From: Bdellovibrionia bacterium
GTDB taxonomy: Bacteria; Bdellovibrionota; Bdellovibrionia; Bdellovibrionales; JAGQZY01
Length of the DNA: 64,000 nucleotides
Assembly (NCBI GenBank): GCA_030424715.1
Contig: JAUHWH010000001.1
Location: forward strand, 186,001-250,000
Reading direction: 5' to 3'
The translations under genes were made by a program, and so were the position numbers. The notes beneath the pieces were generated by a model. The model worked only from the letters and a program-made list of their open reading frames with translations. It searched no databases and was not told the origin of the DNA. Of this stretch, positions 1 to 64,000 are shown piece by piece (position 1 is the stretch's first letter; each line of letters opens with the position of its first letter).

Positions 1-257
1 TCACCGGGCGCCGAGAAAACCTCTGGGTTTTCTAAAATGGCTTTATCAAAATTGATTGCTGGATTGTTGAAAGGATTGTTTTTTATTGTTGCCGCATCAA
101 CGTTTCCAGCAGCCCCCGTACCCGGTCCCTTTAAACCAACCTCTGCGGAAACAGGAGTTTCTTTGGCTCCACTCTCGTTGGCTGGTTCCTCTGAGCAAGA
201 CACAATTAATGACGTTAGAAATAGAATAAGCGATAGTCGCTTTAGGCTTTTGGACAT
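1..257 (-). CDS. Partial exported lipoprotein, unknown function
   Basis: Reading the minus strand from an ATG at 257 gives 85 codons with no stop before the window edge, so only the N-terminus is present. It opens with a basic start (MSKSLKRLS), a hydrophobic stretch and a lipobox ending VSC with Cys21, a classical type II signal peptide. The mature part (EEPANES...) is Ser/Gly/Asn/Pro rich and low in complexity. The ATG is preceded by a G-rich ribosome-binding-like stretch. The plus-strand reading of the same bases is its antisense shadow. The family cannot be told from the visible part. Confidence 0.7.
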   Translation of the reverse strand, partial: MSKSLKRLSLILFLTSLIVSCSEEPANESGAKETPVSAEVGLKGPGTGAAGNVDAATIKNNPFNNPAINFDKAILENPEVFSAPG

Positions 258-561
258 TCCCCACCCCGTAATAAATGTTTGTGAACGTATGATGTTCGAG
301 CACAAAAGACCAAAGTGACTGGCCTTTCGTCAAGAGAATATTTAATTGGGGCCTGTAAGTTTAATTAATATGCTTGTATTTACAGTGGTTTAGGCGTTTT
401 TTGAAGTTAAGACCTTGTCAGAGTTGTGACTTTTTCAGTGCAGATAACGCCCGCCAACAAAAAATCGCAAACCAAAACACAAGACATTACCGATGCAACC
501 TAACACTTTGGATTTACAGAGGGAGGCTTAAACTCTGGAAGAATAAGTGTGCCCGCGAGGT
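258..561. other. Intergenic region without recognisable gene
   Basis: About 300 bases between the partial lipoprotein gene and the end of ftsI, both on the minus strand. I see no tRNA, no convincing terminator and no reading frame with coding character. It presumably holds the promoter of the lipoprotein gene; a TTGACG lies near 336-341 on the minus strand, but no good -10 hexamer follows it. Confidence 0.4.
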
Positions 562-2529
562 CTATTGAATGACCGTGGGCCTCAGCCGCAGTTGAGCTCG
601 CTTTTTAAGAGGCTCTCCCTCTTTGGGTCGCGTTGATAAAACCCGCCCCTCACCACGAATGTCGATGTCAACGTCCACACCGTGCAGTTTAATAAGAGCC
701 TCTTTAAGAGTGAGTCCCTCCAAAGCCGGCATCACCGTCGGTGGATCCAAACGGTCCGGAATGTTTTTTAACGAGAGAACATGGGGAGGATCGCTCACCT
801 CTTCTTCGACCACCTGGTTTTGCCTGACCAAGTCACTGTCCGAAAAGTAAACCGGCGTGGCCCCTTCTCGGCGTAATGCAAACTTGGCAATGTTTCGAAA
901 AATGGGAGCAGCCACAGTCGATGCATAGTAACCCTGCTTTTTGGGACTGTCGACGGCCACATAAATCACATAGCGCGGATCATTCGCTGGCACAAAACCG
1001 GAGAAGTTAGAAATGTAATGCCCCGGCAAATAACCACGACCATTGGGATCGACTTTTTGTGCCGTTCCCGTTTTTCCTGCCACGGGGTATCCGTAGATCC
1101 TCGCCTTGTACCCGGAACCACCTTCGGCAACGACCGATGACAACATCATCTTCATCAGTCCCGCGTTTTTCTCCGTTAAAACACGACGAATGGTCTTCTT
1201 TTTGGTTTTAATCACCTCGCCTTTCTCAACGTCACGAATTTCTTTGATGATATAGGGACGATTCAACTCCCCTCCGTTAGCGATGGCGGCGTAAGCGTTG
1301 GCCACTTGCAAGGCCGTTACGGCCACACCGTGACCAAAAGAAATATTAGCGGTGAGATGATCTCGCCACGGCGGCTCCGATAGCAACCCGCGGGCTTCGC
1401 CCAGCAAACCAACGCCGGACTTTTCTCCGAAGCCAAAACCCATTAGTGTTTCGTAAAGAGCCTTGTCCGTCATCATTAATGCAATTTTAGATGTCCCCAC
1501 ATTCGATGAGTACGAGATGATTTCACTGACCGTGAGCTCTTTAAAGTAGTGGCTCTTGTCGGCCTCTTTAATTTTTCTTTTACCAATCCGAAACACGCCA
1601 TTTTCGGTATTGATGCGCGTGTTGGGCTCAACGATTCCGCGATCAAGAGCGCCCCCCACTGAAAAGGCTTTCATCACACTGCCGGTCTCATACACATCGT
1701 GGATCGTTTTGTTTCGACGATTTTTATTACTTTTGTAAGCCCGATTGGGATCGTAAGAGGGATAGTTTGCCATAGCCAGTATTTCAGAGTTTTCAGGATT
1801 TAAGACAACGGCCCAAGCGCTTTCTGCATCATGCTCTCTCACCGCCTGTTGGAGCTGGTCTTCAACCCAATACTGCAACTCTTTATCGATGGTCAGGTAA
1901 ACATCGGAGCCCTCGGGCGTGCTGGCAAAGATGCGGCCATCCTCAACAAGGGCGCGACCGCGAGCGTCCCGCTGTACACTGACTTTTTTTCCATCACCAC
2001 TGAGGACGGATTCAAACTTTTTCTCAAGACCGTCGAGGCCCTGTTGCTCCCTTCCGACGAATCCAAGAACCGGGGCGGCTAGAGATTTGTTGGGATAGAT
2101 GCGCTTGAATTCTTCTTTAAAGGCGAGACCACGAATCTTCCAACCTTGAATCTTGTCATACTCCTCGCGATCCAGGCGTCGGCGCAACCATACGAAACGT
2201 TTCTTTTTGTTTTTTATCTTGTTGTAGACACTGCGAAAGGACACTCGAAAGTGGCGCGCCAGTTTTTTAGCCGTAGCATAAGGATCTTTGATAATTTTGG
2301 GATCGGCAAACAAAGAGTAAGAGGTCACAGAGACAGCAAGCTCTTTGCCCTTGCGATCTAAAATATCACCCCGCCGAGAACTCAATTTGATCATGCGACT
2401 GAATTGTCGGTGTTTGATTTTTTCAAACTGAGGATTCGGTACAAGCTGAAGGTAAACACCGCGCATGATCATGGCGCCCCACAATCCGGTGATAAAAAAA
2501 ACGATAACGATCACTCGACTTTTGTACAT
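562..2529 (-). CDS. ftsI: Division transpeptidase FtsI/PBP3 with C-terminal PASTA-like domain
   Basis: A 655-residue class B penicillin-binding protein that cross-links septal peptidoglycan at the division site. An N-terminal membrane anchor (about residues 5-30) is followed by the dimerisation/pedestal region beginning near SRRGDILDRKG (51-61). The transpeptidase domain carries all three active-site motifs: SxxK as SVMK at 284-287, SxN as SSN at 341-343, and KTG at 486-488. The last 60 residues (PALEGLTLKEALIKL...) look like one PASTA repeat, as in SpoVD-type enzymes and many FtsI proteins outside the gammaproteobacteria. The ATG at 2529 is preceded by GGGAAGG. It is the fourth annotated gene of the mraZ-rsmH-ftsL run, 54 bases after ftsL. 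No murE follows within the window; a lipoprotein gene lies downstream instead. Confidence 0.96.
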   Translation of the reverse strand: MYKSRVIVIVFFITGLWGAMIMRGVYLQLVPNPQFEKIKHRQFSRMIKLSSRRGDILDRKGKELAVSVTSYSLFADPKIIKDPYATAKKLARHFRVSFRSVYNKIKNKKKRFVWLRRRLDREEYDKIQGWKIRGLAFKEEFKRIYPNKSLAAPVLGFVGREQQGLDGLEKKFESVLSGDGKKVSVQRDARGRALVEDGRIFASTPEGSDVYLTIDKELQYWVEDQLQQAVREHDAESAWAVVLNPENSEILAMANYPSYDPNRAYKSNKNRRNKTIHDVYETGSVMKAFSVGGALDRGIVEPNTRINTENGVFRIGKRKIKEADKSHYFKELTVSEIISYSSNVGTSKIALMMTDKALYETLMGFGFGEKSGVGLLGEARGLLSEPPWRDHLTANISFGHGVAVTALQVANAYAAIANGGELNRPYIIKEIRDVEKGEVIKTKKKTIRRVLTEKNAGLMKMMLSSVVAEGGSGYKARIYGYPVAGKTGTAQKVDPNGRGYLPGHYISNFSGFVPANDPRYVIYVAVDSPKKQGYYASTVAAPIFRNIAKFALRREGATPVYFSDSDLVRQNQVVEEEVSDPPHVLSLKNIPDRLDPPTVMPALEGLTLKEALIKLHGVDVDIDIRGEGRVLSTRPKEGEPLKKRAQLRLRPTVIQ

Positions 2530-2583
2530 AACCTTCCCTGGTTGCTGTCACAATTATGGCAAGTTTCCTTGCAACGAGCAACC

Positions 2584-2883
2584 TTATTGGATTATGGCAA
2601 GACCGCCTTCAGTCATTTGAATAATTTGACCCGAGCCGGCTTTTTTCAACGGCAAACGCTGGGTGGCCAAGAGCTGCACGCGCTCGGGGCCCGTCATATG
2701 GGCCAGCTGCAAAGACTTCGCGCGCTGTTGGTTGCGCAGCTGCTTTTCTTTTTGGGCCAACTTTAAAAAGGAGTACCCCATTCGACGGTTCTCCATTTTG
2801 ATAAATGCGAAGGCAAAAAGAAAACACATTAAAAGTAGAACACTGACGAATGGTTTTAAGGTTTGAACTTGATGTTTACTCAT
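2584..2883 (-). CDS. ftsL: Cell division protein FtsL-like
   Basis: A 99-residue bitopic membrane protein with a short cytoplasmic N-terminus, one membrane segment (about residues 11-29) and a periplasmic alpha-helical, Gln/Lys/Arg-rich stretch suited to a short coiled coil. Size, topology and position between rsmH and ftsI are those of FtsL, which bridges the early divisome to FtsI/FtsW through FtsB. Sequence conservation in FtsL is always low, so the call rests mainly on synteny. The ATG at 2883-2881 overlaps the stop of an upstream micro-ORF (TAATG), with AGAGG about eight bases before it. Confidence 0.85.
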   Translation of the reverse strand: MSKHQVQTLKPFVSVLLLMCFLFAFAFIKMENRRMGYSFLKLAQKEKQLRNQQRAKSLQLAHMTGPERVQLLATQRLPLKKAGSGQIIQMTEGGLAIIQ

Positions 2884-2948
2884 TATTGGACCTCTTTGGG
2901 ACAGTTGCTAAAAATACGAATCAATAAAAAAAGCACGAAGAACACCAT
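2883..2948 (-). CDS. Possible 21-residue membrane micro-ORF between rsmH and ftsL
   Basis: The gap between rsmH and ftsL is exactly one open frame of 21 codons plus stop. Its ATG overlaps the rsmH stop (TGATG) and its TAA overlaps the ftsL ATG (TAATG). The peptide begins MVFFVLFLLIRIF and ends PKEVQ, so it is a hydrophobic, single-membrane-segment type with one Arg. The ftsL Shine-Dalgarno lies inside it. It could be a real micropeptide, a coupling device that carries ribosomes from rsmH to ftsL, or a chance frame. I do not recognise a family. Confidence 0.3.
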   Translation of the reverse strand: MVFFVLFLLIRIFSNCPKEVQ

Positions 2949-3871
2949 CACTGGGCCTCCTCAATACTCTGCTGGATAATGCGCTCAAAAGCTCTTAACT
3001 TGGCGCTGCGCGATCTTTTGTTTTCTACTTCTTCTTGGCGTGTTGGCTTCACCACTTTTTTGTTCACGGGCTTGCCGTACTCTGAGTTTCTAAACACTTG
3101 CTTTACAATACGATCTTCTAAGGAGTGGAAGGTGATCACCACCAACCTTCCACCGGGAACTAAGTGTTTCATTAAAGATTGTAAACCTTCTTTTAAGTCT
3201 TCGAGTTCTTTGTTAACAACCAAGCGCAGAGCCATAAAGTACTGAGTGGCCGGGTGCTTGCCTTTTTTTCTCCACCCGACGGAGCGTTCGATAAGGCTGG
3301 ATAAGTCTTGGGTGGATGAAATCGTGCCTTTTTTTCTTTCACGCATGATGGTTTTTACAACGTTGTAAGGCTTAAAGACTTCGCCGTAGTCTTTGAAAAT
3401 ATCCACCAACTCTTCTTCTGACCAATAGTTAATGATCTCTTCGGCCGTTAAAGGGGAGCGTTGATCCATTCGCATGTCCAATGGGCCATGGTGGTAAAAA
3501 GAAAAACCTCTCGAACCTTGATCCAGCTGGGGGGAGCTAACACCAAGGTCCAAGAGAATCATGTCATACTTTTCAGGCCAATTACGATTCTCGATAACAG
3601 AATCTAAACTGGCAAAACTGGCTTGCTCAATGAAAAACTTTTTGCTTTTCGATTGCGGCTCCCAGTTTTTTTGTGCGAAGTCTACGGCCTCTTTGTCTTT
3701 ATCAAGAGCGTAAACATCCAAATCAGGAAAGTGTTTAGCCACAGCCTCTGCGTGACCGCCTCTCCCGAAGGTTCCATCAAGATAGTTTTTATTTGGTTTA
3801 TCGATATTTGCTTTTGCAAACATTTCCATCACTTCATTGAGCATTACGGGATAATGATTATTTTTATGCAT
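2948..3871 (-). CDS. rsmH: 16S rRNA (cytosine1402-N4)-methyltransferase RsmH (MraW)
   Basis: 307 residues, the normal length for the family. It transfers a methyl group from SAM to N4 of C1402 in the ribosomal decoding site. The N-terminus HYPVMLNEV and the SAM-binding stretch DGTFGRGGHAEA are diagnostic, as are LLDLGVSSPQLD, RGFSF and the C-terminal ITFHSLEDRIVKQ and RSRSAKLRAFERI. The ATG at 3871 overlaps the end of mraZ by eight bases (ATGCATAA), so the two are translationally coupled. The stop overlaps the downstream micro-ORF start. Standard second gene of the mra/dcw cluster. Confidence 0.97.
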   Translation of the reverse strand: MHKNNHYPVMLNEVMEMFAKANIDKPNKNYLDGTFGRGGHAEAVAKHFPDLDVYALDKDKEAVDFAQKNWEPQSKSKKFFIEQASFASLDSVIENRNWPEKYDMILLDLGVSSPQLDQGSRGFSFYHHGPLDMRMDQRSPLTAEEIINYWSEEELVDIFKDYGEVFKPYNVVKTIMRERKKGTISSTQDLSSLIERSVGWRKKGKHPATQYFMALRLVVNKELEDLKEGLQSLMKHLVPGGRLVVITFHSLEDRIVKQVFRNSEYGKPVNKKVVKPTRQEEVENKRSRSAKLRAFERIIQQSIEEAQ

Positions 3872-4325
3872 GTCCGACTCCCATGTCCAGATTCGCTATG
3901 ACACTCAATGTGTCTTCAAAATCTGTGGCCAAATTATCAAATATTTTTTGCCAATCTGATAGATTCCATACCTCAAGTTTGGTTCCCATTCCAACAATGA
4001 CTATTTGGTCTTCGAGATTGGCATAATCTCGCAAGCTTTTTGGAATAAGAACACGTCCTTGTGATCCGGACTCGACAGGTTGACCACCGGCGATGTAAAA
4101 ACGTTGAAACGCTTGGACCTCTTTTTTCAGGGACGAAAGTTGAGAAATACGACCTTCCAACTTTTCCCATTCTTCTTTGGTATAAATGTCCAGGCAACGA
4201 CACCCTTGGTACTGACTGTTTGTTACGACGTAAGACGAGTTTTCGGCGTCGTTAAGAGCGGATGGAAGATTCATTCTCCCCTTCGCATCCAGCTTAATTT
4301 CAAAGCGTCCTCTTAACTCTTTCAC
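3864..4325 (-). CDS. mraZ: Transcriptional regulator MraZ
   Basis: 153 residues from a GTG at 4325. The start is chosen because the family begins with (F/L)RGRFEIKLDAKGR and because the five operator repeats lie immediately upstream; a longer frame reaching 4424 would translate the operator itself. Two SpoVT/AbrB-like swapped-hairpin domains are visible: RGRFEIKLDAKGRMNLP near the N-terminus and SQGRVLIPKSLRDYA in the second half. MraZ is a dodecameric or octameric ring protein that binds repeats upstream of its own operon and controls the dcw cluster. An AGGA lies eight to eleven bases before the GTG. Confidence 0.95.
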   Translation of the reverse strand: MKELRGRFEIKLDAKGRMNLPSALNDAENSSYVVTNSQYQGCRCLDIYTKEEWEKLEGRISQLSSLKKEVQAFQRFYIAGGQPVESGSQGRVLIPKSLRDYANLEDQIVIVGMGTKLEVWNLSDWQKIFDNLATDFEDTLSVIANLDMGVGHA

Positions 4326-4352
4326 TACCCATCCTAGGTTCGTTGGGGTTTT

Positions 4353-4424
4353 CCACTTTGAACCACTTTGGTTCCACTTTTCCCCACTTTTCTCCACTTT
4401 AAGGCATTCGACCGATTGCGTCAA
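4353..4424 (-). promoter_or_regulatory. mraZ operon promoter with five MraZ operator boxes
   Basis: On the minus strand, -35 TTGACG (4424-4419) and -10 TAAAGT (4401-4396) are separated by 17 bases. The -10 runs straight into the first of five AAAGTGG boxes at 4394-4400, 4384-4390, 4374-4380, 4363-4369 and 4353-4359, with spacings 10, 10, 11 and 10. MraZ is known to bind tandem GTG(G/T)-type repeats with about 10-base spacing, so this is very likely its autoregulatory operator. The overlap with the -10 explains repression directly. Confidence 0.88.
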
Positions 4425-4496
4425 ATTTCGCTGAAAGGAAGCCAGCTCTCGGTCTTGCTATGATAGACTTGAGTTTTCATCACCAGGGCTTTCATC

Positions 4497-5444
4497 ATGA
4501 TGATCAACTGTCCAAATTGTAACTTGCTCCAACCCAAAGACCAGTACTGTGCCCAGTGCGGGATCAACATGGAGAGTTGGCAGCCCCCACAGCAACCTTT
4601 ATGGAAAAAGCTTATTGGCAATTGGATGGTGCAATTGGGGCTTCTGTTTTTAATGATCTTTGGAGTTGTTATTTGGGACAGCCTCTCTAATCAACCCATG
4701 AATGATGAGCTGCAACCCTTACCGCCCGTTGCAGAACGTTTGCAGCGTAAGGCGGCGCCTGTCGCTGCCCAATCAGACGATGGCGTTGCAGAATTTGCCC
4801 CAACCCGCCAATCAACCCCCAGCCCCTCTACGGAAAAATCTGAGGTTGCCCTCCCTACACCAACACAAAAGCCCCAGTCAGAGACTCCAGCTGAGGCTCC
4901 GTCAAATCTACAAAAGCGAATGGTTATGAAAATCATGGCCATCAATCGCAGTGCCTTTGAAAAATTGAGCCTTGAAGCTCGCCGTATTGACGACGGAGTG
5001 ATTGCTGTTGGCCGCAACGAGGGGATTAGTTTTTTGAACCAAAACCGCAAAAGCTTTAAAGGTTTTGGCACCATTCGAAAAAACTTTATATTCAACACTC
5101 CGATGGATCTCTTTTGGGGCGAACAAGATCTTGAAACTGGAGCGAATCTTGGCTTCTTTTCGCAAGTGATCGTTGATGAAAACAGCACCCCTAGTAACAT
5201 CAACGTCGATGTCCGTTTTTGGTATCTTCTTAAAATGAATGGTGAATCAGGACCCACACTCACCTACTCCGTCAGTCTTGGCAATCAAGAAGCCCTCTAT
5301 ATCTTGGCCCCCAGCATTCATGACTTAGAATTTAACGCCGAAGAGGTGAGCCTCTTTGAAGCCAGCTCAAAGTTACGAGGCCTTAACGACGAAACATTTG
5401 TTGAATCCTTGAGTGACATCGCCCTAATTCTTGAATTCAAATAG
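4497..5444 (+). CDS. Zinc-ribbon membrane-anchored protein, unknown function
   Basis: 315 residues. The N-terminus carries a zinc ribbon, CPNC (near residue 5) and CAQC (near 19), the common DZANK/zinc-ribbon form found before a membrane anchor. One membrane helix follows (about residues 43-62), then a Pro/Gln/Thr-rich linker (70-145) and a folded C-terminal domain of about 165 residues that I do not recognise. Topology would place the ribbon in the cytoplasm and the C-terminal domain in the periplasm. ATGATG at 4497/4500 offers two starts, with AGGG about nine bases before. It is divergent from mraZ. Confidence 0.75.
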   Translation: MMINCPNCNLLQPKDQYCAQCGINMESWQPPQQPLWKKLIGNWMVQLGLLFLMIFGVVIWDSLSNQPMNDELQPLPPVAERLQRKAAPVAAQSDDGVAEFAPTRQSTPSPSTEKSEVALPTPTQKPQSETPAEAPSNLQKRMVMKIMAINRSAFEKLSLEARRIDDGVIAVGRNEGISFLNQNRKSFKGFGTIRKNFIFNTPMDLFWGEQDLETGANLGFFSQVIVDENSTPSNINVDVRFWYLLKMNGESGPTLTYSVSLGNQEALYILAPSIHDLEFNAEEVSLFEASSKLRGLNDETFVESLSDIALILEFK

Positions 5445-5474
5445 CGGCGGCCCATCACATTTTCTCTGGACAAA

Positions 5475-6287
5475 ATGCCCTTCAACGCCCTATCTAAGGG
5501 CATGGCTCTTTCTCAAATTGATCACCATTATCCAGAACAAGTGGTTTTATTAGATGATCCCTACCTCTCGCATCTGAGTGCTCGCTTGTCGTCAGCAGAA
5601 TGCCGCCAACCCCAGTTTAATCAACTGGTGCAACGAGCCTTTCAACAGCTTTTTGTTCACGTCATGAATGGTGAATGGCCCCACAGCCAACAGTCTTTGA
5701 AAACGCGAATGACTGAATTTCATGACGACCTCCGCTTGCAGGCTAAAGTTTTTGATGGGCAACAGAAAGCCGTCTGCGTTGATGTCGCTCGCGCCGGCAT
5801 GGTGCCTTCGCAACTTTTCTTTGATGAGCTCAACCAATTGATCTCTCCAGAGTGCTTGCGCCAGGATCATATTTTTGCTTCACGCATGACTGACGCGAAG
5901 GGAGCTGTGACTCACACAGCGTTGAATTCCTCAAAAATTGGTGGCGATGTCGACAATGCATTGGTCATCATCCCAGACCCCATGGCCGCCACCGGAAGTT
6001 CACTGTCTGAGGTGATTCAGTTTTACAAAGACAATGTCGAGGGTACCGCAAAACGTTTTATTGCTGTTCACCTTATTGTAACCCCTGAATATATAAAAAA
6101 AATGACGAATACCCACCCTGATGTCAAAATCTATGGAGCTCGCCTCGATCGTGGCTTTTCAACTCCGAAAGCACTGGCTTGCCCTCCCGGTGAAGTTTGG
6201 GACGAGGAACGAGGCCTTAATGACAATCAGTATATTGTGCCCGGTGCCGGTGGTGTGGGAGAGTTAATTAACAATTCATTTGTGTAA
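5475..6287 (+). CDS. upp: Uracil phosphoribosyltransferase-like enzyme
   Basis: 270 residues. The PRPP-binding loop reads DPMAATGSSLSE (family consensus DPMLATGGS), and the C-terminal uracil-binding region reads YIVPGAGGVGEL (consensus YIxPGLGDAGDR). The reaction is uracil + PRPP to UMP. At 270 residues it is longer than the usual 208 or so and is more like the UPRT-domain proteins of eukaryotes; the conserved Asp of the uracil loop (GDAGDR) appears as Gly-Val-Gly-Glu, so the base specificity is less certain. A shorter start at 5505 (MALSQID) is possible. It precedes hpt on the same strand, making a salvage pair. Confidence 0.8.
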   Translation: MPFNALSKGMALSQIDHHYPEQVVLLDDPYLSHLSARLSSAECRQPQFNQLVQRAFQQLFVHVMNGEWPHSQQSLKTRMTEFHDDLRLQAKVFDGQQKAVCVDVARAGMVPSQLFFDELNQLISPECLRQDHIFASRMTDAKGAVTHTALNSSKIGGDVDNALVIIPDPMAATGSSLSEVIQFYKDNVEGTAKRFIAVHLIVTPEYIKKMTNTHPDVKIYGARLDRGFSTPKALACPPGEVWDEERGLNDNQYIVPGAGGVGELINNSFV

Positions 6288-6368
6288 ACCGGCCCTCTCA
6301 TTTATGGTCATGAACACATCGGAGGCTCGAATGCGAGCCGGATAGAATTTGCGCTTGGGAGACTTATC

Positions 6369-6899
6369 ATGGTGCCTTTAAAATTGTCAGAACTGATCAG
6401 CCAAGACGACTTGCAAACCAAAGTCACCGAAATTGGCAAAAAAATTACGGAGCAGTTTAAAGGGGAAGAACTCACTGCGATCTGTGTTCTCAAGGGCTCC
6501 TGCTTGTATTTCGCCGACTTAGTGCGAAGCATTGACCTTGATATTCAGTGTGAGTTTTTTGGTGTTTCCTCCTATGGAGCGAGCACTCACTCTTCCGGCG
6601 AAGTCAAAACCACTTTAGATCTCACTGTGCCCCTAGAAGGCAAAAATGTTCTTTTGGTTGAAGATATTGTGGACACCGGTCTGACCATGAATTTTTTGAA
6701 AAAGAACATTGAAGCGCGCATGCCCAAGAAACTAGTGACAACATCACTTTTGTTCAAACCAGCGGCTCTTAAAACGGAGTGCTACATTGACCACGTGGGT
6801 TTTGAAATCGAAAACCGCTTTGTGGTTGGATATGGTCTCGATTATCAAGGTTTTTACCGAAACCTGCCTTATATCGCCCAAAGCTCTGACTTTAATTAA
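6369..6899 (+). CDS. hpt: Hypoxanthine phosphoribosyltransferase
   Basis: 176 residues, normal for bacterial HPRT. It converts hypoxanthine or guanine plus PRPP to IMP or GMP. Visible motifs are LKGSCLYFADL (first conserved loop), the flexible-loop SSYG, the PRPP motif VLLVEDIVDTGLT and the C-terminal FVVGYGLDYQGFYRNLPYI, which is almost a family signature. ATG at 6369 has GGGAG eight bases upstream. It lies 81 bases after the uracil phosphoribosyltransferase gene. Confidence 0.95.
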   Translation: MVPLKLSELISQDDLQTKVTEIGKKITEQFKGEELTAICVLKGSCLYFADLVRSIDLDIQCEFFGVSSYGASTHSSGEVKTTLDLTVPLEGKNVLLVEDIVDTGLTMNFLKKNIEARMPKKLVTTSLLFKPAALKTECYIDHVGFEIENRFVVGYGLDYQGFYRNLPYIAQSSDFN

Positions 6900-6910
6900 A
6901 CTATAGAAGA

Positions 6911-7507
6911 CTAACGGTTGCTGGGCGACTCGCCACCCATCGTGTCTGGCACTTCTCTCGGCGCTCCCGTGCCCCGCCCCAAAGGTTTTGAGTTCCTCAG
7001 CTGAGTGGCGGCCTTGGGCAAGTGTCTTAAAAAAGTTCGAACGGCATCGACGTTCCCCGTTTTCAAAACTTTCAGAGTGGCGTTGGCAAGAGGACTTAGC
7101 TTTATACTTGGAACCTTCAAACTATTGGGTGCTGAAGCCGAAAATTTACTTTGTTGGTTAAGGGCGTCTACAAGCCCTTGGTAAGCCGCCACGCGGGTTC
7201 CAGCTCTTCGAACTGCTTCTCTCATCGCCTTTTCTGCGGGCGACCCAGGATTTTTCGAGTTTTTGAGAGCCTCGAGATTTCTCTCGAAGGCATTGAGGTT
7301 TGAGTTCATCGAAAAGCGAACCTCGGAACTCGTCACAAAACGAAGGGACTGATTGTACTGAGCCTGAGTCAGCATCGGTGAACGAACCTGCTGGGCATGA
7401 GATAGCATTTGGTTTGTGATCATGTCAGAAGGCTGCGCCCCTACAGATGACACAAACAACGTCATTATTCCCAACAAGCTAAATTTCAACCAATGACTAC
7501 AACTCAT
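6911..7507 (-). CDS. Exported protein, unknown function
   Basis: 198 residues from the ATG at 7507 (an in-frame GTG at 7516 is an alternative). Signal peptide: SHWLKFSLLGIMTLF followed by SSVGAQP, cleavage probably after GAQ or VGA. The mature part is helical and Ala/Asn/Ser rich without Cys, and ends in a Gly/Pro/Arg-rich tail. No family recognised. It ends 12 bases from the end of hpt (tail to tail). Confidence 0.6.
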   Translation of the reverse strand: MSCSHWLKFSLLGIMTLFVSSVGAQPSDMITNQMLSHAQQVRSPMLTQAQYNQSLRFVTSSEVRFSMNSNLNAFERNLEALKNSKNPGSPAEKAMREAVRRAGTRVAAYQGLVDALNQQSKFSASAPNSLKVPSIKLSPLANATLKVLKTGNVDAVRTFLRHLPKAATQLRNSKPLGRGTGAPREVPDTMGGESPSNR

Positions 7508-7685
7508 ATCGTCCACCTTTAAATCGTCAGCGTGATTCTATATTACAACATGGAGTTTCTTAAAAAGGCGATGGCAAATTGAAACCGGATGGAAGTCCCA
7601 GACCAAGCCTGCGTTTCTAGACCAATCGCCAGCACACTGCAGATTATTGCCGGATAAACCGAAACGAAAATGTGGAGGATTTGTC

Positions 7686-8852
7686 TTGATCGCACGCTGT
7701 GCTTTGGCCTTTTGTATTACTTTTCTGCCGTCCTTTGGGTTTTCAAAAGACTCCTTGTTGGTGCGTATTGAAAATCTGGCGACTGAAGAGAGACAAAGTC
7801 TTGAACAGGCTTATGAGACCTTTCACACCCAGCTCTTGAATCACGATCAGATATCCACAGCCCGCCTCAACGAGAGGCTAAGCGATAGCCTTTTGCAGTT
7901 TGCCGCCTTTCAAGCGACCTACCAAGCGGAGGCCATTGCCGCTGGTAAAAGCCCTCCCAAAATGCCGACACCCGACATCCAAGGAGTGGTTGGTGTTCGC
8001 ACCGAGTTCTATCAGCAGGAGATTCGCAAAAATCGACAAAGGTTTCTTCAAGACAGCGAAGCACTCAACATTAACTTTCAGTCTATTCATCCCAGCGCCC
8101 TTCGTGCCACCGCCGCTTCTGGCTATCCCACGTCGCCTCCCCACCCCGACGTCCGCTATCGATGCACTCAGGGCGGCTTTATGACCGACGCTCAGAAGCC
8201 CGAATCTCCCCCTAAAACTATGAACCTTATGAACACTTTCAAGCGCCCCGAGGACTTTTATTGTCAAACACCCAAGCAAGTGAAACTCAATCTGGACGGT
8301 CGTCCGTTTACAGTGGGCTGCGGACCGTCGAACGCCAACGATGATCCCAACACCGCTCGAGCCATGGGAGCTATGACTCTTTGTGATCCGATGCTCTACG
8401 GATTTGTTCCCGCCGCCCCCTCTGGCTCCCAGCAAGTGCTCGGAGTCTGCCGCTTCCCGGAGCAGCCCATCTACGCCAACATCATCGGACGGAGTACAAC
8501 CTACAGTGAAAATTTGCAGGGTCGCTCTGAGGGCCAGTATATCAGCCACTGTGACACTTCGGCACGTGCGATCATCTCACCTCAAGTGGCAGCCCTACTG
8601 AGAACTTCGGGGAATACTGACCATAGTTTAAAACTGGCCGCTAAACTCGCTATCGAGAACTCTCAACTATGGCAGGTCAAACAGAAAAGGATTATCGATC
8701 AATGCAAAGAACTGAAACCACAGCATATCGAATATGGGCATTGTGAAAATTTAAAGCAGCGGGTCTCTGCCATAAAAAAAGAGATTCAGAATTTTCAAAG
8801 TTTAAGACAAGAACCCTTGCTAAGGGATACTCCCGCCAAGAGTTCTCACTGA
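7686..8852 (+). CDS. Exported Cys-containing protein, unknown function
   Basis: 388 residues from a TTG at 7686, chosen because GGAGG (7674-7678) sits seven bases before it and the resulting N-terminus (IARCALAFCITFLPSFGFSK) is a clean signal peptide. A longer frame from a TTG at 7647 has no such site. The N-terminal half is helical; the middle carries scattered Cys (RYRCTQGGF, DFYCQTP, FTVGCGPSN, MTLCDP, GVCRFPE, SHCDTS) likely to form disulphides in the periplasm or outside the cell. Unknown family. It resembles in style the exported Cys-rich proteins at 44146-47719. Confidence 0.6.
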   Translation: MIARCALAFCITFLPSFGFSKDSLLVRIENLATEERQSLEQAYETFHTQLLNHDQISTARLNERLSDSLLQFAAFQATYQAEAIAAGKSPPKMPTPDIQGVVGVRTEFYQQEIRKNRQRFLQDSEALNINFQSIHPSALRATAASGYPTSPPHPDVRYRCTQGGFMTDAQKPESPPKTMNLMNTFKRPEDFYCQTPKQVKLNLDGRPFTVGCGPSNANDDPNTARAMGAMTLCDPMLYGFVPAAPSGSQQVLGVCRFPEQPIYANIIGRSTTYSENLQGRSEGQYISHCDTSARAIISPQVAALLRTSGNTDHSLKLAAKLAIENSQLWQVKQKRIIDQCKELKPQHIEYGHCENLKQRVSAIKKEIQNFQSLRQEPLLRDTPAKSSH

Positions 8853-8856
8853 TTCT

Positions 8857-10266
8857 TTAAGACTTCTGATAGACGCGCCAGAGCAAGCGATTGAACATGG
8901 CTCGCACCTTCCAGTCTTGCTTGTAAGGGCCATTGTATAAAAAGACAAAGGTGAGCGGCTCTCCTCCGTCACGGGCCTCCATATAGCCAGCTAAAGCCAC
9001 CACGCCTGTGAGATAGCCGGTTTTTGCGCGAACCTTGCCGCGCATGGTTTGCTTCATTCGTGACTTCAACGTGCCATCGGTACCGCTGATGGGCAAAGAG
9101 GCTAAAAATTCTGGGGAATAATCAAATCGCTTACGCGCGTCGACCAGCAGTTGCCCCAACAGATCGGGTCGCATTTTATTTTCACGGGTGAAGCCCGAGG
9201 GATTTACGAACTCAAAGTCTGATGGCTTCCAGCCTTTTTCTTTTAAAAAATTCACGATTTTTTCAAGACCATCATTAATGTTACCGGGCTGTCCGTTCTT
9301 TTTGCCGAGTTGTTTTGTTAACACCTCGGCTACAAAGTTGTTCGAAAACTTTGACAACGCGGCCATCACTCGAGCCATGCTCCAACTTTTTTTCTCAACA
9401 ATCTCGATAGCATCACTCGGAGTGACTCCCATCTTCACCGTCCCTTGGTAATCGATTCCCGCCCGGTTGAGAAGTTGAACAAATGAGCGCCCCGTCCACA
9501 GTGATGGATCTTTTATACTTTTGTAAACGGCTTTTTCGTCTTTGCTGACCGAGACCGCCCCTTTGACGTTGATCACAATGTTTTGATCGTCATATTTTCG
9601 TTCCACCTCGAGACTGCTTTTTTTTCGGCTGGTGGTTTTGGCGGAATTGTTTATCTTGATGATCGGCAAGTCCGGGTCCGTGTAGACCCGAGCAGGACTG
9701 CCAGGCCTGGCTCCAGGACGAACGTAAATAGAGATTGAATTCCAGTTAAAGGACAGAGCGCTGACGGGTGCGTCGTATGCGCGGTCCACACGTTTTTTTT
9801 GCCGCCCTTCTGAATAGTAGTCAGAGTCGAAATAACTTTCGTCGACGTAAACTTGCCCTCGAATTTCCTTAATATCACTTCTTTTCAATTCGTTCGCCAT
9901 GATCCAGAGAGCCTCTGTGACGAGTGTCGGATCGCCACCGCCCTTTAGGTAAAGGTCGCCTTCAAGCACGCCGTCTTTGACCTTACCGGTGTGGTAAATC
10001 CAGGTTTTAAAACGATGGTCCATGGACGTTTCATTGAGAAAGGTCAAAGCCGTCGGAATTTTTGAGAGCGATGCGGGCACAAACAGGCGCTCGCCATTGT
10101 GTTGTGAAACTGAAGACCCCTTTTTTATCCAGATTCCAAAGTTTTCCCCACTGGTATCAACAGACTTGAGCTCCCGAAGTATTACAGAATCCACTTGTTC
10201 AGACCAGGTGGTAGCCATCCCTCGAACAGGAAGAAGCATGCAAAAGACAATGATAAAATTAACCAT
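8857..10266 (-). CDS. dacB: D-alanyl-D-alanine carboxypeptidase/endopeptidase (PBP4/DacB type)
   Basis: 469 residues with a signal peptide (first 19 residues, ending RGMA). Class C penicillin-binding protein (S13): SLSK at 66-69, SNN in FSNNFVAE and KTG in RAKTGYLTG near residue 417. Between SLSK and SNN lies the large inserted region typical of DacB, including the LKGGGDPTL motif. It trims pentapeptides and cleaves D,D cross-bridges in the periplasm. In predatory Bdellovibrio, DacB-type enzymes are known to remodel prey peptidoglycan; whether this one is exported to prey cannot be told from sequence. ATG at 10266, divergent from the peptide-binding lipoprotein gene. Confidence 0.95.
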   Translation of the reverse strand: MVNFIIVFCMLLPVRGMATTWSEQVDSVILRELKSVDTSGENFGIWIKKGSSVSQHNGERLFVPASLSKIPTALTFLNETSMDHRFKTWIYHTGKVKDGVLEGDLYLKGGGDPTLVTEALWIMANELKRSDIKEIRGQVYVDESYFDSDYYSEGRQKKRVDRAYDAPVSALSFNWNSISIYVRPGARPGSPARVYTDPDLPIIKINNSAKTTSRKKSSLEVERKYDDQNIVINVKGAVSVSKDEKAVYKSIKDPSLWTGRSFVQLLNRAGIDYQGTVKMGVTPSDAIEIVEKKSWSMARVMAALSKFSNNFVAEVLTKQLGKKNGQPGNINDGLEKIVNFLKEKGWKPSDFEFVNPSGFTRENKMRPDLLGQLLVDARKRFDYSPEFLASLPISGTDGTLKSRMKQTMRGKVRAKTGYLTGVVALAGYMEARDGGEPLTFVFLYNGPYKQDWKVRAMFNRLLWRVYQKS

Positions 10267-10353
10267 GGGGTGCCCCTCTCAATTATGCATTGTCATTTTA
10301 GCACTTTAAAATTGTTTAGACAGTCCCCTTTGTGAACGTTAGTATAAAGCCCA

Positions 10354-11874
10354 ATGCTTAGATCGATTTCTAGACTTATTACCATTTTTTCTCTGCTTTT
10401 TGGGGTTTCGCAATGCCGCTGGAGTGAACCACCGCCCTCAGACACCATTGTCTTTGGACTTAGTAATGAACCAAAAACCCTAGACCCTCGCTATGGTACC
10501 GATGCTAATGGTCAACGCATCAACGGCTTGATCTTCTCTTCGCTGGTGAAAATTGGTGCTCATCTTGAGATCGAGGGAGATCTGGCTTCTTCATGGAGCT
10601 ATAAAAGCAAGACATACACCTTTCAACTTCGTCCAGGCATTCGCTTTCATGACGGGACCACTGCGACGGCTGAAGACTTTCTGTTCTCTTTTGCGGAGTT
10701 TAATAAACCTCGTTCCCCCTTTTCGCAGCAGTTCTCAGTGATCTCTAAAGTGACCGCAACCTACAACCCAGCCACTGGTGGAGAACTTAAGATACATATG
10801 AAGAAGTACTGGGCGCCGTTTCTCAACGACCTTCCTTTAATTAAGCTCTTGCCCCAAAAGGTGGTGGCTGCGGTCGGAGAAGACTTTTACGCACAGCCCA
10901 TCGGCTCTGGCCCCTTTGCCTTTCATAAAAAAGATGTCAAAAACATTTATTTAAACCGCTTCAACGATTTTTTTGGGGACAAACCTAAGGCTGAGAAATT
11001 GCAGTTTAAGATCATCAAAGACTCGAACACGCGCTTTCAGAAGATGTTTAAAGGAAAAATTGACATCGTACAGTCGGACATCCCTTTTTCGAAAGTGAGA
11101 TTCTTTAAAGATCAAAAGAACTTTCAAGTGGTCACGGCCCCTGGACTGTCGACAAAGTATATTCTACTGAATTTGAGGCACCCCATCCTTGCGCAAACAG
11201 AGGTTCGCCACGCAATCAGCTCGGCTATTCAAAGAGACATGTTAATCAAATACACCATGGAGGGGTTTGCCGAAACCGCAACATCGATCATCCCCACTCA
11301 AAACCCCTTCTTTAACAAAGAATTGAAGCACACCGCCATGAGCGACTCTCAGATTCGCATGCTATTTAAAAAAATGGCGGACAAACCTCTGATTCTAAAA
11401 ACCTCAAACACACAAGAAGCCGTTGAAGTCGGAAAAATTCTGACCCATCAGTTGAGAGAGCTCGGGCTCCCGATCGAGCAACAAAGCTACGAATGGGGAA
11501 CCTACTACGAAGATGTAAAAACCGGAAATTTTGATTTGGCCGTCATGAAATGGGTTGGTATTAATGATCCGGATATCTACCGCACGTCTTTACACTCTAA
11601 AATGACTCCCCCCGGACGCAATCGAGGCTACTACAACAACAGCGAGTTCGACCGCTTGGTTGACCGAGCCATTGTCGAAGAAAGTCTTGAAAAAAGAAAA
11701 CGTCTCTATCACAAAGCCCAGGAGATTGTATTTTCAGAGTTACCGACCATCCCCCTCTGGTATGAGAAACAGGTTGCCATCACACACAAAAGAGTCAAAA
11801 ATTATAGCCTACCGCTAAACGGAGATTTTAGTTCACTTCTGGATGTGTACAAGGATGACAGAAAAAACCAATAG
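10354..11874 (+). CDS. Oligopeptide-type ABC transporter substrate-binding lipoprotein
   Basis: 506 residues, solute-binding protein family 5 (OppA/DppA type). Family features: GLSNEPKTLDPRYGTD near the N-terminus, YTFQLRPGIRFHDGTTATAEDFLFS, IGSGPFAFHK, and the C-terminal YHKAQEIVFSELPTIPLWYEKQ. It would bind peptides in the periplasm for an ABC importer, but no permease or ATPase gene is nearby. The signal peptide ends GVSQC (Cys21), a lipobox with Gln at -1, which is unusual. A TATAAA at 10340-10345 lies only eight bases before the ATG, so the transcript may be leaderless. It overlaps the next gene by about 20 bases. Confidence 0.9.
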   Translation: MLRSISRLITIFSLLFGVSQCRWSEPPPSDTIVFGLSNEPKTLDPRYGTDANGQRINGLIFSSLVKIGAHLEIEGDLASSWSYKSKTYTFQLRPGIRFHDGTTATAEDFLFSFAEFNKPRSPFSQQFSVISKVTATYNPATGGELKIHMKKYWAPFLNDLPLIKLLPQKVVAAVGEDFYAQPIGSGPFAFHKKDVKNIYLNRFNDFFGDKPKAEKLQFKIIKDSNTRFQKMFKGKIDIVQSDIPFSKVRFFKDQKNFQVVTAPGLSTKYILLNLRHPILAQTEVRHAISSAIQRDMLIKYTMEGFAETATSIIPTQNPFFNKELKHTAMSDSQIRMLFKKMADKPLILKTSNTQEAVEVGKILTHQLRELGLPIEQQSYEWGTYYEDVKTGNFDLAVMKWVGINDPDIYRTSLHSKMTPPGRNRGYYNNSEFDRLVDRAIVEESLEKRKRLYHKAQEIVFSELPTIPLWYEKQVAITHKRVKNYSLPLNGDFSSLLDVYKDDRKNQ

Positions 11875-12763
11875 ACCAAAAGTATTGTGTGTTGATGACG
11901 AGAGGGATATTCTTGATTCTCTCGACCGCACCCTCCGTCGCCGCTTCGAAGTGCTGACAGCGACCACCTCAGCCGAGGCCGAAAGCATCGTGGCCCAGAA
12001 CCTTGATGTGAGTGTTGTGATCAGTGACCACATCTTGGGCGACGACCGTGGAGTCGACTTTCTTGGTCGCATCATGAAGGAAGTCCCTCAGGCCAGTCGC
12101 GTCCTTTTATCTGGCCAGATTGACATGAAAGCTATCGAAAATGCGATCAATTCAGCAAAAATCCATAAATTTATTTTAAAGCCCTGGGAAAACGATGAAC
12201 TCCTTATTCAAGTTGTTGAAGCTCAGAGGAATCATAAACAACTGGTTGAAAAAGATCGATTGCAAAAGTTGTCGATCACCGATCCGGTCACGCAATTAAC
12301 CAATCATCGCTTCTTTCAAGAGAAGATTCGGATCGAGTGGGAAAAGCATCAAAAGAAACAAAGCCCTCTTTCTTTATTGATGATCGATATCGATCATTTT
12401 AAAAAGTTCAATGACCGCTTTGGTCATCCTGAGGGCGACCGTTTTTTACAATTAGTGGCAGAAACTCTACAACTAGAGACTCCCGCAAAGGCTTCACTGT
12501 CTCGCTACGGAGGCGAAGAATTTGTCCTAATTCTCCCTGAAACCAACCCTCCTGAGGCGCTGGCTCAAGCCGAAAAAATGCGAAGCGCTATTTTGGAGGT
12601 CTCGTTTCACAACTATCCCCTGAGCATAAGTCTAGGCGTGGCCACGGCCCCAGAGCACGCCAGCTCTGTCGACGAGCTTATTATCAGCGCCGATCAGTCA
12701 TTGTTCCAGGCTAAACGACGAGGTCGTAACCAGACAGTTGTGGGATTGCACTTCGACCATTAA
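11855..12763 (+). CDS. Response regulator with GGDEF domain (putative diguanylate cyclase)
   Basis: About 302 residues (an alternative ATG at 11843 adds four). An N-terminal REC domain shows VLCVDDERD, the phospho-acceptor Asp in VVISDHILGDD, and FILKPWEND with the conserved Lys. A helical linker leads to a GGDEF domain: DPVTQLTNHRFFQ, LLMIDIDHFKKFND, and the active site RYGGEEFVLILPE. The GGEEF signature supports cyclic-di-GMP synthesis from two GTP. The RxxD inhibitory site normally found just upstream is absent (PAKA at that position), so product inhibition is probably lost. It overlaps the end of the binding-protein gene and is followed after nine bases by lspA, suggesting co-transcription. 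Confidence 0.93.
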   Translation: MTEKTNRPKVLCVDDERDILDSLDRTLRRRFEVLTATTSAEAESIVAQNLDVSVVISDHILGDDRGVDFLGRIMKEVPQASRVLLSGQIDMKAIENAINSAKIHKFILKPWENDELLIQVVEAQRNHKQLVEKDRLQKLSITDPVTQLTNHRFFQEKIRIEWEKHQKKQSPLSLLMIDIDHFKKFNDRFGHPEGDRFLQLVAETLQLETPAKASLSRYGGEEFVLILPETNPPEALAQAEKMRSAILEVSFHNYPLSISLGVATAPEHASSVDELIISADQSLFQAKRRGRNQTVVGLHFDH

Positions 12764-12772
12764 AATAAAGAG

Positions 12773-13732
12773 ATGAAAAAGAAAGATCTCTATTGGGTGC
12801 TCCTATCACTTTTTGGCGTGATTGCCGTAGACCAAATTAGTAAACAAATTGCCCTTGAAATGAACCCAAAAATTCATTGGGACTTCTTTCACCTCGTTTT
12901 GCACTTCAACAAAGGCGCTATGTTGGGCCTGTTCTCTGACCTGCCTCCCGTCTTGCGAATCGTTTCACTCTCAACGGGTGGCGCTTTTCTGCTTTTCTCA
13001 TTCGTGATTTTTCAATACCTGCTACCGACCCGGTCTGTGAAGCTGCGCGTGGGTATGTCTATTCTCATCGGCGGCATTCTTGGCAATGTTATCGATCGCA
13101 TCCTTTGGGGACATGTGGTCGACTTTATTATTGTTGGTAGTCAAAGCCTAAGCACTGGGGTATTTAACATCGCCGACTTACTGCAATGGTTTGGCTACGG
13201 CCTGATGGGGCACGCTCTTGTCATAGACCAAGACAATTTGTGGCCCAAAGACAATCTCCGTAAACAGGCATGGATCAACCCCAAATTTCAATTGAGATAC
13301 TGTTATATTCTCGTCACTTGCGGGCTTGGTTTTTCTCTGATTTCAGGAGTCTTCTCATACACCTTCTTACGATTTGTGGTTATCGACCTTATGGGTAACA
13401 ATACAAAACTACTCGATCAATTTCTCATTCCTTTTCTTGTGACTTTTTCATCGGTCAGTTTGGCTTTTACGGCTTTTCTGTTCATGGTGGGCAAACAGCT
13501 CTCTCACCGTATCGTGGGGCCTGTCTATGCCTTTGAAAAATTCATTGATAGCTATATAGATGGTCACCCTTACAAATTGCGGCTTCGTAAGGGCGACGAG
13601 TTTCCGGAACTCGAGGAGCTGGCAGAAAAAATTGCCAATGAACTGCGAGTCAACGATGAGGTCAAGACTCTCCCCATCCTTCCCACTGGCTTGGAGCCCG
13701 AAGGGGCTCTCAACGAAGAGCTGTCCTCTTAA
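12773..13732 (+). CDS. lspA: Signal peptidase II with C-terminal membrane/HAMP-like extension
   Basis: 319 residues, about twice the usual 160-170. Residues 1-160 are LspA: DQISK (20-24), FNKGAMLGLF (45-54), GGILGNVIDR with catalytic Asp108, VVDFI, and FNIAD with catalytic Asp135, in a four-helix membrane layout. It cleaves prolipoprotein signal peptides after the Cys is lipidated. Residues 175-240 add two further membrane helices, and 240-292 (HRIVGPVYAFEKFIDSY... then GDEFPELEELAEKI) has the pattern of a HAMP linker. The fusion is continuous in one frame with no internal start that looks better. What the HAMP-like part does is unknown; it could couple to a partner or stabilise a dimer. It lies nine bases after the GGDEF gene. 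Confidence 0.93.
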   Translation: MKKKDLYWVLLSLFGVIAVDQISKQIALEMNPKIHWDFFHLVLHFNKGAMLGLFSDLPPVLRIVSLSTGGAFLLFSFVIFQYLLPTRSVKLRVGMSILIGGILGNVIDRILWGHVVDFIIVGSQSLSTGVFNIADLLQWFGYGLMGHALVIDQDNLWPKDNLRKQAWINPKFQLRYCYILVTCGLGFSLISGVFSYTFLRFVVIDLMGNNTKLLDQFLIPFLVTFSSVSLAFTAFLFMVGKQLSHRIVGPVYAFEKFIDSYIDGHPYKLRLRKGDEFPELEELAEKIANELRVNDEVKTLPILPTGLEPEGALNEELSS

Positions 13733-14574
13733 GGCAGAATTTCTGCTTCACTTAGCTTTTTGAAATAAAACCGTTTGGATTGTTCAGGCTCGTTGGGATC
13801 AAACGCCACCATAAAGTCACCCGTGGTACTGCAAACGACAGAGATGGGCCGCACTTCACGCTTCTTGCCTTTCATTGAGCCACCGGCATAGATAATTTCC
13901 AGGTTTTTTTGAGTCTCGATCGCCTGTATGACCTTGCCCCATTGTTGGTTTTGTAGAGCCTTACCCTTGAGCGAAAAATCCTGCCACCAGAGGGGGGAGC
14001 CTTGCAACCGAAATGCATCAGCAAAGGTTTGAACCTTTTTTTCTTCAAAACACTTGAACAGCAGCTGCAAACAAGCCGAGGCATCATCCAAGGCTCGGTG
14101 GGCCTGACCGCCTTCAAGCCCCAAATACTTAACCAGAGTTTGCAGCTTATGGTTGGGCGTGCCGACAATGGAGTTGCGAGCGATCAAGCTACTACAGAGT
14201 GCCGGCTGGTCGGGTAGCTTCATGGATCGTTTTTCCATATCGTAGACCAAAAAGCCCAGGTCAAATGGAGAATGGTGCCCAACAATGACGCCATCACGAA
14301 CAAAATCCACAAAGTCGGCAAGAACATCATCGATGACCGGCGCCTCCTTTACCATCTCATTAGTGATTCCATGAATGCCAATGATAAAATCAGACATGGT
14401 CCCACGGGGCTTGACCAGGGTCTGATATGTATCCACCACTTTGCCACCGATGGACTTCACTGCCGCCAGCTCACAGAGATCATCTCGCATAGGATATTGA
14501 CCGCTGGTCTCAGTATCAATCGCAATGATGGGGAATTCAGTCCACTTTTCTGTCAGTACAGCACTATTTTTCAT
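13729..14574 (-). CDS. DEDDh 3'-5' exonuclease (DnaQ-like) with WYL-like C-terminus
   Basis: 281 residues from the ATG at 14574 (AGAAAGGG upstream; a longer frame to 14664 has no support). The exonuclease domain has IIAIDTETSG (first Asp/Glu), GHHSPFDLGF (second Asp) and QAHRALDDA (His and third Asp), the arrangement of DNA polymerase III epsilon-like exonucleases. Residues about 215-281 (QAIETQKNLEIIYAGG, REVRPISVV, GDFMVAFDP, SKRFYFKKLSEAEI) follow the strand pattern of a WYL domain. No polymerase domain is present, so this is a stand-alone nuclease, perhaps in repair. It overlaps the end of lspA by four bases, tail to tail. Confidence 0.88.
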   Translation of the reverse strand: MKNSAVLTEKWTEFPIIAIDTETSGQYPMRDDLCELAAVKSIGGKVVDTYQTLVKPRGTMSDFIIGIHGITNEMVKEAPVIDDVLADFVDFVRDGVIVGHHSPFDLGFLVYDMEKRSMKLPDQPALCSSLIARNSIVGTPNHKLQTLVKYLGLEGGQAHRALDDASACLQLLFKCFEEKKVQTFADAFRLQGSPLWWQDFSLKGKALQNQQWGKVIQAIETQKNLEIIYAGGSMKGKKREVRPISVVCSTTGDFMVAFDPNEPEQSKRFYFKKLSEAEILP

Positions 14575-14697
14575 GCCCTTTCTTACCCCAGAACGTAAGC
14601 AAATCCAAACACTTCGGCAGTCAATGGAAGGGCTTTTTTCTGACAATCCCGGAGCCTCGAGCATTGTGTTTTAGCTGAACTGGCCTTAGTATAAGGA

Positions 14698-16254
14698 ATG
14701 CTTCGATTTCTCCTGATCGCCCTGATAGTGGCCCCATTGACAGGTTTTTCAAAAGAAGATCTCTCTCAGCTGAACCCCTTAAAAGCCCGAGGTTTTTTTG
14801 TTTCAGAAAACTTAAAGCCTGGTGGATTAGCCGACTTTCAGGTGGAGATGGAACTACAAGAAGGCTTTTTCGCCTACCTTGAGCGCTTTCGATTGAAGGT
14901 TAGCACCCCGGAGAACATGACCGTTGGCGAACTCTCCATCAGTCCCATTGTTGAGTTTGACGACACCATTAGTAAAAAACGCAAAAAAGGCGTTCAAACC
15001 TCCGCCACTTTAAAAACTCAAATCGAGATTCCAGCCAACATATCTGAGCTCGAAGGTGTGGATCTGGTTTTGACCTATATCGCTTGCACGAAAAAGTTTT
15101 GCCTCACCCCAAGAAAAGTGAAGTTTCGCGCCAACTTAGAAAAAGCAACAATCGAAACGGCCGATATTGCATCCTCTTCTTTTATTCAGAAGCAAATTGA
15201 TCAAAACCTGATCTACGCTTTGGCCCTGGTGTTTCTGTTTGGCTTGCTGACATCACTCACCCCTTGCGTCTATCCCCTAATACCCATCACCCTGGCCGTT
15301 TTGGGAACCAACGAGAAGCGCTCAAAGGCTCAATCATTTTTGGTGAGTCTGTGTTACGTACTCGGAATCGCCTTAACCTACGCAATCTTGGGCGTCGTCG
15401 CGGCTCAATCCGGTCAACTGTTTGGCTCGTTGATCGGCCATCCCATTGTGATCGTTAGCATGAGCCTTATCTTTTTTGCCATGGGCCTGAGCTTGCTGGG
15501 CTTTTTTGAACTGCAAGCCCCCGCCTTTATCCGTAACCGTATGGCCAATCAAAAGTCTCAGAGAGGTTTCATTGGCGCATTTCTATCAGGACTGCTGGCG
15601 GGAGTGATCGCCAGCCCCTGTGTTGGCCCTGTTCTGGTGGGCGTGCTTGCCTATATTGCCCAGACTCAGAACAGTGGGCTTGGGTTTATTCTTTTATTCA
15701 CATTCGCCATGGGCTTTGGTGTTCTTTTTATTCTCTTAGGCACCTTCAGCCAGCTGGCCAATAAGCTGCCTCGCTCTGGCGCCTGGATGAACACTATCAA
15801 GTTTATTCTGGCTTGCTGTCTATTTGCGTTGTCTTTGTTTTACGCCTGGCCCCTAATAAAGCCCCTGATCCCGCAATCCTCGGTGGAACAAAAGAAAAGT
15901 GCTATCGCTTGGCAAGCCTTCTCACCAGAACGAGTGAAGCAAGCGCAACAACAGCAAAAACCTGTGATTATTGATTTCTATGCCGACTGGTGCGCCGCCT
16001 GTGTTGAAATGGACCAACTCACCTTCTCAAAAAAGAAGATTCAAGAACTGAGTAAAACGTTTGTGATGCTGAAGGTTGATGCCACGTCACCCTTCGAAGA
16101 GCTATCAACCTGGCAGAAGACCTACGATGTCTACGGACTTCCAACGATGATCCTCATCGATTCTAAGGGACAAGTTCGGGACGATTTAACTCTCACTGGA
16201 TTTGAAGAAGCCGATCTTTTTGAAAAACGAATGAATGCTGTTTTAAAAAAATAG
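14698..16254 (+). CDS. dsbD: Thiol:disulfide interchange protein DsbD
   Basis: 518 residues in three parts. A signal peptide and periplasmic alpha domain (about 19-150) carries the Cys pair CTKKFC near 130-135. A central domain with eight membrane helices has the redox Cys in LTPCVYPLIP (near 190) and ASPCVGPVLVG (near 307). The C-terminal thioredoxin domain has WCAAC with CAAC at 432-435. It passes electrons from cytoplasmic thioredoxin across the membrane to keep periplasmic thiols reduced, which suits a chromosome coding many exported Cys-rich proteins. A TATAAG lies immediately before the ATG, so the transcript may be leaderless. Confidence 0.95.
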   Translation: MLRFLLIALIVAPLTGFSKEDLSQLNPLKARGFFVSENLKPGGLADFQVEMELQEGFFAYLERFRLKVSTPENMTVGELSISPIVEFDDTISKKRKKGVQTSATLKTQIEIPANISELEGVDLVLTYIACTKKFCLTPRKVKFRANLEKATIETADIASSSFIQKQIDQNLIYALALVFLFGLLTSLTPCVYPLIPITLAVLGTNEKRSKAQSFLVSLCYVLGIALTYAILGVVAAQSGQLFGSLIGHPIVIVSMSLIFFAMGLSLLGFFELQAPAFIRNRMANQKSQRGFIGAFLSGLLAGVIASPCVGPVLVGVLAYIAQTQNSGLGFILLFTFAMGFGVLFILLGTFSQLANKLPRSGAWMNTIKFILACCLFALSLFYAWPLIKPLIPQSSVEQKKSAIAWQAFSPERVKQAQQQQKPVIIDFYADWCAACVEMDQLTFSKKKIQELSKTFVMLKVDATSPFEELSTWQKTYDVYGLPTMILIDSKGQVRDDLTLTGFEEADLFEKRMNAVLKK

Positions 16255-16306
16255 AATCAAATGCGCGAGATCCAGTCGATCTTTCTACTAAAAACTAAGA
16301 CGGAGA

Positions 16307-16816
16307 CTATAGGTCTCTGCGAGGCATCGGTCGTACTTTGAGTTTTTCGACCTCGTCTACGATCTGCTCGATGATTCGACGGTAGGTCACCAAGGTCATT
16401 TCTTTTTCAGACAGTACCCTTTGCAGGACCGACAGTTTGTTCTCAAATTGTACCAAGGTCGAATTGAATCGATCGACGATGGCCTCCATTTGTGAGTCTT
16501 TCATTCTTTGATCCCGAAACCGTTCTTCAACATGTTTCGCCTGTCTTGAACGTGCCAAACTTTCTTCACGGAACTCTTGCTCAAGGCCACTTAGAGCTTT
16601 GGAAAAAACCTCGGTTCTCTGCTCTCCGTTGCGGTTCATAACCGCCATTTGCGATTGCATGACCTCTATCAAACTCTCCAGATGGGAAACTCGCTTTTTT
16701 GTATCCTTGAGCTCCGATTCCAGTTTTCGCGACGCCACCACGGAATAATTGCTTTCCGTGCTCTCCACCGAGCTGCTGCTGGGGTCAAATAGGTCTGGAT
16801 TGAGTCTTCTGTGCAC
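16307..16816 (-). CDS. Coiled-coil protein, unknown function
   Basis: 169 residues from a GTG at 16816 with AAGGA upstream. No signal peptide or membrane segment, so cytoplasmic. Nearly the whole chain from about residue 28 is a charged heptad-like helix (ESELKDTKKRVSHLESLIEVM and onward), a long coiled coil, with an Arg-rich end (RPMPRRDL). No family recognised; could be a scaffold or polarity factor. Divergent from the gene at 16876. Confidence 0.65.
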   Translation of the reverse strand: MHRRLNPDLFDPSSSSVESTESNYSVVASRKLESELKDTKKRVSHLESLIEVMQSQMAVMNRNGEQRTEVFSKALSGLEQEFREESLARSRQAKHVEERFRDQRMKDSQMEAIVDRFNSTLVQFENKLSVLQRVLSEKEMTLVTYRRIIEQIVDEVEKLKVRPMPRRDL

Positions 16817-16875
16817 GCTTGATCCTTGATTTTAGTGGACGGAGTATTAAATTCCCCCTATCCTTTTAATAGGTT

Positions 16876-17799
16876 ATGAATACTACCACCCATCTTGCAA
16901 GACATATGTTATCCTTCGAGCCGAACAAAGACGCGGCGCGTTTATGCCTGTATCACTACCTGATACATCACTGTCAGCCGGACACCCCGCTAACACCCCA
17001 GCTTTTTGAAGATTTTAGTCGCCTCGCCCTCACATTTGAACACTGGCAAAACCAAGCCCCGGCCTTGTCTCAAGAGTTGCAGTACATCCTACAACACTAC
17101 AACGAAACTTTTATGCTGGATTGGAACCTGAAAGATTTTGTATTTCCGGACCACTGGCAAGTGGTTCCCATCAAAAATAGTATTGAAGGCATTCATATTT
17201 TTGAAAAATGGTTGGAGACACACGCGCCAGAGGGTAGCAAAAATCGAGTCTTTTACACTCGAGATAAAAATTACATTATCCTCAGTCAAAGTCCGTCGAG
17301 CGAAGTCACCGTGATTCACTCCAGTCCTTTGATGTTAATAAAAAAAGGCGAGTTGCAGCCTCTGACAATGAACGCACGACTGCACTACAACGATCAGCTT
17401 GAACTGACTCCAAACAAAACCCAATATTTGAAAGTGGATCAAAACAGCTATGCTCGCTTCAGTCTGCAAAACAAAACCATTCAAGGCATGATTATTCGTG
17501 GTTATGTTTTTCAAAACAAAGCCCAACTCCAAGGGCGCCTGAATGAGTTTCCAGAGGTGTACTACCCACTGAAAAAAATTGAACAATACTATGTAGATAG
17601 AAAAACCGACCCGGACTATCAAGAGCTCGTGCAAGCTCTAGAAAAATCCATTGAATTGTTCCGGCTCCAGCATCCTGAAGCAGAGAGTTTCGGCGAAGCG
17701 GCCCTCACCAGGGGCCGGAGCGCGCTTGAGAATATTTTTATCAATGACAATGTGATTCAAGCTTTGGTAGACCAACTCAGGCACGAAATTAATCCATGA
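16876..17799 (+). CDS. Hypothetical cytoplasmic protein
   Basis: 307 residues without signal peptide or membrane helix. The N-terminal half is helical and rich in aromatic residues and His. The middle (about 130-210) has a beta-rich pattern with short repeated hydrophobic strands (VIHSSPLMLIKKGELQPLT...). The C-terminus is helical (YPLKKIEQYY ... QLRHEINP). I do not recognise it. Shine-Dalgarno is weak (TAGG). It ends nine bases before the pseudouridine synthase gene and probably shares its transcript. Confidence 0.65.
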   Translation: MNTTTHLARHMLSFEPNKDAARLCLYHYLIHHCQPDTPLTPQLFEDFSRLALTFEHWQNQAPALSQELQYILQHYNETFMLDWNLKDFVFPDHWQVVPIKNSIEGIHIFEKWLETHAPEGSKNRVFYTRDKNYIILSQSPSSEVTVIHSSPLMLIKKGELQPLTMNARLHYNDQLELTPNKTQYLKVDQNSYARFSLQNKTIQGMIIRGYVFQNKAQLQGRLNEFPEVYYPLKKIEQYYVDRKTDPDYQELVQALEKSIELFRLQHPEAESFGEAALTRGRSALENIFINDNVIQALVDQLRHEINP

Positions 17800-17808
17800 G
17801 GCGGTCCC

Positions 17809-18561
17809 ATGAAATCTCAAAACTCCTCAAATTTGATCAGACTCAATAAGTTCTTAGCCGATCATGGTATCGCCAGCCGCAGAAAAGCGGATGCCATGAT
17901 CGATGAAGGTCGTGTGCAAGTGAACGGTCGTAAGGTTTTTGAATTAGGGATCAAAATAGACCCCGCAAACGACAAAGTGAAGGTGGGCGGTAAACTGGTC
18001 GGCGCCAAGCCCCAACCTCTGTATTTTATTTTCAACAAACCAAAATCTGTTGTGACCTCGACTGCGGATCCCCAAGGGCGGCCCACCGTTCTGGATTACT
18101 TCAGTAAGGTCAAAAAAAGGTTGTTTCCTGTTGGACGCTTGGATTGGGACACAGAGGGCCTTTTGCTTATGACTAACGATGGTGATTTTTTTAATGAAAT
18201 TGCCAGCCCTCAGTCTGAAATTACTAAAACCTATCACGCCAAACTCGATCGCCTCGTCCCTCAAGAGAAGTTAGAAAAACTAAAACGAGGAGTTTCCATC
18301 GTCGGCGGCAAAGTGAAAGCCGTTCATATTAAAAAAATAAAAAAAGGCTCTGAGAAAAAAGATTGGGTCGAAATTACGATCACCGAAGGAAAGAACCGAC
18401 AGGTGCGTAAAATGTTTGAAAAGATTGGTTACGACGTCGAGAAACTCAAACGCGTCGCCATAGGCCAGCTAAAGCTTGGCGCACTCAAAACTGGCGACTA
18501 TCGCCCCATGACTCAAAAAGACCTAGAAAAGCTTTTCGCCAAACCCACTGCAAAAAAATAA
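17809..18561 (+). CDS. rluB: Pseudouridine synthase of the RluB/RsuA family
   Basis: 250 residues. An S4 RNA-binding domain (IRLNKFLADHGIASRRKADAMI..., about 9-70) precedes the catalytic domain with the signature GRLDWDTEGLLLMTNDG, whose Asp is the nucleophile, and the closing EGKNRQVRKMFEKIGYDV. It isomerises a uridine in 23S (RluB) or 16S (RsuA) rRNA; length and the short KTY/NRQVRKM spacing favour RluB, but the target is not certain from sequence. ATG at 17809 with GAGGCGG upstream. Confidence 0.93.
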   Translation: MKSQNSSNLIRLNKFLADHGIASRRKADAMIDEGRVQVNGRKVFELGIKIDPANDKVKVGGKLVGAKPQPLYFIFNKPKSVVTSTADPQGRPTVLDYFSKVKKRLFPVGRLDWDTEGLLLMTNDGDFFNEIASPQSEITKTYHAKLDRLVPQEKLEKLKRGVSIVGGKVKAVHIKKIKKGSEKKDWVEITITEGKNRQVRKMFEKIGYDVEKLKRVAIGQLKLGALKTGDYRPMTQKDLEKLFAKPTAKK

Positions 18562-18576
18562 CTGGCAAGGCCTGCA

Positions 18577-18629
18577 ACAGGTTTATTAACCCCCACCTGT
18601 AATGTAAGGCCAATGCCCCTGAAGGGGGC
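18577..18629. terminator. Weak hairpins in the convergent rluB / coiled-coil gap
   Basis: Two inverted repeats lie between the convergent genes: ACAGGT/ACCTGT (18577-18582 and 18595-18600) and GCCCC/GGGGC (18615-18619 and 18625-18629). Neither is followed by a good T-run. The rest of the roughly 200-base gap holds nothing else I recognise; a plus-strand frame across it is not convincing. Confidence 0.3.
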
Positions 18630-18767
18630 TTCGTACCTCAAAGCTCAAAGCGCGAAGCTCGACAGTCAAACTCCCCCCATTTACACTCGCAGCAGCACTG
18701 TTAATCACCTGCTCCAATCTCAAGAACTACCAACCGCTACGGCACAAACTTTAGCGGAAGCAGAAAA

Positions 18768-19523
18768 CTACTTTTCTTCGGTAGGGGCCAGAGTATGGCT
18801 GGTGCGCTTGGGTATTTTTTTGAAATCATTGAGGTACTGTTGGTTTTTGGGGGTGAGTTGGTTCGATACGTTCCCCAAAGATGAGCCTTTTTTAAGGGCC
18901 GCTTTTCGCTTCTTTTCTAGATCTTTTAAAGCCTTTTGCTCTTTTTTGAACTGTCGCAAGCGATCTGAGAAATCTTTACGCCGGTCCCTCAGATAATGAT
19001 CGAACTCTTTGCGGCGCGCTCTTAAGTCGGATTCGAAATCTTTACGCTTGTCTTTCTCGTCAGCGAAAAATTCTTTTCTCTTTATACGTTCTTCGGCAAA
19101 AAATTCTTTTTTGGCTTCACTCGACGCGTCCCCATCAAGAAAGGCTTTCCGCTGTTTTTTTGATTCACTCAAATATTTTTTGCGCCGAGACTTTTCTTCA
19201 CGAGTGTATAGGTCGCGCTCTTTTCTGAACTCTTTCTGCTTTTTTTTACGAACCCTGTTGTATGTCTTGTTGAACTCAGCTCGAATCCGTCCCGACTGTC
19301 TTTTTTTGTCGTCAAACAGCTTCAATATAAAAGCCAGATCATCGTTCTCGCGCTTCACATCTTCGGGAACTTCTTGTCGAAGCTGATCCAACGCCTCTCG
19401 GTCTTTTTTTAAACTGAGTTCTTGCTCAGGCGACTCGTCAACCGTCTTTGGTTCTGAAGACGCTGCAAAGCTGCCACTGGATGTCACTAGAACTGCTATA
19501 AGAAAAATAATATTTTTTATCAT
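18768..19523 (-). CDS. Exported highly charged helical repeat protein
   Basis: 251 residues: a signal peptide (MIKNIIFLIAVLVTSSGSFA), then almost entirely Lys/Arg/Glu/Asp-rich helix. Between about 85 and 200 there is a 10-11-residue repeat built on (K/R)RK(E/D)F (RKEF, KRKDF, RRKEF, RRKDF), which would form a long single alpha-helix or coiled coil with a regular Phe stripe. Unknown function; possibilities are a periplasmic spacer or a nucleic-acid/peptidoglycan-binding rod. It is the last gene of the pal-to-smpB operon, 12 bases after smpB. Confidence 0.7.
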   Translation of the reverse strand: MIKNIIFLIAVLVTSSGSFAASSEPKTVDESPEQELSLKKDREALDQLRQEVPEDVKRENDDLAFILKLFDDKKRQSGRIRAEFNKTYNRVRKKKQKEFRKERDLYTREEKSRRKKYLSESKKQRKAFLDGDASSEAKKEFFAEERIKRKEFFADEKDKRKDFESDLRARRKEFDHYLRDRRKDFSDRLRQFKKEQKALKDLEKKRKAALKKGSSLGNVSNQLTPKNQQYLNDFKKIPKRTSHTLAPTEEK

Positions 19524-19535
19524 ACGAGAATTTTA

Positions 19536-19982
19536 TTATCTCTTGATAGCACGGGCAAGCTCTCGATCGGATTCTTTCTTTTTAATGGAAAGACGCTTGT
19601 CATGCTTCTTCTTACCGCGCCCAAGACCGATCTCGATCTTAATGCGACCTCGCTTGAAGTACATCTTTAGGGGAATGCAAGAAAGGCTCTTTTCCTGGAC
19701 CCGTCCCATTATTTTGTGGATTTCTTCACGGTGAAGCAGCAACTTGCGCAAGCGCTCCGGCTCGTGGTTGTTGTAGCTGCTGGCCTGATAAACACTAATA
19801 TGGGCGTTCTGCAAAAAAGCCTCGCCGTTGCGAAAAGACACGTAGGAGTCTTTCAAGTTCACTGCCCCATCACGAATGCTCTTAACCTCACTGCCAGTAA
19901 GGACTAAGCCGGCCTCAAACTTGTCAGTGATCTCGTAGTCAAAACGAGCTTTTTTATTATCCGCGATGATCTTTATACCCAT
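19536..19982 (-). CDS. smpB: SsrA-binding protein SmpB
   Basis: 148 residues, the usual size. It binds tmRNA and delivers it to stalled ribosomes. Diagnostic stretches are IIADNKKARFDYEI, GLVLTGSEVKSIR, the NLKDSYV strand, LLLHREEI, and the basic C-terminal tail RLSIKKKESDRELARAIKR that probes the mRNA channel. No ssrA gene was recognised in the neighbouring gap or elsewhere in the window. It follows rsmA by six bases. Confidence 0.97.
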   Translation of the reverse strand: MGIKIIADNKKARFDYEITDKFEAGLVLTGSEVKSIRDGAVNLKDSYVSFRNGEAFLQNAHISVYQASSYNNHEPERLRKLLLHREEIHKIMGRVQEKSLSCIPLKMYFKRGRIKIEIGLGRGKKKHDKRLSIKKKESDRELARAIKR

Positions 19983-19988
19983 GGGCTT

Positions 19989-20813
19989 CTAATACTCTTT
20001 TTTTAAAGCGAAGTATAGGTCAATAAACTGCTGAGGGCTCAGGGTTTCAGCGCGACAGTCCACAGAAACCCCTGTAATTTCAAATAGTTCAGCCAACCTC
20101 GCTTTGTCTTGAAAAGAGGTCAGTTTGGGCAATAGCTTTTTGCGGCGATTGGCGAAACTCATTTTAACAAAGCTCAAAAAGTCGCGGCGCTCGGAATTCC
20201 TGAGAGGCGAAGGGCGGCGATCAAAGCACACCACCCGACTGGCCACGTTGGGTTTTGGCATAAAGTCGACGGCACCGGCCTCCACGACCAAGCGGGGCCT
20301 CCAGAAGGCTTGGGCGACCACCGTCAGCAGCCCATAGTCCGAGGACTTGGGAGCCGCCAGTAATCTTTGGGCCACCTCTTTTTGAAACATCAAAACCATG
20401 CGAGAAAAGCTCGGCTCACAAACAGAAAGGTCGACCACCAAGCGTGAGGAAATTTGATAGGGTAAATTGCTGACCAACAAATGGGGGCCTTCAGCCCAGT
20501 CTAAACCACTCCACGAAAACTTCAGAGCATCCATCTCGTGAACTTGCATCTCTTTGGTTCGCCAGTACTCAGCAAAAGTACGGTCCAATTCTATAAGCTG
20601 AATGTTTTGCGCCTGCGCCGCCAGAAGATCCGTCAGTGCCCCAAGGCCAGGGCCGATTTCAAAGGTTTGTACAAAGTCTTTTGGCTGAGCTGCCATCAAA
20701 ATTTTTTCAACAACACTGTCACTGACCAAAAAGTTTTGACCGAGAGAGCGTTTTGGCTCAATCCCTAGCTCTGCCATCCGAGATTTGATTTTTTCTCTTA
20801 GCGTAGTGCTCAC
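19989..20813 (-). CDS. rsmA: 16S rRNA dimethyladenosine transferase RsmA (KsgA)
   Basis: 274 residues. It dimethylates two adjacent adenines (A1518, A1519) in 16S rRNA helix 45. Motifs: KRSLGQNFLVSD, the SAM site EIGPGLGALTDLL, ELDRTFAEYW, SNLPYQISSRLVVD (catalytic NLPY) and the C-terminal SFANRRKKLLPKL. The GTG start at 20813 overlaps the tsaD stop as GTGA, so the pair is translationally coupled. Confidence 0.96.
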   Translation of the reverse strand: MSTTLREKIKSRMAELGIEPKRSLGQNFLVSDSVVEKILMAAQPKDFVQTFEIGPGLGALTDLLAAQAQNIQLIELDRTFAEYWRTKEMQVHEMDALKFSWSGLDWAEGPHLLVSNLPYQISSRLVVDLSVCEPSFSRMVLMFQKEVAQRLLAAPKSSDYGLLTVVAQAFWRPRLVVEAGAVDFMPKPNVASRVVCFDRRPSPLRNSERRDFLSFVKMSFANRRKKLLPKLTSFQDKARLAELFEITGVSVDCRAETLSPQQFIDLYFALKKEY

Positions 20814-21832
20814 AGAGCGGCTCTTGGTAGAGGCGCTAAGTCCTGATTCGAAGTTTCGCCTTTCTGGAGGCGCAAGAGCCCGGCGAGACCAATCATCGCT
20901 GCATTGTCGGTACAGTAACGCAAAGGGGGCAGAGCAAGGTTCAAATGGTGGTGAGCGGCGATCTCTTCTACGGCTTTTCGCAACCCCGAATTGGCGCTCA
21001 CTCCCCCACTCACCACAAAGTTCTTAACCTTGGTGGCGCGCAAAGCGCGATCGAGCTTTTTCGATAGAACTTCCACGATAGTGGCTTGGTAACTGGCGCA
21101 CAAATCATTGAGTCGTTCGGATTTCTCGGCACTGGACATTTTTTCTATAAGTCGTTGGGCAGCCGACTTCAAACCCGAGAAACTAAAGTTATAAGTGTCA
21201 TCGTGCAATAGGGGTTTAGGGAACGCAAAAGATCTTGGGTCTCCCAGAGCGGCTCTTTTATCGACCTCGACCCCGCCGGGATAGGGCAACCCGAGCATTT
21301 TCGCAAATTTGTCGAAAGCCTCGCCTGCCGCATCGTCGATGGTTTGGCCCAACACTTGGTAATGACCGAAGCCTTCAACATGGTAGAGTTGCGTGTGGCC
21401 TCCACTGACTACTAGAGCAAGAAAGTCTTGATCGTAAAAATTGGGACCTTGATAGGTACCATCCACTAAAAAGGGAGCCATAATATGCCCCTCAATATGG
21501 TGGACACCTAAAAAGGGAAGACCCTTGGCCAACGATAGGGTTTTTGCGGTCATTAATCCCACGATCAAGGACCCAACCAGTCCGGGGCGACTTGTTACCG
21601 CGACACCTAACAAATCCGACCATTGTGTCTGGGTTTGAGTCATGGCCTGCTCGATCAAAGGGAGAATTTGGGCGGTGTGATTTCGACTGGCAATCTCCGG
21701 AACCACCCCACCAAAGGGGCTGTGAACTAAATCTTGGCTCGCCACCAGACAACAAGAGACCACTCGGTCTTCGTTGACGATAGCGACGGAGGTGTCGTCA
21801 CAGCTGGTTTCAATTGATAAAACGTATTTCAC
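20810..21832 (-). CDS. tsaD: tRNA t6A37 threonylcarbamoyltransferase TsaD
   Basis: 340 residues, normal length. ASKHA-fold enzyme that transfers threonylcarbamoyl to A37 of ANN-decoding tRNAs with TsaB and TsaE. Motifs: LSIETSCDDTSVAIV, GLVGSLIVGL, the metal site HHIEGH at 111-116, LVVSGGHTQLY, DDAAGEAFDK and VVSGGVSANSGLRKA. GTG start at 21832 overlaps the cpoB stop (TAGTG). It sits between envelope genes and rsmA. Confidence 0.97.
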   Translation of the reverse strand: MKYVLSIETSCDDTSVAIVNEDRVVSCCLVASQDLVHSPFGGVVPEIASRNHTAQILPLIEQAMTQTQTQWSDLLGVAVTSRPGLVGSLIVGLMTAKTLSLAKGLPFLGVHHIEGHIMAPFLVDGTYQGPNFYDQDFLALVVSGGHTQLYHVEGFGHYQVLGQTIDDAAGEAFDKFAKMLGLPYPGGVEVDKRAALGDPRSFAFPKPLLHDDTYNFSFSGLKSAAQRLIEKMSSAEKSERLNDLCASYQATIVEVLSKKLDRALRATKVKNFVVSGGVSANSGLRKAVEEIAAHHHLNLALPPLRYCTDNAAMIGLAGLLRLQKGETSNQDLAPLPRAAL

Positions 21833-22506
21833 TAAAGTCTTTTTAAGTTCGCCTGGGCCCGGTTGGCAACCTTCGTGTTGGGATAGCGCTGAATCACTTC
21901 TTTATAGAAGGCCTTGGCATCGTTATCCATTTTTAGCTTCTGAAAAGCCAACCCCATCTTGAGAGTGGCCTGGGCGTATTTGCGCCCACGTGGGAACCGA
22001 CGGCGGTAACTGTCGTAAGAAGCAATGGCTTCTTCAAACTTCCCCTGGTCGAACAGTTGCTCGCCGCGGCCAAAGGGGCCCTTAGGCTTCTCAATTGGAT
22101 CAATCACTTGTGCGCTACTCTGCTTGCCGCTTGAGATCGTGCTCATTTTTTTGTCCAAGGCCAGCAAAGCTTCTTCAAGAGTTGAAATGCGCTTCTCGAG
22201 GGCTTTCACCTTGGCGTCACTGGCAGCAGTCCCCGCAGCATTGGCGTCAGTGGAGGGTGTCGATTGGGTGTCGGCCAGCTTCTTTTCTAAGACTTCGATT
22301 TTGCCATACAATTGGCGAAAATCGCGATCGATTTCAAAAAAACGGGAATCAATCTGAGCCCGCTGCTGCTGCCCCATTTGACCAGAGACATAGCTGCCAC
22401 TGGCATCGGTGCGCATACTGCCCTCGCCAGAGTCTTGCAGTTCAGCACGAGTTTTTAAACATCCGCTAAGGGCTCCCAACAAAACTAGAGACATTAATAT
22501 TTTCAT
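21832..22506 (-). CDS. cpoB: Tol-Pal-associated protein CpoB/YbgF, lipidated
   Basis: 224 residues. Signal peptide with lipobox LSGC (Cys16), a coiled-coil region (about 45-120) corresponding to the trimerisation domain of YbgF, a linker with PFGRGEQLFDQG, and C-terminal TPR repeats (EEAIASYDSYRRRFPRGRKYAQATLKMGLAF..., ending AQANLKRL). CpoB coordinates outer-membrane constriction by Tol-Pal with PBP1B activity. It is lipidated here, whereas the E. coli protein is soluble periplasmic. ATGA overlap with the preceding small lipoprotein; downstream of pal as expected. Confidence 0.9.
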   Translation of the reverse strand: MKILMSLVLLGALSGCLKTRAELQDSGEGSMRTDASGSYVSGQMGQQQRAQIDSRFFEIDRDFRQLYGKIEVLEKKLADTQSTPSTDANAAGTAASDAKVKALEKRISTLEEALLALDKKMSTISSGKQSSAQVIDPIEKPKGPFGRGEQLFDQGKFEEAIASYDSYRRRFPRGRKYAQATLKMGLAFQKLKMDNDAKAFYKEVIQRYPNTKVANRAQANLKRL

Positions 22507-22835
22507 GGCGTCATCTCTCCCTGACTAAACATTTTCACCCGAGAGATATTCTCGGCTCTTTCCGAATAATAGCGCGACTTTCGAAAATAGCCAGTCGACT
22601 TTTCAAAGTAGCGCTCATTATAGGCTCTTTCGGCTTTTCGCATGTATTGGATCGCCTTACTATAGACCTTTGGCGCGTAACGCTTTGCTTCGCTGTCTTT
22701 GGCGGCTGTCAAAGCGATGCGAGCCAAATTGTACTCTTCTGTAGGAACGGTCCGATTGACGCAAGAAAGGGTCAAAAACAAAAAAGGACACAATAACCAG
22801 TGTCCTTTCTTGAAGAAGATAAAAATAGGAGTCAT
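22503..22835 (-). CDS. Small lipoprotein, DUF4398-like
   Basis: 110 residues. Signal peptide with lipobox LTLSC (Cys25), then a helical hairpin region: EEYNLARIALTAAKDSEAKRYAPKVYSKAI and RKAERAYNERYFEKSTGYFRKS. The AxxAxxxGAxxYAPxxYxxA style is that of DUF4398 periplasmic helical proteins. Four bases separate it from pal, and it overlaps cpoB as ATGA, so it is likely a partner in the Pal complex or a peptidoglycan/outer-membrane linker. Family assignment by pattern only. Confidence 0.75.
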   Translation of the reverse strand: MTPIFIFFKKGHWLLCPFLFLTLSCVNRTVPTEEYNLARIALTAAKDSEAKRYAPKVYSKAIQYMRKAERAYNERYFEKSTGYFRKSRYYSERAENISRVKMFSQGEMTP

Positions 22836-22839
22836 AAAA

Positions 22840-23328
22840 CTACTGAACGGGTACGAAATTGGCTCTGCGGTTTGCGGCGTGAGCTGACTCGTTGTCTCCG
22901 GCGTTCATAGGCTTTTCTTCTCCGTAGCTCAAAACAGACAGACGGCTATCCGAAATGCCCAAGCTCACCAAGTATGACTTTACGGCATTCGCTCTGCGCT
23001 CACCCAAAGTTAGGTTGTACTCGATGGATCCTCGTGAGTCACAATGCCCTTCAATCTGAAGGTTCACGTTGGGGTTGCTTCGTAAAAACTCAGCATTCTG
23101 AGCTAAAATATTACGAGCCTCAGGACTCAAGCCCGCTTTGTCGTATTCAAAATGAATTGTTGCTAAACCGGGGATATTCCCGCTATCAGAACCCATTGGA
23201 TCAAAACCTAATGGCTTTTCCTGAATTCCCCCATCCACTTCAATAGTATCAATCGTATCTTTCTTTTTTGACGAACATGCTGAAACAAACACTAAAGCTG
23301 TTAAGGCCAAAATGATCTTTTTCCACAT
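22840..23328 (-). CDS. pal: Peptidoglycan-associated lipoprotein Pal
   Basis: 162 residues from the ATG at 23328 (AAAGGAG upstream; a longer frame to 23379 would run through the promoter). Signal peptide with lipobox VSAC (Cys18), then an OmpA-like domain: IHFEYDKAGLSPEARNIL, LQIEGHCDSRGSIEYNLTLGERRANAV with the diaminopimelate-binding Asp and Arg residues, and SYGEEKPMNAGDNE. It anchors the outer membrane to peptidoglycan. First gene of a seven-gene operon; tolQRAB are not in the window. Confidence 0.96.
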   Translation of the reverse strand: MWKKIILALTALVFVSACSSKKKDTIDTIEVDGGIQEKPLGFDPMGSDSGNIPGLATIHFEYDKAGLSPEARNILAQNAEFLRSNPNVNLQIEGHCDSRGSIEYNLTLGERRANAVKSYLVSLGISDSRLSVLSYGEEKPMNAGDNESAHAANRRANFVPVQ

Positions 23329-23351
23329 TTTGCACTCCTTTGTATGAATGT

Positions 23352-23379
23352 ATTTTAAAATCTCTTCAATTGATGTCAA
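23352..23379 (-). promoter_or_regulatory. Sigma-70 promoter of the pal operon
   Basis: Minus strand: -35 TTGACA (23379-23374), a perfect consensus hexamer, 16 bases, then -10 TAAAAT (23357-23352). Transcription would start about 20 bases before the pal ATG at 23328, and the Shine-Dalgarno AAAGGAG falls in the short leader. Confidence 0.8.
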
Positions 23380-23418
23380 ACTCTTAAAACGCCTCAGCCA
23401 CTCGCCAGCAAGGATTGT

Positions 23419-26313
23419 ATGTTAAAAATGATCAAAAGTTTTCTCGGACTGTTGCTAGTGCAACTGACTCTACTCGGCACCCCTCAAGGCTTACAGGCCC
23501 AGCTCGATCCAAAAATAGAGTGGAAACAAATCGAAACAAAGAGTGCTTATTGGCTCTTTGACGCTAAACATCAAGAAGCGGTAGAATTCTATATTATGCA
23601 GTTTGAAAGGGCAAAAGCGGAGGTTTTACCCCTTTTCAAAGAAGAAAGTCGCAAGCTAACCATCGTCCTTTTGGACAATACGGACCTGGCCAACGGCTCG
23701 GCGGTGGTTAGCCCCCACCCTGTGATTTCGTTATTTGCTGTCCAACCCGACCTTTATTCATCCATTGGAGAGTTTAAAGATTTCGTCCACGAACTCTTGG
23801 TTCACGAGTACACCCACATCCTTAATATGGAGCCTGTGCACGGATGGATGTCACCGCTTTATTGGATCTTTGGTTCAGTGGCCCACCCCAACATGATCTT
23901 GCCCCGCTGGTACACCGAGGGCCTGGCTGTTTATACTGAATCTGCAATCTCGAAAAATGGAGGGCGCCTGAACTCCCAGTACCTGCAGGGGTTGGCTCGG
24001 GCACTCACCCTCGAGAAAAAATGGCACGAGTACCCGCTTAGTGATCTTAACGACTCCCATCCCGACTGGATCGGTGGCGCCAGAGCCTATCTGTTTGGTG
24101 GCATTTTGTGGGAGAGCTTGGCCCGTGAATATGGCGACGATGTTGTCTACAAATTCAATCAAAGTTATTCCCGCCGCATTCCGTATTTGCTTGATGGAGT
24201 CAGCGAAGCCCACACCGGACTGGGCTACTCTGAGCAACTGAGCAAAGCCTATCAGTTCTGGGAGCTTCAAGCCCAAAGACAAATTGCGACGATCACCGCA
24301 GCTCCGCAAATGGATGGCGAACTCATCACTACCAAACGGGACGGACAGATCTTGCACCCACGCATCAGCCCCGATGGCTTATGGATGGCCTACATTAAAA
24401 ATAGCATGGCGGGGGTCGGGGACATTATGCTCACCCTGCGACACCCGAAAAGAGGTTTTCGCGCTTTCGAACCGAAAAAGGTTTTAAGCGGCACCCGTAG
24501 CAATCACCTCGACTGGCACCCCTCCGGCTCCGGCTTTGTCTACGAAAAACTGGAACGCTGGAAGCTCTATAATATGTACTATGATCTCTACTTTTACGAC
24601 CTTCGCACCCAAAAGAGTCGTCGCATAACCCGAGGCCAGCGTGCCCACTCGGCTTGTTTCTCGTCCGATGGCAAAACTTTGTATTTTGTTTCAAACGGGA
24701 CCGCCCGCAAAAAAATTGTAGCCATGGACTGGGCAAGCCAACAAGTCACACCCTTGTATGAAGGGGCCATTGGGGACAATATTCGCGACCTCTCGTGCGG
24801 TGATAAAAACAGCCTTTATTTTGTAGAACAAATTCAAGGACGTACCGGAGTTATCGCTCGGATCACGCCGCCCGAGAAACAGAAAACAGTGGTTTTTCAA
24901 AAGTTACCCGTGCACTCGGCAAGGCTTACCCATCGAGGGATGCTCATCGCCTCACCTGAGAGTGGCGTCGACAACCTGTATCTGCTCACCAAAGGACGGC
25001 CGGCGCGGGCTATCACCAATTCGGTGACCCGGGTGCTACAGGGGGAGCTTGATCCTCTGGATGATGGGCTCTATTTTAACCAACTGACAAGCGACGGTCC
25101 GCAGCTGTTTTACCTGAAGGGGGCACAGTGGGAGAGTCTCCCGGATCAGCCACCTCGAGTAAAAAGTATTACCAACTTTGAAGCCCAAACCCAACAAGCC
25201 CCCGCTCAACAAGCCTCAGCTCAACAAACTGGGGCGCAACTCCAACAAGACAGGTCGTCTTTCATCGCAGAGGACTTCTCTCCATGGCGTTACCTGTACC
25301 CTAACCATTGGATCCCCTTTCTGTACGTGGTCGACGGTGGAACGCTCTACCAGGCCATGACGTCCGCGGGAGACCCCCTGGGCATCAACAACCTCTCTTT
25401 GATCGGTCAGTGGGACACTCTCACCAGAAAGCCCGGGGCAACCTTATCGTATGTTAACAACTCGACACCGGTATCCTTGGGTGTTGGCCTCTCTGATTTC
25501 TACAATTTCTTTTATGCCTCTCGAACGACCCTGCATTTCTCCAATGCGAGTGCCTTGGCCAGCTTTAGAGTCTCCGCTCTCGACCAAACGCGATTTTTGC
25601 TGAAATGGAACTACAGTCAGCTTGCCATTGGCGGCATTAACTTTATTCGCCAGGGGCCACAAGCCGAAGTGTCTTACTCTGACACCGATAGAAAGCCTCA
25701 GGATGTTTTTACAAGCGAGGGCTGGCGTTTTGAATTAGGACACAAAAACTATCTGGCTGACTTCGGTAACGAGTCTTACGGAGAAACATACGCCCACCTC
25801 GGTAGCTTTTGGTCGTCCTTTACCCCCAAAAGGCACGCCTTCTATTTGGGGATCAATGCCAGCTATGCTCCACAACTCACCCAAGGATTTTTTGCCACCA
25901 GCACTTTAGCGGGTCCCTTTCTCAACCCCCAGATTACCAACACCGCATTTTTACAACGAGGCTACCCAACGGGGATTTTTGTAGCAAAAAACATTCTTAA
26001 CACCAACGCCGAATACCACTTTCCCCTGGCTTCCTTTTTTAAAGGTTGGACATCCCCACCCTTGTTCGTGAGAAACCTGCAGGGCAGCGTGGTTTTTGAT
26101 GCCTCCACTCTCGATGGCCGATACAACAATTCCACTTTGCAATCTTCGCAATTTACCGACTTCGGACGCTGGTTCACCGGCTACGGCGTCGAGCTAGAAA
26201 CCAATGTGCAAGCGGGTTTCCACGTGCCCATAACCTTTACCCTAGGCCTCTATTACGGCCAAGATCAGGAGGCATTTGGAGGGTTTACCACTTTTTTCAA
26301 CGTGCGCTTGTGA
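23419..26313 (+). CDS. Exported metallopeptidase / beta-propeller / probable outer-membrane barrel protein
   Basis: 964 residues. A signal peptide (first 27, ending LQAQ) precedes a gluzincin-like peptidase domain: HEYTH at 129-133 and the downstream Glu in WYTEGLAVYTES (Glu167), the peptidase-MA-like arrangement. Residues about 290-600 hold TolB/PD40-type propeller blades (ILHPRISPDGLWMAYI, SNHLDWHPSGSGFVYEKL, AHSACFSSDGKTLYFV). A Gln/Ala-rich linker near 590-612 leads to about 330 residues of alternating aromatic strands ending FFNVRL, consistent with a C-terminal outer-membrane barrel. Similar peptidase-propeller-barrel proteins are known as unstudied families in several phyla. AAGGA precedes the ATG. 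Role unknown; surface proteolysis is plausible. Confidence 0.8.
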   Translation: MLKMIKSFLGLLLVQLTLLGTPQGLQAQLDPKIEWKQIETKSAYWLFDAKHQEAVEFYIMQFERAKAEVLPLFKEESRKLTIVLLDNTDLANGSAVVSPHPVISLFAVQPDLYSSIGEFKDFVHELLVHEYTHILNMEPVHGWMSPLYWIFGSVAHPNMILPRWYTEGLAVYTESAISKNGGRLNSQYLQGLARALTLEKKWHEYPLSDLNDSHPDWIGGARAYLFGGILWESLAREYGDDVVYKFNQSYSRRIPYLLDGVSEAHTGLGYSEQLSKAYQFWELQAQRQIATITAAPQMDGELITTKRDGQILHPRISPDGLWMAYIKNSMAGVGDIMLTLRHPKRGFRAFEPKKVLSGTRSNHLDWHPSGSGFVYEKLERWKLYNMYYDLYFYDLRTQKSRRITRGQRAHSACFSSDGKTLYFVSNGTARKKIVAMDWASQQVTPLYEGAIGDNIRDLSCGDKNSLYFVEQIQGRTGVIARITPPEKQKTVVFQKLPVHSARLTHRGMLIASPESGVDNLYLLTKGRPARAITNSVTRVLQGELDPLDDGLYFNQLTSDGPQLFYLKGAQWESLPDQPPRVKSITNFEAQTQQAPAQQASAQQTGAQLQQDRSSFIAEDFSPWRYLYPNHWIPFLYVVDGGTLYQAMTSAGDPLGINNLSLIGQWDTLTRKPGATLSYVNNSTPVSLGVGLSDFYNFFYASRTTLHFSNASALASFRVSALDQTRFLLKWNYSQLAIGGINFIRQGPQAEVSYSDTDRKPQDVFTSEGWRFELGHKNYLADFGNESYGETYAHLGSFWSSFTPKRHAFYLGINASYAPQLTQGFFATSTLAGPFLNPQITNTAFLQRGYPTGIFVAKNILNTNAEYHFPLASFFKGWTSPPLFVRNLQGSVVFDASTLDGRYNNSTLQSSQFTDFGRWFTGYGVELETNVQAGFHVPITFTLGLYYGQDQEAFGGFTTFFNVRL

Positions 26314-26386
26314 CAACCTTGACAGGTGTCCGTTTTATTCCCTAACATAGAAATTGCGGCAGAGCGTCGCTGGAGGGCCCAACGCT

Positions 26387-26872
26387 ATGGATAAGATGTC
26401 TTGGATAAAAGATTTGGTGCGAACCGAGCAACAAATGGAAGAGTCCGGCATGATTGAAATTTCAACCGGCTTTGAACCTGAAAAACATCTCCTTAATGAA
26501 ACTCTTATGTTTCTTGCCCAGTTAAAAAGAGAATTTGTTGATGCCTCCACGGCCTTCAATCAGCTGAAAGGCTCTCCGTTGGGTCGAATCAAAGTGTATT
26601 CGATATCACAAACCGAAGCCGACTTTATGTTGTTTCGCAACGGCTTCAAACTGATCTTTGCCATGAAACAACCCGGCACCATCGCCATGACTTTCAACCG
26701 CGCCCAGGGCATCAACCCGGCCTTCGAAGCCACTCGTCCTGATGAAGAATTTTTGATGGCGAAATGGGGACCCTTCGGAGATCTGGTTTGGTCCTACAAT
26801 AATCAGCCGATCAAGGTGGATTATCTTGTAAAGTATTACGCCACCCGCTTCGTTCATGAAAGCGCAAAATAA
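26387..26872 (+). CDS. Hypothetical cytoplasmic protein
   Basis: 161 residues from the ATG at 26387, with GGAGG ten bases upstream; a TTG at 26354 is the only longer option. No signal peptide. Mixed alpha/beta pattern with MIEISTGFEPEKHLLNETLMFLAQLKREFVDASTAFN (split by the helical middle) and a beta-rich second half containing WGPFGDLVWSYNNQPI. Not recognised. It follows the barrel protein by about 75 bases and may be co-transcribed. Confidence 0.65.
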   Translation: MDKMSWIKDLVRTEQQMEESGMIEISTGFEPEKHLLNETLMFLAQLKREFVDASTAFNQLKGSPLGRIKVYSISQTEADFMLFRNGFKLIFAMKQPGTIAMTFNRAQGINPAFEATRPDEEFLMAKWGPFGDLVWSYNNQPIKVDYLVKYYATRFVHESAK

Positions 26873-26953
26873 ACGCTGCTTTGATTATCATAGCCTCCCA
26901 TAGACAATACGCCTGATCGCGAAGACCATGAGAAAGACCCCAAAGAAAGTCTG

Positions 26954-26971
26954 TTGTTGTTTATACAACAA
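26954..26971 (-). terminator. Hairpin at the end of the small gene 26961-27188
   Basis: TTGTTGT / ACAACAA (seven base pairs, four-base loop) overlaps the stop codon of the minus-strand gene; the following bases on that strand are only moderately T-rich. A possible weak terminator. Between 26873 and 26953 I see nothing else. Confidence 0.35.
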
Positions 26972-27188
26972 TATTAAGGCGAAAAGGGCGAGACTTGGAT
27001 GACGATAGCACCTTAAGTTGAATGGGGTTTGACTTTACTACCTGCAGGTCAAGCATCTGACTTTTAGTAAAGGGAATGGAAGTGGTGTTTCTGACCTGCA
27101 AGAGTTGCCCTTGAAAGCTCACAATCCAGTGGTCTTTCTCTACTTCTTCAATCAATTTGGCTTGAATCCGCGAACCGACCTGGAGCAT
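26961..27188 (-). CDS. Small beta-rich protein, unknown function
   Basis: 75 residues, starting LQVGSRIQAKLIEEV and continuing as alternating strands (WIVSFQGQLLQV, MLDLQVVKSNPIQLKVL). The pattern G..I.A.V......W.V...G..L.V resembles the small barrel region found in flagellar hook-length (FliK)-type and PilZ-like proteins, but the match is only by eye. It starts three bases after the upstream gene on the same strand, so it is in that operon. Confidence 0.55.
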   Translation of the reverse strand: MLQVGSRIQAKLIEEVEKDHWIVSFQGQLLQVRNTTSIPFTKSQMLDLQVVKSNPIQLKVLSSSKSRPFRLNIVV

Positions 27189-27191
27189 AGC

Positions 27192-27833
27192 CTACCCAAG
27201 CTTGAGAGCTCGAAACTCAGCTTTTTCATTATGATCATGAACCGCCTGTTGAAAATCCAAATGGGTTTTATCTAACGACCCGCCAGAGATTCGAGGCATC
27301 TCCAAGCTTTTCTCAAAAATTTTATCCTGAATGCTTGGCTCTTTTTGATCGTAAACACATTTCTTCTTGTTGATTCGTGTGATGAGCTGCACTTCGGCTT
27401 TAGGAAGATTAAGAGCTTGAACAATTTCATCAACGGAATGTCCTTGATGAGCCAATTGAGCCGCTTGAATGTATTTGTTTTCTATTTTTTTCTCAACTAT
27501 CTGATCATGAGCGATTTCATTTTGAATTTTCTCGGCCATCATCTTACTTTTTTCAATCGAGCGATCCACTTCTCCGATGTGTTGATTGACTTGTCCAATG
27601 GAACCCCTAACCTCGTGGAGTTTTTTGTCCAGTAAGGTCATCAATTGCTTCACTTGAGTTTCAGTATGGTCCGAAAGGTCTTCAAGAATCGAGATCTTAC
27701 TTTGTAAAAGTCGAAGTCCTTGGGTCAAACGAGGGTCGTCTTCACGGTCTCTAAAAACTTTGACCAAGCACAATGAAACGCCAACGATCATAAAGAGATT
27801 CACAACGATTTGAATTAAAACCCAAAGAGACAC
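27192..27833 (-). CDS. Membrane-anchored coiled-coil protein with C-terminal HTH-like segment (DUF2802-like)
   Basis: 213 residues from a GTG at 27833 with AGGGG upstream. One N-terminal membrane helix (about 3-25), then a long coiled coil (40-130), then IQAAQLAHQGHSVDEIVQALN followed by LPKAEVQLITRI, a helix-turn-helix-like segment seen in DUF2802 proteins that often neighbour flagellar genes. The last 45 residues are hydrophilic. It probably acts as a membrane scaffold. Operon with the 75-residue gene. Confidence 0.65.
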   Translation of the reverse strand: MSLWVLIQIVVNLFMIVGVSLCLVKVFRDREDDPRLTQGLRLLQSKISILEDLSDHTETQVKQLMTLLDKKLHEVRGSIGQVNQHIGEVDRSIEKSKMMAEKIQNEIAHDQIVEKKIENKYIQAAQLAHQGHSVDEIVQALNLPKAEVQLITRINKKKCVYDQKEPSIQDKIFEKSLEMPRISGGSLDKTHLDFQQAVHDHNEKAEFRALKLG

Positions 27834-27942
27834 AGCCCCTGCCTTTGTAAAAGGTTATGCTCTTAGTTTAAGACTTTTGATGCGCCATGTCTACGGCCGG
27901 GGACCTTGGTCAAGAGCGGCAAACCCTTAACCACAAAGGATT

Positions 27943-29139
27943 TTAGGAGAGTTGCGACTGAAAGTTGAGAAATCGGCGGGTGGCTTCTTCCAAGTCTTTG
28001 GTACTGGCGGCGAAACTGAGTCGCAGGTATCCGTCGAGACCAAACTCTTGTCCTGGGACCACCGCAAGCTTCTCGTCGTTAAGTAAGGCCTCGGCCACTT
28101 GCTTCGAATCTTTCAAGGCCTCGCCTTTGTAGGACTGCCCAATCCACTGATTGATGTTAACCCACAAATAAAAAGCACCTTGGGGGTTAAAAATGCTTAA
28201 CCCAGGGACCTTTGAAATCTTATCAAGAAAGAAAGTCTTGCGTTCTTTAAGCGCCACCAAAGCTTGTTCCACTTCTTTATGACAATCTTTGATCGCAGTC
28301 ACCGATGCCCACTGCGAAACCGAAGACGACGCACCTGTCGTTTGACTTTGAAAACTGGCCATCGCCTTAATTAACACCTCGGGGCCCACGGCCCAGCCGA
28401 TTCTCCACCCGGTCATGGCATAGGCCTTAGACATACCGTTGATACTGAGGCATCGGTCAAACAAACTCGGCTCGACATTGAGGATATGAGGACTCAAAGA
28501 TTCACTGTTGAACGACAACTGGTTGTAGATATCATCACTAATGATAACCACATTAGGATGCTGTTTTAAAACCGCAGCGAGGGCCACAAGCTCTTCGGTG
28601 CTGTACTCCGCCCCCGTCGGGTTACTGGGAGAATTTAGCAAAACAGCTTTGGTTTTTGACGTCATCGCTTGTTCTAATTGGTCGGCCGTCATTTTGAAAT
28701 CTGTGGATTCTTCACATTGCACAATCTTTGGTTCACCGCCCGCCAACTCCACCATTGTCGGATAGCTCACCCAATAAGGGCTGGGCACAATCACCTCATC
28801 ACCAGGATCGAGCACCGCTGTTAGGGCCGCATAAATAATAAACTTAGCACCCGCTCCAACTGTGACTTGGGATGGATCAATGGTTTTTTGGATTTGCTGA
28901 CCGATGAGTTCGGCAATCGCCGCCTTTAAAGGAGGAATACCCGCTGCCGGTGTGTAGGTCGTCTTGTTCTCATCAATGGCCGTCTTGCCAGCCTCTTTCG
29001 CCTTGGCGTATGTGGTCCAATCGGGCTCACCCACAGTAAGAGAGATCACATCGTGACCATCGGCTTTCAGCTGCTTGGCTTTTGCAGCGAGGGCCAACGT
29101 GGGCGAAGGCTTTAATTCTTGCATTCTTTTGGACAACAT
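27943..29139 (-). CDS. aspC: Aspartate/aromatic aminotransferase, PLP fold type I
   Basis: 398 residues, class Ib aminotransferase (thermophilic-type AspC). Interconverts aspartate and 2-oxoglutarate with oxaloacetate and glutamate; some members also use prephenate. Motifs: LTVGEPDWTTY, YTPAAGIPPLKAAIAE, the PLP-phosphate region VGAGAKFIIYAAL, LLNSPSNPTGAEYS, ISDDIYNQL, and the PLP-binding Lys in SKAYAMTGWRIGW (near residue 237). GGAG precedes the ATG. It lies 64 bases after rsmD on the same strand. About 100 bases downstream (27834-27942) hold no visible gene. Confidence 0.93.
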   Translation of the reverse strand: MLSKRMQELKPSPTLALAAKAKQLKADGHDVISLTVGEPDWTTYAKAKEAGKTAIDENKTTYTPAAGIPPLKAAIAELIGQQIQKTIDPSQVTVGAGAKFIIYAALTAVLDPGDEVIVPSPYWVSYPTMVELAGGEPKIVQCEESTDFKMTADQLEQAMTSKTKAVLLNSPSNPTGAEYSTEELVALAAVLKQHPNVVIISDDIYNQLSFNSESLSPHILNVEPSLFDRCLSINGMSKAYAMTGWRIGWAVGPEVLIKAMASFQSQTTGASSSVSQWASVTAIKDCHKEVEQALVALKERKTFFLDKISKVPGLSIFNPQGAFYLWVNINQWIGQSYKGEALKDSKQVAEALLNDEKLAVVPGQEFGLDGYLRLSFAASTKDLEEATRRFLNFQSQLS

Positions 29140-29203
29140 CGGAACTCCTTGGCGATGCTTTGGTTTTACTACTTCCTCAAGCCAAGTACAAGATTCTTAC
29201 AAC

Positions 29204-29752
29204 TCAACCTTCAGACAAAAAGTGAGACAAGAACTTGTCACCATAACTCTGACGCTTCTTAAGAACAAGTTTACCATATTGATCGAGAATCTCCTCTTGC
29301 GATGAGGACTCTATAAAAACTTCAGTCTTTGAGTCAAAACAGCGGGATCGAGACAACACTTCCATAGTCTCTGATGCCATTTTTTTGGTAAAAGGTGGGT
29401 CAATCAAGATGATCTCAAAAGCATCACCATTAAATTGCTCTAAGAACTTAAGAACATCTTTCGGGACGATTGCAAGCTCATCGCCAACCCCTAACAGAGT
29501 CTTGTTTTTTTTGATGACTTGTACCGACTTACTGCTCATTTCAACAGCGGTCACGGAATCGGCCGCGCGCGACAGAGCCTCGAATGCCAGACTCCCTGTG
29601 CCCGAAAACAGGTCCAACACCCGAGCTCCCTCGATATCAAACTGTAGCTTGTTAAAGATGACTTCTTTAACTCGGTCCATAGTGGGTCGGATGTGGTCGG
29701 CCTTAAAAGCAGAGAGCCGACGCCCCTTGTACTTTCCACCAATAATTCTCAT
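29204..29752 (-). CDS. rsmD: 16S rRNA (guanine966-N2)-methyltransferase RsmD
   Basis: 182 residues from the ATG at 29752, which overlaps the upstream response regulator stop (ATGA). MRIIGGKYKGRRL is the family N-terminus; RPTMDRVKEVIFNKL, VLDLFSGTGSLAFEALSR (SAM site) and the catalytic LIDPPF (D/N-PPF/Y) follow. It methylates G966 of 16S rRNA. Its position as the last gene of a sensor-kinase operon is unusual; rsmD is more often next to coaD. Confidence 0.95.
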   Translation of the reverse strand: MRIIGGKYKGRRLSAFKADHIRPTMDRVKEVIFNKLQFDIEGARVLDLFSGTGSLAFEALSRAADSVTAVEMSSKSVQVIKKNKTLLGVGDELAIVPKDVLKFLEQFNGDAFEIILIDPPFTKKMASETMEVLSRSRCFDSKTEVFIESSSQEEILDQYGKLVLKKRQSYGDKFLSHFLSEG

Positions 29753-30114
29753 TTGTTTTTTACGCTCCAAACTTTTTCAAGTTGGTCGACAATATCTTGG
29801 ATACTTGAAAATGGCTTTTCAATAAAAATGTCGGCACCGAGTTGCTTGACCGAGTCCGGGTCATAGTCACCAGAGTAGGCCGATATTAAAACGATAGCTG
29901 TACTGGGGGAGGGAGAGACTTCGGCAATAACTTCTGGCCCCGTAAGTCCGGGCATCAGAACGTCAATGACGACACCATCGGGTTCGGATTCGCGCCAAGC
30001 CGCCACCCCTTCGGTACCGTCAGATGCCGTTACAACATCGTGTCCGAGTTTTGTGAAAACTTTTTCAAGAGACCGCCGAACCAGGGGTTCATCGTCAACA
30101 ATCAATACTTTCAT
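29749..30114 (-). CDS. Single-domain response regulator
   Basis: 121 residues, a lone REC domain. KVLIVDDEPLVRRSL supplies the acidic pocket, GVVIDVLMPGLTGPEV the phospho-acceptor Asp, ALI/LISAYSG the switch Ser, and IEKPFS the conserved Lys. No output domain, so it acts through protein contacts or as a phosphorelay step. ATGA overlap with the kinase gene upstream marks it as the cognate receiver. Confidence 0.95.
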   Translation of the reverse strand: MKVLIVDDEPLVRRSLEKVFTKLGHDVVTASDGTEGVAAWRESEPDGVVIDVLMPGLTGPEVIAEVSPSPSTAIVLISAYSGDYDPDSVKQLGADIFIEKPFSSIQDIVDQLEKVWSVKNK

Positions 30115-32123
30115 TCGCTCACCAGTGGCAACGTGATAATAAACTCCGTGCCTGTTTTCAGATCGTCACTCAATCGCAGACGACCACCGGCCCTTTCTAC
30201 TACACTTTTCGACATACTCAAGCCCAATCCGGTGCCCTTTCCTTCGGACTTGGTGGTAAAAAAAGGATCAAAAATAGAATCTCGAATCTCGGCTGGGATA
30301 CCCGTGCCCGTGTCAGCAATTCGAATTTTTGCCCAGTCGCCATCGCACTCGGTGGTTACAGTGAGCTGCCCCCCTTCATCCATCGCCTGACAGGCGTTGT
30401 TGATTAGATTAAACAGAACCTGTTGTAAAAGTTGCGGATTGGCCTTCACTCGTAGAGGCTGCGAATGCAAATTCAATTCTGAATTGAGCATCCGCATGGC
30501 CATTTTTAGGAGAGGCAAAGTCTTGTTGAGTAATACATTCACATCGATGGATTGGGCGTGGGAGCCTTCTCCGACACTCGAAAATTCAAGAAGGTCTTTA
30601 ATAATCCTTTGGCAACGTGCCGAAGCATTCATGATTTCTGTCAAATCACTGTGGGTACTACTGCCCGCAGGCAGATCTTCTAATAGAAGCTGCACCAAAG
30701 AAAAAATGCCTGTCAGAGGGTTATTGAGCTCGTGTGCAATATTACCGGCCAACAAACCAACGGCCGCCATCTTTTCTCCCTGAATGACCTTACTCTGTAA
30801 ATCGATGGTCTGTGTGATATCAACATACTGATTGATGACATGGGAAGGGGCGTGATGATCATCTAGCTTGATGGGGTACGAGTGAACTCTAAAAATCTTA
30901 TCGGCCACGCGAATATCAGCCGTCTTCGGTTCGCCGGTGGCAAAGGTGTCGGCGATGGGGCAATCCTTGCATGGGGTTTCACGGTCAGCAAAAGCTTGGT
31001 AGCAGGTTAAATGGTTTTTTGTATGGAACCCACTGTTCGATAAAGACATCCGAAATTGTGAGTCAACTATAACAATGGGGTCGGCCATATTATTGAAAGT
31101 ACGAGCCCACTGACGCGCAATTCTCTGCAAACTTTCTTTGAGGAGTAAAGACTCTAAGGCCATATTGACAATGGGCCAACGCTGTTGCCAGTACTTGGCG
31201 TATTCAGATTGCTCTTCTTCCCCCAAGGAGTGCTCAAAAACAATAAGACTCTTAACCTGCTCCAGTTCTGCTGAATGAAAATTGAACTCCATTTTCGACA
31301 GGTGACCAAAGGGACGCCCCAAAACATTACTCAAATGTTTGCGTAACAGAGAATCATCCGTCGAAAACAATGAGTCAGACAAGGGATCAAATTTAAGAAG
31401 CTTTTCGATCAACTGCTTCCCCTGAAAATAGAACGCCCTAACATCTTGTGAAGGGCCAGCCACCATAAGGATCGGGGGCATAAGCGCATGAATTTTTTTA
31501 AACTCTTGCCGAACTTGCACCATGAGCTCTTCAATACTCTCAAGACGAGACACATTCTTTATAAAACTCAAAATGGATTGAAGCTCTTTGACCGAGGTCT
31601 CCATCTGCTGACTAGCGGCTAAATCCTTTTTCGTTCTTTCGAAAACCACACCCTCGAGATTTTCTTTGAGACTCTCAAGTGTCTTGTTTTGGTTTTTTAC
31701 TTTTTGTAGTGACTGGAGGTAACCCTGTTGAACCGTACTGTGTTCAAGAGCTTTCAAAAGCGATTGTTTGAGTGACTCCCCCTTGCCAATCACTGAAAAC
31801 ACCGTCGCCTCGCTCAATAGCTGCGAAACCTGATCTGTGCTCAAATCGGAGTGAATCACTAATAAGGTCGTTGCCTTGCGTTGATTTTTAAAATCTGAAA
31901 TATCGTTGAATTTTTTTTTAAACGAATCGGCCGATAGATAAACGACGAGAACTTTTACTTCATGACGACTGGAAACTCCGGACAAGGCTTCGACCGGAAT
32001 CGCCAGTCCTGCTAGGTTTTTATCCGATAAAACACCGTCGACCTGCATTTGTTCATCGCTATCAAGATCAACACATAGGAAATCAATGGTTCCAATGTCG
32101 GCAGGCAGGTCATAGTTAAGCAT
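30111..32123 (-). CDS. Sensor histidine kinase with PAS domain
   Basis: About 670 residues from the ATG at 32123, where ATGCTTAA overlaps the previous stop (upstream ATG at 32132 and GTG at 32138 also possible). The first 130 residues look like a degenerate REC-like domain, then a coiled coil (140-180) and a GAF-like region. A PAS domain (about 335-450) carries the Cys motif LTCYQAF plus CKDCP seen in some redox- or ligand-sensing PAS domains. Then HisKA with NIAHELNNPLTG (His near 463) and HATPase: NLINNACQAMDEGG, DTGTGIPAE, GKGTGLGLSM. No membrane segment, so a soluble kinase. Paired with the REC protein downstream. Confidence 0.93.
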   Translation of the reverse strand: MLNYDLPADIGTIDFLCVDLDSDEQMQVDGVLSDKNLAGLAIPVEALSGVSSRHEVKVLVVYLSADSFKKKFNDISDFKNQRKATTLLVIHSDLSTDQVSQLLSEATVFSVIGKGESLKQSLLKALEHSTVQQGYLQSLQKVKNQNKTLESLKENLEGVVFERTKKDLAASQQMETSVKELQSILSFIKNVSRLESIEELMVQVRQEFKKIHALMPPILMVAGPSQDVRAFYFQGKQLIEKLLKFDPLSDSLFSTDDSLLRKHLSNVLGRPFGHLSKMEFNFHSAELEQVKSLIVFEHSLGEEEQSEYAKYWQQRWPIVNMALESLLLKESLQRIARQWARTFNNMADPIVIVDSQFRMSLSNSGFHTKNHLTCYQAFADRETPCKDCPIADTFATGEPKTADIRVADKIFRVHSYPIKLDDHHAPSHVINQYVDITQTIDLQSKVIQGEKMAAVGLLAGNIAHELNNPLTGIFSLVQLLLEDLPAGSSTHSDLTEIMNASARCQRIIKDLLEFSSVGEGSHAQSIDVNVLLNKTLPLLKMAMRMLNSELNLHSQPLRVKANPQLLQQVLFNLINNACQAMDEGGQLTVTTECDGDWAKIRIADTGTGIPAEIRDSIFDPFFTTKSEGKGTGLGLSMSKSVVERAGGRLRLSDDLKTGTEFIITLPLVSE

Positions 32124-32787
32124 CAACTCCATTATCACTGTTCAAGGCATGGCTTTTCAAATTAAAAATGCCACTAAAACTGGGATTTTCGAGAACTTCT
32201 TTCTCAAGAGTCTCCTCCCACTGGTCGAGGGCCTGAACCAAGTCGTACTCGATCAGATCGGCTAAGAAGTCGACATCTGTCATTTTCCGACTCTGCAAGA
32301 TGCACTGCAGGATATTCGTCAGCTCTTTCTCCGCTTCGTACCAAAGAGGGAGATGCTTGATAACAAACCTCCTCTTACTGTGGGCGGTGAAAATTTGTTC
32401 GAGGCTTTCAATCACGGATCGACACTGGATAAGAACAAATTTTACTTTTTCATCGTCGACAGCCTGATCACTTCGGAACTGCTTGGCAAATCCAATCGCC
32501 CTCATCTGAGTATCTTGTATCGCAGCCATAATATCGGCAATCGACTTTCGAATAATATCATTCATGCTCGACATCTCAAAATCTATCTTCTTCACCTCGT
32601 TGATAGAAAGGGAGTCCAATAGACTTTCTTCGTCCTCATCCATTGAACGTCCATTGAGGTGGATCTTCACAACATAAAGGCCATCAGCCTCACCTTGCTT
32701 CTCGATGACAGCGATCAACTGTCCTAGGTTTTTGCATTTTCTAAAAGTTGCAGGATGAGACGTTCGAGTGACACTCAATTTTTTCAT
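32116..32787 (-). CDS. Hypothetical cytoplasmic protein in the kinase operon
   Basis: 223 residues, helical, no signal peptide. It starts with basic KKLSVTRTSHPATFRKCKNLGQL followed by a short beta region (ADGLYVVKIHLNGRSMDEDEESLL) and a helical bundle with many acidic residues. ATGA overlap with the gene upstream and an eight-base overlap with the kinase gene downstream make a tightly coupled unit. Family not recognised; a function in signal transfer to the kinase is an inference from context only. The quoted N-terminus is conserved-looking but matches nothing I know. Confidence 0.65.
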   Translation of the reverse strand: MKKLSVTRTSHPATFRKCKNLGQLIAVIEKQGEADGLYVVKIHLNGRSMDEDEESLLDSLSINEVKKIDFEMSSMNDIIRKSIADIMAAIQDTQMRAIGFAKQFRSDQAVDDEKVKFVLIQCRSVIESLEQIFTAHSKRRFVIKHLPLWYEAEKELTNILQCILQSRKMTDVDFLADLIEYDLVQALDQWEETLEKEVLENPSFSGIFNLKSHALNSDNGVDA

Positions 32788-34136
32788 AACGATTCCTTAC
32801 TTTGTTGATGCCTATCTGTCTGGTCGTTAAGATAATCAACCTTAACGAGATAGTTGAAAAATTGTTTTAGCTTTTCATTAATATCTAGCTGGGAGAGAGA
32901 TGGCGCTGTCTCGATGAGACCCTCAATCAAAGTCTCACCCACGACAATGCGGTGGTAGTCGCTACCCAGTCTTTGAAAGAGACGCTCTCCGCTATGGGCC
33001 GAGGCCATCATACGCTCGACGATCATCAATAAGATCTTCAACGAAAACGACAGGGCGTAGGGATCATTGTTGATCTTAGATCGCATGTTATCAATGAGAG
33101 AGCCAACACTATGGAAACGCTCTCCCCCTTGTTCGGCCAAGAAATTCTTGATCAGGGTTTGGCAGTGAAAAAGATCGGAAGAGTAATTTTGAAGGTTTCT
33201 TTTTACGATTCGACTATGAAAACTCTCTATATGATGAATTTCTACGCCCATGTTGAGCCATTGAAAGGCAAGCTCCTTAAGGCGTTTCGCTTTCCAGTAG
33301 GCCAAAATATTCCAAAGCTCTGAAACATGGATCTCTTCTTCGACCTCAATGTGAATATCTCCGGGCACAAAGAGTGACTGCTGAGTTGTTGTTTGGAAGA
33401 GGGCAATATTGTATGAACGACTTGTTTGACAAAAAGGTGAAGAGTCCGAGAAACACAGGACGGATTGGTTAAACAAACTCATCTCAGTCTCTTGCACATC
33501 CACAAGAGCCTCACCCAATCCGAAGCTCTCAAACGTCTTTACGTCTTCTTCTCTACACACCACTCTTAGCCACGAGGGCAAGGTGAATTTGTCCACTCCC
33601 TTGATAAGATCGAGAAAGCAGGGGCTCAGTTCGTCTTCTTGATAGGGGTCAACATATACCGATGATGCTTTAACGGTCTTGGAAACAGGTAGGCTCAAAT
33701 CCAGACTGAGCTCTTCAGCAATGTCGTTTACCAGCTCCAAGGACGAAATATCACTTTGCTGCCAGTCTATTTTTAGCACATCAACCGGTGATTCTTTTTC
33801 AAAATATGTGACGAGCCAGCGTCCCCAGGATAGATCGCCGACCTGAGTGATTTTTTTTATCTCAAAGCTGTCCATTTGCTCTAAAAATTGGTCGAGATAG
33901 TCGACCTCCGCGGCATCGGGGGATTTTGCGGAGTGACCAAATAGTTTGTCTTTGTCGACATAGAGAACTGGCTGGTCGATATTAACAAAGGATCGCCAGC
34001 TCTCATCACAAATGAGTACCGTTTCTTGTTGCCAATCTTGGGCTCTGGCAAGGTCCAAGCAATGCAAAATGGCTCCGGGCGAGATTCTTGAGTCAAGGCA
34101 TACAAATAGGTGAACCTCTGGAATGAGCGAAAACAT
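32784..34136 (-). CDS. Hypothetical protein, weakly glycosyltransferase-family-9-like
   Basis: 450 residues, soluble. Two halves each show alternating strand/helix segments (VHLFVCLDSRISPGAILHCL; SVYVDPYQEDELSPCFLDLI; LCFSDSSPFCQTSRSYNIALF), faintly recalling the twin Rossmann-like halves of ADP-heptose-type GT9 proteins, including the order of a DSSPF/N turn before IALF. The catalytic residues of GT9 cannot be confirmed. The last 150 residues are helical. It sits one base after the TPR gene. Proximity to the flagellar cluster raises the possibility of filament modification, but that is inference. Confidence 0.55.
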   Translation of the reverse strand: MFSLIPEVHLFVCLDSRISPGAILHCLDLARAQDWQQETVLICDESWRSFVNIDQPVLYVDKDKLFGHSAKSPDAAEVDYLDQFLEQMDSFEIKKITQVGDLSWGRWLVTYFEKESPVDVLKIDWQQSDISSLELVNDIAEELSLDLSLPVSKTVKASSVYVDPYQEDELSPCFLDLIKGVDKFTLPSWLRVVCREEDVKTFESFGLGEALVDVQETEMSLFNQSVLCFSDSSPFCQTSRSYNIALFQTTTQQSLFVPGDIHIEVEEEIHVSELWNILAYWKAKRLKELAFQWLNMGVEIHHIESFHSRIVKRNLQNYSSDLFHCQTLIKNFLAEQGGERFHSVGSLIDNMRSKINNDPYALSFSLKILLMIVERMMASAHSGERLFQRLGSDYHRIVVGETLIEGLIETAPSLSQLDINEKLKQFFNYLVKVDYLNDQTDRHQQSKESL

Positions 34137-34137
34137 T

Positions 34138-34737
34138 TTATTGGTTCAACCCGTTGGCCAGTTTAATCATATCGGGATCATTTGGAGACTGGTCCAAAAA
34201 AGTCGCGATATATGTGTCCGGCGCATCGATACCATCTTGAATGCACCATTCGTAGTAATGAGTGATTGCAATTTTGTTCTGTGAATTCTCATCGAGTGCG
34301 CGCTGCAGGCAAGCCCTGGCCAAATCATGATCAGCGTGTGCACGATGAACAAGGCCAAGTCCAACCCAGGCCAAGTCACTACTCTTATTTTGTTCGACAA
34401 CGCTGGCAAAGCGATCTTTCGCGGCTCGATACTCACCCTTCTGAATACAGAGAACGCCGTAGTTAACCATCAAGCTTTCGTCTTGACTGTTGATGGCGTT
34501 CGCCAAATTGTATTTTTCTTCGGCCGCTTCAATATCGCCACACTTCAAATAGATATTACCCATATTTTTATAGATTTCGAAAAGAACGGGGTCCTTCTCA
34601 TCAACCACGTCTAGGGCTTGGTGATAGACCTTCAGTGCTGAAGGATAGTCGTTTTGCTTTGAAAATCCGTCTGCGGATTTTAGCAAAGACTCAACGTCTG
34701 AATTTTGATTAATCTGAATTGGGGCGAATGTGTCCAT
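34138..34737 (-). CDS. Tetratricopeptide-repeat protein
   Basis: 199 residues with about four TPR units: DYPSALKVYHQALDVVDEKD, LFEIYKNMGNIYLKCGDIEA, LMVNYGVLCIQKGEYRAAKD, LAWVGLGLVHRAHADHDLAR. No signal peptide. A protein-interaction scaffold heading a six-gene operon with the GT-like protein, an unknown, a kinase, a receiver and rsmD. ATG at 34737 with AGAGG upstream and a sigma-54-type promoter about 35 bases further up. Confidence 0.88.
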   Translation of the reverse strand: MDTFAPIQINQNSDVESLLKSADGFSKQNDYPSALKVYHQALDVVDEKDPVLFEIYKNMGNIYLKCGDIEAAEEKYNLANAINSQDESLMVNYGVLCIQKGEYRAAKDRFASVVEQNKSSDLAWVGLGLVHRAHADHDLARACLQRALDENSQNKIAITHYYEWCIQDGIDAPDTYIATFLDQSPNDPDMIKLANGLNQ

Positions 34738-34769
34738 GGCAAACCTCTTTTCTAAGTCGTTTCTTAGTA

Positions 34770-34788
34770 AAGCAAGTGTGATGCCAAG
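34770..34788 (-). promoter_or_regulatory. Candidate sigma-54 promoter of the TPR/kinase operon
   Basis: Minus strand reads TTGGCA-TCACAC-TTGCTT: the -24 GG and -12 GC are separated by exactly ten bases, and the flanks match TGGCAC-N5-TTGCW in most positions. Start of transcription would be near 34758, about 20 bases before the ATG at 34737. No binding site for an activator was identified upstream. Confidence 0.6.
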
Positions 34789-34911
34789 TGTTTGTCTGCC
34801 TCAAATTATTCGGTTCGCCTTTAAATGCGATCTGAATTTAAATTCCTCGACTTACGGCAAAACGGACTGCGCCAATATCTTTGATGACACAGTCAAAATT
34901 ATGACTCGAAA

Positions 34912-35304
34912 TTATATGGCTTTATATCCATTAAGGACTTTACGCCCCTCTTTGGTCTGGCCAATTTCTTTTATTATCTTTGTTTTTTCATTTTCAATAA
35001 AAGAAATGATTTGTAAGTCTTCTTCCATGATATCGCGAACGTTATCTTTTATTTTACTTAACATTTGTTCCATCTCGTCTTTCTTGGGAGGGTTCAAAGG
35101 CTCCTCCTCCTCAGCGCCACACATCTCGCTGATCCTTTGATCAATGCTCTGTATGTTGAGAAGGATCTGTTCTCTCTTGTTGTACAGTATATCGAGGTTT
35201 TCGAAATGCCGAGCTTTAAATCGGCCCCTCTCTTTTCTTGATTCTTCAAGAAAACGCTCCAAGTAGAAGTTCTTCTCTTTTAGTAATTCTAAGACTGTGC
35301 TCAT
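34912..35304 (-). CDS. Flagellar chaperone-like protein (FlgN/FliT type)
   Basis: 130 residues, all helical. LELLKEKNFYLERFLEESR and the heptad-like middle with ILYNKREQILLNIQSIDQRI match the general pattern of FlgN/FliT export chaperones, which hold hook-associated proteins before secretion. Position directly after fliS, in the fliD-fliS-X order typical for FliT, supports it. Sequence similarity alone is weak. Nine bases separate it from fliS. Confidence 0.65.
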   Translation of the reverse strand: MSTVLELLKEKNFYLERFLEESRKERGRFKARHFENLDILYNKREQILLNIQSIDQRISEMCGAEEEEPLNPPKKDEMEQMLSKIKDNVRDIMEEDLQIISFIENEKTKIIKEIGQTKEGRKVLNGYKAI

Positions 35305-35312
35305 GCTGCCCC

Positions 35313-35699
35313 CTATGCGCCCTTGACTTCTTTTTTCTTTAAAATTTCAACAGCCTCTTTCCATCCATCGTAGAGAGTCTGCAAAATTTTTAACACATTA
35401 TTTAGATGTTCTGTTTTTCCGGTGATATTGGCTCTTGTTAGCTCATCAGTAATGAACATATAGAGCTGCTCAAGATTCTCTGCGACCTCACCACCGACCT
35501 TAAAGTCCAACGTGTTCATTAACTCGAGAATAATGTCGTAAGCCTTGGTTATATTTTCACCTCGAGTGGCGATGTCTTTGTTTTCGGCCGCGATGATCGC
35601 TCGTTTCGTAAACTTGATCGCTCCCTCATAAAGCATCAGTAGAAGTTTTTCACGACTGGCACTCTCTACGGATGTCTTTTTATATTTGGCATATCCCAC
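35313..35699 (-). CDS. fliS: Flagellin export chaperone FliS
   Basis: 128 residues, GTG start at 35699 with AGGGG upstream. YAKYKKTSVESASREKLLLML followed by YEGAIKFTKRA is the family N-terminus; the four-helix pattern continues through NITKAYDIILELMNTLD and LYMFITDELTRANI. FliS binds the C-terminus of flagellin and prevents early polymerisation. It follows fliD by 13 bases. Confidence 0.95.
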   Translation of the reverse strand: MGYAKYKKTSVESASREKLLLMLYEGAIKFTKRAIIAAENKDIATRGENITKAYDIILELMNTLDFKVGGEVAENLEQLYMFITDELTRANITGKTEHLNNVLKILQTLYDGWKEAVEILKKKEVKGA

Positions 35700-35712
35700 T
35701 CAGCTTCCCCTT

Positions 35713-37095
35713 TTATCCCAACTGCAGCCCAGCACCGCCGCCACCACCGCCAAGAGCACCAACGGCACCACTTTGCGCTTGTAAACGACCCATCTGTTCT
35801 TCTAACCTTGAAAACTTTCTCCGCAAGCTCACTTCTTTGCGAGCCAGTAGTCGTTCTTTATTTTCGATATTTTGATCAATGCGGCGCACTCGGTTCTGAA
35901 TCCCACTTTTCCGGTTGCCAATGACACCAAAAGAACCGTTGACAGCCGTGTTGACCATTTCTTTGACCTTATTAATAAAGCCGGAGCCTCGGCTGCCGTC
36001 CCCCCGGAGGAACTTGATCACATCTTGTGGTTGGGTCTGCAACACTTTGTTAAATTTGTCCTCATTGAACTCAAGTGTACCGTTTCTATTAAATTCGACC
36101 CCAAGCTGGGACAATCGACTCACTCCCGGACCCAACGAGTACGATCCCGATTGCAAGAGACTGCGCATTCGCATTTCAATACTTCGCAACATCGAATCTC
36201 CACCCAAAGTTTTTGTGGTGTCGGTGTTTTCATCCATCTGGTTTTGTTGCTGAATAAATCCTAAAACTCCGTTAAGAGAGGTAACAAACTCATTCATCTT
36301 GCCTTTGATGACGTCGAAATCTTCAGAAACGGTCACAGTGACTTCCCGGCCCGGTTCGGCACTGAGGAGGTTGAGATTCACGCCTGGCACAATATCAGCA
36401 AGCTCGCGACTGTTAATTTCGACTTCGAAGCCGTTCAATTTTATGGCGCCGTTTTCTGCTTTGCGCTCTTTATCAAAGAAGAAATCATGATCACCGTCGA
36501 GAAGGTACACCGTCGGAAAAGCAATGTCGTTTTCATCCCCATACTTGTCGCTGCTAAAAATAATTTTATGAGGATAGTCACTATCATTAGAGTCTTTGAT
36601 AACATTCGCGCGAATGCCAACACCCGACTGATTAACGGCCTTTGCAACACCTTCAAGAGTGTTGTTGGAATCGTTGATATAGACCTCTTTCTCGCCATCT
36701 GGAGTTTCAAACTTTAGATAACCCACACCGACCTGTGTTCGATCTCGATCCGGAAAGCCATTCGTCATACGGCCGGCATTTTTCGGAAGCTTTAGAACCT
36801 CTAAGGCCCATGAGCCCGTCTGCACGTTCGCCGGATCAACCGCGCCGGAGAGAATGCCCTCTCTCGAGAAACCCAAGGAATAGTCTTTGAAGCCACCTGT
36901 TCCGATGATATTTTTCATGGAGTCTCCGACTTTTCTAAGGCGAGTTTCAAGGTCCCCCACAAGATCAAGCTTGGCATTGAGCTTGCCCTTTTTGGACTCC
37001 ATGTTTTGTATAGGAATGCGTTCGCTGGCCATCAACTGCTCAACGATGTTGGGCGGTAAGCCCGATGCAATTCCCCCGAAACGAATAGGTGGCAA
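35713..37095 (-). CDS. fliD: Flagellar filament cap protein FliD (HAP2)
   Basis: 460 residues from a TTG at 37095, supported by AAGGAGG four to five bases before it. The N-terminal FliD domain begins IRFGGIASGLPPNIVEQLMAS and the C-terminal domain includes FNRNGTLEFNEDKFNKVL and a helical end (NKVKEMVNTAVNG, IDQNIENKERLLARKE). The extreme C-terminus is an unusual Gly-rich tail (ALGGGGGGAGLQLG). FliD caps the filament and folds incoming flagellin. A sigma-28-type motif lies about 120 bases upstream. Confidence 0.96.
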   Translation of the reverse strand: MPPIRFGGIASGLPPNIVEQLMASERIPIQNMESKKGKLNAKLDLVGDLETRLRKVGDSMKNIIGTGGFKDYSLGFSREGILSGAVDPANVQTGSWALEVLKLPKNAGRMTNGFPDRDRTQVGVGYLKFETPDGEKEVYINDSNNTLEGVAKAVNQSGVGIRANVIKDSNDSDYPHKIIFSSDKYGDENDIAFPTVYLLDGDHDFFFDKERKAENGAIKLNGFEVEINSRELADIVPGVNLNLLSAEPGREVTVTVSEDFDVIKGKMNEFVTSLNGVLGFIQQQNQMDENTDTTKTLGGDSMLRSIEMRMRSLLQSGSYSLGPGVSRLSQLGVEFNRNGTLEFNEDKFNKVLQTQPQDVIKFLRGDGSRGSGFINKVKEMVNTAVNGSFGVIGNRKSGIQNRVRRIDQNIENKERLLARKEVSLRRKFSRLEEQMGRLQAQSGAVGALGGGGGGAGLQLG

Positions 37096-37214
37096 AGATC
37101 CTCCTTGATTCTTTCCTTCATTATGCCTGATTTTAAAGGGTTTCTGTGAGTCATTAATATGTCACAGACAAAAGCAAATAGTGCCTTGATAAGGCTCTGA
37201 TTTCATTAAGGTGG

Positions 37215-37242
37215 GTTTCGGGGTGACATAATTTTGACTTTT
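37215..37242 (-). promoter_or_regulatory. Candidate sigma-28 (FliA) promoter of fliD
   Basis: Minus strand: AAAAGTCA (37242-37235), 12 bases, CCCGAAAC (37222-37215). The whole element is closely alike to the one before the flagellin gene at 39005-39832, including the shared TCACCCCGA. It leaves an untranslated leader of about 110 bases before fliD, in which I saw no other feature. Confidence 0.6.
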
Positions 37243-37271
37243 CGAAAAACCAGTCAATGGTCGATAGACCG

Positions 37272-37640
37272 CTATGCTGACTTGTCTACAAGGTGAATGG
37301 TATCGCCTTGGGCATTCTTTAAGAAAAAAAACAGGTCCCTTTCGACAAAGCGCTTAACCACTTTACCCTCAGGATCTTCAACTTTTACAACCCGCTGTCC
37401 ATTCTCTTCGTAGAGTTTGACCAACAAACCATTTTTCTGGATCCCGTCGTGAGCACGTATTTTTTCTAAAACTTGCTCAAGCTCCTCTTCAGACAAAGCT
37501 CTGTGAGCTTCTCCCTCGGAAAAGAGTTGTTCTCCATTGGCCTCACGATCGTCCGTCTGATCAGACTTAATCGTCTTTGCAGCCTCTACTTTTTCTTTAC
37601 CCAGCACGGTTGCGGGGTTTGAAACAGATCGAATATTCAT
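37272..37640 (-). CDS. flaG: FlaG-family flagellar protein
   Basis: 122 residues. The C-terminal half (LLVKLYEENGQRVVKVEDPEG then KVVKRFVERDLFFFL) matches the FlaG pattern of V.V.D..TGEVIRQIP. The N-terminal half is low complexity and acidic. FlaG proteins limit filament length in several bacteria. ATG at 37640 has no Shine-Dalgarno and lies seven bases after a sigma-28 -10 element, so the mRNA may be leaderless. It sits between a flagellin gene and fliD. Confidence 0.82.
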   Translation of the reverse strand: MNIRSVSNPATVLGKEKVEAAKTIKSDQTDDREANGEQLFSEGEAHRALSEEELEQVLEKIRAHDGIQKNGLLVKLYEENGQRVVKVEDPEGKVVKRFVERDLFFFLKNAQGDTIHLVDKSA

Positions 37641-37647
37641 TACTATC

Positions 37648-37674
37648 TTATCGGAATGTTAAGCAAATACTTAA
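37648..37674 (-). promoter_or_regulatory. Candidate sigma-28 (FliA) promoter of flaG
   Basis: Minus strand: TTAAGTAT (37674-37667), 11 bases, TCCGATAA (37655-37648). The -10 matches GCCGATAA in seven of eight positions and the -35 matches TAAAGTTT in six. Seven bases separate the -10 from the flaG ATG. Confidence 0.7.
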
Positions 37675-37695
37675 ATTCCCCATTTTCCAAAATAA

Positions 37696-37714
37696 CGGGA
37701 GGGAAACCCTCCCG
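37696..37714 (-). terminator. Rho-independent terminator after flagellin gene
   Basis: CGGGAGGG / CCCTCCCG, eight base pairs with a three-base loop, followed on the minus strand by TTATTTTGG. It lies 22 bases past the flagellin stop at 37737, separating this gene from the flaG promoter. Confidence 0.8.
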
Positions 37715-37736
37715 CAGGTGGAAGAATGGCACGGTT

Positions 37737-38570
37737 TTAGCCTATAAGTTTCAAGGCCATTTGTGGGTTTGCATTGGCCTGACTCAATACTGAAGTCGTG
37801 GCACTTTGCAAAATGTTATTTTTGGTCAGTTCCGCCGCCGAAGCTGCAATGTCGGCATCTCTCACACGTGAGTTCGCTGCTGACATGCTCTCGATGGAGG
37901 TGTCGATGTTCTCGGTGGTCATGGTCAATCGGTTTTGTAAGGCACCGATACTAGCACGATAACCGTTCACCTGATTCAAGGCTGCATCAATATCTTCAAG
38001 AGCAGTGCGAGCACCACTTTTATCGGAGATATCTAAACCACCCAAACCAAGGGAGCCGAGAGTGACATCGTTCTCACTTGGATCAAATGAGATCGAGTTC
38101 ATTTCTGGGTCAGAATGAATCCCAACCTGAAAATCAATACTCTCGCTACTTCCATCAAGAAGCTTTTGAGATCCAAACTGTGTCGAATCAGCGATCCGAT
38201 CAATTTCAGATTTCAATTGATCTACCTCTTTCTGGATGAAACCTCTTTCTTGATCACCAATCGTGTCTGAAGAAGACTGAATGGAGAGTTCACGAAAGCG
38301 AGTCAATATGTTACTCACCTCAGAAAGTCCGCCCTCGGCCACTTGCACAAATGAAATACCATCTTGGGTGTTTCGTTGCGCCTGCTTATAAGAGCGAATA
38401 TCAGATTTCAATCCTTCTGATATTGACAATCCCGCTGCATCATCGGCAGCTTTGGTGATTCTTGAACCTGATGACAATTGGGCCATCGCTTTGTTCGCTT
38501 GTCTTTGTGTTCCATTCAAAGCTTTTTGGGCTGAGAGTGAGGGAACGTTCGTTGCTATCCTTAGAGCCAT
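37737..38570 (-). CDS. fliC: Flagellin
   Basis: 277 residues, only the conserved D0/D1 ends without a variable outer domain. N-terminus ALRIATNVPSLSAQKAL, then LSSGSRITKAADDAAGLSIS, NTQDGISFVQVAEGGL; C-terminus SRVRDADIAASAAELTKNNI and QANANPQMALKLIG. Secreted by the flagellar type III apparatus. Strong AAGGAGG before the ATG. One of four flagellin paralogues here. A weak sigma-28 motif lies at 38728-38754. Confidence 0.97.
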   Translation of the reverse strand: MALRIATNVPSLSAQKALNGTQRQANKAMAQLSSGSRITKAADDAAGLSISEGLKSDIRSYKQAQRNTQDGISFVQVAEGGLSEVSNILTRFRELSIQSSSDTIGDQERGFIQKEVDQLKSEIDRIADSTQFGSQKLLDGSSESIDFQVGIHSDPEMNSISFDPSENDVTLGSLGLGGLDISDKSGARTALEDIDAALNQVNGYRASIGALQNRLTMTTENIDTSIESMSAANSRVRDADIAASAAELTKNNILQSATTSVLSQANANPQMALKLIG

Positions 38571-38727
38571 TTCTTCCTCCTTATGAAATCTAAGTTGCTA
38601 ATCTTTCAATCCGCCACATGCGAATTGATTGTTGAAACCATGTGGTTCCTCATTTTTGTAAATGTTCGGGAAGATTAAGGACGAATTGTCTTCGTAGGCC
38701 CTAAACCCCCCGGCACTGACAACACAC

Positions 38728-38754
38728 CTTTCGGCGAGTTGGCTCTGGACTGAA
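38728..38754 (-). promoter_or_regulatory. Weak candidate sigma-28 promoter of flagellin 37737-38570
   Basis: Minus strand: TTCAGTCC (38754-38747), 11 bases, GCCGAAAG (38735-38728). Each half matches the consensus in about five to six of eight positions; the spacing is exact, and the -35 resembles the TAAAGTCC in front of the flagellin at 48141. Confidence 0.4.
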
Positions 38755-38930
38755 GCCTTGCCATCAAAAAGTCCTGTGATTTTTTTATCACCAGCCTTAA
38801 GATCAGGGGTAAATAGTCCAGAACCATTAATGATTTTAGTAGCTTAGAGAATTTGAGAGAATCATCGAGAAAAAGCACAAAAAATAGGGATGCAAAAAAT
38901 ATCGACAAAAAAAGAAACTTTTAACGAAAA

Positions 38931-38956
38931 GAAGAGGAGTTCGTAAACTCCTCTTC
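38931..38956 (-). terminator. Rho-independent terminator after flagellin 39005-39832
   Basis: GAAGAGGAGTT / AACTCCTCTTC, a perfect 11-base-pair stem with a four-base loop, followed on the minus strand by TTTTCGTT. It lies about 50 bases past the stop codon. Confidence 0.82.
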
Positions 38957-39004
38957 GCGGTATGAAGTTCTAACTAGGACTCAATGTCCTATATATACAG
39001 GCCA

Positions 39005-39832
39005 CTACCCGATCAAACTCAAAGCCGAGGCTTTTGATTGATTCGCCTGCGCCAGCATTCCAATGGAAGCTTGCTGGAGAATTTGTGCGGAGGTGAACTC
39101 AGCCGACTCCGCAGCAATATCGGCGTCTCGAATTCTTGAGTTTGCCGCTGAAATACTTTCGTGGGAGGTGTCCAAGTTCGCAATCGTTGAGTCTAACCGG
39201 TTCTGCAAGGCACCAAAGTGGGACCTCATGCTTCCAACTTGGTCGATCGCATCATCTAAGGTCTCGAGAGCGTCTCGCGATCCCGACTTGTCACTGAGAT
39301 CCAACCCACTCACATCCAGCGCACTGGTGGTAGCGTCCGCTTGTGAATTGTAGCGGATCACTGAACTTTCAGAACCATCGACCCCGACCTGGAACTCCAT
39401 CTCATCAAGGGTTCCGTCGAGCAGGTTTTTGTCACCGAACCTGGTGCTCCCGGCAATTCTGTCTATCTCTTCCAGAAGTTGCTCTTTCTCCTGGTCGATG
39501 AATCCTCGTTCGGTATCACCGACGGTATCACTGGCACTTTGCACACTAAGCTCTCTCAAACGAACCAGTATGTTGTTCACTTCATTCAAACTACCCTCAC
39601 CGACTTGAATGAACGAAATAGCATCTTCGGCATTTCGTTTGGCCATTCGGTTTCCGCGATTCTGGGCTTTTAAATTTTCTGAAATAGCCAAGCCGGCCGC
39701 ATCATCGGCAGCCGAATTGATTCGGCTTCCTGAGGCAAGTGCCTTCATTGACTTTAGACTTCTGCTTTCTTGGGACGATAACTGCCTTTGCGCATTTATC
39801 GATGCTAGATTCGTGTTTATTCTTAGACTCAT
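39005..39832 (-). CDS. fliC: Flagellin
   Basis: 275 residues, D0/D1 only. Starts SLRINTNLASINAQRQL and has LASGSRINSAADDAAGLAIS and NAEDAISFIQVGEGSL; ends SRIRDADIAAESAEFTSAQI and LAQANQSKASALSLIG. It differs clearly from its neighbour at 37737, so it is a diverged paralogue and not a recent copy. GGAGG precedes the ATG. A good sigma-28 motif lies about 135 bases upstream. Confidence 0.97.
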   Translation of the reverse strand: MSLRINTNLASINAQRQLSSQESRSLKSMKALASGSRINSAADDAAGLAISENLKAQNRGNRMAKRNAEDAISFIQVGEGSLNEVNNILVRLRELSVQSASDTVGDTERGFIDQEKEQLLEEIDRIAGSTRFGDKNLLDGTLDEMEFQVGVDGSESSVIRYNSQADATTSALDVSGLDLSDKSGSRDALETLDDAIDQVGSMRSHFGALQNRLDSTIANLDTSHESISAANSRIRDADIAAESAEFTSAQILQQASIGMLAQANQSKASALSLIG

Positions 39833-39967
39833 GGTAACCTCCTACTGACAGCCTTCTCTTCCTGAAGAACTACTGACGTGAACCACGCATCCATGCGCTT
39901 TTATAGCTGTTGTTAATGTTAAGAAGGGGAGAGTTTTCTTAGTTGATCGATCGATCCTTCAGGACTT

Positions 39968-39995
39968 TAATCGGGGTGATATAAAATTTACTTTA
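39968..39995 (-). promoter_or_regulatory. Candidate sigma-28 (FliA) promoter of flagellin 39005-39832
   Basis: Minus strand: TAAAGTAA (39995-39988), 12 bases, CCCGATTA (39975-39968). The -35 is nearly perfect. The element closely matches the fliD promoter. It implies an untranslated leader of about 130 bases. Confidence 0.7.
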
Positions 39996-40371
39996 GTTTT
40001 TTTCGCAAAAAACGGGGAACTTATTATCGCTTTCTCATTACGAACCAAAAATTGTTTCAATACGATACTGGGCACCATCATGGTGTCGACTAAAAGTGAC
40101 AATCGATAAGTGGTTTCAAAGGGATATGTAAGAATTTGTTATGGAAGAGGCAAATCCACGCGTACTGGCAAAGAGAGCCTATCCTCCCCCAGATGACAGA
40201 ACCTAGCAAGGTGGATTGTCAGTCGGGCGTGACACGACCTCCACCCCTCTTTCCAACCAGTGCCCATAGTTGCAGAATTGTGAATACGAACCCGAGGCTT
40301 GTATTGCGACAATGTGTTCGAACAGACGGAGCAGGTTCCACCTATCACCCCATTAAAAAAGCAGTGCTGTT
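39996..40371. other. Intergenic region without recognisable gene
   Basis: About 375 bases between the flagellin promoter and the end of the HD-domain gene. It contains a short perfect inverted repeat, CACCAT-C-ATGGTG, near 40073-40085. Frames on either strand look like chance: no ribosome-binding site and odd composition. Confidence 0.4.
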
Positions 40372-41688
40372 TCAGAACTGGATTTTTGCCAACAGGGCGC
40401 GCGCCATCTCGATATTTTCTGGGGATACGTAAACCCGCTCGATGGTTCTCGCCCCTTCGTATTTTTGAAAGATTTCGGTGCATTCATCGATACTCACCGG
40501 TTTGCCATGGGGATCGTAAGGGTCCACCACAAAAATATTGAGTGAGTCTTCTTCTGGCGAGATACCATGATATTTCGATAGACGGCTTTTAGAGCTGGCC
40601 ATAATGGTTTCAATGCCCGCCCCATTGAGGGTCTCTCGAATTTTCTCTGTTCGGTTGGAGGCTCCGGTCACATGGTTCTCAAAAAGAACCTTAAAGGAGT
40701 TACGGTTAGATATCCGCTTGGCCCAAGGGTTCTTAGAGTGGGTCATGTTTTCATAAAGTGAAAAATCTGTGGCTGAAAGATATTGATTGATATCCGAAGG
40801 CAATTTGTATTCACAGTCGTCCGAGGTCAGATAACGAAATAGCATCTCTTCGTAAATGATACTTTTGTGATGAAAATACACCATCAAATACATATGGTGC
40901 CGCGATAAGAGAAAGTCATCGAACGTGTAGATGGCTCGACGATCCAAAGCGAGATGAACTTTGTCGTCTTTGATATGGTACTTAAAGTTTCCTAAAAGCC
41001 AGTTGAGCTCGACCTTCCCATAACTGGTTCCACAAAAATAAGCATCACGGGGCAAGTAGTCCATGCGATCCACGTCGACTTCAGAGCTGACCAGTTGACT
41101 AAAAATAACTCTAAAATCCAAACCCTGGTCCACAAAAAAGTCGTCTTCATCGGGCAAGCCTTTATCGATCAGACACGCAATATGGTAAGGGGTGAATTCT
41201 TGAAAGGCACTCGCCAATACCTGAGTTAAAGGAGAGTCGGTGATAAATTTAATGGTGTAGTCTTCATGATTGGCTTGCCGATCTGTAGAATTGATTAGGC
41301 TTGCTTGCCCAAGCTTTTGCCCCTTCTTTTTGTAAACGTCGACACCGAGTTCAGAGAGCATGGGCATGACCTCTTCCGTGGTGTGGCTCAGCGGACCGTG
41401 GCCAATATCATGGAGCAGAGCTCCCAATCGCAAAACCTGTCGAAAATCCGATTTTTTCTTGGCACTGCTAAAAGTAAAATCTTTGAAAATAAAATCGAAG
41501 GCAACACCCGCCAAGTAAGACACCCCTAAAGAGTGAATGTACCGACTGTGCGTCGCCCCAGGAAAGCTGAACTCTGAGAAGCCCAGTTGCTTGATCATCC
41601 GAAGTCGCTGGAAAGCCGGCGAATCAATCACCCGCGTCTCACTTTTTGAGATTGTCAGGGTTCCATGAATGGGATCTCGAATTTCCAA
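40372..41688 (-). CDS. HD-domain phosphohydrolase (dNTPase/SAMHD1-like)
   Basis: About 438 residues from a TTG at 41688 preceded by GGAGG, which puts the start at EIRDPIHGTLTIS, the family N-terminus; in-frame ATGs at 41712 and 41721 would add a short Cys-rich leader not expected in the family. Conserved elements: FQRLRMIKQLGFSEFSFPGATHSRYIHSLGVS (HSRYxHSLG His), the HD pair in LLHDIGHGPLSHTTEE, and DVDRMDYLPRDAYF. The YwfO/SAMHD1-like group includes dNTP triphosphohydrolases; the exact substrate is not clear. It stands two genes away from thyA-folA (divergent), a nucleotide-metabolism context. Confidence 0.9.
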   Translation of the reverse strand: MEIRDPIHGTLTISKSETRVIDSPAFQRLRMIKQLGFSEFSFPGATHSRYIHSLGVSYLAGVAFDFIFKDFTFSSAKKKSDFRQVLRLGALLHDIGHGPLSHTTEEVMPMLSELGVDVYKKKGQKLGQASLINSTDRQANHEDYTIKFITDSPLTQVLASAFQEFTPYHIACLIDKGLPDEDDFFVDQGLDFRVIFSQLVSSEVDVDRMDYLPRDAYFCGTSYGKVELNWLLGNFKYHIKDDKVHLALDRRAIYTFDDFLLSRHHMYLMVYFHHKSIIYEEMLFRYLTSDDCEYKLPSDINQYLSATDFSLYENMTHSKNPWAKRISNRNSFKVLFENHVTGASNRTEKIRETLNGAGIETIMASSKSRLSKYHGISPEEDSLNIFVVDPYDPHGKPVSIDECTEIFQKYEGARTIERVYVSPENIEMARALLAKIQF

Positions 41689-41863
41689 AGTGCCTCCACA
41701 ACATGCCCGCATAATAAACATTATATAGACGATCCATGTCTATTTGATTCGAAAGAGAATGTCACCCCTCAGCAATAAGCTTTTTTCAGAACCTTTGATG
41801 AAATTTAAATATTTAATATTATTAGCTTTTCCAGGAGCCCTCAGAATAGGCATAGGAGCCTTA

Positions 41864-41893
41864 TTGTGTCGGATTCCATCACAATGATATGAA
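41864..41893 (+). promoter_or_regulatory. Possible promoter of thyA-folA
   Basis: TTGTGT (41864-41869), 18 bases, TATGAA (41888-41893). Moderate matches to -35 and -10; it would start transcription about 25 bases before the thyA ATG. Confidence 0.35.
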
Positions 41894-41925
41894 TATCTCC
41901 ACATCACGAAGAAAGGAGTCTGTCG

Positions 41926-42717
41926 ATGCAAACCTACCTCAATATGGTCAAACACATTTTAGAACATGGCACCCCCAAAGAGGACCGCACCGGTACAGGC
42001 ACCCTCAGTGTTTTCGGCTATCAGGCGCGCTACAGCTTGGATCGCTTCCCCCTGCTCACCACCAAAAAAGTCCATCTGAAATCTATTATTCATGAACTGT
42101 TGTGGTTTCTCTCTGGAGACTCCAATATCAATTACCTTAAGGAACACAAGGTTCGCATTTGGGATGAGTGGGCGGATGAGAACGGCGACCTGGGCCCAGT
42201 CTATGGAGTGCAATGGCGCTCGTGGAAAACTCCGGACGGCAACACTGTCGATCAAATTGCCAACGTGGTGGAGCAAATAAAAACCAATCCGGATTCCAGA
42301 AGACATCTTGTGGTGGCCTTCAACCCCGGAGAGCTCGACAAAATGGCCTTGCCTCCTTGCCACGCCTTTTTTCAGTTCTACGTGAACGGCGACAAATTGT
42401 CTTGTCAACTTTACCAGCGCAGTGCCGACGTCTTTTTGGGTGTTCCTTTTAACATCGCCAGCTACGCCCTACTCACCATGATGGTGGCCCAGGTCTGTGG
42501 CCTTAAAGCCCACGAGTTTATCCACACTTTAGGAGATGCCCATATCTACAGTAACCATATGGAGCAAGTGAAGCTGCAACTCAGCCGAACGCCGAAGACG
42601 CCACCCATTATGAAGATCAACCCTGATGTGAAAAGCATTTTTGATTTTAAGTACGAGGATTTCACTCTTGAAGAATATGATCCCCACCCCCGCATTGCCG
42701 CCACGGTGGCCGTATGA
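41926..42717 (+). CDS. thyA: Thymidylate synthase ThyA
   Basis: 263 residues, like E. coli ThyA (264). Converts dUMP and methylene-tetrahydrofolate to dTMP and dihydrofolate. [17 protein letters not shown], the [10 protein letters not shown] substrate loop, catalytic Cys145 in [32 protein letters not shown], and [12 protein letters not shown] are all conserved. AAAGGAG precedes the ATG. It overlaps folA as ATGA, so the enzyme that makes dihydrofolate is coupled to the one that recycles it. Confidence 0.97.
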
Positions 42718-43208
42718 TTTTGTCCCATATCGCTGCCATCGCAAAAAACAAAGTGATCGGTGTTGATGGTGACCTGCCCTGGGACATCCCAGAGGACATG
42801 AAGTATTTTCGTCAAAAAACCTCGGGCCATATTATTGTAATGGGCCGAAAAACATTCGAGTCTTTCCCGAAACCATTGAAAAATCGACTGCATGTGGTGA
42901 TCACGCGCCAAAAGGATTACAAAGCCCCAGAAGGTGTCCAAGTGTTTGGTACTATTGATGAGGCCCTCGCCTATTGCAAAACCCAAGTGCCACATTGGAA
43001 AGACGAGGTCTTTATTATCGGTGGTGGAGAGATCTACAAACAGACTCTCAAGCAAGCGGATCAATTGTATTTGACCCTGATTGATCAAGAGTACCCAGGT
43101 GATGCCAAATACCCTGATTTCGAAGACGACTTTATCATCGCTGACAAAGAAGACCACCACGGCCCCACCCCATTTTCGTTCTGCCTCTTCACCAAAAAAG
43201 AACTCTGA
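42714..43208 (+). CDS. folA: Dihydrofolate reductase FolA
   Basis: 164 residues. Reduces dihydrofolate with [32 protein letters not shown] (catalytic acid at DMKYF), [12 protein letters not shown], the cofactor loop [14 protein letters not shown] and [16 protein letters not shown] are conserved. ATGA overlap with thyA. Downstream, 43209-43388 is about 180 bases with no gene and no clear terminator. Confidence 0.96.
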
Positions 43209-43388
43209 GCTCGTCTGTAGCCCCCAGATCTACGATGTCGTCCCGAGGCGAAGCCGACCGACCTCACTGACTAAAATTTTGACAACTCACTAACCATTTT
43301 TGGACAGACTGTCTCAAAATGAAATCACGCCGTTGTACCGTGGTCCGTGGCTTGCATTTAGTATAAGCGTATTCATTTGGAGGATTTC

Positions 43389-44081
43389 ATGGGAAATCAA
43401 TTTGTTCGTTTATTCTTAACTATAACTCTCGCCGTTGTGGGGGGAATCAGCATCGTTCAGGCCGAAGTGACTGGCGCGTCTTGCAAGACTCACCTGAAAA
43501 GAGCGGTGATCCCCAATGATCTCGCATTAGAGATCAGCCGCCACTACGGATCTCCCCAAACCACTCAATTGCGTTTCTACAAGCTCAGAGACGGCATGAA
43601 CCTGCGGGTTCGTAACTATATATTCACCGCTAGAAATGTTCTAAAACAGTGTGAAAAATATTGTGGTGGATTACCCAACTTTAACTGTAGCGCTTTGCAG
43701 AAAGGCACACCAAAACAAATTCATCTCTTCACTAAAAACGATGATCACATGGCCGACTCGTTACGTCCCGCCACTGCTGCCAACGAGGCCCCTGAAAGCG
43801 CCGCTGAAGAGGCGGCTGCAGATAAAGCTCTTGCCGCCCAGCTAACAAACGAAGACACTGTGATGGCTCAGACCGTCGCCAGTGGTGACGTCCCCACCAA
43901 AGAGCAGTGCAAATATGATCGCACATCGGAACTCTGCCACCAGTATTACTCCGACGAACCCCAGATCCAACCCAACTTGCCCCCCATCATCACTCCCATC
44001 GCTGTGGACGATTGCGACTATGAAACCGCGGCTGACAATCCCGCTTGCTACCAACCAGAACCCATCACTAGCGAGATATAA
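43389..44081 (+). CDS. Exported Cys-containing protein, unknown function
   Basis: 230 residues from the ATG at 43389, with GGAGG at 43379-43383. Signal peptide ends SIVQA. The mature protein has Cys in GASCKTHL, LKQCEKYCGG, FNCSAL, KEQCKYD, ELCHQYY, DDCDYE and NPACYQ, spaced for several disulphides, around an Ala/Glu-rich low-complexity stretch (about 140-175). No family recognised. TTAGTATAAG at 43358-43367 may be the -10 region. Confidence 0.65.
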   Translation: MGNQFVRLFLTITLAVVGGISIVQAEVTGASCKTHLKRAVIPNDLALEISRHYGSPQTTQLRFYKLRDGMNLRVRNYIFTARNVLKQCEKYCGGLPNFNCSALQKGTPKQIHLFTKNDDHMADSLRPATAANEAPESAAEEAAADKALAAQLTNEDTVMAQTVASGDVPTKEQCKYDRTSELCHQYYSDEPQIQPNLPPIITPIAVDDCDYETAADNPACYQPEPITSEI

Positions 44082-44098
44082 AATCAACTAGCAATAAA

Positions 44099-44120
44099 AA
44101 AGGCCTCGTGTGAGGCCTTT
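44099..44120. terminator. Bidirectional rho-independent terminator
   Basis: AAAGGCCTC / GAGGCCTTT, nine base pairs, loop GTGT. On the minus strand it is followed by TTTTTTATT, so it mainly terminates the gene at 44146-46050; on the plus strand it follows the exported-protein gene ending at 44081. Confidence 0.85.
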
Positions 44121-44145
44121 GACATTTTCAAAATAGCGAACAGTC

Positions 44146-46050
44146 TTACAGCTCTGAATTACTGCCTTCTGGACCATCTCCAGCATCGCTGTCTTGTCGG
44201 TAAGTCGCCCTTGCCGATACATCGTGGGTGCAACGGTAATCTTTTAAAAAGTGACTGTTTTCGAATTCGGCAGGACTCATTGTGTCTGTGCCACCACTTT
44301 TTAAATTATCCCACGTAATACGCTCAACAATCCGACTTTCGGAATTCCCAGTGTCATCGTTAAAGCCCGTGTTCACTCGGGGTTTTTCGTAGCCAGTCAC
44401 CAAAACACACATGCCCGTTAGCTTGTTTTTAGCAAGAATCGGTTGATCGTTTGAGGTGTTGCGGATGGCATTGGGGTCAGTGATGTCATGATACTTACAG
44501 TCCGATTCTTCGACCGACTTTAGCTCCTGCAAACAAGCCCGCATGCTCGCTCGAGCCGCACTGGCGGCCTGACGCAAAGCCACTTCAGAGCCAACTCGCT
44601 CGTTGATAACAGGAGGCTGTTCGGCTCTTGCAATGGTGGCCGCCGCCGACTTAAACCCCTCATGGTTTTTCGAGTTACAAAAGGCTCGGCGGAACTGACC
44701 AGCACTTAATCCCGTTACAGCTTTAAACTCGTTTTCTTCTTGCGTACTGAGAGCCTTGGATTTCTTCACTTTCTCAATCAAATCCTCGCCCAGCTCAGAT
44801 GCCGGACGCGGTGAACCAGCGACTGACTCTCGGCCCTCAAACTTCATCGTACATGTCTTAACCGCACCGCTATTGTAGCGACTTTGAATAACCGCTCTTT
44901 GGTCTTGGTTTTTTCGGCGCGCCTCATTGATCTTGGCGCCAAGCTGATTGGCCGGTATCGATGTGTCTTTGCGAATACGGTCAATAATTTTATTCAATCG
45001 AGCTTCGTGATCATCAAGCTTTTGCCTAACACAGGCTCCCCAAAAACCATTATTGACCTCTTCTGATCCAGGAAAATTGAAAGTTCTAGTATCTCGCACG
45101 GTAGCGCCGACTCCTGGTGCTGCCATATCTTCAATATTACAAATGCCCACGACAGGTGTCGTTTGAGTGAGCGATCGACGACCACAGACGTTCATTGCCA
45201 GTGTTGTCATCTGACGCCAAAAGGGGTTGTTCGAGGTGTGAGCATCACCGGCGTCCACGGTTTCTGGTTTTCGCGCTTGCTGCTTACGACGAACTAGTTC
45301 GTCGGCGACCTTCTCGCAGTTCTCACCCTCTGGTGGATCTGCGACGGCAGGTGGTGTCGCTACACCGGCCTTGGCCAAAGCGCCCTTGGCTTGGATACAC
45401 CACTCACGAGTGGCCCGTTTACCTTGATTACACCAGGCCTCAACGCCTTTAGTGCCTTCTTCCATAAGACGACGGATGGTTCGACATTCATCCCCAGTTC
45501 CTAATTTGCAGCGGCGGAGCGTGTTCAACAGCAAGTCTTGGTTGGCCTTCTCCTGCCCCTGTTTCACACAAGCGGGCGTGCTATTGGTACCACAACACAG
45601 GGCCATCTCTCCACCGGAGGTGCGGCGCATACAGGTGTAGATGGCACAAGGGTTTTGCCCTCTTGGACACTTATTAAGGTCACCAAAATCTTGTCGATTG
45701 ATGAAGTTTTGAAAACCCTCGGACGTGTCGTAAATATAACCAATGTTAAGCGTCGGAACAGCATCGGCACTCTCGATAAAAAGATTCATAAAAGGAGAAG
45801 CAGCGCTGCGCCCACCCGATGACATCTTTAACACCAGCTTGTTGAGGGTTTTTAGATAGACCCGTTGTTGCTTCTTACTGAGTCCATGAAACCATTGGTT
45901 TTCGAACTGAAGGGTCACCTTATTTTTAGACAGATTCGCATCACTTTTAATTTTTTTTGACCTTACGCCAACGCGCTTAGATGATTTGGCATCAGCGATA
46001 CCGGTCCATAGAGTAAAAGTACAAAATAGAGTAATAATAGCCTTGAGCAT
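44146..46050 (-). CDS. Large exported Cys-rich protein, unknown function
   Basis: 634 residues from the ATG at 46050 (GGAGGG upstream; an upstream ATG at 46098 is less good). Signal peptide: LKAIITLFCTFTLWTGIADA. Around 145-190 there is a dense Cys cluster (NKCPRGQNPCAIYTC, ALCCGTN, PACVKQ) and further Cys pairs along the chain (RRCKLGTGDECR, AWCNQGKR, EWCIQAK, CKYHDI). The middle is helical and charged. Many disulphides are expected, so it is probably periplasmic or extracellular. Unknown family; opposite in orientation to its two exported neighbours. Confidence 0.65.
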   Translation of the reverse strand: MLKAIITLFCTFTLWTGIADAKSSKRVGVRSKKIKSDANLSKNKVTLQFENQWFHGLSKKQQRVYLKTLNKLVLKMSSGGRSAASPFMNLFIESADAVPTLNIGYIYDTSEGFQNFINRQDFGDLNKCPRGQNPCAIYTCMRRTSGGEMALCCGTNSTPACVKQGQEKANQDLLLNTLRRCKLGTGDECRTIRRLMEEGTKGVEAWCNQGKRATREWCIQAKGALAKAGVATPPAVADPPEGENCEKVADELVRRKQQARKPETVDAGDAHTSNNPFWRQMTTLAMNVCGRRSLTQTTPVVGICNIEDMAAPGVGATVRDTRTFNFPGSEEVNNGFWGACVRQKLDDHEARLNKIIDRIRKDTSIPANQLGAKINEARRKNQDQRAVIQSRYNSGAVKTCTMKFEGRESVAGSPRPASELGEDLIEKVKKSKALSTQEENEFKAVTGLSAGQFRRAFCNSKNHEGFKSAAATIARAEQPPVINERVGSEVALRQAASAARASMRACLQELKSVEESDCKYHDITDPNAIRNTSNDQPILAKNKLTGMCVLVTGYEKPRVNTGFNDDTGNSESRIVERITWDNLKSGGTDTMSPAEFENSHFLKDYRCTHDVSARATYRQDSDAGDGPEGSNSEL

Positions 46051-46191
46051 ACGCCCTCCGTTATTTAGAGTTTGCCAACCTCGGGCTTGAAACACCACGG
46101 AATCATGGAAATTAAGCCATTGGTAAGGCCCTCTATACGACCAATGTCCGCCTCTTTCGTCTCAGTATGAGACGGTCTCCCGGCAAAAACG

Positions 46192-46219
46192 TTTTCAACC
46201 TACAAATCTATGATAAAAT
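46192..46219 (+). promoter_or_regulatory. Candidate promoter of the Gly-rich exported protein gene
   Basis: TTTTCA (46192-46197), 16 bases, TAAAAT (46214-46219), about 27 bases before the ATG at 46247, with GGGGG as ribosome-binding site. Upstream at 46159-46173 is an inverted repeat, GTCTCA-GTA-TGAGAC, that might be an operator. Confidence 0.5.
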
Positions 46220-46246
46220 TTAGGGGCTTATTCAATCGGGGGATTT

Positions 46247-47719
46247 ATGGCAACACGACAGTATTTATGGCTCCTTACCCTGATTTTGCTACTCAGTATG
46301 CCGTCCTTATGTTTTGCTAGTCAGGTCACCATTGACGACGACAAATGTTTCGCAGGATATGCCGAGGAACTCGATTCCTCAGGTTTTACCTTTGTGTTTA
46401 AGAACTGCCTTCACTCGCTCACTGGTGGCACAGGTGGAAGCACCCTAAGCAGCAACGAACACATCATAGCCTTAAAGAAAAAGCCAAAATCTGATCTCTC
46501 CAAAGGTGCTAGCCGCAGAGCTATGGAGGTCTATTACGAGAACAAATTTTGTGGCGAGTCAGGAAAACTCGGTGATGCCCCATGCACCAGACTTGGTCAA
46601 TTGGCCCGGATCACCCCGATGGGTATGTACGCTTACAATTGCACCGGACATAGTAACAGTAAATGTACGACCATCAGCACGGCCATTCGAGACGTGCTGA
46701 AGATATGTGATGACAACAACAGAAGTAAGAATTTTTGCAACAAAATCATTGGTGATTTTTTGAATTCACAGGCTTGCTCCAATGCCTCCAGTGAAGCCAA
46801 ATGCCGCGCTCACTTCGTCAGTCGATTGCCGGGTGAGACTTGCCATATCAGTAATTACGATGCAAAGACCTGTGCTGGACCTTTTGCGGGAGAAGTCGGT
46901 ACGGCGGGCATCTCTGACACGGAACTGGCGGACCCTATTGTTGAACCCATCAACGACGCCAGTGACACCGGTAACCCAGGCCCTAACGACCCTCCGATTA
47001 CAGATGCCGATGCGCAAGACCTCGCCGAAGTCACAGACCAGGTCGCCCAGCAGGTGTTTGGTGGCGGAGGAATGGCGGGCTTTGGTAGCAATATCGGAGG
47101 CGCTAGCAACGGCAACTTGAATGTTCCCAACCCACAAGTGAACAACCCCACGGCCAATGGACCAGGCGTGAGTGGTGATTTCTCTGGCGCTGGACTGAAC
47201 CCGGGTTCAAGCTCAGCCTTGCCTGCCACGGCACGCTTGTTCCCGCCCACCCGAGGTCGCCCTGGTGGCGCCTCGAAAGGCGGAGGAGCCGCACCAGCGG
47301 CTGGCGGTGGTGGTGGTGCCGGAGGTGGCGGTGCCATTGGTGGCGGCGGTGTAAACCCAGGAGGCAACCCTGGTGGGAGCCGACGTCGTGGCGGCGGTGG
47401 CGGCGTGAGTCGCCTAAATGGCCTCGCCAAAAGTATGAACTCCGGTTTTATCGGAACCGACGGTGCATCCAGCGGTGGCAGCGGAGCTGCGTCCTCCCAA
47501 GTACAAAGTCCACTGAACCGTAAGGTACGCGCACAAATCCAACGCAACAATGCCCTTGAGGCCGCCAGACGTGCCAGTATTCAGAAAGCCTTTAATAAGA
47601 ACCTGAACCGCAGTGGAGCCCGCGATCTTCTTATGAAAGCATCATTCTTCCCGAGCCACACCGAGGTCTACTTGCAGCTAAACCAAAACGCTGACCTCCT
47701 GGACGAAAAGGGTCTTTAG
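46247..47719 (+). CDS. Exported protein with Gly-rich repetitive region, unknown function
   Basis: 490 residues. Signal peptide of about 25 residues ending LCFAS. The N-terminal third carries paired Cys (DDKCFAGY, FKNCLH, KFCGESG, APCTRLG, YNCTGHSNSKC, LKICDD, KNFCNK, QACSN) around a probable disulphide-rich domain. From about 240 it becomes disordered: Asp/Pro/Asn-rich, then a Gly/Ala stretch (near 340-390: PAAGGGGGAGGGG, GGGGVNPGG). The C-terminus is helical and basic. Unknown family; possibly a surface or matrix protein. Followed by a tandem repeat and a terminator. Confidence 0.65.
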   Translation: MATRQYLWLLTLILLLSMPSLCFASQVTIDDDKCFAGYAEELDSSGFTFVFKNCLHSLTGGTGGSTLSSNEHIIALKKKPKSDLSKGASRRAMEVYYENKFCGESGKLGDAPCTRLGQLARITPMGMYAYNCTGHSNSKCTTISTAIRDVLKICDDNNRSKNFCNKIIGDFLNSQACSNASSEAKCRAHFVSRLPGETCHISNYDAKTCAGPFAGEVGTAGISDTELADPIVEPINDASDTGNPGPNDPPITDADAQDLAEVTDQVAQQVFGGGGMAGFGSNIGGASNGNLNVPNPQVNNPTANGPGVSGDFSGAGLNPGSSSALPATARLFPPTRGRPGGASKGGGAAPAAGGGGGAGGGGAIGGGGVNPGGNPGGSRRRGGGGGVSRLNGLAKSMNSGFIGTDGASSGGSGAASSQVQSPLNRKVRAQIQRNNALEAARRASIQKAFNKNLNRSGARDLLMKASFFPSHTEVYLQLNQNADLLDEKGL

Positions 47720-47791
47720 TAAAGAGACCTTCTTCACATATATATAGAGAGAGATCGTGTATGTGGAGGATCGAGTGTGTCTCTCTCCCAC

Positions 47792-47855
<64 letters not shown>

Positions 47856-47887
47856 AAAGAGCTCTTAATTCTCCTTTTGGTTGCAAC

Positions 47888-47921
47888 AAAAAGAGAGTTG
47901 GCCCAATTTCTCTCTTTTTTT
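47888..47921 (+). terminator. Rho-independent terminator after the repeat
   Basis: AAAAAGAGAG (47888-47897) pairs with CTCTCTTTTT (47910-47919), with TTG/CAA extending inside the loop, and a run of T follows. It ends the transcript of the Gly-rich exported protein gene together with the tandem repeat. Confidence 0.75.
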
Positions 47922-48028
47922 GCGTCTCTAAAGGTCTAGTTCCTTCAGGAGCAAATCGCTCATCTCAAAATCATCAAGGTTTCGTACCTGGCTTTGGTCG
48001 AGAAGTGTAAAGAAATGGGATTTTTCCT

Positions 48029-48055
48029 TAAAGTCCCATAGTGAAACACCGATGA
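48029..48055 (+). promoter_or_regulatory. Candidate sigma-28 (FliA) promoter of flagellin 48141-48986
   Basis: TAAAGTCC (48029-48036), 11 bases, ACCGATGA (48048-48055). Each half matches the consensus TAAAGTTT / GCCGATAA in six of eight positions with exact spacing. The leader to the ATG is about 80 bases. The stretch 47922-48028 shows nothing else. Confidence 0.75.
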
Positions 48056-48140
48056 GCATGTTGATAGGAAAATGCCCTATGGAGTTAATTAACTCCTGCA
48101 TCAACGGAACTGATGTATCAATACTTTCAAGGAGGAAGTC

Positions 48141-48986
48141 ATGGGCCTACGAATTAATACGAACACGGCGTCTTTAAACGCACAAAGAAATTTGTACGGA
48201 ACAAAGATAGCCATGGATAAAAGTTTAGAGAAGTTGAGCTCAGGCTACCGGATCAATCGAGCTGGTGATGACGCTGCAGGCTTAGCAATCTCTGAAAATC
48301 TTCGCGGACAGATCGCGGGACTTAAGGTGGCTTGGAGAAATGCCCAAGATGGTGTTTCAATGTTGCAAGTTGCTGAAGGTGGAATGCAAGAGATTTCAAA
48401 TATCTTGATTCGACTCCGTGAACTGGGTGTACAAGCCGCTTCGGACACGATAGGCCCTGTGGAAAGACAACTTCTTGATGTCGAGTTTCAACAACTCATT
48501 GACGAGGTCGATCGAATTGCCGACAGCACTGAATTTAATGGCACGCCATTACTCAGTGGTACCGGCGCGATTCTCGACTTTCAAGTGGGAACTCGAAACG
48601 ATCCAAACATCGATCGCCTCAGCTTTGATGCTTCGAAGGCCGATGCCAACTCGGCAGCACTGGGAGTGAATCTCACTTCGGTGTCGGACAAAGCGTCGGC
48701 GCAAAACTCTCTCGCCGCTATTGATGAAGCCATTGTTGCTACATCAGCCATGCGAGCGGATTTTGGAGCTATGCAGAACCGATTGATGTCAACCATCAAC
48801 AACTTAGCAATCTCTTTGGAGAATATGGCAGCAGCGAACAGTCGAATCCGCGATGTGGATGTGGCAGAAGAAACAGCGAACTTAACGAAGCAGAACATCT
48901 TGCTTCAAGCTGGTACTTCGGTCCTCGCACAAGCGAACCAGACAGCGAAAGCTTCTCTCCAACTCTTGAACAGTACCTTCTCTTAA
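48141..48986 (+). CDS. fliC: Flagellin
   Basis: 281 residues, D0/D1 only. Starts GLRINTNTASLNAQRNLYG; contains LSSGYRINRAGDDAAGLAIS and NAQDGVSMLQVAEGGM; ends SRIRDVDVAEETANLTKQNI and QANQTAKASLQLLNSTFS. Strong AAGGAGG before the ATG. Closest in this window to the following flagellin gene (shared LSSGYRINRA...DDAAGLAISENLR and TEFN-TPLLSGTG). Confidence 0.97.
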   Translation: MGLRINTNTASLNAQRNLYGTKIAMDKSLEKLSSGYRINRAGDDAAGLAISENLRGQIAGLKVAWRNAQDGVSMLQVAEGGMQEISNILIRLRELGVQAASDTIGPVERQLLDVEFQQLIDEVDRIADSTEFNGTPLLSGTGAILDFQVGTRNDPNIDRLSFDASKADANSAALGVNLTSVSDKASAQNSLAAIDEAIVATSAMRADFGAMQNRLMSTINNLAISLENMAAANSRIRDVDVAEETANLTKQNILLQAGTSVLAQANQTAKASLQLLNSTFS

Positions 48987-49343
48987 TCGAGAAGGCGCGG
49001 TCTCTTAGGATAGGTGGAGTCTCGACTCCACTCCTCCTGCTCAAGGCCGGTATTGACCTCATATTCCAATGCCTCCGGGCATTGGCAACCTGCTCTTCAG
49101 GGGCCATATCTTATTTGGTCCCTGTTTTTGGCAACTCACTTTTATCTTTCAGATAAAGGTCAAGGCCCCCGTCGGTCTGCTTCTCTTAATCAAAAGTTAA
49201 AAAACTAGCCTTTATCATTTCAGTACAGTTTCCGATTAAAACTTCGACACAAAGTATTAGGTTTTTTACAGAACGTAAAAAAACGAAACGAAAGACTTCA
49301 CGGCATTCAGGAAGATGCGTGGAGAACTTAGGGGATTTCTAAA
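48987..49343. other. Region between two plus-strand flagellin genes
   Basis: 357 bases holding an inverted repeat GTGGAGTC/GACTCCAC just after the first gene, a good terminator at 49098-49129, another inverted repeat TTTATCT/AGATAAA near 49141-49158, and a lone sigma-28-like -10, CCGATTAA (49232-49239), without a convincing -35. No gene seen. Confidence 0.6.
49098..49129 (+). terminator. Rho-independent terminator after flagellin 48141-48986
   Basis: CAGGGGCCA (49098-49106) and TGGTCCCTG (49116-49124) form a nine-base-pair stem with one G-T pair and a nine-base loop, followed by TTTTT. Confidence 0.8.
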
Positions 49344-50177
49344 ATGTCATTACGAATCGCGACCAACATGCCTTCGATCAACGGTCAACGCCAACTCTTC
49401 AATACCAACTTGAGGATGATGCGTTCACTGGAGCGTCTTAGCTCGGGCTATCGAATCAATCGGGCGTCTGACGATGCTGCAGGCTTGGCGATTTCAGAAA
49501 ACCTACGAGCCCAAATTCGAGGTTTAAAGCAAGCCAACCGCAACGCGCAAGATGGCGTCTCCATGGTGCAAGTCGCTGAGGGTGGTCTTGCCGAGGTCGG
49601 CAACATGCTGATTCGTATGCGGGAGCTATCAATCCAAGCGGCTTCGGACACCGTTGGTGATCGAGAGCGCATTTTTACCAATGCCGAGTTTCAACAATTA
49701 AAAGAAGAAATCCAGAGAATCTCAGAAGTTACAGAATTCAATAGCACACCCTTACTCAGTGGAACCGGTGGTATCTTAGAGTTCCAAATTGGGGTGCACA
49801 ACGATCCTTTTAACGATCGCATTACATTTGATTCCGCGGCAGCCAATGCCACCTTAGGAAGTTTAGGCGTGATTGCAGAAACCGTGTCATCCAAACAGGG
49901 CGCTCAAAACTCACTGGGTGTGATTGATGATGCCATTGTCAAGGTGAACTCCATGCGAGCCAACTTTGGAGCTCTACAGAATCGCTTGGTGATGACCATG
50001 AACAACCTGAACGTGGCCCACGAAAACCTTTCGGCTGCCAACAGTCGCATTCGTGATACAGACGTCGCTGAGGAATCTGCCGAGTTGGCAAAACAAAATA
50101 TTTTAATGCAGTCAGGAGTGTCTGTCCTCGGACAGGCCAACCAGATTAAAAACCTAGCTCTCAAACTTCTGGGGTGA
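49344..50177 (+). CDS. fliC: Flagellin
   Basis: 277 residues, D0/D1 only. Starts SLRIATNMPSINGQRQLFN, contains LSSGYRINRASDDAAGLAIS and NAQDGVSMVQVAEGGL, ends SRIRDTDVAEESAELAKQNI and LGQANQIKNLALKLLG. The ribosome-binding site is weak (AGGGG about ten bases upstream). Fourth flagellin paralogue of the window. Confidence 0.97.
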   Translation: MSLRIATNMPSINGQRQLFNTNLRMMRSLERLSSGYRINRASDDAAGLAISENLRAQIRGLKQANRNAQDGVSMVQVAEGGLAEVGNMLIRMRELSIQAASDTVGDRERIFTNAEFQQLKEEIQRISEVTEFNSTPLLSGTGGILEFQIGVHNDPFNDRITFDSAAANATLGSLGVIAETVSSKQGAQNSLGVIDDAIVKVNSMRANFGALQNRLVMTMNNLNVAHENLSAANSRIRDTDVAEESAELAKQNILMQSGVSVLGQANQIKNLALKLLG

Positions 50178-50197
50178 TCCCGACTCCGGGATCTTTT
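50176..50197 (+). terminator. Terminator overlapping the flagellin stop
   Basis: GATCCCG (50176-50182) and CGGGATC (50187-50193) with a four-base loop, followed by TTTT. The stem begins within the stop codon of the flagellin at 49344-50177. Confidence 0.7.
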
Positions 50198-50229
50198 GAC
50201 TTAAAAAGACCTGCGGAAACCGCAAGTCA

Positions 50230-50802
50230 TTACTTGGTTCCATCCTGACAGATCTCAATCTGTTTCAGTTGATTGATCCCCACTCTATCTGCCCGCGCTG
50301 AGCGCGTCGATATCACTCCAGCGGCCACCATGACAAAGGCATTGTCAGACACTGCAGGAGGACCCAGCGCTCCGCATGCGCCTGCACCAGGGGCAAAGGG
50401 ACCGACCGTTCCACCCACGGTGCCGACGGCTGCCTCATTCCAAGTTCGAAAGTTAGGGCAGTTACCGGCACAGGTGCAAGCCGCATTGGTACTAATACAA
50501 GCGTTGTCATTAACGGCGATTCCCAAATCTGTTCCATCGGCCACCAGCAGGCGGTATCCCAACTGCCCCACCGGAGCAAACCCCGTTTGCACGAAGTTAC
50601 CTGGGAACAAGCCAAATTCAGCCCGAGTGGCCGAGGCCGCTGCAAAATAGGTATTGAGAAGGTTGATGGACTCTTTCTGCCGGGCCCGGGCTTGAAAGCC
50701 TTGGTAAGAGGGAATCGCCATCAGCGAAACAATAGCGATAATGGCAACGACCACCATAAGCTCAACGAGCGAAAAACCTTTAACACTCTTTAGTGATGTC
50801 AC
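50230..50802 (-). CDS. pilA: Type IV pilin (PilA-like)
   Basis: 190 residues. Prepilin leader of nine residues ending KG, then FSLVELMVVVAIIAIVSLMA with Glu at +5: a textbook class III signal and N-terminal spine helix cleaved by PilD. The C-terminal domain has Cys in NDNACISTNAACTCAGNC, GAGACGALG and IEICQDG, the last two bounding a plausible D-region. Type IV pili are needed for prey entry in Bdellovibrio; whether this is the major pilin or a minor one is unclear as no other pil genes are near. AGGAGG precedes the ATG. Confidence 0.9.
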   Translation of the reverse strand: MTSLKSVKGFSLVELMVVVAIIAIVSLMAIPSYQGFQARARQKESINLLNTYFAAASATRAEFGLFPGNFVQTGFAPVGQLGYRLLVADGTDLGIAVNDNACISTNAACTCAGNCPNFRTWNEAAVGTVGGTVGPFAPGAGACGALGPPAVSDNAFVMVAAGVISTRSARADRVGINQLKQIEICQDGTK

Positions 50803-50875
50803 GACTCCCCTCCTTAGTTGCTATCCTATGGTAATAGAGCCTGGGTGAGAAAAGCAAGTCGCCGTAAACGAAAAA

Positions 50876-50909
50876 AAAGGCCGTCGCTTGAGTGAAAACG
50901 ACGGCCTTA
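50876..50909 (-). terminator. Rho-independent terminator after the lipoprotein gene
   Basis: AAGGCCGTCG / CGACGGCCTT, ten base pairs with a long loop, followed on the minus strand by eight T. It ends the transcript of 50966-52456. Confidence 0.88.
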
Positions 50910-50965
50910 AGTGTACGGGAGCTTTAAGAAGTGCCCGGGAGAGGCACCACTCACATTTTGTCTTG

Positions 50966-52456
50966 TTATCTGGGGACCACAGAGGCGCCTTGCGCATCTG
51001 AAATTTCTCGAGGATCGTATTGGAACCACATATCAAAGGCGGTACCAAGTCGAGGTTTCTCCGGAGTTGACTCAAACCCAACAATCGACTTGTAGGCGAT
51101 ATCGTTTCCGAATTGATCCGTCTCGTAAAACTTTTCATTGGCATAGAGATGGATATAAGTGATTTTGGCTTCTTTAAGAGTTATTAGCTCCATAGAGGCT
51201 TCAACCGAGTTATCCACATTTCCATCACCATTGTAGTCATGCCACAAACGAAGCTTTGTAAACACAGCATCGTTGGCATCGATGTAACCATCAGACATGA
51301 TCGCTTCGTTGGATCCGGCATCGTTGTTGTCATATTTCATCAAAGCGTGAAAGCCATCTCTCGCAAATGGTTTGTGAGCATCTGGACCAAAGGTGTTGTC
51401 ACCGAATAGCTGATCGATACCTAATACTTGACCAGACGCATTGGGTAGCACCAAGAAACGATAGCGCTCTTGGTCCCGACGAGTCCAACTCATCTTTTGA
51501 AACTTAAAGTTCTTTCCAGCATTATGAATGTGGAGAAAGTCGCCGCTATCAAGTACTGTCTGAGTTTGCTGACCAAGAAGATTGAAACCTTGAAAGTTAC
51601 GACGCTCACGAATGTCATCAACATCCACTTCGGCAACAGGGTTTGGGTTGGTTAGGTTTAAGTCACCACTCTTAAAGTAAGAGGCATCAGAGTTTCTCAA
51701 CTCGTCGGCTGTGGCATACTCAACACCGACCGTGTCAATCATGAGGGGATCGCCACCACCGTCACCGCCACCATCGCCGCCGCCGTCACCACCGCCATCG
51801 CCGCCACCAGGAACTTCTGGATTTGGATTATCAGTAATACACTCAGGCAATCTAGGGTTTGTAAGGCAAGTTTCCACTTCTGGCGTGGGAGTCTCGATAA
51901 CCGGAGGCTCAGGCTCAGTCACGACAGGTGGTTCGACCACGACAACACAAGTTTTTTGGTCACTGCTTAAAACATCGCAACGCTCACAATTACGCGAGGG
52001 GCGATCCACATCGTTGCCGAAAAAGATATATTGATTGCGTTGATCGCAGCGTTGCACTTCACAAATAGGTTGTTCAACTCCATCAATCACTCGAACGCCC
52101 TGGGCAACACAAGGTCGGCATCGTGTATAGTTACCGTCTCTTCCCAAAACCTGAAAGCGGCCATCGGGACAAAATTGAAAGGGAGGGAGAGGTGTTGGTG
52201 TATCAACTACGACCACCGGCTCTTCGGGAGTTTGAGGCGTTGGCGTATCAACATCTCCTGGGATGATTTGATCCGTTTGCCTTGGGCCCGTGTAAGAGGT
52301 TGTAGGCTCTTCAAAAACTGGGTTTTGCGAAAGGTGAGCCTCAGACTCAATACCACTGAAAGAATGAAACTGATTACAGTTCGACACTCCCACTAGGATT
52401 AAAACCAAGACAGCAGACTTAATCACTCTTTTAAATATGCTAGTAAGGTTGTTCAT
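50966..52456 (-). CDS. Large lipoprotein with Cys-rich modules and a calcium-binding-like C-terminus
   Basis: 496 residues. Signal peptide with lipobox VGVSNC (Cys27; Asn at -1). A Pro/Thr/Val-rich stretch (65-95) leads to Cys-rich modules (FCPDGRFQVLG, CRPCVAQG, CEVQRCDQRN, CERCDV, CLTNPRLPEC), then a GGGD repeat (about 217-236). The C-terminal 250 residues contain FGPDAHKPFARDGFHALMKYD, DGYIDANDAVFTKLRLW and HDYNGDGNVDNS, the EF-hand/dockerin-like pattern common next to RTX regions in large secreted proteins. Probably surface exposed and calcium binding. Function unknown. Confidence 0.75.
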   Translation of the reverse strand: MNNLTSIFKRVIKSAVLVLILVGVSNCNQFHSFSGIESEAHLSQNPVFEEPTTSYTGPRQTDQIIPGDVDTPTPQTPEEPVVVVDTPTPLPPFQFCPDGRFQVLGRDGNYTRCRPCVAQGVRVIDGVEQPICEVQRCDQRNQYIFFGNDVDRPSRNCERCDVLSSDQKTCVVVVEPPVVTEPEPPVIETPTPEVETCLTNPRLPECITDNPNPEVPGGGDGGGDGGGDGGGDGGGDPLMIDTVGVEYATADELRNSDASYFKSGDLNLTNPNPVAEVDVDDIRERRNFQGFNLLGQQTQTVLDSGDFLHIHNAGKNFKFQKMSWTRRDQERYRFLVLPNASGQVLGIDQLFGDNTFGPDAHKPFARDGFHALMKYDNNDAGSNEAIMSDGYIDANDAVFTKLRLWHDYNGDGNVDNSVEASMELITLKEAKITYIHLYANEKFYETDQFGNDIAYKSIVGFESTPEKPRLGTAFDMWFQYDPREISDAQGASVVPR

Positions 52457-52724
52457 GTTAATTCCTCCTGTACACCCATATGTAGAGCAACAGTGATACC
52501 AAGCGTGCCAAATACACTGAAAACAAATTAAACAATGAAGCGCCTAAACAGGTGTAAAAAAGTTCGACAAATGCTGTTTCATATTGAAACGACTAGGGTT
52601 CTATTGTGTATGTTTTGTACACGCCTCCGAGACAAAAAGCGGCACCGGTCGCGCTTTCCATGGAGTTTTAGCCTAAAAAGTGAGATAATTTAGGTGATTG
52701 GTTCAGTTCTATGGGGGAGCGTCA
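52457..52724. other. Divergent promoter region between two lipoprotein genes
   Basis: 268 bases separating the minus-strand lipoprotein from the plus-strand subtilase. It includes the inverted repeat GTTTCA-TAT-TGAAAC (52576-52590) and AT-rich stretches that could hold both promoters (a GATAATTT lies at 52683-52690), but I could not assign firm -35/-10 pairs. Confidence 0.45.
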
Positions 52725-54203
52725 TTGTCTAAAAATACGTGGGTGTGTCTTTTCATCGGATTTCTTTTACCCCTAGCACTATTCCAAAATTGCGGTAGCC
52801 AGTTTAAAGCCAACGAAAGCCAAGTCTCTTTTTCATTTTGCAAAGTGCAGGGCGATCAAACTAAATTTGCATCCAGTAAAATTCATCTGGATGCTCCCTT
52901 CTTCGCCGCTCAACAGAAAGTCGGGTTTACGGAGAGGCACTACTCCATCGTGCTGGACGTGCAATGCAGCCTAGAATCCGACGAACCTATGGAGTTCTTG
53001 GGGCAACAACTTGTGTTACAAGATGAGCACAAAAGGATGCAAAAGGCAGCCCTCACTTTAGCCATGCCTGCCAACCCAGACTTAAAAGCCTTTGAACTTG
53101 AGCTTGATAACAACCCATGCTTGCTAGCCGTCACAGAAAACCACGATATCAAACACACCCAGAGCAACCAGACATTCGCGGTCAACGACCCACAGGCTTC
53201 GAACCAGGCCCACCTGAGCTTTCTGCAACACTCACAATCTTTGGCTTTGCAATCAGCCATCAACAGACCGGTCGTGGTGGCCTTTATCGACACTGGCGTG
53301 GACTACAATCACCCGGACCTGCAATCTCGCATGTGGCGAGACAGCAGTGGACGTTATGGGTTCAACGTCCTCAGTCAAAGTTACGACCCTCTTGATGACG
53401 ACGGGCATGGCACTCATGTGGCTGGTATCGTTGCTGCCGTAGAAAATGACGGCAGCGGGGTGGCCGGTTTGACCGGCGACTATGTGCAAGTCATGGCGAT
53501 TAAAGTTCTTGATCGCAGTGGCGAGGGGACATCTCAGCAGGTTTACAATGGAATTCAATACGCCATCACCAACGGTGCCGACATCATCAACTTGAGTGTG
53601 GAATCCCAGGGGAGAAACACTCTGATGGAAGACGCATTAAGAGACGCGGTCAATGCCGGCATTGTGGTGACCGCCGCAACGGGCAACCAATCCAGTGAAA
53701 TAACAAACGGTGACCTCTATGCTCCGGCTTACATTGGTCCAGGTCTGGCCGGGGTCATTTCTGTGGCATCCGTCGACACCCAAGGAGTTCGCTTGTCCAA
53801 TTTTTCAAACTACAGCGCCACCTATGCTGAGATTTCGGCACCGGGTGCTGAAAATTCGGCGAACTCCAATGGCGGCATTCTATCAACGGAACTCAATGGC
53901 ACCAGCAAACGAATTCGCGGCACCTCACAAGCCGCTCCCATGGTGACCGCAGCGGCGGCTATGCTCATTGGATATTTAAAAACCAACGGTATCGCCTACA
54001 CCCCCAAAGGAATTGAAGACTTTTTAAAGAGCGATGGCGTCATGATCAACACCAACCTTAGACCTTACGTCTTTGGGGGCGGCATTCTCAATTTGGGATT
54101 TCTAGCCCAAAATCTAACCTCATATTTTTCAAACGCAAGTGCTGGGGATGGTTCCATCTTTAATGGTGGCGAAACCTCGGGCAACTCCTGTACCATTCCT
54201 TAG
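52725..54203 (+). CDS. Subtilisin-like serine protease lipoprotein (S8 family)
   Basis: 492 residues from a TTG at 52725, supported by GGGGGAG six bases upstream and a signal peptide ending LFQNC (Cys23; Asn at -1). An N-terminal region of about 160 residues, perhaps a propeptide, precedes the catalytic domain with the full triad: Asp189 in VVAFIDTGVDYNHPDL, His228 in DDDGHGTHVAGI, Ser401 in IRGTSQAAPMVTAAAAML; oxyanion Asn in TAATGNQSSE. It would be anchored to the outer membrane and cut proteins outside or in the periplasm. A role in prey digestion is inference. Confidence 0.92.
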   Translation: MSKNTWVCLFIGFLLPLALFQNCGSQFKANESQVSFSFCKVQGDQTKFASSKIHLDAPFFAAQQKVGFTERHYSIVLDVQCSLESDEPMEFLGQQLVLQDEHKRMQKAALTLAMPANPDLKAFELELDNNPCLLAVTENHDIKHTQSNQTFAVNDPQASNQAHLSFLQHSQSLALQSAINRPVVVAFIDTGVDYNHPDLQSRMWRDSSGRYGFNVLSQSYDPLDDDGHGTHVAGIVAAVENDGSGVAGLTGDYVQVMAIKVLDRSGEGTSQQVYNGIQYAITNGADIINLSVESQGRNTLMEDALRDAVNAGIVVTAATGNQSSEITNGDLYAPAYIGPGLAGVISVASVDTQGVRLSNFSNYSATYAEISAPGAENSANSNGGILSTELNGTSKRIRGTSQAAPMVTAAAAMLIGYLKTNGIAYTPKGIEDFLKSDGVMINTNLRPYVFGGGILNLGFLAQNLTSYFSNASAGDGSIFNGGETSGNSCTIP

Positions 54204-54292
54204 GACGAATTCTCTAAACAACCTTGAAAAGCCAGCCGAAATCACAGATGATAGTGAGGTGGCGCTTTCGTCACTAATGGAAATAGGTAGGT

Positions 54293-55138
54293 ATGGTTAA
54301 AACACGACGTTGGATTCTAATTGTTGATAGTGATGATGCCTTTCGCAAGTCAACAGCCGACCTTCTTGTCTCTCACTTTGGCAAAGAAGTCAAAATTGTT
54401 GAAGCCATCGATGGCAACGCCGCCATTAAAAAAATCAAGAATCAAACCTTTCATCTGATTATTTCTGATTGGGAGCTCCCAAAAAAATCCGGTGATGAGC
54501 TCATTGAGGCGACGCGCACTAACACCTTTAATGCCCACACACCTTTGATTATTTTATCAAAAGAAGAAGTTGAAAATATTGAAAAAGATTTTGAGTTCGT
54601 CAACTTCGTAAAAAAGCCCATCGACCCTTTCGAATTTGCACAAATCATCCGAAATCTCTTTAATTTAGGATCAACCGAAAAGATGATCTCGGCCAGTATC
54701 TTTGCTAGCCTTCTGGACTCCTCCATTGCCTTTCTAGAAGAGGCTATGCAGCGGAAAGATTTTTCCGTTGGCGAAATGAAGTTGAAAAAAAGTGGCGACG
54801 AGCTGACCGGAGATCATGCGGCCATCATTACGGTGTTCATAGGCAAGGTCTCCAACACCTTTTCTGTACTTTGTAGCGCAGAGACCCTTGAGGCCCTGCG
54901 CGACAACTCTAAAAAAATATCGGGGTCATCACTCGATGTTATCTGTAAGTCTTTGGGTTTTGTAATTTTAAAGCACGTTCTCACCGACTGTGGAATCATC
55001 AATCATAACGAAGTTCATACCAAAGACGTCTCACAAGATCCTGGCCTCCTCACCGAAAAACAAGGAATCGTCGTACCCATTTCAGCCAGTGGTATTGACT
55101 ACAAAATCTTTGCGACCACAAAGGGTGGAGACAAATAG
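54293..55138 (+). CDS. Response regulator with CheX-like C-terminal domain
   Basis: 281 residues. REC domain (1-125): WILIVDSDDAFRKS, phospho-acceptor Asp in LIISDWELPKKSGDEL, conserved Lys in FVKKPIDPFEF. The second half (about 130-281: ISASIFASLLDSSIAFLEEAM ... ELTGDHAAIITVFIGKVSNTF split by the core helix) follows the CheC/CheX pattern of a long helix with alternating strands. CheX-type domains dephosphorylate CheY; here it may act on its own REC or on another. No chemotaxis genes nearby. The ATG is preceded by TAGGTAGGT. Confidence 0.8.
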   Translation: MVKTRRWILIVDSDDAFRKSTADLLVSHFGKEVKIVEAIDGNAAIKKIKNQTFHLIISDWELPKKSGDELIEATRTNTFNAHTPLIILSKEEVENIEKDFEFVNFVKKPIDPFEFAQIIRNLFNLGSTEKMISASIFASLLDSSIAFLEEAMQRKDFSVGEMKLKKSGDELTGDHAAIITVFIGKVSNTFSVLCSAETLEALRDNSKKISGSSLDVICKSLGFVILKHVLTDCGIINHNEVHTKDVSQDPGLLTEKQGIVVPISASGIDYKIFATTKGGDK

Positions 55139-55155
55139 TCTTTACTCCTAAAAGT

Positions 55156-56823
55156 TCATCTATTTTTTTTCAAAAAGAAAAGAACAAACAGAAGACCCGC
55201 TAAGCCAAACATCGTCATACTTAGCACAGGAATTCCATAGACCATTTGAGAGGCCGTGGTATCAATGGTCATCGCTCCAGCGAGAGTCAATGCTGAGACA
55301 ATCAACCCAATAAACACCAGTCGCCCTGTTTGGTACAAAGTAACCTGCAAACCTTTAATGTCTTTGATCTCAACAGTTTTAGCAAAGTCCGGTTGATTGA
55401 TTTTCCGCAAATGAGTTTTGATCTCTTTGGGAAGGCTTTCAAACAGAGAGCTCCACTCTTTAAACTGGAACGAAACATCCGAAAACAGCTCAGTCGTCGT
55501 GACCTTGGTCTTCAGTAGATCTTTTGCAAACTCTTGAATGAACGGCAGCATGTCAAAATCATCCTGCACCATGCGAGCCAAACCTTCGATTGTTACCATG
55601 GACTTAAAAAACATCATCAACTCAGAAGGCAAGACCACATGATGTTTGGCGGCCACCCGTGAAGACTCAAGCAAGAGCTTACCCATATTAACGTTATTTA
55701 AATTCAAGCCAAAAAACGGCGAGAGAATGGATCTTAGATCTTGCGCAAGGGCTTGGCGTTCGGTGCGATTATTAAACGGAGCCAGTTCGATATACTCGTA
55801 GGCCAAGCGATCGTAGTCCTCGACCATCAAAGCCATAAACATACTGGCGATGGACATTTGAGTTTTGCGAGAAAGCCGCCCAACCATACCAAAATCAATA
55901 AATCCCAAGCGATTGTCGGGTAGCACAAATATATTGCCCCCATGCAAGTCACCATGGAACAAACCATCTTTAAAAACCATCGAGAAATAGGCGCGTAGCC
56001 CCACTTTCATCAGAGCTTCTCGGTTGACACCGTCTTGTTCAAAGGCGCCGGCACTGTTCATGGACTTTCCGGAGAGCTCCTCCATCACGAGGATCTTTGG
56101 TCCCGAATGGGTCAAATACACTTGGGGAATCTTCACTTTGGGATTGTCGGCAAAATTCTCTTGAAAACGCTTCAGGTTATTCGCCTCAACCACAAAATTG
56201 GTTTCAAGAGATATGGATCGAGAAAATTCATTCACCATCCCCGAAGGGTTGAATATTTTTGATTCGGGAATGTAATCTTCACAGAGGTCGGCCAATAAGA
56301 GCATGATGCGAATGTCATCATCAATAATTTCGGAAACATGGGGCTTTTGAATTTTTACAACGACGGGCGTACCATCCATCAACACAGCTCGGTGCACTTG
56401 TGCAATACTAGCCGAACCAATAGCGGTCTCAGAAAATTCACGAAAGACTTTTTTGTAGCCCAAGGGAAACTGCTGATTCAAGATCTCTTCGATCTGCAAA
56501 AAGGGCACAGGAGGAATGGAGTCTTGCAGTCGGCGGAATTCGTTAACGTAGTCCTGCGGAATCACATCGGGACGAGTCGCCAACAACTGACCCAGCTTGA
56601 TAAATGTGGGACCGAGTTCTTCGAAGGAAAGACGCACTCGCTGGGCCGTCGAGAGGTGACTGGTGTCACTCGCGGAAGACCAGGAGCTAATAAACGAATT
56701 AAGCCTTATTTTTTGGGCGACGTCTTGAAACCCGTTTTTTGCGAACACGCTGACTATTTTTCTTAGTCTTCCCGCGTTTTTTATTGTCGCGCCGATTTGT
56801 TTGGGAGTTTGTAACCAACTCAT
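55156..56823 (-). CDS. ubiB: UbiB/ABC1-family atypical kinase
   Basis: 555 residues from the ATG at 56823, supported by AAGGAGG inside the 3' end of rnr. The N-terminus GRLRKIVSVFAKNGFQDVA is that of the family; ELGPTFIKLGQLLATRPDVIP is the KxGQ motif, followed by SIASIAQVHRA-type Ala-rich loop (GSASIAQVHRAVL), VVKIQKP (Lys), HGDLHGGNIFV (catalytic) and LGFIDFGMVGRLS (metal). Two C-terminal membrane helices (about 500-552). These ATPases support isoprenoid-quinone biosynthesis. It overlaps rnr by 125 bases in another frame. Confidence 0.93.
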   Translation of the reverse strand: MSWLQTPKQIGATIKNAGRLRKIVSVFAKNGFQDVAQKIRLNSFISSWSSASDTSHLSTAQRVRLSFEELGPTFIKLGQLLATRPDVIPQDYVNEFRRLQDSIPPVPFLQIEEILNQQFPLGYKKVFREFSETAIGSASIAQVHRAVLMDGTPVVVKIQKPHVSEIIDDDIRIMLLLADLCEDYIPESKIFNPSGMVNEFSRSISLETNFVVEANNLKRFQENFADNPKVKIPQVYLTHSGPKILVMEELSGKSMNSAGAFEQDGVNREALMKVGLRAYFSMVFKDGLFHGDLHGGNIFVLPDNRLGFIDFGMVGRLSRKTQMSIASMFMALMVEDYDRLAYEYIELAPFNNRTERQALAQDLRSILSPFFGLNLNNVNMGKLLLESSRVAAKHHVVLPSELMMFFKSMVTIEGLARMVQDDFDMLPFIQEFAKDLLKTKVTTTELFSDVSFQFKEWSSLFESLPKEIKTHLRKINQPDFAKTVEIKDIKGLQVTLYQTGRLVFIGLIVSALTLAGAMTIDTTASQMVYGIPVLSMTMFGLAGLLFVLFFLKKNR

Positions 56824-58744
56824 CACTTCCCTCCTTGGTCAGTAAAAAATCAATTTTGCCATCTTCGGTATCCACAGCCGATACCAAAACACGAACCGTG
56901 TCACCGAGACGAAACTGCCGACCGGTTTTTTTACCCTTCAGAATCAAGTTTTCATCATCGAATTCAAAGAAATCATTGCCGAGATTTTCTATCTTTACTA
57001 GACCATCGATATCAAACTGTCGAAGTAATACAAAGCAACCAAACTTAGCCACACTACTAATAATCCCGGGGAAAATCTCTCCCACCTTATCGCTCAGAAA
57101 CCTTGCCTTCTTAATGGAGATCACCTGTCGTTCGGCCCGAACCGCGCGCTGTTCAGTGGCACTTAAGACAGTCCCGAATGTACCCAACTCCTCTTCACTG
57201 TATAAAAATCCCGCTTTGGAGTCAGTGAACAGTTTTTTGAGAATTCGGTGAATGACCAAGTCGGGGTAGCGACGAATGGGAGATGTGAAATGAGCATAAT
57301 CCGCAAAACCCAAACCAAAGTGACCAATGTTTTCAGCGGAGTAACAAGCCTGATTCATGGATCGTAAGGTCAAGATACTTAAAACCACGCCCTCAGGCTT
57401 GCCTTTAAATTCTTGTAAACTTTTAGTGAGCTTTTTTTGGAGCAAACCGCCTTTTAAACTTTGATCACTCCCAAATGTTTTTAAAAAGCTTTGAATTTTA
57501 TCGATATTCTCAGAATCAGGCGCCGGATGCACGCGGAACAAAGCGGCCTGCTTCTTTTTTTGGATCAAACGAGCCACCGCGACATTGGCGACCAACATCA
57601 ACTCTTCGATCAGCTTGTGGGCAAAAACTCGCTCACTCTTGATCACGTCGATAGTGTTTCCTAAATCATCGACGACCACCTCAGTCTCGGGAACATCTAG
57701 ATCGAGGGAGCCTTCGCGATAACGTTTGCTCATCAATATTTTTGCTAAGTCCGCCGCCTTCTCAATGGTTTTTTGAACGTCAGAGCGCTTATGAGTCTCG
57801 TCTCCATTTAAAATACTTTGGGCTTCTCCGTAGGTCACGCGAGCGTGAGAGTTGATCACGGCTTCATAGACTTTGGATTCTTTAAGAGCACCGTCAAAAG
57901 CCAACGTCATCTCACAAACAAAAGCAAGACGATCCACCTCTGGCTTTAGAGAGCAAATCCCATTTGACAGTTCTTCTGGTAACATCGGCACCACGAAGTT
58001 GGGCAGATAGACGCTGGTCCCGCGCTCGAAAGCCTGATCATCCAGAGCACTGCCCGGTCTCACGTAATGGCTAACATCGGCAATGGCCACCCACAGGCGA
58101 AAACCGGCGGGCGTGGACTCAACGCAAATGGCATCATCAAAATCTTTCGCCGTCACACCATCAATGGTTATCAAAGGTTTGTCGCGCAGATCGACGCGCC
58201 CCTGACATTCTTTTTTAAGAACCTCCTGCGGAATCGACTTCACCTCGTTGATGACTTTGAAAGGGAAATCCATGGGGACACTGCTCAGGTGCAAAATGCG
58301 CTTGATATCATTGTTGGGGTCTTGATCATCACCGATGATCTCTACGACCTTACCAGTGAAGTCGCCCTTTTTTGAGGGATAGTCGACAATGTCCACGGCA
58401 ACAAGGTCGCCATCAACAGCACCTCGAGAGCTTTTGTAAGGTATTTTTAAAACAGCACCCCACTTCTGAAAGCCGTCGAGAAGCTCGAGATCGCCCTTGC
58501 CCATTTTTTTGATTTTACCAACGACACGCTGAACGCCTCGCTCTAAGACTTTGACATCAACACCAAAAAACCGATCACCGCCCCGCTCTTTTTGCATCTC
58601 AGCTTCGACGCGGTCGTTGGTCATAATACCGGTCATTTCTTTACGGGATAAAAATAAGTCAGGTTGATCGGATTGGTCTGGTATTAAGAAACCAAAACCA
58701 TCGGGATGTCGTTTTACAAGGCCAGTCACACGTTCGGTTTTCAT
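56699..58744 (-). CDS. rnr: Ribonuclease R
   Basis: 681 residues. 3'-5' exoribonuclease of the RNB family. An N-terminal cold-shock-type domain (RVTGLVKRHPDGFGFLIPD) is followed by the RNB core, with TIDGVTAKDFDDAICVE (catalytic Asp cluster), VAIADVSHYVRPGSALD, RGTSVYLPNFVVPMLPEELSNG (split catalytic stretch), YAHFTSPIRRYPDLVIHRIL and the S1 domain near 595-650. A Lys/Arg-rich tail (RRDNKKRGKTKKNSQRV...) of about 40 residues is encoded in the region shared with ubiB. Shorter than E. coli RNase R (813), mainly at the N-terminus. Confidence 0.96.
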   Translation of the reverse strand: MKTERVTGLVKRHPDGFGFLIPDQSDQPDLFLSRKEMTGIMTNDRVEAEMQKERGGDRFFGVDVKVLERGVQRVVGKIKKMGKGDLELLDGFQKWGAVLKIPYKSSRGAVDGDLVAVDIVDYPSKKGDFTGKVVEIIGDDQDPNNDIKRILHLSSVPMDFPFKVINEVKSIPQEVLKKECQGRVDLRDKPLITIDGVTAKDFDDAICVESTPAGFRLWVAIADVSHYVRPGSALDDQAFERGTSVYLPNFVVPMLPEELSNGICSLKPEVDRLAFVCEMTLAFDGALKESKVYEAVINSHARVTYGEAQSILNGDETHKRSDVQKTIEKAADLAKILMSKRYREGSLDLDVPETEVVVDDLGNTIDVIKSERVFAHKLIEELMLVANVAVARLIQKKKQAALFRVHPAPDSENIDKIQSFLKTFGSDQSLKGGLLQKKLTKSLQEFKGKPEGVVLSILTLRSMNQACYSAENIGHFGLGFADYAHFTSPIRRYPDLVIHRILKKLFTDSKAGFLYSEEELGTFGTVLSATEQRAVRAERQVISIKKARFLSDKVGEIFPGIISSVAKFGCFVLLRQFDIDGLVKIENLGNDFFEFDDENLILKGKKTGRQFRLGDTVRVLVSAVDTEDGKIDFLLTKEGSDELVTNSQTNRRDNKKRGKTKKNSQRVRKKRVSRRRPKNKA

Positions 58745-58793
58745 ATTGGCTCAGACTAGCATAATCAATCTGTTGATGCTAGGAACTAAAAAT

Positions 58794-59501
58794 ATGGACA
58801 TCCCCCTCACTCTGCGCCCCATTGGAATCATACGAACGCCTTTCAAACAGAAGTTTGGCACCCCAAGGCAAGCGGGGCTGGTGGTAACAGCACGGGCTCA
58901 GATCGAGCTCAGCAACGACCATGTACCCACCGGAGCCCTTGCCGGCCTGTCACAATTTTCTCATATTTGGCTGCTCTTTCACTTCAACCGGAACACCAAT
59001 GAGACCATCAGCGGCAAAGTTCACCCCCCAAGACTCGGGGGGCAAAAAATGGGACTTTTTGCAACTCGATCACCCCACAGGCCCAATCCCATCGGCCTAA
59101 GTGTCGTAAAGCTAGAGGCCGTGGATGAGGCAAAGGGCACGCTGATTGTGAGCGGCGTGGACATGATCGACGGCACCCCCATCTTTGATATCAAACCTTA
59201 TATCGAACAATACGACCAAGTCTCTCAACCGGAGAGCGGTTGGCTGGAGCAGCAACAAGATAGCCAAAAAGAAGTCATCTGGTCAAATCAAGCTCTGCAA
59301 AATGCGGAGACTCTCAAGTTGGATTCAAAAATCCGTCATCTCATTACCGATGTGTTAAAGCATGACCTTCGCAATCAAGAAGACCGAAGAAAACAACAAC
59401 CCGACAAAAACTACCGAACTCTCCTCGAAAACTATGATGTGCACTTCACTCAATCCGGCTCAATGAGCACAGTCACTGACATTATCAAGAAGACCACTTA
59501 G
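58794..59501 (+). CDS. trmO: tRNA (N6-threonylcarbamoyladenosine37-N6)-methyltransferase TrmO
   Basis: 235 residues from the ATG at 58794 (upstream ATG at 58776 possible). IGIIRTPFKQKFGTPRQAGL is the family N-terminus; FSHIWLLFHFNRN, ATRSPHRPNPIGLSVVKLE and DIKPYIEQYDQ complete the YaeB/VirR-like beta-barrel SAM-binding fold. It methylates the t6A made by TsaD at position 37, linking it functionally to the tsaD gene in this window. Divergent from rnr. The C-terminus carries the extra helical domain of the long TrmO form. Confidence 0.93.
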   Translation: MDIPLTLRPIGIIRTPFKQKFGTPRQAGLVVTARAQIELSNDHVPTGALAGLSQFSHIWLLFHFNRNTNETISGKVHPPRLGGQKMGLFATRSPHRPNPIGLSVVKLEAVDEAKGTLIVSGVDMIDGTPIFDIKPYIEQYDQVSQPESGWLEQQQDSQKEVIWSNQALQNAETLKLDSKIRHLITDVLKHDLRNQEDRRKQQPDKNYRTLLENYDVHFTQSGSMSTVTDIIKKTT

Positions 59502-59592
59502 TTCGTAAAAAACAGTCAATGATTCGACCAGCACGTTTGTATGGTCGTCACCTTCAGACTTCAAAGCCGGCCTCTTGATGGGCCCGTGGAAC

Positions 59593-59658
59593 AACTGACG
59601 GTCCGCAGTCAGTTTTACGGAAAATTAAACAACTCAGCGTTGGGAGGCTCCCAAGCTG
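59593..59658. terminator. Two hairpins between the convergent trmO and aroC
   Basis: AACTGAC/GTCAGTT (59593-59599 and 59608-59614), followed on the plus strand by TTACGG, may end trmO. CAGC-TTGGGA ... TCCCAA-GCTG (59635-59658), followed on the minus strand by AGTTGTTTAATTTT, is a good candidate for the end of the shikimate operon. Confidence 0.55.
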
Positions 59659-59680
59659 ACGACATGAGAACGGCCATTTT

Positions 59681-60643
59681 TTAAAGTTGATTGAGACGCC
59701 GGACTAAAATCAAATCAGCCAATACAGCCCAGGCCATGGCCTCTGCGACTGGTACGGCTCGCACCGCCACGCAAGGATCATGTCGCCCTTTTTTTGCCAC
59801 ATCCAAAATGCTGGAGGTGGGTTTAAAGGCCAAGCGAAAATGCAAGGTCTCTCCGGTGGTCATGCCACCGCGAACGCCACCGTAGTCCGCCGATTCGTGG
59901 CTCTTGTGAACCTCGGTTCCCTTTTGGTTCGCCAAATGAAAACCACCCCCCAACTCTACGCCACTGCAAGCATTGATCATCATGAAGGCTTTTGTGAATT
60001 CACTTTTGGCTTTTAGAAAAACCGGCTCGCCAATAAGAGGGGGAGGGTTCTTCACCCGCACTTCAATCACGGCGCCAAAACTTTCACCCTCAAGCTTTGC
60101 CTTTTGCAAACGTTCGAGGAGCTGTGGATCACTCGTCCCCTTTACAGGTTCTCCACCCACGGTGGTGAGCACGGCCTGGACTCGAACATTTGCTTGCGCA
60201 GCCAAACAAAACATCTCGGCAACGGCACCGGCAATCACCCAGTTCACGGTTTCACGGGCCGACGCCCGGCCACCGCCGCGATGATCCCACTCACCAAATT
60301 TTTTCGTCCACAAATCGTCGGCGTGGCCGATGCGCGGCTGAGCCTTGATCTCGTCATAATCAGTGGACTGGGCATTTTGATTTCGCACCATCACGGCTAT
60401 AGGTGTTCCTAAAGTTTTTCCTTGAAAAACCCCGCTGAGGATTTCGGGCTGGTCGCTCTCAACCCGCGCCGTGGTGCCAGGACCACCAGGTCTTCTTTTT
60501 GCCAGTCGATCAACCAAAAGAGCCTCGTCAAACTCCACACCCGCAGGGCAGCCATCGATAACCACACCCATTGCCGGTCCGTGACTTTCACCAAAGGTCG
60601 ACCACTGAAAAAGACTTCCGAATTTATTTGAACCGGCACTCAT
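59681..60643 (-). CDS. aroC: Chorismate synthase
   Basis: 320 residues from the ATG at 60643 (AGGAG seven bases upstream, inside the end of the fusion gene). Converts EPSP to chorismate using reduced FMN. Conserved: NKFGSLFQWSTFGESHGPAMGVVIDG (first signature), RRPGGPGTTARVESD, TLGTPIAVMVRN, the second signature WDHRGGGRASARETVNWV and GMTTGETLHFRLAFKPTSSI. Somewhat short (E. coli 361). It overlaps the upstream fusion gene by 20 bases. Confidence 0.96.
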   Translation of the reverse strand: MSAGSNKFGSLFQWSTFGESHGPAMGVVIDGCPAGVEFDEALLVDRLAKRRPGGPGTTARVESDQPEILSGVFQGKTLGTPIAVMVRNQNAQSTDYDEIKAQPRIGHADDLWTKKFGEWDHRGGGRASARETVNWVIAGAVAEMFCLAAQANVRVQAVLTTVGGEPVKGTSDPQLLERLQKAKLEGESFGAVIEVRVKNPPPLIGEPVFLKAKSEFTKAFMMINACSGVELGGGFHLANQKGTEVHKSHESADYGGVRGGMTTGETLHFRLAFKPTSSILDVAKKGRHDPCVAVRAVPVAEAMAWAVLADLILVRRLNQL

Positions 60644-62333
60644 CCCAAAACTCCTGCTGCTGCTCTGCTTGTGCTCGAAACATAACCAACCCAGACTCAT
60701 ATTGGCAACCAAACTTATGGGCGCAAAGTCGCCCCGGTGAATCCTGTGAATAGTTCAGATCAATAACCTGTTGCAGTGGCCATTGTTCGGGGGGCCAAGC
60801 GCCTTGTTGTGCGAATCGATCCGCGCCCACCGCCCACACCAGGACTTCAGGCACCCTATCAGCATCGCCTTTTTTACAAAGCCCTGTTCTTGAAGAGAAA
60901 AACGCAGCCTGCGGAAAGACTTGCGACAGAGCTTCTGCGGTGCCACCTCCTCCCCACACGGCCACCCTTTTGTTGCCAGAGGAAGCGGCCAGAGCCCGGA
61001 GGCCTTCCCCATCGGTATTGGTTCCTCTCCAGCTTTCTCCATCATAAAACAAGGTGTTGATGGCTTGATCGGCGCCCAAGAGAGACTGGGCTCTGTTTTT
61101 TAAGGGCGAAGTGACTGCAGCCCAGCGCAACCCCAGGGTTACTAAGAAGGGTAAGGCCTCATCGAATTCGTCTTCATTGATATCTATGGCAAATACGGAC
61201 GCTCGCTTTTTTGCGAAGTACTCTTGATGAAAACTCGGTGTGAAACTGTGGTGCACCGGTGTTCCGATCACGGCGGCAAACAGTTCAGCCCCTTTCACAT
61301 CATTGAGCACTTCTAAAACGGTCGGCTGATCTGGCGCTGAGCCATCACCCAGTCGCAGAAAACTCAGGGGCATTTTCGAAGCCATCCAGCGCCGGTACCA
61401 AGACCAGCGGCCGTTGGCGGACATCGGCAGAAAGGCTCTGTTTGAGGGGTCTTCTAGATACCAAGCATGCCCCTGCCTTAATTCCGAAAAATTATGAATG
61501 GGAACGGCCAACTTCAATATTTGCTGGGAAGCCCCGAATTTTTTAAAAGTCGTCGCCAAATCTCCTTCACGAGTGTGCAATGAAACAACCGGGGCCGAGT
61601 CATTCACGCCCTTCTCCAAAGGATAATCCCACAGCCCTGACATTTTCTCGTTGGGCTCTCTAATGCTTCGAAAGCTGACCAGAAGGTTTGCTGACTCCAC
61701 GCCCAGAGGCGAAACGTCCTTGAGTAGATCGTCTCGCCACTCGAAGCCCCGGACCTGAAGGCGCCGCAGAGTCTCAATCTCATCGAGGGTGGTCGTGGAT
61801 TGCAAAGTCATATGGTAATTCGACAGCGCATCGAGTTCCAGACTTTTAAAGAGAGTGTTGAATAGTGTTTTTTCACCCTCCGCAAAGGCCCATGGTCCCT
61901 CACGCATCTCTAAAGTGAAATCGGCCCAACAGGCATAGCGCTTCTCTCGCTCTTCAAAACGCTCCGCACTCATTTGAAGGTGTCCATCTAGGGCGGGACG
62001 GTCTAAAAAGACGGCTTTCGAAGAATCCACTTTTCTTTTCACCCAAAGCGCCTTCACCGCCGGTGGTTTGTCACCTTCGTAGCCCGCCCCGAGGTCAATA
62101 ATAAAGTCTTGTGATGCGTGATTCTGTATCAAAGCTAACAAATGTCGAGACTCAAGGTCTCGAAAGAAAGCTTCTCCATGAAGAGAGAAAATATCTTTGA
62201 TACTTTGCCCCTCTGCGTTTTCAATATGGTGATCTAAACTTAAAACCATAATCTCGGGCAAGACATCTTTCAAATGATTCGCCAAATGGGACTTGCCAAC
62301 GCCACGATGTCCGATCAATAGCCACTGATTCAT
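60624..62333 (-). CDS. aroKDE: Trifunctional shikimate kinase / 3-dehydroquinate dehydratase / shikimate dehydrogenase
   Basis: 569 residues from the ATG at 62333 (ATGA overlap with aroA). Residues 1-160 are shikimate-kinase-like: P-loop GHRGVGKS (8-15), LDHHIE (substrate Asp), FFRDLES. Residues about 175-345 match type I dehydroquinase: VVSLHTREG with catalytic His253, LKLAVPI with Schiff-base Lys274, and PLSFLRLGDGSAPDQPTVLEV (end of barrel). Residues 350-569 are shikimate dehydrogenase: VIGTPVHHSFTPSFHQEYF, AAVTSPLK with catalytic Lys412, GTNTDGEG with Asp441, and NADP loop VWGGGGTAEA. The order and joining of all three in one chain is unusual. The AroD part is diverged outside its motifs. 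Confidence 0.9.
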   Translation of the reverse strand: MNQWLLIGHRGVGKSHLANHLKDVLPEIMVLSLDHHIENAEGQSIKDIFSLHGEAFFRDLESRHLLALIQNHASQDFIIDLGAGYEGDKPPAVKALWVKRKVDSSKAVFLDRPALDGHLQMSAERFEEREKRYACWADFTLEMREGPWAFAEGEKTLFNTLFKSLELDALSNYHMTLQSTTTLDEIETLRRLQVRGFEWRDDLLKDVSPLGVESANLLVSFRSIREPNEKMSGLWDYPLEKGVNDSAPVVSLHTREGDLATTFKKFGASQQILKLAVPIHNFSELRQGHAWYLEDPSNRAFLPMSANGRWSWYRRWMASKMPLSFLRLGDGSAPDQPTVLEVLNDVKGAELFAAVIGTPVHHSFTPSFHQEYFAKKRASVFAIDINEDEFDEALPFLVTLGLRWAAVTSPLKNRAQSLLGADQAINTLFYDGESWRGTNTDGEGLRALAASSGNKRVAVWGGGGTAEALSQVFPQAAFFSSRTGLCKKGDADRVPEVLVWAVGADRFAQQGAWPPEQWPLQQVIDLNYSQDSPGRLCAHKFGCQYESGLVMFRAQAEQQQEFWDECRFK

Positions 62334-63502
62334 TGCTTCACGATCTCCCAAAACCGCGGAAAGCTTTTGTTCACCACATCGCGATCCAATATCTCCACAC
62401 GCGCTCCCTGGTGATTGGCCAGTGCAGTCGCCATGGCCATGCGATGATCTTTGTCCGGGTCAAATTCAAACGCTGCGGGATAGCTATGATCTTTGATTCC
62501 GTCAATGGAGACGGAGTCTGCCTCTCTCTGGACTTGAAACCCCAAGCGCCGTAAAAGCTCAGTGGTTTTGGAAAGTCGATCGGACTCTTTATGAGCAAGT
62601 ACCGACAATCCTGAAAGGGTGGAGCGTCCCTGAACCCGACTGACCAGCACCGCTAGCACAGGGAACAGATCGGGATTGTTTTGCAAATTGATCGAAATGG
62701 GCTGTAAAAATTCAGCCGTGGCTACGGACAGTGTTTCACCCTCAATAGAAAAAGAAGCTCCAAGCTTGTCTAAAACAGACAAAAAGTTGCCGTCAGGTTG
62801 TAGGGGATTGGGGGGAAACGACAATAAGTCTAAACGCCCCTTTGTGATAGCAAAGGCCGCAAGGGCAAAAGCAGAACTCATATCGGGCTCGACATTGAGA
62901 GATTGCTGGGTCAAACGAGAATCAGACCCTACCCGTAATCGACCCTTGGCGACCTCTACCCCCATACCCAACTGTTCTAAAATGTTTAAAGTCATATCTA
63001 AATAACTGCGGCTATTCTCTTCGCCATGCAGCCGAATCTGCAAAGTCTCTGGCAGGCACCATGCTGACAACAGGATCGCACTTACATATTGACTGGAATC
63101 CTGCAAGCTCATCGACAGCTCTTGATCAAGAGCCCAGCCTTCGGATTCTAAATGGACCGCGTTATTACTTTGCTGCTCTATTCGCACCCCGAGAGTTCGC
63201 AAAACCTCGTACAGTCCGTCATGGGGGCGTTCAAAAAGTCTTGTGGTCCCAGAGAGAGTAAAGGCTCCAGATTCTCGCGACAGCCTCGCCAGCAAAAAAC
63301 GAAAGGTGGTTCCACCTGAGCCGCAATCAAAGTGCTGCTTGCCTTGTTTAAAATCGCTCAAGGCTTTTTGCAAAAGGACCACGTCCTCACTGGCGGAGGC
63401 CCCCTGAATCTGAAGTTCCGAAAAAAAAGACTGGATAATCAAGGCTCGATTCATCAAGGACTTTGATGCCGCCAACTCGCCTGTAAAAAGAAATGGCTTC
63501 AC
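62330..63502 (-). CDS. aroA: 3-phosphoshikimate 1-carboxyvinyltransferase (EPSP synthase)
   Basis: 390 residues from a GTG at 63502, which overlaps the aroB stop as GTGA; a TTG at 63511 would add three. Transfers enolpyruvate from PEP to shikimate 3-phosphate. Visible: FTGELAASKSLMNRAL (SK-S-NR), CGSGGTTFRFLLA, SSQYVSAILLSAW, SDSRLTQQSLNVEPDMSSAFALA (DxSSA), LAHKESDRLSKTTELLRRLG and DKDHRMAMA. Shorter than the usual 427 or so. In the PEP-interacting loop Gly appears as CGSGGTTFRF in place of the NAGTAxR of class I enzymes, so the form is atypical. Confidence 0.93.
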   Translation of the reverse strand: MKPFLFTGELAASKSLMNRALIIQSFFSELQIQGASASEDVVLLQKALSDFKQGKQHFDCGSGGTTFRFLLARLSRESGAFTLSGTTRLFERPHDGLYEVLRTLGVRIEQQSNNAVHLESEGWALDQELSMSLQDSSQYVSAILLSAWCLPETLQIRLHGEENSRSYLDMTLNILEQLGMGVEVAKGRLRVGSDSRLTQQSLNVEPDMSSAFALAAFAITKGRLDLLSFPPNPLQPDGNFLSVLDKLGASFSIEGETLSVATAEFLQPISINLQNNPDLFPVLAVLVSRVQGRSTLSGLSVLAHKESDRLSKTTELLRRLGFQVQREADSVSIDGIKDHSYPAAFEFDPDKDHRMAMATALANHQGARVEILDRDVVNKSFPRFWEIVKQ

Positions 63503-64000
63503 TTCACCCAAAGCTGTCTCTTTGCCTCTTCTAAAATGTCAGCCACAGCCACCTTCTCTAAAACAGGCTGCCCAACATTTTTTAGGAACACAAACTGGAT
63601 TTGTCCCGTGCCGGTCATTTTTTTATCGGCTCCGATCAACGAGCCAAGAGTTTTGGCGCTGGGCCTTTTGTACCAGTCCAAAGCTTGCGCTGGCACTCGG
63701 TCAAACTTTTGGGCAATCACATGAACAAATTCAGAGTAGAGGGCATCACTAAGAACTCCGCGATGACGGCTCCACTCCAGGGCAAAAAACACCCCTTGCA
63801 GAACACTATCCCCATGGGCCCAACCAAAATGGGACTCCAGGGCATGGCCAAAGGTGTGACCAAAGTTTAAAATTTGGCGAATCGCTTTGGTCTCAAAAGG
63901 GTCTTGCAAGATGACGGCGTACTTGTCTTCTATACATTGGGGCATAAAGCGCCACAAAAAATCCCGAGCCTCACGCTTTTCCATGGCGATCTCTTTAAAA
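63499..64000 (-). CDS. aroB: 3-dehydroquinate synthase, C-terminal part (runs off the edge)
   Basis: 167 codons are in the window and the frame stays open to the right edge (residues before the first internal Met read FKEIA). DKYAVILQDPFETKAIRQILNFGHTFGHALESHFGWAHGDSV is cut here into its key parts: VILQDPFETKAIR and the metal site LNFGHTFGHALE and HGDSV. These are the zinc ligands and active site of AroB, which converts DAHP to 3-dehydroquinate. First gene of the visible shikimate operon, coupled to aroA by GTGA. Confidence 0.93.
   Translation of the reverse strand, partial: FKEIAMEKREARDFLWRFMPQCIEDKYAVILQDPFETKAIRQILNFGHTFGHALESHFGWAHGDSVLQGVFFALEWSRHRGVLSDALYSEFVHVIAQKFDRVPAQALDWYKRPSAKTLGSLIGADKKMTGTGQIQFVFLKNVGQPVLEKVAVADILEEAKRQLWVK

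Follow-up and report, generated by a model that had tools for sequence, protein, structure and literature searches.

A predicted second signal peptidase II with a HAMP-like extension in Bdellovibrionota, and its association with lipoproteins carrying an unusual lipobox

Do bacteria possess two lipobox codes served by two peptidases? Signal peptidase II (LspA), an antibiotic target, is viewed as a housekeeping enzyme that follows a single lipobox code. A gene in the DNA analysed here (the window, a stretch of 64,000 nucleotides from a Bdellovibrionia genome) makes this question testable. The gene encodes a variant LspA fused to a HAMP-like module (LspA-HAMP in the following), and many of its relatives lie beside lipoproteins with unusual lipoboxes, as would be expected if the enzyme were devoted to a particular lipoprotein class. 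A search of the available literature found no description of an LspA with a HAMP domain and, in the case of Bdellovibrio, no description of either lipobox variants or a second LspA. The gene and its LspA half are located as follows:

12773..13732, + strand: LspA-HAMP gene, complete ORF of 319 aa
12773..13240, + strand: LspA (signal peptidase II, Peptidase A8) domain, residues 1-156, four transmembrane (TM) helices and beta-cradle
13094..13096, + strand: Asp108 of GNxxDR, conserved, non-catalytic, equivalent to S. aureus Asp109
13121..13123, + strand: predicted catalytic Asp117, equivalent to S. aureus Asp118
13175..13177, + strand: predicted catalytic Asp135, equivalent to S. aureus Asp136

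The frame (12773-13732, +, 319 aa) starts with ATG and is uninterrupted. The LspA assignment made in the earlier note was confirmed by a profile search: PF01252 (Peptidase_A8) matched residues 14-145 with an E-value of 4.7e-22, over profile positions 3-136 of 142. TIGR00077 scored 62 bits, under its cut-off of 73.95. Foldseek searches with the structure model retrieved 5dir, 6ryo and 6ryp (E 6e-7 to 7e-6, TM-score 0.69-0.79 by target length), and among solved structures the LspA enzymes of S. aureus and P. aeruginosa are closest. All of the 14 LspA signature residues were identical to those of S. aureus LspA. The catalytic dyad of the S. aureus enzyme is Asp118/Asp136 (PMC6952399, from which the residue numbering for the comparison was taken), and alignment places the predicted catalytic pair of LspA-HAMP at Asp117 and Asp135. 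Asp135 had been named correctly at the outset, but its proposed partner, Asp108, is the conserved non-catalytic residue of GNxxDR. The catalytic and binding residues that were checked are invariant across 77 further LspA-HAMP orthologues. The orthologues also share the architecture described in the earlier note, in which LspA continues in frame as two helices and a HAMP-like segment. The same length and architecture throughout the phylum, the 14 signature residues and the invariant residues of the extension exclude a mis-assembled frame. Judged by its residues, LspA-HAMP is predicted to encode a catalytically intact second signal peptidase II.

The second half of the protein consists of the following segments:

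13241..13279, + strand: conserved basic linker, residues 157-169 (W157 and R163 nearly invariant)
13280..13393, + strand: fifth long membrane helix, residues 170-207 (AlphaFold2 model; Q173 invariant)
13403..13558, + strand: sixth membrane helix running into an AS1-like helix (SHRIVGPVYAFEKF), residues 211-262 (AlphaFold2 model and conservation)
13559..13606, + strand: HAMP-like connector (coil), residues 263-278 (R272 and D275 invariant; AlphaFold2 model)
13607..13666, + strand: AS2-like helix, residues 279-298 (AlphaFold2 model)

AlphaFold2, run with 65 orthologues, modelled LspA-HAMP with a mean pLDDT of 90.7, and residues ~157-319 as two long helices and one short helix. The helix 211-262 (52 residues) passes from the membrane into the cytoplasm and is followed by a connector that contains LRKGDEF. 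Residues Q173, G249, R272 and D275 are invariant in 65 LspA-HAMP sequences. The HAMP layout proposed in the earlier note is thus present in the model, a monomer prediction: a TM helix continuous with AS1, a connector and AS2. HAMP proteins (PF00672; WalK, 9a5d) share with the tail the passage of the last TM helix into a first cytoplasmic helix in which a G-P is conserved, the D-E-F connector and the second helix. The tail differs from them in that the enzyme is N-terminal, there is no output domain behind, and no curated HAMP model matches: PF00672 gave no match to LspA-HAMP at E <= 10 and was absent among the families listed for 61 relatives. Searches of the extension against Pfam, NCBIfam and PDB sequences returned chance-level TM matches only and identified no family. 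Profile comparison (hhalign) with the source genome's own HAMP domains gave a weak alignment in register (14% probability, P 0.0019), and comparison with a five-sequence set gave 0.4%. In the fold search, the isolated tail was matched best by the HAMP kinase WalK (9a5d; probability 0.96, but E 0.68).

Two-helix HAMP-like proteins that stand alone (160-210 aa, SHKIAGPIY...FRxGD) are widespread in Bdellovibrionota and score above cut-off with families of neither Pfam nor NCBIfam (examples at L215, L216, L223-L226, L228, L229, L231 and L232). They share the SHKIAGPIY motif and a conserved Gln with the LspA-HAMP extension, but no protease is fused to them. The extension is homologous to these proteins (hhalign 99.2%, E 1.3e-19), and they are closer to HAMP than the extension is (66%, P 5.7e-5), reaching PF22610 (CovS-like_HAMP) at 0.0016 and 0.042, both below cut-off. 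From its layout and this distant profile similarity, the tail of LspA-HAMP is called HAMP-like here, and it is probably a distant relative of HAMP.

The source genome has two LspA genes, the housekeeping LspA (a 168-aa frame) being located elsewhere. Full-length LspA-HAMP orthologues are present in nearly every genome of the taxonomic order of the source genome (the own order; mostly 45-58% identity) and in many other Bdellovibrionota genomes. With the single LspA-HAMP protein as the query, a search across named genomes found nothing. The same scan with a profile of closer sequences gave 96 matches, of which 80 were listed; among these 80 are Bdellovibrio bacteriovorus and 79 contigs with Bdellovibrionota or generic MAG titles, one listed record being apparently mislabelled and other phyla being covered non-exhaustively. 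In a tree of the LspA domain, a branch with support 99/95 separates the LspA-HAMP sequences from the housekeeping LspA and S. aureus LspA, indicating one old fusion that was kept. LspA-HAMP is a monophyletic, Bdellovibrionota-wide subfamily apart from the housekeeping LspA, and it is very probably an active second LspA specific to this phylum.

A third, short LspA type (loop ...TGVFNVAD) was observed in two genomes without LspA-HAMP (L214 and L219), and it branches between the housekeeping LspA and LspA-HAMP in the LspA-domain tree. Decayed LspA-HAMP copies were seen in two reduced genomes that have no N-terminal FQN^C lipoproteins:

L052:3218-4108(+) and L210:1464-2400(+): decayed LspA-HAMP copies of G212 and G237, with D117N and D135V in G212 and several binding residues lost in G237

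The neighbourhood of the gene was then compared within the own order. The genes of the window that bear on this comparison are:

10354..11874, + strand: extracellular solute-binding protein family 5 (PF00496, 1.2e-58), lipobox VSQ^C
11843..12763, + strand: REC-GGDEF diguanylate cyclase-like gene (Pfam), ending 9 bases upstream of LspA-HAMP
13729..14664, - strand: convergent exonuclease-like gene whose end overlaps the stop of LspA-HAMP, a conserved neighbour

LspA-HAMP follows the REC-GGDEF gene at 9 bases here, as first noted, but this is not a conserved neighbour: it adjoins LspA-HAMP in 4 of the 16 own-order loci examined, and c-di-GMP coupling through it was rejected as a general feature on this count. 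By comparison, a D-Ala-D-Ala carboxypeptidase-like gene is near LspA-HAMP in 16/16 own-order loci. The exonuclease-like cluster was found in 12 loci, 11 of them with the gene at the same place, and a solute-binding protein is near LspA-HAMP in many own-order loci. The lipobox of the solute-binding protein varies: its -1 residue is Q in the window and H in the same-genus orthologue (TSH^C; L053:6789-8297(-)), but the remaining own-order members with a detected lipobox have S or G. Regulated or partner-dependent processing, as proposed in the earlier note, stays plausible because the extension of two TM helices and a HAMP-like segment exists and has been conserved; the link to REC-GGDEF and c-di-GMP is not conserved.

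A stronger clue than the regulatory reading is found outside the gene, in its lipoprotein company with a non-canonical lipobox. The lipobox consensus is [LV][ASTVI][GAS]C (PMC8689077). Outside the own order, lipoprotein genes adjoining LspA-HAMP encode the lipoboxes FTQC, FQNC, YNQC, YNHC, YTHC and YQNC, and a [FY][NTQ][HQN]^C lipoprotein is present within three genes of LspA-HAMP in 25/41 loci. The lipoboxes at these 41 loci have N/Q/H at -1 in 31 cases (30 of them with F or Y at -3) and G/A/S in 9. As the background we used 400 kb each, away from the locus, of G082 (with LspA-HAMP) and G055 (same genus, without it), where 0 of 45 lipoboxes have N/Q/H at -1 (31:9 vs. 0:45, Fisher 2e-15, uncorrected for shared ancestry). 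All three N/Q/H lipoboxes of G082 sit at the LspA-HAMP locus. Among the loci fetched after the hypothesis had been formed, 13/20 harboured a lipoprotein with an N/Q/H lipobox. Among the adjoining lipoproteins with this motif, at least eight dissimilar families are represented, with NHL-repeat and CxxCH proteins as well as unknown ones. On a contig labelled Bacteriovorax (L423) with a Bdellovibrio-type LspA-HAMP, the next gene encodes a TYQN^C lipoprotein. A recurrent operon around LspA-HAMP (L080, L081, L083 and L088) was also observed; it encodes CxxCH lipoproteins of 230 aa and 440-570 aa and a protein with an SRRDFL-type signal peptide, and representatives of its proteins had no match in Pfam.

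In the own order, motif lipoproteins are scattered and do not lie beside LspA-HAMP. Of 18 DNA matches to the motif in the window's genome, 13 are FQN^C signal peptides, and the window itself harbours two candidate substrates:

50966..52426, - strand: putative lipoprotein, VSN^C lipobox
52725..54203, + strand: subtilase (PF00082), FQN^C lipobox, Cys codon 52791-52793

Outside the own order, raw counts of the FQN^C DNA pattern were discarded as uninformative, because the matches are nearly all chance (a signal peptide in 1 of the 30 loci checked). In family f17, the lipoprotein family A4 (YNHC/YNQC) or its FTQC/YTQC relatives are present in 18 of the ~26 LspA-HAMP-bearing genomes examined, but full-length in only 1/53 genomes without LspA-HAMP; the distant homologues seen in eight gene-less genomes all have an S^C lipobox. 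None of the 16 FQN^C DNA matches in G177 and G225 (no gene) and in G212 and G237 (decayed copies) was a signal peptide. The motif class and an intact gene are both missing in G177, G225, G212, G237 and 52/53 f17 genomes, but the motif class is present without the gene in G223, G193 and, unless its third-type LspA takes over, G247. The loss of the motif is perhaps incidental, because the genomes with no FQN^C lipoproteins are reduced (1.2-2.0 Mb). G223 has five FQN^C signal peptides and one detected LspA, LspA-HAMP being missing at the conserved locus and in the rest of the assembly. G247, without LspA-HAMP and its neighbour, has 10-11 FQN^C and an extra LspA of the third type, which might substitute for LspA-HAMP. 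Family A4 (YNN^C) is present in G193 without a detected LspA-HAMP, and G236 has one FQN^C without LspA-HAMP. Elsewhere, CIM-1 of Chryseobacterium, with the lipobox FLNC, appears membrane-associated (PMC10920655), so that N at -1 may need no special enzyme.

The explanation that we favour is that LspA-HAMP is specialised for a non-canonical lipobox, with a HAMP-like tail that probably dimerises or regulates the enzyme; taken whole, it stands about an even chance of being right. Domain composition, conservation, monophyly, and the linkage and co-occurrence with the lipobox class are computed results; proteolytic activity, specificity, dimerisation and regulation are inferred from them or proposed. 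Lgt would lipidate the Cys of the prolipoprotein, and the LspA half would cleave the diacylglyceryl-modified prolipoprotein before this lipobox Cys. At -1 LspA-HAMP would prefer N/Q/H, which are bulky and polar, and at -3 an aromatic residue, and it would be specialised, wholly or partly, for [FY]-[NTQ]-[NQH]-C prolipoproteins, ordinary [LVI]-[ASTVI]-[GAS]-C prolipoproteins being left to the housekeeping LspA. The two-TM plus HAMP-like module would probably dimerise the enzyme and couple its activity to the state of the membrane or of a partner, and the protease may be gated, or a partner recruited, according to the state of the dimer. Because of the counterexamples G223, G247, G193 and CIM-1, specialisation for the lipobox is likely but not exclusive.

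The unusual lipobox could instead be a habit of the lineage that either LspA processes, LspA-HAMP being a second housekeeping-type enzyme of ordinary specificity and its tail a dimerisation or stability module. The general active site is intact, FQN^C lipoproteins are kept in the gene-less G223 and G247, and an FLNC lipobox is known from CIM-1, all of which agree with this reading; dissimilar [FY]x[NQH]C lipoproteins are however tightly linked to LspA-HAMP and nearly absent elsewhere in the same genomes, and the lipobox class and LspA-HAMP co-occur phyletically, so that we consider it rather unlikely. A further reading builds on the regulatory proposal of the earlier note: LspA-HAMP would be regulated by a signal, membrane-borne or linked to c-di-GMP, that reaches the protease through the HAMP-like unit, and the lipobox class would be secondary. 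This finds agreement in the two-helix plus HAMP-like layout, the homology of the extension to the stand-alone proteins (hhalign 99.2%) and the REC-GGDEF gene 9 bases upstream in the window, but is made improbable by the rarity of that neighbour (4/16 own-order loci), a very short extracytoplasmic loop, the absence of an output domain and the lack of a curated HAMP match. The substrate-class reading is put ahead of the regulatory one, which is possible but secondary. We regard as very unlikely that the extension is a docking platform for partners (e.g. Lgt, Lnt, Lol or an export machine) which sends special lipoproteins along a path of their own, such as one to the surface or one into prey. Bdellovibrio lipobox proteins do reach the surface or prey (PMC11003981, PMC10127604), linked operons encode signal-peptide and CxxCH proteins, and in one genome the tail carries a thiol-peroxidase-like domain as a fusion, but no partner was identified.

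Among known systems, LspA-HAMP shares with LspA (MEROPS A8, PF01252; 5dir, 6ryo, 6ryp) the fold, the four core helices, the beta-cradle and the 14 residues; it differs in its separate clade, in the 160-residue C-terminal two-TM plus HAMP-like extension, and in being a second copy besides the housekeeping LspA that is linked to [FY]x[NQH]C lipoboxes. In sortase-like systems (exosortase, rhombosortase) the processing enzyme is co-located and co-occurs with proteins bearing the matching motif. LspA-HAMP resembles these systems in its linkage to motif-bearing candidate substrates, but it would act on N-terminal lipoboxes, belongs to the LspA family and shows a looser pairing. Extra LspA genes are described in the accessible text of PMC8689077 for Myxococcus xanthus (lspA3/4, myxovirescin) and as a second copy in globomycin producers. 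As in the source genome, there is more than one LspA per genome in these producers, but according to that text the paralogues lie in or beside inhibitor biosynthetic clusters, none of which was seen near LspA-HAMP, and the same text makes no mention of a HAMP-like extension.

If the preferred reading is true, lipoprotein maturation can divide into routes, and standard lipobox predictors may miss one class of lipoproteins. Tentatively, and with somewhat less than an even chance, LspA-HAMP would be the first case of a signal peptidase II reserved for a lipobox code of its own ([FY][NTQ][NQH]^C), providing a second, possibly signal-gated, maturation route across this phylum of predatory bacteria. 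Lipoproteins of Bdellovibrio modify and grip prey, which makes LspA-HAMP testable as a control point of predation.

C-terminal fusions were considered as a pointer to the output of LspA-HAMP and rejected as too rare (one genus and one genome). In the genus, LspA-HAMP is in frame with a CxxCH and beta-barrel-like protein, giving a frame of ~655 aa:

L033:633-2594(-): ~655-aa LspA-HAMP frame
L034:4463-6418(+): ~655-aa LspA-HAMP frame
L035:264-2234(+): ~655-aa LspA-HAMP frame

A signal-peptide-like segment, ending in ALA or AWA before YPQYIG, lies between the two parts of these frames, which may be a true fusion or two overlapping genes. The single genome encodes an LspA-HAMP of 485 aa with a C-terminal thioredoxin/peroxiredoxin-like domain (SCPLCALH; L037:2924-4378(-)).
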